From Alphaproteobacteria bacterium (GTDB lineage: Bacteria > Pseudomonadota > Alphaproteobacteria > 16-39-46 > JABJFC01): 38,926 bases of DNA. Shown here one piece after another: positions 1 to 38,926 of the stretch (position 1 is the first letter of the stretch; every line of letters starts with the position of its first letter). The stretch spans positions 1-38,926 of the forward strand of contig JABJFC010000080.1 in assembly GCA_018662925.1 (NCBI GenBank). The letters run 5' to 3'. The notes under the pieces are model-generated. The model was not told the DNA's origin. It was given only the letters and a program-made list of their open reading frames with translations, and ran no database searches. Made by a program: the position numbers and the translations under genes.

Positions 1-122
1 CTTCTGCAAAAGAATTTCGAAGATCAATCATGGACTTTTTTGAAATCACTTGGCCAAAAATTTCCCACGATATGGTGGATCGCATCAATGATGATTTTCA
101 ATTACTGAAATCGGCACTTTGA
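1..122 (+). mobile_element. C-terminal remnant of an IS630-type transposase (partial)
   Basis: An open frame entering from the left edge ends at a TGA at 120-122. Its last residues read roughly FRRSIMDFFEITWPKISHD followed by MVDRINDDFQLLKSAL. The pattern of an aromatic-rich helix followed by MVDRINDxFQ resembles the C-terminus of IS630-family (DDE) transposases as I remember it from other intracellular alphaproteobacteria. No catalytic residue lies inside the window, so the assignment rests on the tail only. The truncated gene that follows 6 bases later fits an insertion into that gene. Confidence 0.45.
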
Positions 123-128
123 TTCGTT

Positions 129-785
129 TTGGGTATATATACTGCCACTGAGCACCTACTGCATATTGTAGAGACGGAAAATGGTGAACAGAAACTCTTG
201 CGAATTGGACCATATAATGAATATGGAGGTGGTATGCCGTGTGAAATTGCAACGGATAGTCAAGGAAGAATTTATTATTTGAATAAAGCAGGGGAATTTC
301 CTGTTATCAATTCTTATGATCCGCAGAGCCCTGATACGCAAAGAACAGGTGTCTCGTTTCGCGCTGCCTTTGGTGGGGGCATGCATCTGGATAGAAATGA
401 ACAGAAAATCTACTTTGGCAATGGTGACACAACGTATGTAGCGAATGTAGGTGAACTTCCTCGCCATGAATTGCTGAAAAATATGGGTGGGGATACATTT
501 TGGCCGTGGGAAAGTGAAAAACTACTTTTAATATCAATCGAGCATAGTCGCTTTGTAAAAGGGCTTGATACAAGCGGAAAAGTTAAGAAGGATGCATTTG
601 AAGCGACCTTGCCATTCATACGTGGAAAACATTTTTTCAGTGATAATGGTGAGCTGTGTATATTTGCGGAAACAAAAGATGAAAAAACTTACCGCCGAAT
701 TAGAAGCATTAGAGTCTTTGGAGTTAGTAATAGATTTACTTATGCCTTGCAGTCAAAGCATATGTTTAGGCGTATGGGGGGATAA
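129..785 (+). CDS. Hypothetical beta-propeller-like protein, probably 5'-truncated
   Basis: I do not recognise a named family. The frame is preceded by an in-frame stop at 120-122, and the only available early start is TTG at 129 with no convincing ribosome site. The protein (218 aa at most) is rich in short beta-strand units such as IATDSQGRIYYLN and MHLDRNEQKIYFGNGDTTY, which look like blades of a WD40/NHL/YVTN-type propeller. There is no signal peptide or membrane segment. Its start abuts the transposase tail, so the original N-terminus may have been lost to that insertion and this may be a pseudogene. The last 30 residues (RRIRSIRVFGVSNRFTYALQ and beyond) look less propeller-like, so a late frameshift is also possible. 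Confidence 0.4.
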   Translation: MGIYTATEHLLHIVETENGEQKLLRIGPYNEYGGGMPCEIATDSQGRIYYLNKAGEFPVINSYDPQSPDTQRTGVSFRAAFGGGMHLDRNEQKIYFGNGDTTYVANVGELPRHELLKNMGGDTFWPWESEKLLLISIEHSRFVKGLDTSGKVKKDAFEATLPFIRGKHFFSDNGELCIFAETKDEKTYRRIRSIRVFGVSNRFTYALQSKHMFRRMGG

Positions 786-935
786 AACTGCCCCGGCATA
801 AAAATAACTTTTTGCTGAAATAAAGTGTCCAAACAAACATCTTCGCGAGGAGCCCTAATTTGGTCTTGCCTAATACGGTGGGGCGTCATAATTTCCATTT
901 ACGACTAAACCCACAACAAAGTATTAGATAGGCTC
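786..935 (+). other. rlmB leader with long-range inverted repeat
   Basis: This non-coding stretch precedes rlmB. A perfect 10-bp inverted repeat pairs GCGAGGAGCC (845-854) with GGCTCCTCGC (938-947). The second arm starts at the G of the rlmB start codon. An inner pairing, GCCTAATAC near 869 with GTATTA near 921, would extend the same structure. If transcribed together, the start region of rlmB would be base-paired. I see only a weak promoter-like pair here (TTGCCT and TAATTT) and no terminator. Confidence 0.4.
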
Positions 936-1688
936 ATGGCTCCTCGCATTTCTTCCCCCTCCCCTAACGCATTTTGGCTCTATGGTCTTCATGCCGTGAT
1001 AGCAGCTCTTCAGAATCCTAAACGGCAATGTCACAAGCTGCTGGCGACAAAGGAAGCCGCAAAGTCTCTTGCAGATGCCAATGCTCTTTCCACCCCGAAG
1101 CTGCAGCCGAAGATCGTCTCAACCAGCGACATCCATAAAGAACTGCCAGAAGGCGCTGTCCATCAAGGCATTGCCCTTTCTGTGGACCCCTTACCTCCGC
1201 TCTCTATAGAAGACGTTTGTGATTCATCCTCTGCAGCCGGACCATTTTTGATTTTGGATGAGGTTACCGATCCCCACAATGTAGGCGCAATACTTCGTTC
1301 TTGTGCCGGCTTTGGGGCCAAGGGCCTTATTATTACGGAAAAGAATTCGCCATCTGAAACGGGCACTCTTGCAAAGTCAGCCTCGGGTGCCTTGGAACAT
1401 ACGCCGCTTATTCGTGCCGTTAATTTGTCGCAGGCGCTGAGCGCCCTCAAAGAGAAAGGCTATTGGACTGTGGGACTAGATGAACGCGCTGAGCAAGATC
1501 TTGGCCAGATTGACCTGGATGGTCCCATGGCCTTTGTTATGGGCAGTGAGGGCAAAGGGCTTCGGCGATTAACCCGTGAGAATTGTGATTTTCTGGCAAA
1601 GCTTCCCACAGAGCCCTCTTTCCCCACTCTCAATGTTTCCAATGCGGCTGCCATTTGCCTCTACGCTCATAAGATAGCGAGCTCATAA
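936..1688 (+). CDS. rlmB: 23S rRNA (guanosine-2'-O-)-methyltransferase RlmB, SpoU/TrmH family
   Basis: A cytoplasmic SAM-dependent enzyme that 2'-O-methylates a guanosine of 23S rRNA (G2251 in E. coli numbering). The 250-aa length is normal for the family. An N-terminal substrate-binding domain begins FWLYGLHAVIAALQNPKR. The three SpoU motifs of the trefoil-knot methyltransferase domain are visible: motif 1 DEVTDPHNVGAILRSC with the N-x-G-x3-R signature, motif 2 FVMGSEGKGLRRL, and motif 3 LNVSNAAAICLYAHK. The ATG at 936 gives the expected N-terminus. The alternative TrmH (tRNA) assignment is less likely because of the N-terminal domain. It is followed by an unrelated CoA-transferase gene on the same strand. 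Confidence 0.92.
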   Translation: MAPRISSPSPNAFWLYGLHAVIAALQNPKRQCHKLLATKEAAKSLADANALSTPKLQPKIVSTSDIHKELPEGAVHQGIALSVDPLPPLSIEDVCDSSSAAGPFLILDEVTDPHNVGAILRSCAGFGAKGLIITEKNSPSETGTLAKSASGALEHTPLIRAVNLSQALSALKEKGYWTVGLDERAEQDLGQIDLDGPMAFVMGSEGKGLRRLTRENCDFLAKLPTEPSFPTLNVSNAAAICLYAHKIASS

Positions 1689-1758
1689 GCCCGCAATTGC
1701 CTAAAGGCCGTCTTTCTTTTATGATTGTTACAGAAGAGATAAAAAATGGAGGCATTTC

Positions 1759-2982
1759 GTGGGACCCTTATCAGATATTCGTGTACTAGATCTTAGCCGT
1801 GTACTCGCCGGACCTATTTGCACGCAAACGCTAGGGGATTTGGGCGCTGACATCATCAAAGTGGAACGACCCGGCGAAGGAGATATCACGCGTAAATGGG
1901 GACCACCGTATCTCAAGGACGACAACGGCAAGGATACGACGGAAAGCACTTATTATTTGAGCGCTAATCGCAACAAACGATCCGTGACTATTGATTTTTC
2001 AAAGTCAGAAGGCCAAGACCTTATCCGAGAATTATTGCAGCACTCGGATATTTTAGTGGAGAATTTCACGACGGGAACCTTGGATAAGTATGGATTAGGC
2101 TATGAGGCGCTGAAAGAAGCCTTTCCAAACCTGATCTATTGTTCCATTACCGGATTTGGTCATACAGGGCCCGAGGCCCATAGTCCTGGCTATGATTTTT
2201 TGATTCAGGGCCTAAGCGGCATGATGAGCATTACAGGGGAACCGGAAGGGTCCCCCCAAAAAGTAGGTATTTCCATTGCCGATATATCCTCAGGGCTTTA
2301 TGCCACAATTGCCATACTTGCGGCCCTGCACCATCGGGAAAAGACCGGAGAAGGCCAATTTATTGATCTGTCCTTGTTAGAATCACAGATGTCCCTTCTG
2401 TCTTTTGTTGGTCAGGCCTATTTAACTTCAGGAATTGTTCCAACGCGCTTGGGCAATGAACATCCGCACATTGTCCCCTATGGGGCCTTTAAGGCGAAGG
2501 ATGCGCACATTATCATTGCCGTTGGAACTGATCAGCAATTTGAAAAGCTTTGTACCTTTGCCAAAGTTCCGGAACTTGCCAAAGATCCAAAGTTTGCAAC
2601 CAATGATGGCCGGGTTCGTCATCGCAAGGAGTTGCTGGATCTCTTAAATAGCATAACGGAGAAACATTCAGCCGAGTATTGGATGACGGGACTCTCAGGT
2701 GTAGATGTCCCTTGTGGTCCGGTCAATAATATTGATCAAGCACTCCAGCATCCTCAAGTAGCCGCAAGACACATGATCGAAAAACTTTCACATCCCTATG
2801 TGCCAGGCAAGGATGCAGAGGGCTTATCAATGATCGCCAGCCCTCTTCGATTCTCAAAAAGCGTTCTTAAAAATAAAAAATCACCTCCCCCCCTTGGCGA
2901 ACACACTCAAAATGTACTAAAAGAGATCTTGGACAAGACTGATGAGGAAATTAAAAGCTTAAGAGATGGACGTATTATTTGA
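1759..2982 (+). CDS. CaiB/BaiF family (class III) CoA-transferase
   Basis: A family III CoA-transferase, moving CoA between organic acids or acting as a racemase/formyl-CoA-transferase homologue. The N-terminus LSDIRVLDLSRVLAGPICTQ, the motif LGADIIKVERPGEGD and the segment SGMMSITGEPEG are family hallmarks. The catalytic aspartate is expected at about residue 175 in ISIADISSGLYA, followed by HHREKTGEGQFIDLSLLE. The 407-aa length is normal. Translation probably starts at GTG 1759, preceded by GGAGG at 1748-1752; the nearby ATG at 1746 is out of frame. The substrate cannot be told from sequence. The gene overlaps plsY by 17 bases, suggesting translational coupling. Confidence 0.85.
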   Translation: MGPLSDIRVLDLSRVLAGPICTQTLGDLGADIIKVERPGEGDITRKWGPPYLKDDNGKDTTESTYYLSANRNKRSVTIDFSKSEGQDLIRELLQHSDILVENFTTGTLDKYGLGYEALKEAFPNLIYCSITGFGHTGPEAHSPGYDFLIQGLSGMMSITGEPEGSPQKVGISIADISSGLYATIAILAALHHREKTGEGQFIDLSLLESQMSLLSFVGQAYLTSGIVPTRLGNEHPHIVPYGAFKAKDAHIIIAVGTDQQFEKLCTFAKVPELAKDPKFATNDGRVRHRKELLDLLNSITEKHSAEYWMTGLSGVDVPCGPVNNIDQALQHPQVAARHMIEKLSHPYVPGKDAEGLSMIASPLRFSKSVLKNKKSPPPLGEHTQNVLKEILDKTDEEIKSLRDGRII

Positions 2983-3568
2983 TTTTGCCCCTTTATTATC
3001 ACTGATCATAGGATATGCCCTGGGATCGATTCCCTTTGGTTTGTTGCTCACGAAAGTAACTGGACACAAAGATATTAGAACCACTGGCTCTGGTAACATC
3101 GGTGCCTCAAATGTCTTGCGGACGAGCAACAAATTTCTGGCTCTTTTGACTCTACTTCTGGACGGTGGCAAGGGAGGTTTAGCTGTTTGGTTATGTCTTT
3201 CATTAGGGTTTTCCCCCTTAGCAGCTATGGCCGGAGCTGTGCTTGGACATGTATTCCCTCTTTGGCTAAGCTTTAAAGGCGGAAAAGGTGTTGCCACTTA
3301 TATAGGGTGCTTGGTATTTTTCCATTGGCCCATTGGCTTATTGGCCTTTGCTACTTGGGTGTTCTTTTTAATAGTGACCAAGTACGCGTCGGTTGCTTCG
3401 CTGGTTGCCGTCGCTTTATCTCCTCTGTATCTTTATCTGTTCGGAGAGTCTGCTACTGCTGTTTTTGTCTCTGTCGTCTTGTCAGCCATAGTCTTTTTCA
3501 GGCATTCGCAAAACATTTTACGCCTTAGGTCAAAGCAAGAGCCTAAAATATGCCAGAGTAAGGCCTAG
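2966..3568 (+). CDS. plsY: Acyl-phosphate:glycerol-3-phosphate acyltransferase PlsY
   Basis: An inner-membrane enzyme that transfers an acyl group from acyl-phosphate to glycerol-3-phosphate, the first step of phospholipid synthesis. Conserved PlsY motifs are present: GSIPFGLLL near the N-terminus, TTGSGNIGASNVLR, LLLDGGKGG, and GHVFPLWLSFKGGKGVAT. About five hydrophobic segments are visible, and the 200-aa length is typical. The start lies inside the end of the CoA-transferase gene. The following dprA, topA and rnr match the order often seen in alphaproteobacteria. Confidence 0.92.
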   Translation: MDVLFDFAPLLSLIIGYALGSIPFGLLLTKVTGHKDIRTTGSGNIGASNVLRTSNKFLALLTLLLDGGKGGLAVWLCLSLGFSPLAAMAGAVLGHVFPLWLSFKGGKGVATYIGCLVFFHWPIGLLAFATWVFFLIVTKYASVASLVAVALSPLYLYLFGESATAVFVSVVLSAIVFFRHSQNILRLRSKQEPKICQSKA

Positions 3569-3674
3569 ATTTTTTAGGGATTTGTTTGCCGTTTTTCCAT
3601 GGCTTGAATCGTTAAAGCCTATTGCGCCAGCCATGTGCCATCTGTAACCTAAATCAGACAAATGGAGGGTTGCA

Positions 3675-4817
3675 ATGGATACTAGTTCGTCACCCAAAGG
3701 TGGGGGGAAGGCCGCCTTATCAGAAAAAACTCAATTAGATTGGCTTCAACTATCACGTACAGAGAACGTTGGGCCCATAACATTCATGCAATTAAAGGCC
3801 CATTTTGGGTCGGTTCAGGCGGCCCTAGAAGGGCTTCCAGAAATGGCAGCTCGGGGCGGGAAGAAGACATTGAGACTTTATCCTCGCAAAATAGTGGAAC
3901 GAGAATTAGCCCAGTTGAAAAAATTGAGAGGGCGGTTGTTGCTCATTGACGATCCTCATTACCCAGCACATTTAGCTTCAATTTCTGATCCTCCACCCGT
4001 CCTACGGATTATTGGCAATGTGGAAATGCTGTCCAAAAGATGCTTTGCTGTTGTTGGAGGCCGAAATGCGTCCCTTAATGGGCGGAAATTTGCCCATAAA
4101 ATGGCTCAAGATATGGGATATTTGGGATGGATTCTTGTGTCGGGACTTGCACGAGGAATCGATACAGCTACCCATCAGGGCGCTCTTGCGTCGGGGACGG
4201 TTGCGGTACTTGCAACAGGATTGGATCGTTATTATCCGCCAGAAAACAAGCACATACAAAAGGAAATTGAAGAAAAGGGAGTTGTTATTTCAGAGGTGCC
4301 TATCGGGACGCCTCCTCAAGCTCAACAATTCCCCAGGAGGAATCGTATGATCTCTGGCCTTTCCCATGGAGTCATCGTTTTGGAAGCAGCCATGAGATCG
4401 GGCTCCTTAATCACCGCACGATTTGCCCTTGAACAGGGACGAGATGTTTTTGCGGTTCCAGGATCTCCTTCCGATGGGCGGTGTGAAGGATCTAATGACC
4501 TTATTCGACAAGGAGGCAATGTCCTGACGTCTGTGGAAGATATCATTAATATGTATCCTGACGAAAAAGAGAGTCCAACTTCCATCAAGGAAATGCAAAA
4601 ACCAAGCTATCCGCCACCTCCAGCACTTTCTTCTCGAGAACGAAGCAAAGCCCATCAGATGCTCTTGGGAAATATGAGTTCTTCACCCATTGGGGTTGAC
4701 GAGTTGACGAGAGCCTGTCATTTATCTGCGAGTGAAGTTTCTGCAAGTCTTTTGGAATTAGAGCTTGCAGGGCGGGTTACCCGACCTTCGGGGAGTCATG
4801 TTTCACGCTTAAACTAG
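3675..4817 (+). CDS. dprA: DNA-processing protein DprA (Smf)
   Basis: A cytoplasmic single-strand-DNA-binding protein that loads RecA onto incoming DNA during natural transformation. The 380-aa protein has a helical N-terminal region (about 20-90), then the Rossmann-fold DprA domain with FAVVGGRNASLNGRKFA (124-140), ILVSGLARGIDTATHQGAL (153-171), QQFPRRNRMISGLS and EAAMRSGSLITARFALEQGR. The C-terminus (about 315-375) forms the winged-helix DML1-like domain (SSSPIGVDELTRACHLSASE). ATG 3675 is preceded by GGAGGG. There is no sign of decay. No other competence gene is visible in the window. Confidence 0.93.
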   Translation: MDTSSSPKGGGKAALSEKTQLDWLQLSRTENVGPITFMQLKAHFGSVQAALEGLPEMAARGGKKTLRLYPRKIVERELAQLKKLRGRLLLIDDPHYPAHLASISDPPPVLRIIGNVEMLSKRCFAVVGGRNASLNGRKFAHKMAQDMGYLGWILVSGLARGIDTATHQGALASGTVAVLATGLDRYYPPENKHIQKEIEEKGVVISEVPIGTPPQAQQFPRRNRMISGLSHGVIVLEAAMRSGSLITARFALEQGRDVFAVPGSPSDGRCEGSNDLIRQGGNVLTSVEDIINMYPDEKESPTSIKEMQKPSYPPPPALSSRERSKAHQMLLGNMSSSPIGVDELTRACHLSASEVSASLLELELAGRVTRPSGSHVSRLN

Positions 4818-4892
4818 CGTGTAAATGTAGAGCTCAGAGAGCGCATAAATTAGATACGTTAAAAAGCGTATAAGGTAAGATAAGTGTAAAAG

Positions 4893-7265
4893 ATGAAAGT
4901 AGTTGTCGTTGAGTCCCCTTCTAAAGCCAAGACCCTTAATAAGTATTTGGGTAGTGACTATAAAGTACTGGCCAGTTATGGACATGTGAGAGATCTACCC
5001 TCCAAGGACGGATCTGTTAATCCTGAGGATAATTTCTCTATGAACTGGGAAGTTTCCAAGGGATCTGACAAACATATTAAAGATATTGCCACTGCGACAA
5101 AGGGTGCCGATGCATTGTACCTGGCCACTGATCCGGATCGCGAAGGAGAGGCTATTTCATGGCATGTTAAAGAGCTGCTTGAGAAGAAGAAACTTTTAAA
5201 GGGAATTGAGGTTAAGCGCATCGTCTTTAACGAAGTGACAAAACGAGCCGTGCTGGAAGCCTTTGATCATCCAAGAGAACTGGATGAAGATTTGGTTCAA
5301 GCCTATTTGGCTCGGCGCGCTCTAGATTATCTGGTGGGTTTCAGTGTTTCCCCTGTTTTGTGGCGTAAGTTGCCAGGAAGTCGCTCTGCTGGCCGTGTCC
5401 AGTCTGTGGCGCTCCGATTGGTGACTGTGCGGGAAAGTGAGATAGAGGCCTTTAATCCTCAAGAATACTGGACCATTGAAGCGAACTTTTTGACCCCTTC
5501 AGACAAGCCCTTTAAGGCCCAGCTTACCCACTTGAATGGGAAGAAGCTTAAGAAGTTTGATCTCGGGATTGAAGCTGCCGCCAAAGAAGCCGTTCAGCAA
5601 ATCAACAAATTTGATACCTACACCGTTTCTAAAGTTGAGAAAAAGCAAGTACAGCGGAATCCATCGGCGCCGTTTACGACGTCAACGTTGCAACAGGAAG
5701 CTTCTCGAAAGCTGGGATTTGGTGCCTCCATGACCATGAGGACGGCACAAAAGCTTTATGAGGGTATGGATCTGCAAGGGGAAACCGTCGGTCTTATCAC
5801 CTATATGCGTACGGATAGTGTCCAGATGGCGAGTGAGGCGATTCAGTCTTGTCGGTCCGTAATAGAGCAAACATACGGAAAGAATTATGTTTCTCCGTCC
5901 CAGAGGGTTTATAAGACGAAGGCTAAAAACGCCCAGGAAGCCCATGAAGCCATCAGACCTACCGATTTGAGTCGGACACCTGAACAGCTGAAGTCTTATT
6001 TGGACGCTAGTCAGCTGAAGCTGTACACTCTCGTGTGGCGTCGTGCGATCTCTAGTCAAATGGCAAGTGCCGTAGTGGATCAAGTTGGCGTAGACATGGT
6101 CGCCTCTGATCAAAGCGTTCAATTTCGTACGACGGGTTCTACCATCACTTTTGACGGCTTTTTAAAAGTTTATGAAGAAGGAAAAGATGATTCCGAAGCT
6201 TCCGATGACGAGAAGAACAGAAAATTGCCTCCTTTGCATGAAAAAGATACTCTTCAGAAGAAAGAAGTAAGCCCGCTCCAGCACTTTACCCAGCCCCCTC
6301 CTCGCTATTCAGAAGCAAGCCTGGTTAAAAAGTTGGAAGAGTTGGGTATTGGACGCCCCTCCACTTATGCCTCTATTATTTCGGTGCTTCAGGATCGTGG
6401 GTATGTCCGCTTGGAGAAAAAGCGCTTCTTCCCTGAAGACAGAGGGCGCATTGTTACGACCTTTTTAGAGAACTTCTTTGAGCGCTATGTTCAGTATTCT
6501 TTTACAGCGGATTTGGAAGATCAGTTGGATGAGATTTCCGGGGGGCGCTTGGACTGGAAGAAAGTCCTCGATGAATTTTGGATCAAGTTAAAGGAAAATA
6601 TCGAAACCGCCAGTGAACTGAGAATCACTCAAGTTATCGAAATTCTTAATGAAGCCCTTGCTACTCTTCTGTTCCCGCCAAGGGCAGACGGTAAAGATCC
6701 CAAGAAATGTCCAGATTGTAATGAAGGGGATCTTTCCTTAAAGCTGGGTAAGTTTGGCGCATTTATTGGGTGCTCAAATTATCCGGAGTGCCGTTTTACG
6801 CGTCGGCTTAAACAATCTGGCGAAAAAGAGGAAACGGAAGAAGAAATACAAGCAAGCTCCGATTTCCCCAAAGAGCTAGGAATTGATCCCACTACAAAAC
6901 TTGCTATCACCATTCGCAAGGGGCCCTACGGTCTCTATCTTCAATTGGGTGAGCCCGAAGGCAAAAGTAAGCCTAAGCGAGCACCGATTCCAAGAGGCTA
7001 TAAGGCCGAGACCCTCAATCTTACGGATGCAACTTCCTTACTCTCTCTTCCCCGCGATGTGGGTATTCATCCTGATTCAGGAGAGCCTATCACAGCAGGC
7101 ATTGGCCGCTTTGGACCGTACTTAAAATATGAAAACAAGTTTGTATCCCTTCCAAAAGATGATGATGTTCTCACTGTTGATGTAGAGCGTGCTGTCGTGG
7201 TGATTGCTGAGGCCAAAGAAAAAGCCAAAACAAAGGGAAAAAAAGGCTTTAAAAAGAAAGCGTAA
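4893..7265 (+). CDS. topA: DNA topoisomerase I (type IA)
   Basis: Relaxes negatively supercoiled DNA by single-strand cleavage. The TOPRIM domain starts at MKVVVVESPSKAKTLNKYLG and carries the metal-binding DPDREGEA (about 80-87). The active-site tyrosine is Y304 in GLITYMRTDSVQ. One four-cysteine zinc module is visible near residues 605-640 (CPDC and CSNYPEC). It is followed by two alphaproteobacterial-type C-terminal repeats, each containing GPYGLYLQ or GRFGPYLKYE, and a Lys-rich tail (KAKTKGKKGFKKKA). The 790-aa length fits. Its TAA stop is followed directly by rnr in the same frame. Confidence 0.95.
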   Translation: MKVVVVESPSKAKTLNKYLGSDYKVLASYGHVRDLPSKDGSVNPEDNFSMNWEVSKGSDKHIKDIATATKGADALYLATDPDREGEAISWHVKELLEKKKLLKGIEVKRIVFNEVTKRAVLEAFDHPRELDEDLVQAYLARRALDYLVGFSVSPVLWRKLPGSRSAGRVQSVALRLVTVRESEIEAFNPQEYWTIEANFLTPSDKPFKAQLTHLNGKKLKKFDLGIEAAAKEAVQQINKFDTYTVSKVEKKQVQRNPSAPFTTSTLQQEASRKLGFGASMTMRTAQKLYEGMDLQGETVGLITYMRTDSVQMASEAIQSCRSVIEQTYGKNYVSPSQRVYKTKAKNAQEAHEAIRPTDLSRTPEQLKSYLDASQLKLYTLVWRRAISSQMASAVVDQVGVDMVASDQSVQFRTTGSTITFDGFLKVYEEGKDDSEASDDEKNRKLPPLHEKDTLQKKEVSPLQHFTQPPPRYSEASLVKKLEELGIGRPSTYASIISVLQDRGYVRLEKKRFFPEDRGRIVTTFLENFFERYVQYSFTADLEDQLDEISGGRLDWKKVLDEFWIKLKENIETASELRITQVIEILNEALATLLFPPRADGKDPKKCPDCNEGDLSLKLGKFGAFIGCSNYPECRFTRRLKQSGEKEETEEEIQASSDFPKELGIDPTTKLAITIRKGPYGLYLQLGEPEGKSKPKRAPIPRGYKAETLNLTDATSLLSLPRDVGIHPDSGEPITAGIGRFGPYLKYENKFVSLPKDDDVLTVDVERAVVVIAEAKEKAKTKGKKGFKKKA

Positions 7266-7268
7266 GGA

Positions 7269-9506
7269 TTGCAAAAAAAGACACCTTTCCCAACGAAGCA
7301 AGAAATACTCGATTATGTCCGAGATAACCCTGATGCTGCCAGCAAGAGAGACATTGCCAAGGCCTTTCAAATAAAAGGCTCTGGCCGAATTTCTCTGAAG
7401 GCGCTGCTCAAAGAAATGAAAGATGAAGGCCTCTTGAAAGGCAGCAAATGCCACCAACATGGCGGAAAAGGTAACCTTCCCTCTTTTGGCGTTGTGGACA
7501 TTATTTCCCTATCTCCGGATGGTGAAGCCATTGGTCGGGCTGTTCAAGAGATCGATGAGGAAAAACCCACGATCATTTACGTATATGCCAAGGGAAAAAC
7601 GGGAGAGACACCAGCCGTTGGGGATCGTGTTTTGGCACGACTTACACCTGAAGAAGATGAAACCTATAGGGGATGGGTGGTCAAAAAGCTAGAGCATACG
7701 CCTCGATATGTTGTGGGGCTGTTTAGGCTAACAGAAAAAGGGGGCATCATAAGCTCCATCGACCGGCGAAGTCGTCGCGACTACATTGTAGGCCCCAGTC
7801 ACTGTGGTGATGCAAAATCTGGGGATCTCGTACAAGCAAAGCTTATGCCCCGTCGTGGGGTTCAAATACCCTCTGTCCATATTTCAAAAAAATTGGGGCA
7901 CAAATCGGATCCCAAACTCATCAGCTTGATCGTTCTTCATTCATTGGAAATTCCCACAGATTTTTCTGATAAAGCCTTGGCTGAGGCTAAAAAGAACGAT
8001 GTTCCCTCTTTGGGAGACAGAGAAGACCTGCGCAATATTCCATTGGTAACAATTGACGGCGCCGATGCCAAAGACTTTGATGATGCGGTTTGGGCTGAAC
8101 CCGATCCGGATACTGAAGGTGGCTGGCATCTTATTGTGGCCATTGCTGATGTGGCTCACTATGTAAAAGCCCATGATGCCTTGGATCAAGATGCCTATGA
8201 GCGGGGAAACTCAGTCTATTTTCCTGATCGGGTAGTGCCTATGTTGCCCGAGGCTCTGTCAAATGGGACTTGTTCCCTAAAGCCCCACGAAGAGCGGGCA
8301 TGTTTGGCCGTACATCTGTGGATTGATGGTGGCGGCCAGCTGAAACGGTATAAATTTGTCCGTGGCCTTATGAAATCTCAGGCACGGCTTACCTATGATC
8401 ACGTACAGGCTATTTATGAAAAGAAGGCGTCTGATTCAAAAGTTGATCCCTTGTTGCACAATCTATTCGGGGCCTATGCCACTCTCAAGAAGGCGCGTGA
8501 AAAGCGCGGCACTCTTGATTTGAATGTGCCAGAGCGCAAAGTAACTTTTTCCGAATCCCATCATGTGGCAGAGATTGTTCCTGTTGAGCAAAATGACAGC
8601 AATCGTTTGATTGAAGAATTCATGATCCTGGCAAATGTGGCCTCGGCCCAAGCGCTCAAGAAGATGGGAAAGAATTTTCTCTATCGAGTCCATGACACGC
8701 CGGATCCTACAAAGCTGGAAGGATTGCTGACGGTCCTAAAAACCATGGGTTTTTCAGTAAGTCGCAGTGGTTTGATGCAGCCCCATCACTTCAACAACCT
8801 TTTACAAAAAACAGAATCCCACTCCCAAAAGAATATGATCAGCGATTTGGTGCTTAGAGTCCAATCCCAAGCTATCTATTCTCCAAAGAACATTGGCCAT
8901 TTTGGCTTGAGTCTTAAAGAATATACCCACTTTACCTCGCCTATCAGAAGATACAGCGATTTATTGGTTCATCGTGCTCTCATCTCGGCTTTTGGCCTAG
9001 GGGATGGGGGGCTTGAAGAGCCAGATGCTCATGATTGGTTCGAAATCGGAGAGCATCTAGTGATTACCGAACGCCGTGCTATGAAGGCTGAGCGCGAGTC
9101 TTTGGAGCGTTACATTATCTCTTACATGGAAGATCATGTGGATGCCATCTTTAAGGGTCGCATAGCGGGTGTCAATCGCCATGGTCTCTTTATCCAGCTA
9201 AATGAGACCGGCGCAAACGGATTTATCCCCTGCTCTGCCCTTACCTCCGATTACTATACTTTCCACAGCCATATTCATGCCCTCATTGGCCGACATGGCA
9301 ACGTGTATGCCCTAGGAGATGCCGTGACGGTCCAATTAATTGAGGCTAACTCGCTGACCAACTCCCTTTTGTTCAAGCTGATCGATCACGAAGGGCACAT
9401 GAACAAAAATCAATTGCGAAAAGCAGGCCCAGCCCCTAGAACTGGGAAATCCTTTAAAGGAAAGAGCAAGACGGGCAAGAAAAAGCTTGGGAAAAAGCAG
9501 CGGTAA
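7269..9506 (+). CDS. rnr: Ribonuclease R (RNB-family 3'-5' exoribonuclease)
   Basis: A processive 3'-5' exoribonuclease that degrades structured RNA. The order is an N-terminal winged helix (TKQEILDYVRDNPDAASKRD), cold-shock OB folds, and the catalytic RNB domain with TIDGADAKDFDDAVWAEPD holding the metal-binding aspartates. An S1 domain follows (GRIAGVNRHGLFIQLNE), then a basic tail ending KTGKKKLGKKQR. The 745-aa length is normal. The start is TTG at 7269, the second codon after the topA stop and in the same frame. An AAGGA directly abuts it without normal spacing, so initiation is probably coupled to topA termination. The TTG start agrees with the family N-terminus (FPTKQEIL). Confidence 0.93.
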   Translation: MQKKTPFPTKQEILDYVRDNPDAASKRDIAKAFQIKGSGRISLKALLKEMKDEGLLKGSKCHQHGGKGNLPSFGVVDIISLSPDGEAIGRAVQEIDEEKPTIIYVYAKGKTGETPAVGDRVLARLTPEEDETYRGWVVKKLEHTPRYVVGLFRLTEKGGIISSIDRRSRRDYIVGPSHCGDAKSGDLVQAKLMPRRGVQIPSVHISKKLGHKSDPKLISLIVLHSLEIPTDFSDKALAEAKKNDVPSLGDREDLRNIPLVTIDGADAKDFDDAVWAEPDPDTEGGWHLIVAIADVAHYVKAHDALDQDAYERGNSVYFPDRVVPMLPEALSNGTCSLKPHEERACLAVHLWIDGGGQLKRYKFVRGLMKSQARLTYDHVQAIYEKKASDSKVDPLLHNLFGAYATLKKAREKRGTLDLNVPERKVTFSESHHVAEIVPVEQNDSNRLIEEFMILANVASAQALKKMGKNFLYRVHDTPDPTKLEGLLTVLKTMGFSVSRSGLMQPHHFNNLLQKTESHSQKNMISDLVLRVQSQAIYSPKNIGHFGLSLKEYTHFTSPIRRYSDLLVHRALISAFGLGDGGLEEPDAHDWFEIGEHLVITERRAMKAERESLERYIISYMEDHVDAIFKGRIAGVNRHGLFIQLNETGANGFIPCSALTSDYYTFHSHIHALIGRHGNVYALGDAVTVQLIEANSLTNSLLFKLIDHEGHMNKNQLRKAGPAPRTGKSFKGKSKTGKKKLGKKQR

Positions 9507-9512
9507 AAACTC

Positions 9513-9543
9513 TGCAATATTGAAGTTCAACTTCAGATTTGCA
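9513..9543. repeat. 31-bp direct repeat, left copy, flanking the ATPase cassette
   Basis: This copy starts 6 bases after the rnr stop. It matches 10772-10802 at 30 of 31 positions (A versus G). It contains the near-palindrome TGAAGTTCAACTTCA (7-bp arms around one base). It may be a target duplication, a recombination site or a protein-binding site; with such a short loop it is a weak terminator candidate. Confidence 0.85.
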
Positions 9544-9591
9544 TGGATGTTTGAAATCAAAATTTGATGCTTTTATTTTTATTTCAGAAAG

Positions 9592-10758
9592 TTACTCCTC
9601 AAAAATCGTTGAAATATCTTTAAAGTTAATGGCTCTTACGCCTCGTGAAATTGGGAGATCATCACCAGAGTATACCAAAGTTCCCAATGAAGATCTTTCT
9701 TTTGAAAGCTGTTCAAAGTCGTGCAAGTTTTTATAAAATGATTTATGAAAAGTACTCGAAGATTTCACTTCAAAAGTCTTAAAATTAGCACCCTCTTTGT
9801 ACAGCAAATCGACTTCTTTTCCAGAGCTATCCCTAAAAAAGTAAAAAACCAGTTGCTTCTCGAGATTGTAGTTATTTTTTAGCATCTCATTTACAACGAG
9901 GTTTTCAAATAATGATCCTCTTAATGGGTCTCGATTCAGTTGTTCCGGGGTTCTAATATCCAAAAGGTAGCTGGCGATGCCTGTATCTGTAAAATATAAT
10001 TTGGGAGACTTTACAGTGCGTTTTCCAATGTTCCCAAAATAAGGGGGTAATATATGGATGATGAAGGACATTTCCAGCACAGCAATCCAGTGTTTAATGG
10101 TATGGCTTGAAACGCCGACCTCATTGGAAAGATTTTGATAGTTCAATAACTGGCCAATCCTTCCCGCGCATAATTTTAGAAATCGCTGAAAGCTTCTAAA
10201 GTCTTTCAAGTTAATAAGTTGTCTTACATCACGTTCTAAATACGTTTGAATATAGTTACCGGATGCCTTAACTGGATCAAGATCATCCCTATAGATGCGT
10301 GGAAAAAACCCAGTGAGTAGAATTTCATCAGTCGTTTTTTTTAAAAGACTTTCTCTCTTTAACTCTTCTATGGTCAAAGGAAGAAGGGTCAGCACTGCTG
10401 TTCTGCCTGCTAGAGACTGGGTAATGCCCTCAGATAGGGAAAGTTGCTGACTTCCAGTAAGAATAAACTGTCCCTTTTGATCTGACTCGTCAACAATCCC
10501 CTGAATATAGGATAGCAACTTTGGACATTTTTGAATTTCATCGATAATGGCACCTTCGGGATAATGGGAAAAGAAGGCTTTTGGATCATACTCAGCAAGT
10601 TCAAGTGTTTCAGGAATTTCAAGATTCACATAAGGTTTGGCCTTAAATGTATTACGAACGAGGGTTGTTTTTCCGGATTGGCGTGGGCCCATCACAGTTA
10701 CAACTGGATACTTTTTGGCTGATAAGCGGAGCTCTGGCTCTAGTTGGCGCGGTATCAT
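9592..10758 (-). CDS. AAA-family ATPase with DUF4143 C-terminal domain
   Basis: A P-loop ATPase of the widespread AAA_14/DUF4143 family, whose cellular role is not settled. Near the N-terminus are Walker A GPRQSGKTTLVR (about 24-35), Walker B EGAIIDEIQKCP and a sensor FILTGSQQLSL. The C-terminal DUF4143 region carries a helix-turn-helix-like segment (NEVGVSSHTIKHWIAVLE) and a restriction-endonuclease-like end with GKEVDLLYK and FKTFEVKSSS, the D...E-x-K pattern of PD-(D/E)XK folds. The 388-aa length is full. The gene faces rnr, lies downstream of putA on the same strand, and is bracketed by 31-bp direct repeats, which suggests arrival as a unit. Confidence 0.82.
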   Translation of the reverse strand: MIPRQLEPELRLSAKKYPVVTVMGPRQSGKTTLVRNTFKAKPYVNLEIPETLELAEYDPKAFFSHYPEGAIIDEIQKCPKLLSYIQGIVDESDQKGQFILTGSQQLSLSEGITQSLAGRTAVLTLLPLTIEELKRESLLKKTTDEILLTGFFPRIYRDDLDPVKASGNYIQTYLERDVRQLINLKDFRSFQRFLKLCAGRIGQLLNYQNLSNEVGVSSHTIKHWIAVLEMSFIIHILPPYFGNIGKRTVKSPKLYFTDTGIASYLLDIRTPEQLNRDPLRGSLFENLVVNEMLKNNYNLEKQLVFYFFRDSSGKEVDLLYKEGANFKTFEVKSSSTFHKSFYKNLHDFEQLSKERSSLGTLVYSGDDLPISRGVRAINFKDISTIFEE

Positions 10759-10771
10759 ATCTCAAAACCCT

Positions 10772-10802
10772 TGCAATATTGAAGTTCGACTTCAGATTTG
10801 CA
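10772..10802. repeat. 31-bp direct repeat, right copy, flanking the ATPase cassette
   Basis: This is the second copy of the repeat at 9513-9543, in the same orientation and 1,259 bases away. Its palindromic core reads TGAAGTTCGACTTCA. It lies 13 bases upstream of the ATPase start codon (on its strand) and 28 bases beyond the 3' end of putA. It could therefore also act as an operator for the ATPase gene. Confidence 0.85.
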
Positions 10803-10830
10803 CGGTTTTGGTCTTCTGTAAACTAAATTC

Positions 10831-13800
10831 TTAGTCTTCTCCCAGGGTCAGCAACGTGGCATTGCCACCGGAGGCTGTGGTGTCAACGGTAACTGTTTTC
10901 TCAGTCGTAAAACGTGCCAGATAATGGGGGCCGCCTGCTTTGGGCCCCGTTCCTGAGAGGCCGTGGCCGCCAAAGGGTTGGACGCCCACGACGGCACCTA
11001 TGATGCTTCGGTTTACATAAATGTTGCCGGCTTGGACCCTGGACTGAATATACTCTATGGTTCTTTCAATGCGACTGTGGATGCCAAAGGTTAGACCATA
11101 GTGCGTTCCATTAATGGATGCGATCACTTGATCTTGCTGGTTGGCTTTATACCGGACCACATGGAGCATGGGTCCAAAGATTTCGCAGGTAAGATCCTCT
11201 GCTTTCTCCAATTCAAATATGTGGGGTGTAACAAAGGAACCCGACCCCAGCGTGCCGTGGAGAGGCAGCTTATATAAAAGTTTACCAGATTGGACACGCT
11301 TTTGGGCATAGGCCAACAATGATTCTTGGGCTCCTTTATCAATAACGGGCCCGATATCGGTCTTTAGGAGCCCGGGATCGCCCATGGTAAGTTCTGCCGT
11401 AGCACCAATAAGCATTTCCAGTAGGGCATCTGCAATGTCTTCCTGGATATAAAGGATCCTGAGAGCAGAACAACGCTGGCCAGCACTCTGAAAAGCCGAA
11501 ACAATCACATCATGGACGACTTGTTCTAAGAGGGCCGAAGAATCCACGATCATGGCATTAATGCCGCCCGTTTCGGCGATAAAGGGGATTATTGTGCCTT
11601 TTTTCTGGGCCAAAGTTTGATTGATAGTCCAGGCGGTTTCCGTCGACCCCGTGAACACCACACCATTTACGCGAGGATCAGGCAGAAGCTTTGATCCGAT
11701 TAGGGATCCTGAAGCCGGTAAGAGTGTTAATGTATTAACGGGGACGCCTGCCTCATGAAGCAGTTTAACGGCCATTAAGGCAATCATAGGCGTTTGGCTC
11801 GCCGGTTTAGCGATCACACTGTTGCCCGCCACCAGGGCCGCTGTCATTTGCCCCATAAAGATGGCCAAAGGAAAATTCCAGGGACTTATACAGACGAAAG
11901 TGCCCCGTCCCATAGAGCTGAGCACGTTGGTTTCTCCTGTTGGGCCACGAAGTGCTTTGTCCAGTAAGTCTTCTCTGGCTTGAACCGCATAATAGCGACA
12001 AAAGTCGATGGCTTCTCTTACCTCTGAGAGCGCGTCCCCTAGCGTGCGCCCCCCTTCTCGCACGATAAGAGAGATGAATTGGGGGATTCTTTCCTCTAAA
12101 AGCGCCGCAGCTTTATTAAGTATGGCGGCTCGTTTCTCAAGTGAAACCTTTGACCAGTCTGCAAATCCAGATCTGGCTGTCTTGAGAGCTTCTTCAATAT
12201 GGATGTCTGTCGCCCAATGTACTTCCCCCAGTTTTTGAGAGTGGCGGGCTGGTTCATATGACTCTGACTTATTTTCCGATATAATGAGCTTCCCCTTGAT
12301 GAAGGGGCCGGCAGTGTAAGACTTTTTCTCTAAGGGATCCATCTGAGACTTTAAGTGGCGCAATCTATCCACATCTGTCAGGTCCAATCCCATAGCGTTG
12401 GCGCGTTCTGGCTCAAAGAGATCTCGTGGCAAAGGGATTGCCGGATGGGGTTTTTCTTGGAAGCCTTTGACTTTTGCTAATGGATCTTTTGCCAAAATGT
12501 CCAGGCTGATGGTGGAATCGGTGAGTTTATTCACAAAAGAAGTATTTGCGCCATTTTCCAAAAGGCGTCTGACCAAATAAGGTAGCAGATCCTTATAGAT
12601 ACCCACGGGGGCATAGATACGGACCGGCACATCAAAGGACTCTTTAATTGTTTCGTAGAGCACTTCCCCCATGCCATGGATCCGCTGAAACTCAAAGTGG
12701 GCCGTTTTTGTATCCAGTAATTCTAAAATTGTGGAAACTGTATGGGCATTGTGGGTGGCAAATTGAGGATAAACTAGGGGGCCGTGCTTCAAGAGTTCTT
12801 TGGCACAGGCAACATAAGAGACATCTGTGGACGATTTGCGTGTGAAGACGGGATATCCTGATAGTCCTTTTTCCTGGGCCAGCTTGATTTCACTATCCCA
12901 ATAGGCCCCTTTTACTAATCGTATGGGGATTTGCCGCTTATAAGCCTTTGATAGTTCGGCAAGCCACCGAATGACCGGGAGTCCTCGTTTTTGATAAGCC
13001 TGAACCACAAGGCCAAATTTGTCCCAATTCTGGAGCGCTTTGTCCCGATAAACGGCTTCAAACACATCTAATGAAATATCCAAGCGCTCGGCTTCTTCGG
13101 CATCAATAGTACAGGGAATCTCCTTTTCCCGGCACAAATTGACCAACTCCAAAACCCTGGGCACTAGTTGGGTCATGACCCGCTTATACTGAGGCACTTC
13201 ATAACGGGGATGCAAGGCCGAGAGCTTAATAGAGATGCCGCCTTGGTGATCGGTTTCTCCGATGGTTTCTATGGCTTCTTTATAGGCGTCAAAGTATCTT
13301 TGAGCATCACGTTCTGTGCAGGCAGCCTCCCCCAGCATGTCATAGGAGTAGCTATATCCTTTTTTCTCCATCCCCTGTGCACGCTTAATGGCCGACTGGA
13401 TTGTATCTCCCATGACAAATTGGCGGCCTAGAATACGCATGGCTTGGCGGATCGCCTGACGGATAACCGGTTCGCCACTCTTTCGAATGAGACTCTTAAA
13501 GACACGGTGATGGGTTGGATCTTGATCATCCCCTTCCGTGAACTTGAGAGTTTTGCCTGTAAGCATGAGCCCCCAGGTGGGTGCATTGGTCAAAAAGGAA
13601 TCGCCACTGCCTATTTTTTGGAGCCAATCTACATTCATTAACTTGTCGCGAATAAGATCGTCGGCGGTTTTCGCATCGGGAATACGCAACAGGGCCTCAG
13701 CTAGGCACATCAAGACGATCCCTTCTTGCGTAGAAAGATCATAAGCGGCTAGAAATGTTTCCAGTGTTACTTGGGATGCGTGCGCTTTCCGTACTTTTTG

Positions 13801-13971
13801 AATCAGAACGCGTGTGCGTTTTTCAATGGATGCCAGTTGAGTCGATGACAGGGAAGCCGTTTTGAGTAAGCCATTCACGCATGCGGCTTCAGGCGTAAGA
13901 TATGCTTTCCGCACAGCCTCTCGCAGCTGTGATCTTTCTTCCAGCAAGCTGTTTCCTTTTGATACGATCAA
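10831..13971 (-). CDS. putA: Bifunctional proline dehydrogenase / 1-pyrroline-5-carboxylate dehydrogenase PutA
   Basis: Oxidises proline to glutamate in two steps at the inner face of the membrane. The FAD-dependent proline dehydrogenase barrel spans about 150-490 and shows IRLVKGAYWDSEIK (350-363), FQRIHGMGE and RRLLENGANTSFVN. The NAD-dependent aldehyde dehydrogenase part spans about 560-1040, with the general base E800 in IAETGGINAM and the catalytic C834 in SAGQRCSALRILY. At 1046 aa it is the short form: there is no N-terminal ribbon-helix-helix domain, so it should not repress its own gene. The start is TTG 13971 with AAAGGGG upstream. Confidence 0.94.
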   Translation of the reverse strand: MIVSKGNSLLEERSQLREAVRKAYLTPEAACVNGLLKTASLSSTQLASIEKRTRVLIQKVRKAHASQVTLETFLAAYDLSTQEGIVLMCLAEALLRIPDAKTADDLIRDKLMNVDWLQKIGSGDSFLTNAPTWGLMLTGKTLKFTEGDDQDPTHHRVFKSLIRKSGEPVIRQAIRQAMRILGRQFVMGDTIQSAIKRAQGMEKKGYSYSYDMLGEAACTERDAQRYFDAYKEAIETIGETDHQGGISIKLSALHPRYEVPQYKRVMTQLVPRVLELVNLCREKEIPCTIDAEEAERLDISLDVFEAVYRDKALQNWDKFGLVVQAYQKRGLPVIRWLAELSKAYKRQIPIRLVKGAYWDSEIKLAQEKGLSGYPVFTRKSSTDVSYVACAKELLKHGPLVYPQFATHNAHTVSTILELLDTKTAHFEFQRIHGMGEVLYETIKESFDVPVRIYAPVGIYKDLLPYLVRRLLENGANTSFVNKLTDSTISLDILAKDPLAKVKGFQEKPHPAIPLPRDLFEPERANAMGLDLTDVDRLRHLKSQMDPLEKKSYTAGPFIKGKLIISENKSESYEPARHSQKLGEVHWATDIHIEEALKTARSGFADWSKVSLEKRAAILNKAAALLEERIPQFISLIVREGGRTLGDALSEVREAIDFCRYYAVQAREDLLDKALRGPTGETNVLSSMGRGTFVCISPWNFPLAIFMGQMTAALVAGNSVIAKPASQTPMIALMAVKLLHEAGVPVNTLTLLPASGSLIGSKLLPDPRVNGVVFTGSTETAWTINQTLAQKKGTIIPFIAETGGINAMIVDSSALLEQVVHDVIVSAFQSAGQRCSALRILYIQEDIADALLEMLIGATAELTMGDPGLLKTDIGPVIDKGAQESLLAYAQKRVQSGKLLYKLPLHGTLGSGSFVTPHIFELEKAEDLTCEIFGPMLHVVRYKANQQDQVIASINGTHYGLTFGIHSRIERTIEYIQSRVQAGNIYVNRSIIGAVVGVQPFGGHGLSGTGPKAGGPHYLARFTTEKTVTVDTTASGGNATLLTLGED

Positions 13972-13990
13972 CCTTCACCCCTTTATTGCT

Positions 13991-14025
13991 ATCCTCTCGA
14001 ATCCCTGATCATCCTCTCGGATTTC
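13991..14025 (-). promoter_or_regulatory. Two helically phased direct repeats upstream of putA
   Basis: ATCCTCTCG occurs at 13991-13999 and again at 14011-14019, exactly 20 bp apart, followed by similar bases (AATCC and GATTT). They start 20 bp upstream of the putA start codon. Two-turn spacing places both copies on one face of the helix, as expected of a dimeric or tandem regulator site. This is inference; the regulator is unknown. Confidence 0.4.
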
Positions 14026-14122
14026 TATGAATATACCTTAATATCCCTAAAGTTGAAATGGATTGCTGAAGTTGGAATAAATTAAATATTCTCTGTGCCA
14101 AAAGAATTGAGCACTAAAAACC

Positions 14123-14151
14123 TTGACAAACTATATCGAAAACACTAGATA
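14123..14151 (+). promoter_or_regulatory. Sigma-70 promoter for the secreted lipase gene
   Basis: A perfect -35 TTGACA (14123-14128) is followed by a 17-base spacer and TAGATA (14146-14151, 4 of 6 matches). It sits about 200 bases upstream of the lipase start. The 14-mer TAAAAACCTTGACA (14115-14128) recurs at the LuxR-type gene promoter (30569-30582). Confidence 0.6.
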
Positions 14152-14352
14152 TTTATCAAGATTGAGTTTTGAGGTTATGCTTAGATTGAGATAGAAGTTG
14201 AGAATATAAAGAGATCCTTTGAAATATATTCCAATTTTTCTTTAGAATTCAATTGAATGTTATTGTTGGCCGCTTATGCGGAGCTTCTTCCTAATGGTTA
14301 TATTTGCCGAAGGGGAGTTTAGATTTTTGATTTTAAATAGGAAGGTATTTAA

Positions 14353-15726
14353 ATGAAAAACAAATTTTATTTATTTGCATTTGCTTCTTTTATGACAATT
14401 AGTGCCTGTAATGGTTATGCTGATTCATCGGTTTCCTTGAGGGATAGGGAAGGTCTGCTGGAGTACGTAAAAGTAGAACTCCCTTCTAGAAATGCCCCAC
14501 TTGTACAAAAAACACCCTATGGACATGAAGTAAACGGCGTTGTTCAGGCCAATATGCCGGCGATCCTAAAAGCCATTAATCAAACGTACTTGCAGAAGAA
14601 GTATGGTCCACAGCTAGGTGATCTTGATCTTGCACGAGAAGGTTGGGAACAAAGGGTTTTTCACGGAAAATCTGGGGGAGTATTTGCTGATACCCCTGGA
14701 ATGGTTTTGTATAACGAGGCAAAAGGAATAGTGCAGGTCGTCTTTCGCGGATCAGCTTCTTTTTCCGACTGGATAACCAATTTTAATATTTTAAAGGGGA
14801 ATGTCCCTGAGTTTGGTTCGGAGAAGGCACAATATCATTCCGGTTTTGCTCACAAGTACCTTCAATCCAGAGAGAGTTTGCACTCTGTATTAGATGGTTT
14901 TTTAGAGGAACTTTCCCCCGAGCAGAAGAATCATCTTAGCTTTATCGTAACAGGTCATAGCCTGGGCGGAGGACTAGCTCAAGCTGCGATCCTCGATTTA
15001 GCCCAGAATTATGGGAAGAAAGTATTTGGGCCTAATTTTAACAATCTGCAAGATCCACACTTTTTTGGAGTCGCCCTTTCTGCACCAAGAACTCTCGGTA
15101 ATGACGAAGCTTATGATTATTTTGGACGCGTTGTTGGGCACGACAATGTAATTCGTTACTCCGATGCCAATGATCCTGTTACAAATGCTGTTCCAGGGAA
15201 GACTATAGGTGGTTTTATTAGAGGAATTCCCTTGGTTGGGGAATATTTGGCGGATAATTTTGCCGGTTACAGGAGTACTGGAACACTAGCTCATCAATCT
15301 ACGGGTCGTTCAATTTGGGAAGGTTTTAAAGCCGGAGTTAGAGGCGTTAGAAGAAATCTTGCAGAAGGTAATATATTAGGCGCCTTCTCCCTGGGAGTTC
15401 AAACTGTCGTGACGGGTTTAGTTGGACCTCTTCACTTCGGTTCTGTGGCAGAGGATACTGGAGGGGCATTTGATCCTCAAATTGTATCTACTGATCTTAA
15501 TGAGGGTTTGCGTAAAGGTTTAGTTCACACAAAGGCTAAAGAGGCCAAAGAACTTGCAGCTAAAGAGCTTGCAGCTAAAGAAGCAGCCAAGGAAAAAGCG
15601 CCAACAAAAGAAAGTCTGGCTTCAACGGCTTTTAATGGCGCTAAAACTATTTCTTCAAGTGTTTTAAATGGCGTTAAAAGTGTTGCTTCAAATGTTTGGA
15701 ATGGCTTTAAATCCTTGTGGAGCTAA
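14353..15726 (+). CDS. Secreted class 3 lipase with C-terminal 11-residue amphipathic repeats
   Basis: An alpha/beta-hydrolase lipase, exported. The N-terminus is a signal peptide with a lipobox-like ISAC (C19), so it may be a lipoprotein; cleavage after GYA is the alternative. Visible lipase features are VVFRGSASFSDW (oxyanion region, 129-140), VTGHSLGGGLAQA with nucleophile S203, and YSDANDPV with the likely acid D274. The C-terminus departs from ordinary lipases. It has a KELAAKELAAKEAAKEK helical linker (about 400-416), then three exact 11-residue units (424-457), each with N-G-x-K at the same place (N428, N439, N450; K431, K442, K453). Such 11-mers are typical of membrane-surface amphipathic helices. 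AGGAAGG precedes ATG 14353. A role as a host-membrane-acting effector is inference. Confidence 0.82.
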   Translation: MKNKFYLFAFASFMTISACNGYADSSVSLRDREGLLEYVKVELPSRNAPLVQKTPYGHEVNGVVQANMPAILKAINQTYLQKKYGPQLGDLDLAREGWEQRVFHGKSGGVFADTPGMVLYNEAKGIVQVVFRGSASFSDWITNFNILKGNVPEFGSEKAQYHSGFAHKYLQSRESLHSVLDGFLEELSPEQKNHLSFIVTGHSLGGGLAQAAILDLAQNYGKKVFGPNFNNLQDPHFFGVALSAPRTLGNDEAYDYFGRVVGHDNVIRYSDANDPVTNAVPGKTIGGFIRGIPLVGEYLADNFAGYRSTGTLAHQSTGRSIWEGFKAGVRGVRRNLAEGNILGAFSLGVQTVVTGLVGPLHFGSVAEDTGGAFDPQIVSTDLNEGLRKGLVHTKAKEAKELAAKELAAKEAAKEKAPTKESLASTAFNGAKTISSSVLNGVKSVASNVWNGFKSLWS

Positions 15727-15778
15727 ATAGAAATTTTCTAAAAAAGAATTAATTTTGCTTCAATGGAACGATAAATGG

Positions 15779-15810
15779 CACCTGATTTTTAAATAAATCG
15801 GGTGTTTTTT
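15779..15810 (+). terminator. Rho-independent terminator after the lipase gene
   Basis: CACCTGATTT (15779-15788) pairs with AAATCGGGTG (15795-15804), a 10-bp stem with one G-U pair and a 6-base loop. Six T residues follow at once (15805-15810). It lies 53 bases after the lipase stop. Confidence 0.85.
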
Positions 15811-15899
15811 GTATTAAACTCCTCCTCAAACGTATAGATTTCATGTATATTTTTTAAGTTGCTTACCTTGAAGCTTAGATTTACGAGGAGTGGGGTACG

Positions 15900-16214
15900 A
15901 TGAATTGCTCAATAGTCTATGTGACATTTCCCAGTTATGAAACAGCGAAGGATGTAGTGCAATCGCTCCTTGAGGAGCGTCTTATAGCGTGCGCCAATAT
16001 ATTTCAGCCCATGCAGTCTTATTTTTGGTGGGAAGGAAAAATAGTTGAAGAAGATGAAATCGCTGTCTACTTAAAAACAAAATCCGAATATGTCGGGCGA
16101 TTACAGAAAAAAATTGAAGAACTAAGCCAGTATGAGTGCCCCTGCATCCTTGAGATTCCTGTTCAATCTGGAAATTCAAATTATTTAAATTGGGTCGAAA
16201 AGTCTCTTGCGTAA
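15900..16214 (+). CDS. cutA: Divalent-cation tolerance protein CutA
   Basis: A small trimeric ferredoxin-like protein linked to copper and other divalent-metal tolerance; the biochemical role is still debated. The 104-aa protein matches the family throughout: IVYVTFPSYETAKDVVQSLL, EERLIACANIFQPMQSYFWW with the conserved cysteine, then WEGKIVEEDEIAVYLKTK and YECPCILEIPVQSGNSNYL. GAGGAGTGGGG precedes ATG 15900. It stands alone between a terminator and the nfeD promoter. Confidence 0.92.
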   Translation: MNCSIVYVTFPSYETAKDVVQSLLEERLIACANIFQPMQSYFWWEGKIVEEDEIAVYLKTKSEYVGRLQKKIEELSQYECPCILEIPVQSGNSNYLNWVEKSLA

Positions 16215-16264
16215 GGAAACTGCCTTAGGGGTAGCTGTTGAATAGCCAGGTTTCCCCAATTGTT

Positions 16265-16293
16265 GTGACAAAAATCAAGAAATGAGGTATCCT
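16265..16293 (+). promoter_or_regulatory. Promoter for the nfeD-stomatin operon
   Basis: GTGACA (16265-16270, 5 of 6) is followed by a 17-base spacer and TATCCT (16288-16293, 4 of 6). It lies about 50 bases upstream of the nfeD start. Confidence 0.5.
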
Positions 16294-16343
16294 GTAAAGG
16301 CGTGGGAGTTTTTTAAATGGGATATGACATCGAGGCTTTATAA

Positions 16344-17741
16344 ATGGGACAAGGCATCAAACTTGCTGGGTTTGGGTTACTCCTTATGTGTTTGGGATTG
16401 CTTTGTCTTGTCTCTCTCTCGGTTGCAGATCCTCAAGCCTCGCCTCAAAAGCTAGCGATTGTTCTTGATGTGAAGGGGCCCATTGGGCCTGCTATTGGAG
16501 ACTATGTCCATCGTGGGCTAGAAAAGGCCCGTGAGAAAGAAGCGTCCCTGATTATCTTGAAAATGGACACCCCTGGCGGATTGGATACCTCCATGCGAGA
16601 TATTATCCGAGACCTGTTGGCCTCCCCTATTCCGGTCGTAACATATGTCGCGCCCAGTGGGGCCCGCGCCGCTAGTGCCGGTGCCTTTATTTTAGTGGCC
16701 AGTCATGCTGCAGCCATGGCACCAGGGACGAATATTGGCGCTGCCACCCCCATTCGTATGGGCGGGCTCCCCATGCCGACTCAACAGAAAGAGCCTGAGA
16801 AAAAAGAGGACAAAGGAAAAGCGGCAAAAGCCCCGAAGGGTAAGCCAGAACTGGGAGATAAAGTCCTAAATGATGCTGTTTCCTATATGCGGAGTTTGGC
16901 TCAACTGCAAAAGCGTAATGTGAAATCGGCTGAGAAGTTTGTTCTGGAAGCAAAAAGTATCTCGGCCGAAGAGGCCCTCAAGGAAGGCATTATTGAATTT
17001 ATTGCAACTGATACGGATTCCCTTCTCAAAAAACTGGATGGGCATAGGGTCACCATAATGAATGTGGAAGTACCCTTGGACACTCAAAACATGAAAGTAG
17101 AAACCATTGAGCAAGATTGGCGCACGGAACTCTTGGGCATCATCACGAGCCCCTATGTGGCTTATATTCTTTTGTTGGCAGGAATATACGGCCTTATGAT
17201 CGAATTTACCCATCCGGGTGCGTTTGTGCCTGGCGTTATCGGGGGGATTTGTCTTTTGATTGCTTTTTTCGCCCTGCATATTTTGCCTGTAAACTATGCG
17301 GGATTGGCTCTTATCTTGTTAGGGCTGGCCTTTATGATATCAGAAGCACTTATGCCGTCCTTTGGCGTCCTGGGCTTTGGAGGCGTGGTAGCCTTTGTTA
17401 TTGGTTCTATTATGCTGATGGACACAGATATTCCTGGCTATGGGGTCTCTTGGACCTTAGTGGGCAGCATTGCGACTCTCAGCAGCAGTTTCCTCGCCCT
17501 CATTGTGGTGTTGGCTTTTAAGGCACGGCGTAGACCCGTTGTTGCCGGTGGAGAACAACTCATAGGGATGGATGCGCGTGTAATGGACTGGCATGGCAAT
17601 CAAGGCCACGTCCAGGTTATGGGAGAATTGTGGAACGCTTATGCCAAAAAGCCCTTAAAGCCCTCTGATGCTATTAGGGTTGTAAAACGAGAGGGACTGA
17701 CATTGTTTGTGGAACCATCAGAACGAAAACGGGAGGACTGA
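16344..17741 (+). CDS. NfeD-family membrane-bound serine protease (ClpP class)
   Basis: A membrane protease of the long NfeD (NfeD1b) type that works with a partner stomatin. A signal sequence spans about 5-28. The ClpP-like domain contains MDTPGGLDTSM (74-84), the nucleophile S111 in RAASAGAF and the likely catalytic lysine K173 in DKVLNDAVSYM. A Lys/Pro-rich charged linker lies at about 145-170. Several transmembrane helices (about 250-395) precede the soluble NfeD OB-fold domain (GMDARVMDWHGNQGHVQVMG). The 465-aa length fits. It lies three bases before the stomatin gene, as in the conserved pair. GAGG precedes the start. Confidence 0.9.
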   Translation: MGQGIKLAGFGLLLMCLGLLCLVSLSVADPQASPQKLAIVLDVKGPIGPAIGDYVHRGLEKAREKEASLIILKMDTPGGLDTSMRDIIRDLLASPIPVVTYVAPSGARAASAGAFILVASHAAAMAPGTNIGAATPIRMGGLPMPTQQKEPEKKEDKGKAAKAPKGKPELGDKVLNDAVSYMRSLAQLQKRNVKSAEKFVLEAKSISAEEALKEGIIEFIATDTDSLLKKLDGHRVTIMNVEVPLDTQNMKVETIEQDWRTELLGIITSPYVAYILLLAGIYGLMIEFTHPGAFVPGVIGGICLLIAFFALHILPVNYAGLALILLGLAFMISEALMPSFGVLGFGGVVAFVIGSIMLMDTDIPGYGVSWTLVGSIATLSSSFLALIVVLAFKARRRPVVAGGEQLIGMDARVMDWHGNQGHVQVMGELWNAYAKKPLKPSDAIRVVKREGLTLFVEPSERKRED

Positions 17742-17744
17742 ATT

Positions 17745-18500
17745 ATGTTTATTGATTTATACGTCTATATGGGATTGGCTATCCTTATCTTGGGAACACT
17801 CATGCACACTTTCCGCATTTTACGAGAGTACGAGCGTGGTGTTATATTCCTGTTGGGACGATACTGGAAAGTAAAAGGTCCGGGCCTGATCATCGTTGTG
17901 CCCATGATCCAGCAAATGGTTAGGGTAGATATTCGAACGCTGGTAATCGATGTGCCGACTCAGGACCTGATTTCTAGGGATAATGTGACGGTTAAAGTCA
18001 ACGCAGTTCTCTATTATCGTGTTGTAGACCCTCAAAAAGCGATTATCAATGTGGAAGAGTATGAATACGCCACAGGCCAGCTGGCCCAAACCACGTTACG
18101 GTCTATTCTAGGTCAGCATGATCTCGATGAGATGCTTACGGATCGTGATAAACTTAATAAAAACATCCAGAAGATTTTAGATATTGCGACGGATCCTTGG
18201 GGAATAAAGGTCCTTAATGTGGAAATCAAAGACATTGATTTGGATGAAAAGATGATTCGGGCTATTGCCAAGCAAGCCGAGGCCGAGCGTGTGCGACGTG
18301 CCAAGATCATCAATGCCGAAGGTGAGCTCCAAGCGTCAGAAAATCTATTTAAGGCGGCGGAAACTCTCTCAAAAAATACCCAAGCCATGCAGCTGAGATA
18401 TCTGAACACCCTCCATGATATTGGGACCGACAAGTCCTCGACCATTGTCTTCCCCTTCCCCATTGAGATGATGAAAGACTTCTTTGGCGGGAAGAAATAG
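17745..18500 (+). CDS. Stomatin/prohibitin (SPFH-domain) family protein, slipin
   Basis: A membrane-anchored scaffold of the slipin type. An N-terminal hydrophobic helix (about 5-20) is followed by the SPFH domain starting at [40 protein letters not shown] and [20 protein letters not shown] are typical. A helical region ([20 protein letters not shown]) probably mediates oligomer formation. The 251-aa length is normal. Its partner nfeD ends 3 bases upstream, and known family members are substrates or regulators of the NfeD protease. Confidence 0.92.
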
Positions 18501-18567
18501 GATTTAGGAGGGACTGCATTTTTGTGTCAGATGAGCAGAGAGTTAGAATTACTTTCTCAATCTTCAA

Positions 18568-18596
18568 TTTACAGAGGAATCTATCTTCGGTACAGT
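18568..18596 (+). promoter_or_regulatory. Promoter for the small periplasmic protein gene
   Basis: TTTACA (18568-18573, 5 of 6) is followed by 17 bases and TACAGT (18591-18596, 4 of 6), ending 32 bases before the start at 18629. The start itself has GGAGG. Confidence 0.45.
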
Positions 18597-18628
18597 ATGG
18601 AGAAGAAGAATAAACCCTGGAGGTAGAA

Positions 18629-19096
18629 ATGAGAAAAACGACAAAAACATTTGCTTTTACAGCGGCTCTAGCATGCTTAAATGTCACATCCCAAGCTATT
18701 GCTGATAAGGATGAAACAGGGGCGTGTACTGGTCTAGAAAAAGATATTACCCATCATGCTACAGAGCTAAATGATCTTAAGACAAAAGACATCGATGTTA
18801 TAAAGGATCATGCTGAGAATCTGCAGAAGTCGGCCGACCTAACGGGTGAGATGGCTGATATTTTTGATGATTTGGCAGACGTGTTGGGGAAAGATCACCC
18901 AGAAGCGGCAAAGCATCTTAAAAAAATGGCTCATAAAAATCGAGAGAAAGAAAAATTAATGAATGCTAACGTTCAAAATAAAAATAAGAATGCAGCTCTC
19001 AGGACGAAAATGGCCTCTAAATCACTGGAGCAAAGTGGATTCAGGACTAAACATCCAAATTGTGAGATGACTACTCACATCAAGAGCAGACACTAA
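18629..19096 (+). CDS. Small exported helical protein of unknown function
   Basis: I do not recognise the family. The 155-aa product has a clear signal peptide, MRKTTKTFAFTAALACLN then VTSQAIA, probably cut before DKDETG. The mature part is highly charged and helical (KDIDVIKDHAENLQKSADLT, then EAAKHLKKMAHKNREKEKL), so a coiled coil or four-helix bundle is likely. Two cysteines in the mature part (GACTG near the start, HPNCEM near the end) could bond. A GGAGG ribosome site and a good promoter argue that it is expressed. Confidence 0.6.
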   Translation: MRKTTKTFAFTAALACLNVTSQAIADKDETGACTGLEKDITHHATELNDLKTKDIDVIKDHAENLQKSADLTGEMADIFDDLADVLGKDHPEAAKHLKKMAHKNREKEKLMNANVQNKNKNAALRTKMASKSLEQSGFRTKHPNCEMTTHIKSRH

Positions 19097-19151
19097 ATTA
19101 TTTCCTGGATCCCGCGCTCATCCGTCTTCGCTTCCGTCTTCGCTACGCTAT

Positions 19152-19187
19152 GACGAGACAGGCCGCTACGACGAGACAGGCCGCTAT
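19152..19187. repeat. 18-bp tandem repeat, two copies
   Basis: GACGAGACAGGCCGCTA occurs at 19152 and again at 19170 with an 18-base period. It is preceded by two short CGTCTTCGCT units. Confidence 0.8.
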
Positions 19188-19300
19188 GATGTGATTTTGA
19201 AGCTTCTCTGTCATCTGATTGTATGGATCCCGCTAATTGTATGGATCCCGCGCTCATAAGGAATTCTAGGACGCGCCTACGGCTTGCCCATAATTCCTAA

Positions 19301-19395
19301 TGGCCGGGAAGACGGCTTTGGCCTACTGGCTGGGATAACGATTGGCCGGGAAGACGGCTTTGGCCACTGGCTAGGATAACGATTGGCCGGGAAGC
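19301..19395. repeat. 41/42-bp tandem repeat, two copies plus a partial third
   Basis: Units beginning TGGCCGGGAAGACGGCTTTG start at 19301 and 19343, and a third begins at 19384 but runs into the next repeat family after about 12 bases. Each full unit ends with GGATAACGAT. The periods are 42 and 41 bases. Confidence 0.85.
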
Positions 19396-19580
19396 CGCTC
19401 CAGTGCTTAGGAAGCGAGTTCTAGCCATCCGCACACTCTCGTCTTCCCGGAGCCTAGGGAGCTTCTAGACGAATCGGCGTCTTAAGCCGCTCCAGTGCTT
19501 AAGAAGCGAGTTCTAGCCATCCGCACACTCTCGTCTTCCCGGAGCCTAAGAACTCTAGACGAGCCGGCGTCTTAAGCCGG
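19392..19580. repeat. About 91-bp tandem repeat, two copies plus a partial third
   Basis: Units beginning AAGCCGCTCCAGTGCTTA start at 19392 and 19484, and a third starts AAGCCGG at 19574 (periods 92 and 90). Each contains GCGAGTTCTAGCCATCCGCA, CTCGTCTTCCCGGAGCCTA and a CTAGACGA-CGGCGTCTTAAG end. There is no spacer-repeat structure and no associated genes. Confidence 0.85.
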
Positions 19581-19635
19581 TGAGGCGTAGAGTGAGTTGG
19601 CATCGCGGGATCCATTAAACAGATGCCAGAGGCAT

Positions 19636-19744
19636 GATGTAGTGTGTATGCGTCTTTGGTGCAGTGTATGCGGCTTTGTTACGCTGTGGGCCTTTGATGC
19701 AGTGTACGGTTTTTGCGGCATGACGCAGTGTGTGTGCCTTTATT
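19636..19744. repeat. Degenerate 18-24-bp repeat, five units
   Basis: Five imperfect units of the form TGCAGTGTATGCGGCTTTG follow one another from 19636: 19636-19658, 19659-19678, 19679-19696, 19697-19720 and 19721-19744. Unit length varies, so this is an old tandem array. Confidence 0.5.
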
Positions 19745-19822
19745 GCAGCATTGCTTTCACAGCACTATGAGTTTTTTGCGCGGTAAATTTCTTGCTATGA
19801 GTTTTTATCACGGCTTCAGGCC

Positions 19823-19851
19823 TTGCCAAACTGTTCTTTCGCTTTTATGAT
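19823..19851 (+). promoter_or_regulatory. Promoter of the alpha-glucoside uptake operon
   Basis: TTGCCA (19823-19828, 5 of 6) is followed by a 17-base spacer and TATGAT (19846-19851, 5 of 6). It ends 25 bases before the GTG at 19877. Confidence 0.65.
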
Positions 19852-19876
19852 CTGTGACTAGTTCGTACTCCCTTAT

Positions 19877-21181
19877 GTGAGTTATATGCACGTGGTCAAC
19901 GTAAAGTGGTTAACAGTCTTTAAAATTTTTGTGCTTGGATTGGGAATTCTGATGTATATTCCTCTTTCCAAGGCTGCAACTGTCCGTATTATGTGCGGAA
20001 CGGTTGGGCAGGAGTTTGCGACCTGTAAAAAGGGGGCAGAAGATTGGGCCCAGAAGACGGGAAATGAAGTAGAAGTCCTGACGGCAATTGCAGATAGCAG
20101 CGAGCGCCTTACTTTGTACCATCAGCTGTTCGCGACAAAATCATCTGACGTAGATGTCTTTACCATAGATACCACTTGGCCAGGATTGTTATCCAATCAC
20201 TTTTTGGATTTGTTGCCTTATATGGATGCATCAGATGTAGAGAAATATATTCCGAGTCTGATAGAAAATAATACCGTGAGAGGGAAATTGGTTGCCCTTC
20301 CTTGGTATACCGAGGTGGCTTCTTTATATTACCGAAAAGATCTTTTGGAGAAATATGGAGAACCCGTTCCAGAAACATGGGAAGATTTAACACGGATTTC
20401 AAAACGAATTCAAGAAGCTGAAAGAAATGAAGGAAATAGCAATTTTTGGGGATTTGTTTTCCAGGGGAAGGCTTATGAAGGCTTAACCTGTAATGCATTA
20501 GAGTGGATCCGTTCTTTTCAAGTAGCGCCTATTGTTAGAAAAGATGGCACCTTAAACATAGACACCCCAGAGTCCTCTAAAGCTCTTGAAATTGCTGCCT
20601 CCTGGGTGGGAGACATTGTACCTATGGGTGTTTTGAATTATGAAGAGGAAGAGGCGCGAGGGGTTTTTCAATCAGGAAATGCCCTGTTTATGCGTAATTG
20701 GCCTTATGTTTGGTCCCTTATAAATCAACAAGATAGTCCCATGCGCGGTAAGGTTGGGGTCGCTCTACTTCCAAGGGGAGGAAAAAATGGCCAACATGTT
20801 GGTATGCTAGGCGGATGGCACTTGGCTGTTTCGAAATACACTAGAAACCCTAAGGAAGCTGTGGATTTGGTGCGATATTTGACGGGCAAGAAAGAGTTAA
20901 AGCGTCGAGCTTTGTCAGCAAACTATTTTCCGACAATAAAGAGTCTCTACGCTGATAAGGAAATCCTCAAAAAACATCCCTTCATGCAGGTGTTGCGGCC
21001 TCATTTCGAGAAAGCAATCGTACGTCCTTCTGCCCAAACTGGAAAATGGTACGGCCAAGTAAGTACAGAGTTTTGTAATGTCGTTCATAGAATGCTGTCG
21101 AAACGCACGAGAACTAAATATCCCCTGAAAGTTCTTGAGAAGAAATTATTGCTTTTAAGCAGGAATGGCCAGTGGCGATGA
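19877..21181 (+). CDS. thuE: ABC transporter sugar-binding protein, trehalose/maltose (ThuE-like) type
   Basis: A periplasmic receptor delivering a sugar to the following permeases. A signal peptide ends about PLSKA, before ATVRIMCGTVGQEF. Segments such as SSDVDVFTIDTTWPGLLSNH, LVALPWYTEVASLYYRKDLL, YEGLTCNALEWIRSF, GVFQSGNALFMRNWPYVWSL and RPSAQTGKWYGQVSTEF closely follow the ThuE trehalose/maltose-binding family as I know it. Start choice: GTG 19877 and ATG 19886 are in the same frame, neither has a strong ribosome site, and ATG 19886 may be the real one. It is the first gene of the operon, directly behind the promoter at 19823-19851. Confidence 0.85.
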   Translation: MSYMHVVNVKWLTVFKIFVLGLGILMYIPLSKAATVRIMCGTVGQEFATCKKGAEDWAQKTGNEVEVLTAIADSSERLTLYHQLFATKSSDVDVFTIDTTWPGLLSNHFLDLLPYMDASDVEKYIPSLIENNTVRGKLVALPWYTEVASLYYRKDLLEKYGEPVPETWEDLTRISKRIQEAERNEGNSNFWGFVFQGKAYEGLTCNALEWIRSFQVAPIVRKDGTLNIDTPESSKALEIAASWVGDIVPMGVLNYEEEEARGVFQSGNALFMRNWPYVWSLINQQDSPMRGKVGVALLPRGGKNGQHVGMLGGWHLAVSKYTRNPKEAVDLVRYLTGKKELKRRALSANYFPTIKSLYADKEILKKHPFMQVLRPHFEKAIVRPSAQTGKWYGQVSTEFCNVVHRMLSKRTRTKYPLKVLEKKLLLLSRNGQWR

Positions 21182-22107
21182 ATTCACCCACTGCAATCCC
21201 CTCCTCTTCAGCCAAGAAACGTCCACTAAGCCTCTATCGGGTACGTACAGCTTGGATATTTCTAATGCCCGCTCTTTTGGTTTTGTTAGCTGTAACAGGG
21301 TGGCCATTTGTTAGAACCTTTTATTTTTCCCTGACTAATGCCCATTTGAGTGATTTATCAGAACTTCAATTCGATGGATTTCAGAACTTTCTATTTCTAT
21401 TTGAAGATCCCAACTGGTGGGAAGCTGTTTGGAACACTCTTTTATTTGCTTCTGTCTCGGTTTCCCTAGAGACCCTTCTTGGTCTAGGGGTTGCTTTGGT
21501 TCTGAACATGCATTTTAAAGGCCGCAATTTTGTGAGAGCTGCAGTCCTTATCCCTTGGGCCATTCCGACGGTTGTTTCTGCGCGTATGTGGAGTTGGATG
21601 TATCACGATATATACGGGATCTTAAATTCAGTTGGCGTGAAACTAGGTCTTTTAGCTTCCCCCGTGGCTTGGGCGGCACACCCAGACTTATCATTATGGT
21701 CTGTTGTCCTTGTGGATGTTTGGAAGACGACTCCCTTTATGGCTTTATTGTTGTTAGCTGGCCTTCAGACCATTCCTAAGGATTGTTATGAGGCTGCAAA
21801 AGTAGATGGGATCAATCCCCTGCGGGTTTTTTACCGTGTCACCCTCCCCCTCTTGATGCCGGCCATCCTGGTCGCCATGATTTTTCGGACTTTAGATGCT
21901 TTGCGTGTTTTTGATGTTATCTACATTTTGACGGGGACCAACTATGACACCATGTCTATGTCCATTTATGCCCGTCAACAACTCTTTGATTTCCAGAATA
22001 TTGGGACTGGCTCTGCTGCTTCGGTCCTTTTGTTTATTTTAATTGGTGGGATTACCATTGGTTATATGGCCATTGGGAATAAAGCCCTTGGTGGGAAAGA
22101 GCGCTAA
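21172..22107 (+). CDS. thuF: Sugar ABC transporter permease, MalF/ThuF type
   Basis: One of two inner-membrane channel subunits. The 311-aa protein has about six transmembrane helices, starting WIFLMPALLVLLAVTGWPF. The cytoplasmic EAA loop that contacts the ATPase is EAAKVDGINPLRVFYRVTLP. The frame opens at GTG 21172, but the better start is ATG 21178, which overlaps the stop of the binding-protein gene (ATGA) and has AGGA upstream, indicating translational coupling. The end overlaps the next gene in a TAATG. Confidence 0.9.
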   Translation: MAMNSPTAIPSSSAKKRPLSLYRVRTAWIFLMPALLVLLAVTGWPFVRTFYFSLTNAHLSDLSELQFDGFQNFLFLFEDPNWWEAVWNTLLFASVSVSLETLLGLGVALVLNMHFKGRNFVRAAVLIPWAIPTVVSARMWSWMYHDIYGILNSVGVKLGLLASPVAWAAHPDLSLWSVVLVDVWKTTPFMALLLLAGLQTIPKDCYEAAKVDGINPLRVFYRVTLPLLMPAILVAMIFRTLDALRVFDVIYILTGTNYDTMSMSIYARQQLFDFQNIGTGSAASVLLFILIGGITIGYMAIGNKALGGKER

Positions 22108-22937
22108 TGGTTATTCAAAACAAACGCAAATACATACCTTATGTGCTTAGTTTTATCATCGTTCTTGTTTCAGTATTTCCTTTCTATTGGGCCATTGTGA
22201 CTTCTTTCAAGAGCGGATCAGATCTATTTACGACCCACATGATTCCTGGAAATCCCACCTGGGAAAACTATATCTCGGTTTTTCGTGAACAACCCTTTGG
22301 ACGCAATATTTTAAATTCAACCTTTGTGGCTACCAGTACAGTTGTTTTATCTTTATTTGTTGCCATATGCGCCTCTTATGCCTTTGGTAGAGTTGCGTTT
22401 CGAGGCAAGAAATATCTTTTGTTTACCATTCTGATGGTCTGTATGTTTCCCCAGGTTGCTTTGTTATCAGGTATGTTTGAGCTAATTCATTCCATGAAAC
22501 TCTACAACAATACCCTGAGCCTGGTTTTTTCTTACATCACCTTTACATTGCCATTTACCATTTGGATCTTGACTACTTTTATGCGCGAAATACCCAGAGA
22601 CATTGAGGATGCAGCGATCATTGATGGGGCCTCCCCCTTTATAATTTGCGTCCGTATTTTTCTTCCCATTTTAAAGCCAGCCCTTGTAACAACGGGTCTG
22701 TTGGCCTTTATTGCGGCGTGGAACGAATTTCTCTTCGCTCTTACTTTCACCCTGACGAATACACAACAAACAGTGCCGGTTGCCATTGCGCTTATGAGTG
22801 GGGCCAACCAGCATGAGCTTCCCTGGGGACAGATCATGGCTGCTTCGGTCGTTGTTACCGTTCCCCTTATTTTACTTGTCTTATTTTTCCAACGCCGTAT
22901 TGTATCTGGATTAACTGCAGGAGCCGTGAAGGGATAA
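22107..22937 (+). CDS. thuG: Sugar ABC transporter permease, MalG/ThuG type
   Basis: The second channel subunit, 276 aa, about six transmembrane helices. The first is YVLSFIIVLVSVFPFYWAIV, followed by the periplasmic NYISVFREQPFGRNILNST typical of MalG-like permeases. The EAA loop is EDAAIIDGASPFIICVRIFL. The ATG overlaps the stop of the upstream permease gene by one base, so the two are coupled. Confidence 0.9.
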   Translation: MVIQNKRKYIPYVLSFIIVLVSVFPFYWAIVTSFKSGSDLFTTHMIPGNPTWENYISVFREQPFGRNILNSTFVATSTVVLSLFVAICASYAFGRVAFRGKKYLLFTILMVCMFPQVALLSGMFELIHSMKLYNNTLSLVFSYITFTLPFTIWILTTFMREIPRDIEDAAIIDGASPFIICVRIFLPILKPALVTTGLLAFIAAWNEFLFALTFTLTNTQQTVPVAIALMSGANQHELPWGQIMAASVVVTVPLILLVLFFQRRIVSGLTAGAVKG

Positions 22938-22940
22938 CTT

Positions 22941-24599
22941 ATGTCACAACTACAGCCTAATATTGAATCCGTCGTTCCATGGTGGAAAGGTGCCGTACTT
23001 TATCATATTTACCCTCGCAGTTTTCAGGACACTAATAATGATGGTATTGGGGATCTTCAAGGGATTACCCAACGCCTAGAGTATCTGAGAGATCTTGGTA
23101 TAGATGGCATTTGGATTTCTCCTATCTTTAAATCCCCCATGAAAGACTTTGGCTATGATGTGTCGGATCACAAGGATGTTGATCCCATTTTTGGCACTAT
23201 AAAAGACTTTGATGCTCTGATTGAAAAGGCCCATGGGTTTGGAATCAGAGTGTTGATCGATAAAGTGCTTAGTCATACGTCAGATGAACATCCTTGGTTT
23301 GCTGAAAGCCGGAAGAATCGAACGAATCCAAAAGCCGATTGGTATGTATGGGCAGATCCCAAATCCGATGGAACGCCACCCAATAACTGGCTCTCTATTT
23401 TTGGCGGATCTGCTTGGGAATGGGAGCCTCGACGGGGACAGTATTACCTTCATAATTTTCTTTCCAGTCAACCAGACTTGAACTTTCATAATGCTGATAT
23501 GTTGGATGAGCTATTGGGCGCCATGGAGTTTTGGCTCCAACGTGGTGTAGATGGTTTTCGTTTAGACACCATAAACTTTCTTGTTCATGATCAAAAGCTA
23601 CGCGACAATCCTGCTCGGGCTTTGGATGAACATTTAGATGTGGGCGTCTTTGCTAACAATCCCTATGCTTACCAATATCATGTTTATGATAAGTCTCGTC
23701 CCGAAAACATTGCTGTTCTCAACCGGATTCGTGCCCTTATGGATAGATATCCGGGCAGTATAACCGTTGGAGAAATCGGAGATGATGATTCGGTCTCTCG
23801 GGCATGCGAGTATGTTCAAGGACAGGACCGCTTGCATATTGCCTATACTTTCAACCTGCTTCATGACAAGTTTGGCGCCGATTTTATAAGGACAACTGTA
23901 GAAGAGCTTGAGAGCCAGATAAAAGAGGGCTGGCCGTGTTGGTCCTTTGGAAATCATGACACCCCAAGAGCACTTACCCGTTTGGCACCCCATCTGAAAG
24001 AGGGTTCTCCCGAACAAGATCAATTTGCAAAACTTTTGATGGCCATCCTTTTTTCTCTCCGTGGCACCGTTATTGTATACCAGGGTGAAGAGTTGGGCCT
24101 TCCCGAGGCAAATGTTCCCTTTGAAAAGTTTCAAGATCCTTATGGAATTACCTTTTATCCTGAATACAAAGGTCGTGATGGTTGTCGAACACCGATTCCT
24201 TGGAATCAGAATCAATCTAATAGCGGCTTCAGTAAAGAGGGATCGCCTTGGCTGCCCATCACTCAAGAGCACACACGCCGTGCTGTAGATACCCAGGAGG
24301 ATGATTCTATTTCTGTTCTAGGCACGTACCAACGCTTTCTGAAGTGGCGTAAAAATCATCCTGCACTCCAACATGGGGATATTACGCTTATTGACGCCCC
24401 TAAGGACATTTTGGCCTTCGTTAGAGGTTGTGAAGAAGAGAAAATGCTGATTGTTTTCAACACGTCCGAAAAAGATGCTTCCTTTTCCCTTTCAAATTTT
24501 CCTACAATGACCCCTTTAGAAGGAACTGGTTTTAATACCGAGATAGTGGATGGTTATGTAAAACTTCCTCCTTTTGGCGCCTTCTTTGCTAAGCTTTAA
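22941..24599 (+). CDS. aglA: Alpha-glucosidase, glycoside hydrolase family 13
   Basis: Splits alpha-glucosides in the cytoplasm after uptake; no signal peptide is present. The barrel starts WWKGAVLYHIYPRSFQDTN. GH13 regions are visible: region I IDKVLSHTSDEHPWF (the usual Asn before the His is Ser here), region II GFRLDTINF with nucleophile D209, region III TVGEIGDDD with acid/base E278, and region IV SFGNHDTPR with D340. The 552-aa length fits oligo-1,6-glucosidase, AglA or trehalose-6-phosphate hydrolase-type members, and the exact substrate is uncertain. Its place between permeases and ATPase recalls the rhizobial aglEFGAK order. Confidence 0.88.
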   Translation: MSQLQPNIESVVPWWKGAVLYHIYPRSFQDTNNDGIGDLQGITQRLEYLRDLGIDGIWISPIFKSPMKDFGYDVSDHKDVDPIFGTIKDFDALIEKAHGFGIRVLIDKVLSHTSDEHPWFAESRKNRTNPKADWYVWADPKSDGTPPNNWLSIFGGSAWEWEPRRGQYYLHNFLSSQPDLNFHNADMLDELLGAMEFWLQRGVDGFRLDTINFLVHDQKLRDNPARALDEHLDVGVFANNPYAYQYHVYDKSRPENIAVLNRIRALMDRYPGSITVGEIGDDDSVSRACEYVQGQDRLHIAYTFNLLHDKFGADFIRTTVEELESQIKEGWPCWSFGNHDTPRALTRLAPHLKEGSPEQDQFAKLLMAILFSLRGTVIVYQGEELGLPEANVPFEKFQDPYGITFYPEYKGRDGCRTPIPWNQNQSNSGFSKEGSPWLPITQEHTRRAVDTQEDDSISVLGTYQRFLKWRKNHPALQHGDITLIDAPKDILAFVRGCEEEKMLIVFNTSEKDASFSLSNFPTMTPLEGTGFNTEIVDGYVKLPPFGAFFAKL

Positions 24600-24617
24600 T
24601 GAAATGGATACCTGCAA

Positions 24618-25727
24618 ATGGCTGATATAAGACTTCAGAATGTCTCCAAATCATTTGGAAAAACAGAAGTATTGAAAAATCTTAACCTCCATTTGCCTGG
24701 CAACAAGTTTACTGTTTTTGTGGGGCCATCAGGATGTGGAAAATCCACCCTCCTCCGCCTCATAGCTGGACTTGAAGATGTTAGTGACGGTTCTATCCAA
24801 ATTGCCGGAACAGATGTTACGTGTCTTCAACCTGCTAAGCGTGGTGTGGCTATGGTTTTTCAGTCTTATGCATTATATCCCCACATGAGTGTCCGGCAAA
24901 ACATAGCCTTTGGCCTTAAACGAAGCCATTATGACAAGCAGACCATACGAAATAGAGTTGAAAAGGCTGCAAAGATCCTACATTTGGAAGGACTCTTAAC
25001 CCGAAAGCCCAAAGAACTTTCTGGGGGGCAACGTCAACGAGTCGCTATTGGTCGTGCCATTGTGCGAGAGCCAAAAGTATTCCTCTTTGATGAACCACTG
25101 TCTAATTTAGATGCCGCTTTAAGAGTCAAGATGCGCATTGAACTTTCTGAGTTGAAGAAAAAGCTTAACACCACCATGATCTATGTCACACATGACCAAG
25201 TTGAAGCCATGACGTTGGCAGACCAGATCGTGGTGCTCAATAAGGGACAGATTGAGCAAATAGGAAGCCCCCTCGAGTTATATCGTGCTCCTGCCAACAA
25301 ATTCGTGGCCAGTTTTATCGGTTCGCCACAGATGAATCTTATTGAGGCTATTCTTGTAAAGGCAGACACTAAAGCCACTGCGATCAAGCTAAAAGATGGA
25401 ACAGAACTTACCCTTCCCTTTGGAATTCCGGTGCCCAAATCAAAGGAGATGACATTGGGATTGCGACCAGAGCATTTTGAAATTGGAGCCAAAGAAAATA
25501 ATTCTTTAACGGGAAAGGTGTTGTTATTGGAGCATTTGGGGCCTGAAACCTATGTAGATCTCCAACTTAGCAAGGGTGGTTTTTTTCGAGTGCGTGTTTC
25601 GGGTGATTTCTCCATTGAAATTGGAAGCACTCTACATGTGACGCCAGCTCTGGAAAAGGCTCATTGTTTTGATAAAGCGGGCTGTTCCATAAGAAAATCC
25701 ACACCACCTCTCAGAATGGTTGGGTAG
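24618..25727 (+). CDS. Sugar ABC transporter ATP-binding protein, MalK/UgpC type
   Basis: The ATPase that energises the two permeases. Walker A is GPSGCGKST (36-44), the Q-loop VFQSYALYPHM, the signature LSGGQRQRVAIGRA, Walker B VFLFDEPLSNLDAALR and the switch histidine YVTHDQVEAM. The C-terminal MOI/TOBE region (ANKFVASFIGSPQMN, then MTLGLRPEHFEIG) places it with MalK/UgpC/ThuK. The 369-aa length is full. It ends the transport part of the operon. Confidence 0.92.
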   Translation: MADIRLQNVSKSFGKTEVLKNLNLHLPGNKFTVFVGPSGCGKSTLLRLIAGLEDVSDGSIQIAGTDVTCLQPAKRGVAMVFQSYALYPHMSVRQNIAFGLKRSHYDKQTIRNRVEKAAKILHLEGLLTRKPKELSGGQRQRVAIGRAIVREPKVFLFDEPLSNLDAALRVKMRIELSELKKKLNTTMIYVTHDQVEAMTLADQIVVLNKGQIEQIGSPLELYRAPANKFVASFIGSPQMNLIEAILVKADTKATAIKLKDGTELTLPFGIPVPKSKEMTLGLRPEHFEIGAKENNSLTGKVLLLEHLGPETYVDLQLSKGGFFRVRVSGDFSIEIGSTLHVTPALEKAHCFDKAGCSIRKSTPPLRMVG

Positions 25728-25738
25728 GACATCTGAAA

Positions 25739-26860
25739 GTGGCTAAGGCAAAACTCCTTTATCTCATTGCAGAAGATCGCGCTGTATTAAGCCATCGCCT
25801 CAATTTAGCACGTACGGCACGAGATCAAGGCTATGATGTTCACATTGCGACACGCACAACTGGTGTTGAAGGGGCCCTCCAGGATGAAGGATTCACCGTA
25901 CATCCCTTAAGACATTTTCGCAGGGGAAAAAGTGGGAATCCCTTACGAGATCTTAGGGCCATTCTGGAATTGAGGACCCTCTATAAAAGGATAAAGCCCA
26001 ATATTGTTCATCAAGTAGCCATGAAACCCGTTCTTTATGGAACCATTGCTGCGCGTTTGGCAGGGGTTCCCCATGTCATCAATGCCCTTGGAGGGATGGG
26101 ATACTTGTTTATTTCCCCTACCCTTAAGGCCAAACTCATGCGTGTTGTGGTCAAGGCTGGATTCAAAGCTCTCTTAAGTCATAAATCCGTACGTTTGATT
26201 CTCCAGAATCCCGATGACCAACGAACGCTGAAATCTGTTGTGAAACCTGAAAAAGTAACCCTGATAAAGGGGGCCGGTGTCGATACAAATCTCTTCACAC
26301 CTAAGCCTGAGCCAAAGGGCCCTACAACAGTTGTCTTGGTTGCCCGACTATTGTGGGACAAGGGCATTGGAGAGCTCGTTGAGGCGGCCAGAATTTTGAA
26401 GGCGAAACACGTCCCCATTCGTATTCTTATTGTGGGAGATCCCGATCCCGAGAATCCAGCCTCAATTCCTGTAACAACCGTGCGTGCTTGGGAAAAGGCT
26501 GGACTTGTTGAATGGCTCGGATTGCGTCACGATATTGCCAAAATCTATCAAGAGTCCCACATAGCGGTCCTTCCCTCTTACCGTGAAGGTCTCCCCAAGT
26601 CACTCTTAGAGGCAGCAGCTTGCGGAAAGTCACTCATTGCCACCGATGTTCCTGGATGTCGTGAAGTGGTTCAGGATGGCAAGAATGGGATTTTAGTGCC
26701 TGCAAAAGAATCTAAGGGCTTGGCCGCGGCCATTAAAAAATTATCCGAAAGCAAGTCGTTGCGGGAAAAATATGGAAAAGCAAGCCGCCTTCGTGCTGAA
26801 AACGAATTTGATGCAGATCTCATTAATTCAGAAACACTTGCCTTATATATTGCAGCTTAA
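25739..26860 (+). CDS. Glycosyltransferase family 4 (GT-B fold)
   Basis: Transfers a sugar from a nucleotide donor to an unknown acceptor. The N-terminal half (LLYLIAEDRAVLSHRLNLA, then VHQVAMKPVLYGTIAARLAG) resembles polysaccharide or O-antigen GT4 enzymes. The C-terminal donor-binding half shows LLWDKGIGELVEAARIL, ILIVGDPDPEN and the E-x7-E motif in REGLPKSLLEAAACGKSLIA. The 373-aa length is normal. The start is GTG 25739, 11 bases after the ABC ATPase gene, so it is probably co-transcribed. A link between alpha-glucoside uptake and surface glycan synthesis is possible but unproven. Confidence 0.85.
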   Translation: MAKAKLLYLIAEDRAVLSHRLNLARTARDQGYDVHIATRTTGVEGALQDEGFTVHPLRHFRRGKSGNPLRDLRAILELRTLYKRIKPNIVHQVAMKPVLYGTIAARLAGVPHVINALGGMGYLFISPTLKAKLMRVVVKAGFKALLSHKSVRLILQNPDDQRTLKSVVKPEKVTLIKGAGVDTNLFTPKPEPKGPTTVVLVARLLWDKGIGELVEAARILKAKHVPIRILIVGDPDPENPASIPVTTVRAWEKAGLVEWLGLRHDIAKIYQESHIAVLPSYREGLPKSLLEAAACGKSLIATDVPGCREVVQDGKNGILVPAKESKGLAAAIKKLSESKSLREKYGKASRLRAENEFDADLINSETLALYIAA

Positions 26861-26876
26861 ATCTGGGTTGGCGTCT

Positions 26877-27563
26877 TTAAAAAATTCTTACTGTGGGCGC
26901 AAAATTAAAGCTCTCTTGGAGGCCCCCAATAATAAAACTCATGGCGATTGCTGCTACAAGAACCCCTAAAATGCGCGTCATGATATTGGCTCCTGTGTCT
27001 CCTAATAACTTTGAAACGGGGGAAGAGATGCTAAGAAGACAAAATGTTATACCTCCTATAAGGAGAAGAGAGACGAGTATCCCAATATGTTCCATAGTAT
27101 TTTCGGCTTCACGCATGACGACAATAACAGTCGTCAGTGCACCAGGGCCTGCTATAAGAGGGAATGCTAATGGGAAAACTGAAACATCTTCTTTTTCCAT
27201 TTTTTTAAGATCTTTTTCTGAAATGTCATCATCCGAAGGTTTGTTCTCTTTCGGCATCACCATACTAAAGCCAAACATTAACAACAATAGCCCCCCTGCA
27301 ATCTTAAACGCGGCAGTGCTAACTCCTATAACTTCAAGCAGGAGGTGCCCTATGACTGCAAATATCACCAGTAAAATAACTGCGATTAGGACGGCCTTAA
27401 TCGCGATTTGTTTATGACGTTTTTTGCTTACGTTTTTGGTGAGGCCAATAAAGAACGGCATTAGTCCAATTGGATCTATGATCAAAAATAGCAAAATGAA
27501 GGATTTGTATAGAAATTCAAACATGGATTTCTTTGATGGCCTCATTTTTATTAGTTGTTGCAT
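26877..27563 (-). CDS. MarC family integral membrane protein
   Basis: A six-helix inner-membrane protein of the MarC/UPF0056 family, whose transported substrate is unknown. Family features are IDPIGLMPFFIGLTKNV, FKIAGGLLLLMFGFSM, the loop with FPLAFPLIAGPGALTTVIV and the C-terminal MTRILGVLVAAIAMSFIIGG. The start is uncertain: ATG 27563 gives 14 residues more than the family normally has, and the third methionine (MFEFLYKSF) is the likelier family start. It converges with the glycosyltransferase gene, 16 bases apart, with no clear terminator between them. Confidence 0.88.
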   Translation of the reverse strand: MQQLIKMRPSKKSMFEFLYKSFILLFLIIDPIGLMPFFIGLTKNVSKKRHKQIAIKAVLIAVILLVIFAVIGHLLLEVIGVSTAAFKIAGGLLLLMFGFSMVMPKENKPSDDDISEKDLKKMEKEDVSVFPLAFPLIAGPGALTTVIVVMREAENTMEHIGILVSLLLIGGITFCLLSISSPVSKLLGDTGANIMTRILGVLVAAIAMSFIIGGLQESFNFAPTVRIF

Positions 27564-27779
27564 TCATCTTACAATTATTCCGCTTATTCATCAAGGGGGG
27601 TTCACAAACTTGTCACAAACACATGATATGTCCGAAGTCGTTAACAAACTGGTTGTCCGATGAGAAAATATTCCACCAGAAGATAAACCTTAACCCTTTT
27701 ATAAAATGATCGCGGACCTCCTTTTAATCACATTCCACTCTTGTCCTCTGGTGGTGAATTATGTAGTGTATGCCTGGTT

Positions 27780-27865
27780 GCCCGCTTGGTGGAACTGGTA
27801 GACACAGTAGACTTAAAATCTGCCGATCCTAGATCGTGCCGGTTCGAGTCCGGCAGCGGGCACCA
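27780..27865 (+). tRNA. tRNA-Leu (anticodon UAA)
   Basis: The acceptor stem GCCCGCT pairs with AGCGGGC (27855-27861), the T arm is GCCGG-TTCGAGT-CCGGC, and the anticodon loop CTTAAAA sits in the GTAGA/TCTGC stem with anticodon TAA. It has the long variable arm of a class II tRNA and an encoded CCA. The length is 86 bases. It marks the left edge of the AT-rich accessory region. Confidence 0.96.
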
Positions 27866-27979
27866 TCAGTCTTCGCTTCGCTACGACCTGACAAGTCGTC
27901 GCTATGACACGTTATAAAGCCATCATCGCTTTGCTATGAGGCTGGGCCTAAGAAAAGATGCGTTTACTATGCTAGATTT

Positions 27980-28328
27980 TTAATTTTTACGTAGAGGTTT
28001 CTTCAAAGAAGGACCGCATAGTTTTTTCGTCTGTTTCCAAGTAGACGACCCTTGATACACTTCCCAATAATGGGGCTCACAATGTTGAGAATGGCAAGCC
28101 GAATACGCTTTCTGTAGACTAGGGATAGTTTTATCTTTAGGTTTTACATTCTTATGTGAGTATAAAGGGTATTGGGATGCGCATGTGGTGCATATATGAT
28201 CGGGCACCATCCTGCAATTTCTATCCCCGACTTTAAACGCGAAAGCGTAGTTCCCGTTAAAAGCGATAAAACAAGAGATCCCAATTAAAACTCCATTAAG
28301 AACTATATTCTTTAAATTTAGTATTCAT
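27980..28328 (-). pseudogene. Frameshifted gene for a small Cys-rich secreted protein
   Basis: I recognise no family. On the minus strand ATG 28328 has an excellent ribosome site (GAGGAGAAAG) but its frame stops after 10 codons. One base shift near codon 6 (at TTTAAAG, about 28311-28315) opens a long frame running to 27980. Joined, the product would be about 115 aa: MNTKFK, then a hydrophobic core (IVLNGVLIGISCFIAFNG), a signal-peptidase-like AFA site, and a mature part with six cysteines (NC, ICTTC, SAC, QHC, KLC). The reading frame that would make a signal peptide is intact apart from this shift. Explanations are a pseudogene, a sequencing error or +1 frameshifting on AAA-G. It lies downstream of the kinase-like gene on the same strand. 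Confidence 0.55.
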
Positions 28329-28454
28329 AATACTTTCTCCTCTGTAGGTCCTATAACTTGAGGATATAAGATAAAGGTTAACAAAAGATTAACAAATTAT
28401 AAATAAGCGTTACTTTTATAAAAGGAGGGCCTTCTTACAAAACATCTCCCCCAG

Positions 28455-30137
28455 CTAATTATTGACAACATTGTCCTTATTTTGCTCAAAGGGGATAATA
28501 TTATTATCCTTCGCATTCTGAGAATCCATAAGAGATTCTAAATTTTGAATCGGAAACTTGAGTAAGTATGTTGTTCCATTATTCCATACGCCTTTAATCT
28601 CCAATGAGCCGCCCTGAAAAGAAGTAATCTTTCTTATTTGACTAATGGACAAAGAATCATCGAGGCGTCCTGTTGAATCTTTTAAGAAAGATTTCAGATC
28701 CTCTTCCGCAAAACCAAACCCTCTATCACTAATGTGTAGTTCAAAGATTTCTTCACTATTTTCCTTCGTTATTTGAGCTAAAATTTGCACCCTGCCATTT
28801 TCAGGGTTGGTTTTGAGAATCAAAGAGAAAAGGCTCAGTATTATGTGTTTTAAGCAGGATGGGTTTAGGTATAAAGGAGCCTGTATATCTATATCCTTTT
28901 GCACCGAAAAATTCTTTAAAAAGAACTCTTGGCTCTTAAGCGTAATACAATCATCGATAAGTGAATCTATATTCACATACGAAACATCAGAAGAGGAATA
29001 AAAAACCAAATGTGAGAGATTGGCCTTAATTTTATTGAGTGTTTCAACAGAGCTATTGCAAGGTTGATGCATTGATATGTTTTTAATAACAGAATCCACA
29101 TCCTTAGATATTTTTTGCGCGAAAGCCTCAAGATTTCTATTGATATCTGTGTGATGCTTCGTACGTTTTCTTTCCACAGAACGCACGAATGTAAAGAATT
29201 TAGCCTTGTATAAGTACAGAAAAAAGTAAAAAATGATCAAAGCTAAAAACAAAACAATCAAACTTGGGAATATTTTTTCTTTATACTGGTCGTTGTAGGC
29301 GCCAATGCTATAGCCAGACAGTAAAATAAAGGAACCATCTAAGATTATATCTTCTTTATAGACGTACCTATACCCCTTGAAATCAATAGGAGAAGAAAGA
29401 GAATGAGTATTGCTGGTTACAAGTTTTTTGGTTGGAAAGCTGATTAATCCAGAATTTTTAGAGTTTGAAAAATCTAAAAAAACCTTACCCTCCTGAGATA
29501 AAATCAAAACATTGGTTGTAAAATCATCTGAAAACCACAGCTTATGAATCAATTGTGGAATATTAAATCCAAATGACAATATACCTAAAAAGTTTGAATT
29601 CTCGTCTCTAATGCCATATCCACCTGGAATAATCCAGTTCCCGCTTGGAATTCCGTAATCCGGTGTAGAGAGAAAGAGCTTCCCTGGCGTTTTTCTACAG
29701 TTTTCTAAGTAACCTCTCTTTTTATGTCTGGAAATTGGGACTTTATAAACACCTATTTCGCTATTTCCATAGGCCCGCCCGTCCATGCCTATCCAATCAA
29801 GGGACGTCCAAGATAGGACATGGTGAAAAACTTCAAACAAGGATAACTTTTGAAGTATTTGTTTAAGAGGCGAGTCACTTATAATTTGATCGTCTAATGA
29901 ATTGAGAGCTTCTTCCGTTTCTTTAAAAGTTTCAGTTAACCTTTCTTTAATGATAATAGCACCACTTTTGGACGCCTTTTCCATTTCCAAAGAAACTGTC
30001 TTCTGTGTATGATACAACTCAAATATTACTAAAAATAGAACGAGGACAAGAACCGAAATGTTAAGAACAATGTAGGACTTTGATCTTGCACCTGAGAATT
30101 TTCGGAAGTTAAAGAGCTTCGTTAACATATTTGTCAA
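28455..30137 (-). CDS. Degenerate membrane sensor histidine-kinase-like protein
   Basis: The 560-aa protein has the layout of a membrane sensor kinase: TM1 (about 22-42), a large extracytoplasmic PDC/Cache-like sensor (43-288), TM2 (289-311), a helical dimerisation region (about 325-395) and a GHKL ATPase-like domain (about 420-530) with DRGFG (471-475), FQGGSLEI and GTTYLLKF. Two key sites are lost. Where the H-box HExR is expected it reads KISKDVDSV, with K345 in place of the phospho-acceptor His. The N-box reads HIILSLFSLILK without its asparagines. It probably senses or binds rather than phosphorylates. The frame opens at TTG 30137; ATG 30128 with GGAG upstream may be the real start. It overlaps the XRE gene by up to 29 bases, so the two form one unit. 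Confidence 0.7.
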   Translation of the reverse strand: MTNMLTKLFNFRKFSGARSKSYIVLNISVLVLVLFLVIFELYHTQKTVSLEMEKASKSGAIIIKERLTETFKETEEALNSLDDQIISDSPLKQILQKLSLFEVFHHVLSWTSLDWIGMDGRAYGNSEIGVYKVPISRHKKRGYLENCRKTPGKLFLSTPDYGIPSGNWIIPGGYGIRDENSNFLGILSFGFNIPQLIHKLWFSDDFTTNVLILSQEGKVFLDFSNSKNSGLISFPTKKLVTSNTHSLSSPIDFKGYRYVYKEDIILDGSFILLSGYSIGAYNDQYKEKIFPSLIVLFLALIIFYFFLYLYKAKFFTFVRSVERKRTKHHTDINRNLEAFAQKISKDVDSVIKNISMHQPCNSSVETLNKIKANLSHLVFYSSSDVSYVNIDSLIDDCITLKSQEFFLKNFSVQKDIDIQAPLYLNPSCLKHIILSLFSLILKTNPENGRVQILAQITKENSEEIFELHISDRGFGFAEEDLKSFLKDSTGRLDDSLSISQIRKITSFQGGSLEIKGVWNNGTTYLLKFPIQNLESLMDSQNAKDNNIIPFEQNKDNVVNN

Positions 30138-30534
30138 TTCTCCAGGATAAGAAGTTATTATTTACAGTTTTTGATTTATCTCGGATTGTGTAGTCATAAA
30201 TTTCATCAACTAAAATGAAAAAAACCTTCTCGGATAAAGTGACTCCAATTTTTGATAGATATTTTGAAGACTTTGTCAAAACCTGAATGTATAAATTGCA
30301 ATTCCAATCACTTTCAGAAGAAGATTTAGAAGAGGCTTTGTTTTCTACCAAATCGTCTATTGTACAGCCTAATGCTTTCGCTATTGAATGAACAATCTGA
30401 ATGGTAGGGTTTTTAGAGCTTCCATTAATAATATTTTTCACAGCACTTGGTTTTAGACCCGCTTTTCTTTCTAGGTCTCTCACCGTCATGCTGTTCTCGT
30501 CTATATGGCTTTTAATCTTTTGTCTTACAATCAT
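30109..30534 (-). CDS. XRE-family helix-turn-helix regulator
   Basis: A 141-aa DNA-binding protein. The N-terminal Cro/CI-type HTH (about 1-66) reads IKSHIDENSMTVRDLERKAG, LKPSAVKNIINGSSKNPT and IVHSIAKALGCTIDDLVENK, the usual five-helix XRE fold. The C-terminal half (about 80-141, YIQVLTKSSKYLSKIGVTLS and onward) is unrecognised and may bind a partner. It is translated just before, and overlaps, the kinase-like gene, and is divergent from the LuxR-type gene. The palindrome in that intergenic region (30582-30599) is its most likely operator. Confidence 0.82.
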   Translation of the reverse strand: MIVRQKIKSHIDENSMTVRDLERKAGLKPSAVKNIINGSSKNPTIQIVHSIAKALGCTIDDLVENKASSKSSSESDWNCNLYIQVLTKSSKYLSKIGVTLSEKVFFILVDEIYDYTIRDKSKTVNNNFLSWRIDKYVNEAL

Positions 30535-30576
30535 ATTTTTTAAACTCTTACCGTACGAATTAAGATATTAAAAACC

Positions 30577-30604
30577 TTGACATGGCTATAGATAACCATA
30601 TAAT
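30577..30604 (+). promoter_or_regulatory. Near-consensus promoter with an operator palindrome in its spacer
   Basis: TTGACA (30577-30582) and TATAAT (30599-30604) are both perfect, 16 bases apart. The 18-bp imperfect palindrome ATGGCTATAGATAACCAT (30582-30599) fills the spacer exactly (8-bp arms with one mismatch, 2-bp centre). A protein bound there would block polymerase. It drives the LuxR-type gene. Candidate binders are the divergent XRE protein or the LuxR-type protein itself. Confidence 0.7.
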
Positions 30605-30713
30605 CCCCTGTAACGACAATCATAAGCAGGATGCTAACTAGAAACTTGGTCATTTGCAACAGATAATTTTATCTAAGCAAGCGGCTGCAAAAACTGTAAG
30701 TTACGAGGGTGTT

Positions 30714-31019
30714 ATGGATAAAGGTGAGACATCATCATCTGAAAAAAAAGGCAACAGGTACTATCTGAAAAACCAGTTCAATTCGTCATACTTAACCAAG
30801 CGTGAGGTAGAATGTTTGCAGCATTTAGCAACGGGGAAAATTGTTAAAGAAGTCGCTCAATCATTGAATCTTTCGCCTAGAACCGTGGATTTTTATCTGA
30901 AAAATATTAAAGAAAAAACGGGATGTCGCAGCAAATCCCAGCTAATTTCTCTGTATTTTGGCAACGTGGCTCGATGGAATGACTTCTTACCAGCTCCGGA
31001 CATTCTTGTGGCCGTCTAA
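30714..31019 (+). CDS. Stand-alone LuxR/GerE-type helix-turn-helix protein
   Basis: A short DNA-binding protein (101 aa from ATG 30714) consisting almost only of a LuxR-type HTH: LTKREVECLQHLATGKIVKE followed by VAQSLNLSPRTVDFYLKNIK and EKTGCRSKSQLISLYF. It has no receiver or autoinducer domain, so its activity must be set by amount or by partners. The frame also has an upstream TTG at 30654 that would add 20 residues, but GAGGG at 30705-30709 sits just before ATG 30714, so I chose that start. A near-consensus promoter lies about 110 bases upstream. Confidence 0.8.
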   Translation: MDKGETSSSEKKGNRYYLKNQFNSSYLTKREVECLQHLATGKIVKEVAQSLNLSPRTVDFYLKNIKEKTGCRSKSQLISLYFGNVARWNDFLPAPDILVAV

Positions 31020-31545
31020 GCCTTTATACACATGCTATTCTGCTAAGTGCAGCATCAACATACATATGGAAAGACAGAGTCTTACAGGGCTGCTTGAACC
31101 AATAAATGGACAAAAAAATGGAATTTTCTGAAAGTTATTTTTATTCTTCTATCACAGATGTTATGGAGCCAATCGTCTCTGAGATTCATTATCTAAGCTA
31201 TGTGCTCTCAGCTCAATGGGAAAGTTTAAGTGCCCAGTGTATCCCTGTCCCTTTCCCATTTTTTTAGATGTTAATGAAACTGTTCGTCTTCCCTTTCGGA
31301 AAAAACTGCTCGTATCCCTTTAGGCAAAATATCTCGGTTTTACCTTGAATCAGAATAATATCCTGCTTAGGGAGTTTCCACATTCTATACAGCAAATCAA
31401 TCCTGCTTCAGCTTATCCTGATAGCTGGATTGCCAACAATTATCCAAGGCTTGGATATATAATTTAATTGTATACATAAAGGGATTTTTTCTCTAACTTG
31501 ATCAACCTATGGACAGAGGGCTGAAAAGAAGCTCTTTAAAAGGAT
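31020..31545. other. Gap between LuxR-type and PLD genes
   Basis: No intact gene was found in this 526-bp stretch. It contains the decayed frame at 31106-31467 described separately. The remainder is AT-rich with no convincing promoter, terminator or repeat. Confidence 0.5.
31106..31467 (+). pseudogene. Decayed small ORF of unknown origin
   Basis: ATG 31106 opens a 53-codon frame (starting MDKKMEFSESYFYSSITDVM) that ends at TAG 31265 just after a run of seven T (31259-31265). Shifting frame at the T run continues as LDVNETVRLPFRKKLLVSL, then one in-frame TAG, then AKYLGFTLNQNNILLREF and SAYPDSWIANNYPRLGYII, ending TAA 31465-31467. Such continuous protein-like coding across one shift and one stop suggests a dead gene of about 120 codons. 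A YPDSW...NNYP stretch faintly resembles LuxR autoinducer-binding domains, which would suit the neighbouring LuxR-type gene, but this is weak. Confidence 0.35.
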
Positions 31546-31587
31546 ATGTCAAACTTTTACAATACTAATTTCGATACGGTGGACCCC

Positions 31588-32658
31588 ATGATTAAAATAC
31601 CCTTGATCGCTTTATGTAGTCTTTTGTTTATATTGCCATGCGTTGCTAAGAATAATCAAAAAGATGAAAAACTTATTGTTTATCCTGATAAAGCCCATAC
31701 CCAAATATTAGATGAAATTTCAAAAGCCAAAAAAACCATTGATATTTCTGTATACCATTTAAAGGATCCTAAGCTCGTTGATCTCCTTATTAAGAAGAAA
31801 AACGATAAAGTGGCCATTCGAATTATCACTGATTCTGTTCAATACGACCATGCATTTAACAAAGCCAATGCGACAGATGCCTATAAAAAATTAAGAAACG
31901 CAGGGATTCCTGTTAGATCAACACCAGCAGGCATCCAGAAAGCGCATCCTAAAGGGCATTATCATGCAAAGTTTATCCTTATAGATGATACTAAATTGCT
32001 GCTAACAAGTGGCAACTTCGACGAAACAACCTTTGATTATTGCCGGGATTTTGGCGTTATCTTAGAGGCTAAAAGCAATCCGAAAGAAATTGAAAGCCTA
32101 AAGAGCTTATTTCTAAGTGACTGGGAAAACAGACCGGCTTCTGTGACGAAAGACTCAAGCCTTCTTGTTGGGCCAGAAGGCCAAAGAAAAAAACTTATAG
32201 AATTCCTGCTGTCCGCAAAAAAGAGCCTCAATGTATACCAGCAATACCTAAATGATCCTGAAATTTTGAAAACGCTTGCCACCGTCCTTAATAGAGGCGT
32301 CAATGTGCATGTTCTTATGATGCCCTTTCCAACAGGATATGATTTGGATCCAAATGTTCACGCTCAAAATTTTCTAAAGGAGTCTGGTGCTAAGGTAAAA
32401 TTGGTAACAGGTTATTATGTCCACACGAAATTGATAATTGTTGACGAAGAAATAGCGTTAATGGGATCTGTGAATCTTGCGCAGTCTGCTATTGATGAAA
32501 ACAGAGAAGTGAGCATCTTCCTTACAGGAAGCGTCGTCAAACAGATCCTTTCCACCTTTCGTTGGGATTGGTCAGAGGCATTATCACTCGCAGCTGGACG
32601 CAAATATGCCCTCAAGAAAAAAACCGATTGGAACCAGATTTTTAGGAAGGTTCTGTAA
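31588..32658 (+). CDS. Secreted phospholipase D-family (double HKD) protein
   Basis: A PLD-superfamily phosphodiesterase, acting on phospholipids or nucleic acid. Two HKD motifs are intact: HAKFILID with TSGNFDE, and HTKLIIVD with MGSVNLA (H140/K142/D147 and H293/K295/D300 counted from the longer ATG at 31546). A signal peptide begins at the second methionine (MIKIPLIALCSLLFILPCVA), with GGTGGA just upstream, so I place the start at 31588 rather than 31546. At 356 aa it holds both halves in one chain, as bacterial cardiolipin-synthase-like or endonuclease-like PLDs do. Export suggests a host-directed or envelope role. Fragments of its 3' end recur at 33543 and 34799. Confidence 0.8.
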   Translation: MIKIPLIALCSLLFILPCVAKNNQKDEKLIVYPDKAHTQILDEISKAKKTIDISVYHLKDPKLVDLLIKKKNDKVAIRIITDSVQYDHAFNKANATDAYKKLRNAGIPVRSTPAGIQKAHPKGHYHAKFILIDDTKLLLTSGNFDETTFDYCRDFGVILEAKSNPKEIESLKSLFLSDWENRPASVTKDSSLLVGPEGQRKKLIEFLLSAKKSLNVYQQYLNDPEILKTLATVLNRGVNVHVLMMPFPTGYDLDPNVHAQNFLKESGAKVKLVTGYYVHTKLIIVDEEIALMGSVNLAQSAIDENREVSIFLTGSVVKQILSTFRWDWSEALSLAAGRKYALKKKTDWNQIFRKVL

Positions 32659-32727
32659 GAATTATTTTTGTTCCTTTGGTGAAATCCTATTATTTCTTGA
32701 AAAGACTAATTATGAAGTGCTTAGAAA

Positions 32728-33027
32728 TTAATTTTCTAAATGAATTTTTTTTTGATACAAGTCATATACTCCTTTTCGATGCGCCACTTCGACAACTAAA
32801 ACAATCAATTGTCGGTCCTGAATATCACAGACAATCCTGTAGTCGCCAACTCTATAGCCCCAAAAGCTTTTCAGGCCTTCTGTAAGAGCTTTCCCCAATC
32901 CCCTTGGATCAGAATGTGAGATCAATCTCTCATTCAAAAACTTCTGAATTCTTTTTTGTGTTATACGATCAAGTTTTTTGAAAGATTGTTGTGCGGGTTC
33001 TGAAAAATCAATCTTCCAGCGGAGCAT
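32728..33027 (-). CDS. RelE/ParE-superfamily toxin
   Basis: A 99-aa toxin of the RelE fold, probably a ribosome-dependent mRNA endonuclease. Family features are FSEPAQQSFKKLDRITQKRI, ISHSDPRGLGKALTEGLKSF and the C-terminal strand WGYRVGDYRIVCDIQDRQLI, then LVVEVAHRKGVY. The Arg, His and Tyr positions typical of RelE (YRIV, HRKGVY) are present, so it is likely active. Its start overlaps the antitoxin gene end by 20 bases, the usual coupling. Confidence 0.88.
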   Translation of the reverse strand: MLRWKIDFSEPAQQSFKKLDRITQKRIQKFLNERLISHSDPRGLGKALTEGLKSFWGYRVGDYRIVCDIQDRQLIVLVVEVAHRKGVYDLYQKKIHLEN

Positions 33028-33250
33028 CTTTTGAAAGGCCCAACTCTTCTTGTATTCTTTCCCAAGAAATCGTTTTTTTTCCTTTTTTTAAGTATTCTTC
33101 ATACTGTGATATAGCTCGTTGATAAAGAGCTTGATCTTCTAAATACTCTCCTAGGGCTTCTTTAACGAAAAAACTTTTAGGCATCTTCGTTTGTTCTGCA
33201 AGCTTTTCAAGCTTGTTCTCTAGTTCCGCAGATATACGTATCCCTAACAT
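33008..33250 (-). CDS. Ribbon-helix-helix antitoxin of the RelE-type toxin
   Basis: An 80-aa RHH (RelB/CopG-like) antitoxin. The N-terminus MLGIRISAELENKLEKLAEQ followed by TKMPKSFFVKEALGEYLEDQ is the DNA-binding ribbon-helix-helix. The acidic C-terminal half (ISWERIQEELGLSKDAPLED) should wrap the toxin. It is translated just before, and overlaps, the toxin gene. Confidence 0.88.
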   Translation of the reverse strand: MLGIRISAELENKLEKLAEQTKMPKSFFVKEALGEYLEDQALYQRAISQYEEYLKKGKKTISWERIQEELGLSKDAPLED

Positions 33251-33260
33251 TCCTTCCTCC

Positions 33261-33467
33261 TTACAAATTCAACTTCTCTCGTGCTTGGCTAAAAGTAAGC
33301 GTCTTATCCTGTCTCATTAACTGTACAATTGTAAAGAGTTCATTCTCGTGTGCACTCAAATACTGACACAAAGCTTCCACCACATAATAACTCTTTGACC
33401 TGTGGCTGTCTTGAGCCAAATGAGCTAACTTCTCCTCCATTGCTTTTGGCAAACGAACAGTTAGCAT
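33261..33467 (-). CDS. Second ribbon-helix-helix protein, first gene of the toxin-antitoxin operon
   Basis: A 68-aa RHH protein: MLTVRLPKAMEEKLAHLAQD and SHRSKSYYVVEALCQYLSAH form the DNA-binding part, and LMRQDKTLTFSQAREKLNL the tail. It resembles the antitoxin that follows 10 bases downstream, but no toxin of its own is present. It may be a duplicated antitoxin that lost its toxin, or a dedicated repressor of the operon. AGGAG lies 8 bases upstream of ATG 33467, downstream of the operon promoter. Confidence 0.8.
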   Translation of the reverse strand: MLTVRLPKAMEEKLAHLAQDSHRSKSYYVVEALCQYLSAHENELFTIVQLMRQDKTLTFSQAREKLNL

Positions 33468-33498
33468 TTCTTATTTCTCCTAATAATATCTAGTGTAA

Positions 33499-33527
33499 GT
33501 ATAACATGTCATACAATAACTTGTCAA
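33499..33527 (-). promoter_or_regulatory. Promoter and operator of the RHH-RHH-RelE operon
   Basis: On the minus strand a perfect TTGACA (33522-33527) is followed by 18 bases and TATACT (33498-33503), or by 17 bases and TTATAC. The 16-bp near-palindrome GTATAACATGTCATAC (33499-33514, one mismatched pair) overlaps the -10 and is a typical place for RHH-protein binding. Confidence 0.7.
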
Positions 33528-33542
33528 AGTAGCTTATCGGAT

Positions 33543-33589
33543 TGAGCGACACACAGCACTTGGAGCAGATTTTTAGGAAGACCTTGTGA
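33543..33589 (+). pseudogene. Relic of a PLD-gene 3' end
   Basis: In the plus frame this reads LSDTQHLEQIFRKTL and stops at TGA 33587-33589, like the end of the PLD gene (TDWNQIFRKVL). CAGATTTTTAGGAAG is identical at 32635-32649 and 33566-33580. The 33 bases 33543-33575 recur at 34799-34831 with one mismatch. Confidence 0.5.
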
Positions 33590-33739
33590 ATGTGCCTGGA
33601 ATAACAGTTTCAGAGAATAGCTACTCTTATTAATATGCAAATAGGGTCGAATCTCACACTTTAGGCTGGTTTACCAATGGGAGATGATCCTATAGAATAA
33701 TCCTAGATCAACTTTAGAATAGAGGGGAACGTTGTCTCG

Positions 33740-34738
33740 ATGTTGAAGAAGAAAGTCCTTATAATATTTTTGTTGTTGATTGGGTTGCCTTCTATTGTAT
33801 CTGCAAATAATCAAGTAAACATTGTCCGCAATCCTGCAGATGTTCCCAAACCCCTAAAATGCTCCAACACTCCTACAAAGAGGACCTTTCATCTGGAGGC
33901 TGTGGAACTCGACGGGTATATTGATGGGAAGAAAACATATCGTTATTGGACATTTAATGGAAAGGTTCCTGGGCCTTTGTTTAGGGCTTGTGTGGGAGAT
34001 ACAATAGAGATTTTTCTTAAGAATGCGTCAAAAAATACTATGATCCATTCAGTGGACTTTCATGCCGTGACGGGGCCTGGAGGCGGCTATGCCTACACGA
34101 AAGATACGGCACCAGGGGAACAAAAAAGCTTTACCTTTAAGGCTCTCAAACCAGGCTTATTTGTTTATCATTGTGCGACACATATGGTTGCGCATCATAT
34201 TTCTCAAGGGATGTACGGCCTCTTTCTTATTGAACCTACTGGGGGACTGCCACCCGTAGATCGCGAGTTTTATGTTATGCAGGGCGAAATTTACGCTGAG
34301 CACCCTCCATCAGGGAGTCGACTAGAATTTTCATATGATAAATTGATGAACGAGCATCCAACCTACATCGTATTCAACGGCGCGAAAGGAGCCTTAACAG
34401 ATCGTTTCCCTCTAAAAGCTAAGGTGGGAGAAAAAATACGCCTTTTCTTTGGGGTTGGCGGACCCAATCTCACATCTTCTTTTCATGTTATCGGTGAAAT
34501 ATTCGATGAGATATACAATCTAGCATCTCTAACATCTCCTCCCCTAAAGGATGTCCAAACAACACTCGTTCCTCCTGGAGGAGCCGTGGTTGCAGATATC
34601 CAGTTACAAGTGCCAGGAAGGTACATTCTGGTAGATCACGCTTTGTCACGGATGGAGAAAGGCCTCGCAGGGCATCTCATCGTGGAAGGAAAAGAAAACC
34701 CAAGCGTATACAAGAAAGGAACTGCTGACGACGACTAG
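33740..34738 (+). CDS. nirK: Copper-containing nitrite reductase, AniA/NirK type
   Basis: Reduces nitrite to nitric oxide in the periplasm. A signal peptide (MLKKKVLIIFLLLIGLPSIV, cut near SA-NN) precedes two cupredoxin domains. All ligands are visible: type 1 copper H103, C145, H153, M158 (IHSVDFHA, YHCATHMVAHHISQGMYG) and type 2 copper H108, H144, H300 (LVDHALSR). The catalytic pair is D106 (in VDFH) and H249 (in SSFHVIGEIFD). The Cys-to-His spacing of 8 is the AniA pattern, not the classic NirK 9. The length of 332 aa is normal. No electron donor or other denitrification gene lies nearby. The gene is flanked by 33-bp direct repeats, suggesting acquisition. Confidence 0.9.
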   Translation: MLKKKVLIIFLLLIGLPSIVSANNQVNIVRNPADVPKPLKCSNTPTKRTFHLEAVELDGYIDGKKTYRYWTFNGKVPGPLFRACVGDTIEIFLKNASKNTMIHSVDFHAVTGPGGGYAYTKDTAPGEQKSFTFKALKPGLFVYHCATHMVAHHISQGMYGLFLIEPTGGLPPVDREFYVMQGEIYAEHPPSGSRLEFSYDKLMNEHPTYIVFNGAKGALTDRFPLKAKVGEKIRLFFGVGGPNLTSSFHVIGEIFDEIYNLASLTSPPLKDVQTTLVPPGGAVVADIQLQVPGRYILVDHALSRMEKGLAGHLIVEGKENPSVYKKGTADDD

Positions 34739-34798
34739 ATACAGCACACCTGAAATCCTAAGCAGCTACTCTTGTACACATCTTTAAGAAGATTATTG

Positions 34799-34831
34799 TG
34801 AGCGACACACAGCACCTGGAGCAGATTTTTA
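34799..34831. repeat. 33-bp repeat, second copy, downstream of the nitrite reductase gene
   Basis: This matches 33543-33575 at 32 of 33 bases, in the same orientation and 1,256 bases away. The copper nitrite reductase gene lies between the two. In the plus frame it reads VSDTQHLEQIF, like the PLD relic, then diverges. The surrounding 34739-35016 stretch holds no other feature except a weak minus-strand open frame that I do not accept. Confidence 0.75.
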
Positions 34832-35016
34832 CTCCCCTTCCCCATTAAAGGCAAATTTTTAAGCGTAATTTCATATTTCCGCACAGGAATCAAAAGTTCT
34901 TGTGTTTTTTGCCCTTCCATAATACAAGTCATTCTAGATAATTTCGAGCAAATCTGCTAAGCCTGAGGATCCTACGAATAGTGCTTTCAAAAAACTAAGA
35001 ATTTACGAGTAAGCGT

Positions 35017-37833
35017 ATGTCTGACGAAACAAAGGAAATTTCTAACGATCTCTTCTTAAAACATTTTGAAACCATAGACGGTATAAAATTTACACGTCGT
35101 CAAATTGACGTCATTTCATGTATTGTAAGTGGCTGGAATGTTAAATCCATTGCACGGATCCTTTCTATTTCTCCCAATACAGTTGAAACCCATATATATA
35201 CAATTAGTCAAAAACTAGGTTATGGAGGACGCGACTATATAGTTAGGTTTATAGAAAAGTCTGGAAAGGACTTCTACATTAAGCAGCACTATTTGAAACT
35301 AACAAGAGGAGAAGAACATTTAGAAACTAAAGCTTCAATGGATCTTTCAGAGTTTTCTTCTTTTACGAATTTTGTGAGAAAATTTCTAAGAGTCCCTAAA
35401 TTAAGATTTTTTTTGTTTTCTATACTTATCTTAGGTGTTCTTTACACTATTTTTTCCCCACTCATGAGGGGGATGTTTTTTGCTCAATCCGTACAGATAT
35501 CGTCATTTTGGGATAGATTTTTTCCTTCTGTGAAAAGATCAGCACAAGATGGATCAAAGCTAACCAGAACTAATATCCCTACTTTTCAAATAGATGAATT
35601 TTCAGGCCGACAGGATGAATTAGAAAAGATCTCTTCATTTTTAAGCAAAACGCGGCATGTAAATATCTTTGGAATTTCAGGAATAGGTAAAACCAGGTTA
35701 GCGTACGCCTATGGCGTTAAAAAACTTCAAAAAGGCATGTTTGTTTGGAGTTTTGATATGCAAAAAGGGCTAAGATCGCAAATTTATAATCTAGCCAAAA
35801 TTCTTATTTCTGAAGAATTAGTAAGTAGCAAAAATATATTTATCAGTGAAAACGAAACATGGATTCTTAAAAAAATTCTAAGTACAATCGTAAATCACTA
35901 TGATGAAGTGTACTTCATTTTGGATGATATGATCGCAAATGAACATAATATGGAACTCATAAAAACAAGACTTGCGACCGAAAAAGTTTATATCATAACC
36001 ACAAGTAAGAAAAAAATAGATTGGGAATCATCTGTATTTGTTGGACCATTAACCAAAGAATCATCCAAAAATTATTTGCAAGCAAATCTGAATAATTATA
36101 ACAAGCACGATGTCATTAAGCTTGTAGAAAGACTGAAAGGATTCCCAATAGCTTTAAAACAAACTGTGGGGTTTTTAAATAATACTAATTTGATTACTAT
36201 ACAAGATTACCTTAAAAAAACAGATGTTGAATATAAAGAAGAGATATCAAATGAAACCTTCTGGACAGATTCCTTTGCTTTAAGTGAAGCCGCTGAAAAA
36301 GCCTTATATATAACTGTGAAAAGCCTTCGGGAAGAATCTAAATCTGCAAGTCTTTTATTAGAATTCCTCTCTGAACTATATAACAAAAATATACCGATCC
36401 AATATGTATATTACTTTGCAAAAGAGAAAGGGATTAAAAATATAGATGCGGCACTTCTTACATTGGAAAATTATGGTTTGATTCATGTAATTCCTAATAG
36501 GACAAGTACTGTTGATAAGTCTATTAATATACATGATTTCGTTAAGGATTATATTTCATCAAAAACAATTTCGAGCAAAAGAAAAGACCATCAAAAAATA
36601 ATAGCAAGTTATATTCAGAGTATTTTTAAAGAGATCCCTTTTAAGAAAAGGCTCTCATTTATGATAAATAATCCTACCCATATGCACCATATCGAAGAAA
36701 TCCTTGCATCACAAAATGGAACTTCTCCAATACTGCCCCCTGAAATACTCTTCCACTTAAAGCTTTTACTGTTGGAACACAAAATTTTTATTGAGAGAAA
36801 CTATCAAAAATCCACTAAAATTATCAAAGATATTAAACCCTTTGTTGAGAAATATAATTTAAATAAAGAAAGTATTATTAATTTTTATATCTTTGAGAGT
36901 CATCTATATCCTTATAACTATGTAGAGAAATCTGAATTAAACAAACAAATAACAAAATTATCAAATGTTTTAGGCACACTAAAAACGACAGATAAATATG
37001 GGGATCAGAGGCTGATTGTAAACTGCCTCATAGCACAAGTATATTTGTACACAGGCGATATGGAAAAGGTTAACAAATACCTTATCAAGGCATCTAAACT
37101 CATCGATAATGACACCTCTAATAGATCTAAACTAACATATTATTATTTTAAAACTTGGTATAGCTACGATTCTGGCAAGTTTGAAGATGCCATATTGTTT
37201 GCAAAGAAAGGAATAAAAGTTGGAGAGAAGGCCGGAGCCGAAGGGGACCTCCATGCTTTGTTATTCATTTATGATATATATTCAATGGCTCTTTGTCGAA
37301 CCGGAAAGTATAAGTTAGCAAGAGAAATTGCTGAAAAATGTCTAAATCTGTGTCGGGATTATTTTCCCAATACTAATAACGATAACTATGCAGAAGCATT
37401 GTATGCCGCTGCTTTAGCAGAGTATAAATTGAAAAACTATCATTCTGCAAAAGAATTGGTAGAAGAATCTATATCTGTCTATAATAGATTTAATAAAGGT
37501 TATCCTTTATCAAGGGAGATTGCAGAACTAAAAATTATTTATGGAGATATCTTTTTTAAACTTAATGAACCAGAAAAGGCTGAGGAAAGCTATGATTCTA
37601 GCATAGAAATATACAAGAAGGTTCTAAGCAATGATAGTTCGGATTATTACTCTGCGATCTACTATAAGTATTTTAAATTATTTTTGTACATGTCTAATTA
37701 CTCTAAAGCAGAACATTACTATAAGCTTCTTAAGGAGATTCAACCAGCGGAAAGTCCCCTCTTAAAGGCTGCAAAAGAGAAATGGCGACTAGCAAATTAC
37801 GAAATAAATCGAAAACTCTCAAAAACCTTATAA
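35017..37833 (+). CDS. LuxR-HTH, transmembrane, NB-ARC/STAND NTPase, TPR regulator-like protein
   Basis: A 938-aa multidomain protein without a family name I know. Residues 25-80 form a LuxR-type HTH (FTRRQIDVISCIVSGWNVKS, IARILSISPNTVETHIYTIS). A strong hydrophobic helix at 131-150 (FFLFSILILGVLYTIFSPLM) follows a very basic stretch (RKFLRVPKLR). Then comes an NB-ARC-like NTPase: P-loop GISGIGKT (219-226), Walker B VYFILDD (298-304), VYIITTS (324-330) and GFPIAL (375-380). The C-terminal third (about 600-925) has some six TPR-like helical pairs, for example YYFKTWYSYDSGKFEDAILF. In MalT-like STAND regulators the HTH is C-terminal and there is no membrane helix, so this order is reversed and anchored. 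The gene is markedly AT-rich. Confidence 0.8.
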   Translation: MSDETKEISNDLFLKHFETIDGIKFTRRQIDVISCIVSGWNVKSIARILSISPNTVETHIYTISQKLGYGGRDYIVRFIEKSGKDFYIKQHYLKLTRGEEHLETKASMDLSEFSSFTNFVRKFLRVPKLRFFLFSILILGVLYTIFSPLMRGMFFAQSVQISSFWDRFFPSVKRSAQDGSKLTRTNIPTFQIDEFSGRQDELEKISSFLSKTRHVNIFGISGIGKTRLAYAYGVKKLQKGMFVWSFDMQKGLRSQIYNLAKILISEELVSSKNIFISENETWILKKILSTIVNHYDEVYFILDDMIANEHNMELIKTRLATEKVYIITTSKKKIDWESSVFVGPLTKESSKNYLQANLNNYNKHDVIKLVERLKGFPIALKQTVGFLNNTNLITIQDYLKKTDVEYKEEISNETFWTDSFALSEAAEKALYITVKSLREESKSASLLLEFLSELYNKNIPIQYVYYFAKEKGIKNIDAALLTLENYGLIHVIPNRTSTVDKSINIHDFVKDYISSKTISSKRKDHQKIIASYIQSIFKEIPFKKRLSFMINNPTHMHHIEEILASQNGTSPILPPEILFHLKLLLLEHKIFIERNYQKSTKIIKDIKPFVEKYNLNKESIINFYIFESHLYPYNYVEKSELNKQITKLSNVLGTLKTTDKYGDQRLIVNCLIAQVYLYTGDMEKVNKYLIKASKLIDNDTSNRSKLTYYYFKTWYSYDSGKFEDAILFAKKGIKVGEKAGAEGDLHALLFIYDIYSMALCRTGKYKLAREIAEKCLNLCRDYFPNTNNDNYAEALYAAALAEYKLKNYHSAKELVEESISVYNRFNKGYPLSREIAELKIIYGDIFFKLNEPEKAEESYDSSIEIYKKVLSNDSSDYYSAIYYKYFKLFLYMSNYSKAEHYYKLLKEIQPAESPLLKAAKEKWRLANYEINRKLSKTL

Positions 37834-37892
37834 ACGCCTGCTCCTAAAGCTCACGCGGGACAAAGAATGCTACATTGCGGAAGTTGCTAGCA

Positions 37893-37955
37893 GTCCTCCT
37901 TCGCCAAGGCTTCGGCGGACACTACCTTTTCTAAACTCACTTCGTTCGTTAAGAA
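37893..37955. repeat. 63-bp direct repeat, copy 1, next to tRNA-Val
   Basis: It begins GTCCTCCTTCGCCAAGGCTT and ends TTCGTTCGTTAAGAA. An identical copy lies at 37981-38043, 88 bases downstream. The rest of the 37834-38051 gap is a 25-base spacer and short flanks, with no gene. Confidence 0.9.
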
Positions 37956-37980
37956 TTGAGAGACTCCGACTGTAGAGAAA

Positions 37981-38043
37981 GTCCTCCTTCGCCAAGGCTT
38001 CGGCGGACACTACCTTTTCTAAACTCACTTCGTTCGTTAAGAA
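37981..38043. repeat. 63-bp direct repeat, copy 2, next to tRNA-Val
   Basis: An identical second copy of 37893-37955. It ends 9 bases before the 3' end of the tRNA-Val gene. The reverse complement can be read as a Ser/Arg/Glu-rich peptide, which is the source of a false ORF running over the tRNA. Confidence 0.9.
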
Positions 38044-38051
38044 AAGGTTAG

Positions 38052-38126
38052 TGGTGGGCGATGAGGGATTCGAACCCCCGACCCTCTCGGTGTAAACGAG
38101 ACGCTCTCCCGCTGAGCTAATCGCCC
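38052..38126 (-). tRNA. tRNA-Val (anticodon UAC)
   Basis: On the minus strand the acceptor GGGCGAT pairs with ATCGCCC, the D arm is GCTC-AGCGGGA-GAGC, the anticodon stem TCTCG/CGAGA holds the loop TTTACAC with anticodon TAC, and the T arm is GGGGG-TTCGAAT-CCCTC. CCA is encoded. The length is 75 bases. It marks the right edge of the AT-rich region. Confidence 0.96.
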
Positions 38127-38143
38127 TCAACAGCTTGTGGCAC

Positions 38144-38171
38144 ATTATAGGGCTTCGTTTTCATTTGAAAA
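38144..38171 (-). promoter_or_regulatory. Promoter of tRNA-Val
   Basis: On the minus strand TTTTCA (38166-38171, 4 of 6) is followed by 16 bases and a perfect TATAAT (38144-38149), 17 bases before the tRNA 5' end. Confidence 0.6.
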
Positions 38172-38257
38172 GTGTTTTTTTTTAAAAGACGCAGAAAATT
38201 ACCTCTTATCATTCAGGGCTGAACGCCTAGGTTTGTTGATTCAAACACCTATTCATC

Positions 38258-38479
38258 TTAGGACGTCACAGATTCCAGAATCTCAAAGCCATTTTCAACC
38301 TTGGGAAAATCGTAAAGTCCTCGGGTAAAGTGTCTGATCTTTCCTGTTTTCACAAGAGACTCCAAAATATGCTCAATACTTGTACTGGATCCTAAATCCT
38401 CAAGATCTTTCGGTGTAAAAATCCAGCCAGGCCTCTTCCCCTCGAGACGATGCAGTATCTGCTTTTCAATGCTTTCCAT
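38258..38479 (-). CDS. Truncated AbiEi-like / DUF6088 protein, N-terminal domain only
   Basis: The 73-aa product starts MESIEKQILHRLEGKRPGWI and contains FTPKDLEDLGSSTSIEHILE followed by VKTGKIRHFTRGLYDFPKVE. This is the winged-helix N-terminal domain of DUF6088 / type IV antitoxin (AbiEi-like) proteins, which usually have about 200 residues. Here the frame stops just after the domain and I see no continuation in other frames, so it is probably a remnant. No toxin partner is visible. Confidence 0.6.
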   Translation of the reverse strand: MESIEKQILHRLEGKRPGWIFTPKDLEDLGSSTSIEHILESLVKTGKIRHFTRGLYDFPKVENGFEILESVTS

Positions 38480-38926
38480 GTTTAAATTCCCCCTGCTTTT
38501 TTTTCTTTAAGTATAGAGAGAAGAAAGGAGGGGCTTCAACGTTTTTGAAAAATATTCCCAGTTAAACAGCACATCCACACGATGTGTTTTTTTGGAAAAC
38601 AGGCTTAAGAATAATTCGCGGAGCCATAGTTCACCTCTCGGTCTGTCGGTTTCTGGCAACTTATTTACATCCGCCCAATAATATATAAACCAGACTCACT
38701 TTCGTTATTTTAAATCAGTATTCAAAAAATTTTCCAGTTTCTCTAGATTGTTTATCTCTGGTGCTGCTTTGCAAAATTTTATCCATAGAGCAAATTGCAA
38801 AATTAGGTGAGTGAGTTAATTTTTGTTGTCTTTAAGAAGCGACAAACCAGACAAAAATACCAGGTCCTCCTGTTATTGGGGTTTAATAAGGAAAGATAAA
38901 AAGCCAAACTAATCTCAACAACAGAA
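38480..38926. other. Non-coding AT-rich end of the window
   Basis: No gene is convincingly visible in this 447-bp stretch. On the minus strand a short open stretch near 38710-38820 could be read (ILQFALWIKFCKAAPEINNL), ending without any start codon, which may be the tail of a dead gene. No repeat, promoter or RNA was recognised. Confidence 0.4.

Follow-up and report, generated by a model that had tools for sequence, protein, structure and literature searches.

A predicted transmembrane regulator with a LuxR-type DNA-binding head and a putative extracytoplasmic STAND-TPR sensor in a TLC-encoding alphaproteobacterium

Because STAND switches depend on ATP, they are regarded as cytoplasmic proteins; MalT, Apaf-1, and the NLRs of plants and bacteria are examples. 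The MalT/LAL-type regulators are soluble, cytoplasmic proteins in which a STAND NTPase, a helical-repeat sensor, and a C-terminal LuxR-type helix-turn-helix (HTH) are joined in one chain, and switching between ADP and ATP is expected. The ToxR/CadC-type regulators consist of an N-terminal DNA-binding domain (an OmpR-type winged helix), a single transmembrane (TM) helix, and a C-terminal extracytoplasmic sensor, and are oriented N-in/C-out; in such single-TM regulators, clustering outside would join the DNA-binding heads inside. STAND proteins change from a closed ADP form to a multimerizing ATP form upon inducer binding (PMC6468293, PMC4381067).

The gene studied here (the query) lies in the window, which is the whole stretch of 38,926 nucleotides analyzed (contig JABJFC010000080.1), and its host genome is 1.83 Mb and 97% complete. 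Like the MalT/LAL-type regulators, the query combines a LuxR-type HTH, a STAND NTPase, and helical repeats, for which ADP/ATP switching would be expected; however, its HTH is N-terminal, a TM helix is predicted between the HTH and the NTPase, and the NTPase is predicted to be outside. The order of DNA-binding domain, single TM, and C-terminal sensor, as well as the N-in/C-out orientation judged by sequence, is that of the ToxR/CadC-type regulators, whereas the head is a LuxR/GerE HTH and the sensor part consists of a STAND NTPase and TPRs. Among the Pfam matches listed for the query, GerE was found and the OmpR-type winged helix (Trans_reg_C) was not. This architecture supports the proposal of the first-pass annotation, made from the letters of the window, that the protein is a hybrid of a ToxR/CadC-like HTH-TM part and a STAND-like NTPase-TPR part.

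Domain composition of the query

The features of the query are given in Table 1. The domain content is confirmed and is far beyond chance. The LuxR HTH, the NB-ARC-like NTPase, and the TPR-like repeats of the first-pass annotation were all recovered, with the P-loop and Walker B at the residues it had named; further motif residues are P377 (GxP-like) and H506 (MHD-like). The GerE domain scored 46 bits, above the curated Pfam threshold of 23.5. The Pfam NB-ARC score of the query is 14.5 bits, under the cut-off of 23.5, whereas its close homologues scored 26 to 37 bits, above it. In 40 homologues with about 20% identity, P377, H506, and the P-loop residues do not vary. STAND/NB-ARC proteins are recognized by a set of motifs (Walker A, Walker B, GxP-like, MHD-like) in an NB-ARC fold, all of which were found; as judged from these motifs, the query encodes a complete NB-ARC/STAND nucleotide switch.

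Table 1. Features of the query gene and its predicted product (nucleotide positions in the window; residue numbers of the protein)
Feature	Position	Strand	Basis or remark
Whole ORF, HTH-TM-STAND-TPR regulator	35017..37833	+	938 aa, ATG start, 0 internal stops
LuxR/GerE helix-turn-helix, residues 25-77, predicted cytoplasmic	35089..35247	+	Pfam PF00196, E=4e-12
Basic flank RKFLRVPKLR, residues 121-130	35377..35406	+	Sequence; K/R count 5 before helix, 2 after
Single transmembrane helix (predicted), residues 131-149	35407..35463	+	KD 2.23; approximate dG -0.92 for 129-147
Juxtamembrane stretch, residues 150-190, not a second TM	35464..35586	+	dG >= +7; pLDDT <50 at 146-179
NB-ARC/STAND NTPase, including helical and winged-helix regions; residues 194-519, predicted to lie outside the inner membrane	35596..36573	+	Pfam, model, fold matches, tree
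P-loop GISGIGKT, residues 219-226	35671..35694	+	Invariant G219, G222, G224, K225
Walker B VYFILDD, residues 298-304	35908..35928	+	D303 invariant in alignment A1, nearly so in A4
MHD-like motif IHD, residues 505-507	36529..36537	+	H506 invariant
TPR-type helical repeat array, residues 519-937	36571..37827	+	Pfam TPR_12 (1.3e-18), TPR_2, TPR_10; helical hairpins in model

The AlphaFold model of the query (pLDDT 82.5, pTM 0.72) recovered a STAND-TPR fold, in which about 420 residues of TPR-type hairpins follow the NTPase. The best fold matches were the STAND-TPR protein PH0952 (6mfv, E=1.5e-14) and Apaf-1 (E=6.5e-10), both of which have neither a LuxR HTH nor a TM helix between head and NTPase; Rap-pheromone TPR structures were also among the matches. 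The best curated family match over the NTPase was the FxSxx-COOH system TPR protein (NCBIfam NF040586), with 84 bits for the query and 164 to 236 bits for other members of the family described below, all under the 300-bit cut-off, and this match spans the NTPase and not the HTH or the TM.

Around the query gene, 19 promoter-like matches (12.9 expected) and 4 terminator-like matches (1.7 expected) were counted; neither count enters the argument. Elsewhere on the contig, we noted a ParE-like toxin gene with a ribbon-helix-helix antitoxin gene (32728-33250, minus strand), a dCache sensor with a HATPase-like domain that overlaps a Cro/CI-type HTH gene (28455-30534, minus strand), and a stand-alone short LuxR/GerE HTH protein of 121 aa (30654-31019), 4 kb upstream of the query ORF. 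The ORF listed at 37870-38145 (minus strand) overlaps tRNA-Val (38052-38126) and is probably not a gene.

Membrane topology and relatives of the query

Residues 131-149 are the sole 19-mer of the query with a KD mean above 1.2. On an approximate biological-scale dG, which is our own approximation of the published hydrophobicity scale and not a dedicated predictor, the next best stretch anywhere in the query reached +5.2. A second weak helix, suggested in the first-pass annotation (at about 152-170) as a way to return the chain, was rejected (dG +7 to +10 for about 148-170). With one helix and no second one, the predicted topology is N-in/C-out, with the HTH inside and the NTPase outside the inner membrane; this prediction is well supported by sequence, and the lower K/R count after the helix (Table 1) refers to the 20 residues that follow it.

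The query is, on sequence evidence, a member of a large family of HTH, TM, NB-ARC, and TPR proteins in intracellular Alphaproteobacteria and some Gammaproteobacteria. Searching with the HTH yielded 136 confirmed places, and 80 loci from these were retained; the search used a closer set of HTHs, all 24 aligned together being too loose a probe. A contig search with the whole query as a probe gave no matches. The carriers include Paracaedibacter, Odyssella, Caedibacter, Rickettsiaceae, and several metagenome-assembled genomes (MAGs) labeled Gammaproteobacteria and Francisellaceae, and at least seven HTH-bearing paralogues occur in a single genome (G002). In the open-access literature searched, we found no paper describing the family, which is apparently undescribed so far. 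A Legionella-like Dot/Icm link was considered and rejected: a search of the carriers for DotI/IcmL, a marker of the T4BSS, was negative, and the named relatives are mostly symbionts of the Alphaproteobacteria, among which they also place the query's genome.

The order in nearly all members is HTH, a linker of about 180 residues, one TM, 45 to 88 residues (median 57 in the 76 HTH-TM-NTPase members), P-loop, and TPR. Among the homologues collected by HTH similarity alone, every long-enough ORF has one strong hydrophobic segment at that place. The P-loop is intact in 90 of the 93 ORFs of at least 700 aa, and the three exceptions are two proteins that have TPRs only and an ORF that is half of a broken gene. 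K/R residues are more frequent on the HTH side in 61 and less frequent in 6 of the 76 members, which were gathered by HTH similarity or query similarity, not by the TM, and were required to have a P-loop (p=5e-11, an optimistic value because the sequences are related). This moderate asymmetry across the family supports the placement of the NTPase outside, and agrees with the single-helix N-in topology expected in the first-pass annotation.

Several further members were also seen. A second member in the query's own genome (L193, G000:C82, NB-ARC at about 6.9-7.5 kb, minus strand) has a TIR-like linker, a TM, an NB-ARC with an intact P-loop, and a long C-terminal part, with no in-frame HTH. Reading frames of about 315 aa that contain a TM plus NB-ARC and no HTH adjoin full members in G002 (L029:1632-2573) and G001 (L032:5203-6153). 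A contig of a Flavobacteriales MAG (L157, JALEGO010000432.1) has a member whose TM sequence is identical to that of the alphaproteobacterial L156, and its 5.5-Mb genome is without TLC; thus, it is probably a misbinned contig.

The linker of one relative (L098) was modeled as a confident alpha/beta domain (model pLDDT 85), which matched TIR domains (RRS1, SARM1) and other flavodoxin-like folds with E of about 1e-3 to 1e-2; the match to the RRS1 TIR had a TM-score of 0.61 by target length (E=1.7e-3). Pfam did not recognize a TIR domain in the linkers of the relatives, and we call the domain of most relatives TIR-like, its identity as TIR not being proven. In the query, no TIR domain was found, and just about 50 aa separate the HTH from the TM. 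STAND NTPases are frequent in bacterial conflict systems (PMC7159879), and this, together with the TIR/flavodoxin-like domain between HTH and TM in most relatives, could indicate that the STAND protein belongs to a defense (anti-invader) system whose effector acts on membranes or is TIR-like. However, PADLOC gave weak generic matches and no specific defense-system model on the query, which is without the TIR-like domain and has its sensor predicted outside, and control of transcription is suggested by the conserved DNA-binding head and the large number of paralogues in each genome. An anti-invader role thus seems hardly probable at all.

About ten close homologues of the query NTPase-TPR (the best with E=2e-41 over 716 aa) are without the HTH and have a signal-peptide-like N-terminus directly before the NTPase (for example, LSPAVA|ST, LKAFA|TP, and NNIFA|QS). 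These calls are based on the look and position of the N-termini and not on a simple signal-peptide score, which was positive in 6 of 10 homologues against a background of 23% and separated them poorly. The same NTPase-TPR module thus occurs behind a Sec-type signal in some genes and behind an HTH-TM head in others, and both arrangements would put it outside the inner membrane. In the tree, the query NTPase is placed inside the signal-peptide clade (support 97.8) on a long branch, and its head (residues 11-118) shares 53% identity with that of L022, a member of the HTH-TM family. The query therefore looks like a fusion of the two kinds, an HTH-TM head and an NTPase-TPR of the signal-peptide clade. 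Another member, L085 (G331), is likewise compact and without the TIR-like domain; its NTPase falls in the HTH-TM clade, and thus the compact form probably arose twice. In the Rickettsia endosymbiont of an Omalisus beetle, both kinds of gene lie on the same strand, with a signal-peptide NB-ARC-TPR gene (L106:1869-4124) upstream of an HTH-linker-TM-NB-ARC-TPR gene (5950-9207), and a tandem pair of signal-peptide NB-ARC-TPR genes was seen in G242 (L075:2091-6500).

TLC translocases and NB-ARC proteins of other alphaproteobacteria

The periplasm is normally without ATP, and TLC nucleotide translocases are proteins of the inner membrane. Rickettsia Tlc1 takes up host ATP against ADP, and it is the only one of the five R. 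prowazekii TLC paralogues with ATP/ADP exchange (PMC5615194); thus, a TLC-family gene is no proof of ATP transport. The query's own genome has two TLC genes. For a translocase in the inner membrane to import host ATP as Tlc1 does, the nucleotide would have to reach the periplasmic face. For these TLC-encoding bacteria, the first-pass annotation was therefore probably wrong to assume a periplasm free of ATP.

Among 385 alphaproteobacterial genomes, a strong TLC was found in 16 of the 17 with a strong family match and in 28 of the 368 others (Fisher 8e-16), and at the family level in 10 of 10 carrier families versus 27 of about 173, a co-occurrence that may mark merely an intracellular life style. 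Most of the 28 TLC-positive genomes without the family do not exceed 1.3 Mb. A further set of carriers, reached by name and including gammaproteobacterial MAGs, had TLC in 22 of 24 cases. TLC was not detected in the carrier G306 (76% complete) or in the MAGs G391 and G409; the member in G391 is probably on a stray contig.

As a control, Pfam NB-ARC matches were taken from the same 385 genomes independently of similarity to the query. Upstream of the P-loop, a TM or export segment was found in none of 20 NB-ARC proteins from TLC-negative genomes and, by a fixed threshold, in 16 of 21 from TLC-positive genomes (p=2e-7). The five threshold misses comprise an ABC-type ATPase that is not NB-ARC, a protein whose signal peptide is obvious but lies slightly above the threshold, two proteins whose TM precedes the first ATG, and one with a TM in a frameshifted upstream stretch. 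After inspection, made once the result was known, the segment is effectively present in 20 of 20 real NB-ARC proteins of TLC-positive genomes, a set that holds paralogues and hence not 20 independent events. Several NB-ARC proteins of the TLC-negative genomes are TIR-NB-ARC proteins without a TM or export segment. Four of these soluble TIR-NB-ARC-TPR-like proteins (L173, L175, L176, and L179) resemble the family in their NB-ARC, intact P-loop, and TIR-like N-terminus, but have neither a TM or signal before the P-loop nor a LuxR HTH; they are a possible source of the family domains.

These comparisons bear on whether the NTPase might remain in the cytoplasm, where ATP is available, on a helix that is monotopic, re-entrant, or uninserted, so that the protein would be a membrane-tethered MalT-like regulator. 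A hydrophobic helix alone is no proof of crossing, and all STAND regulators characterized to our knowledge are cytoplasmic. However, the TM energy is strong and there is no second helix, the positive-inside bias is seen in 61 of 67 informative members, the same module stands behind signal-peptide-like N-termini, and such a segment is absent from the NB-ARC proteins of the TLC-negative alphaproteobacteria. We therefore consider a cytoplasmic NTPase decidedly improbable. As for the first-pass annotation, its hybrid reading and single-helix topology are supported, the returning helix is not predicted, the premise of an ATP-free periplasm is probably wrong here, and the anti-invader idea has no support; a re-entrant helix or proteolysis is unsupported and not needed, given that the charge signal recurs in 76 members and that the module is also found behind signal-peptide-like N-termini.

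Proposed mechanism and biological meaning

From the domains, the single TM, the charge bias, the exported-looking homologues, the intact nucleotide site, and the TLC genes of the genome, we infer, with a probability of about 0.6, that the query is a ToxR/CadC-like transmembrane one-component regulator with an extracytoplasmic STAND-TPR sensor charged by host-derived periplasmic ATP, in an ATP-importing intracellular alphaproteobacterium. In Sec export the chain is unfolded, and thus the NTPase would have to get its nucleotide outside. The chain would be exported unfolded, and the NTPase would fold and pick up nucleotide outside the inner membrane, where ATP would also be used. The resting form would be closed and ADP-bound. 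Binding of a ligand to the TPRs, together with a high enough level of host-derived periplasmic ATP, would open the switch, which would self-associate as STAND proteins do. Clustering outside would then bring the cytoplasmic HTHs together on the DNA of the target genes, as in ToxR/CadC. The signal could be the TPR-bound ligand, the ATP level itself, or both.

The charge bias and the signal-peptide-like homologues apply equally to a protein of the same topology whose extracytoplasmic NB-ARC does not switch with ATP, and is instead a scaffold, uses another nucleotide, or holds one permanently bound molecule, so that sensing of a protein or peptide ligand would fall to the TPR array alone. Ligands are usually bound by the TPR array, and the fold matches include TPR structures of the Rap-pheromone kind. 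However, conservation is highest at the P-loop, Walker B, P377, and H506, against a mean column identity of about 25-30%, and no member reaching the P-loop region has a broken P-loop; a scaffold would be expected to lose its nucleotide motifs, and their conservation thus makes a non-switching NB-ARC unlikely. We accordingly prefer the ATP-charged extracytoplasmic sensor.

More generally, we tentatively suggest that NLR/Apaf-like STAND switches were moved across the inner membrane in ATP-importing intracellular lineages, both as signal-peptide proteins and as HTH-TM regulators, and run there on host-derived nucleotide, serving as receptors outside the cytoplasm for host ATP and for ligands of host or microbial origin. 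The layout suggests that the carriers may sense host ATP or host molecules. If this is true, the periplasm of these symbionts would be an ATP-containing compartment used for signaling, and the family would be a candidate for host-cell sensing by Holosporales-type and Rickettsia-related symbionts.
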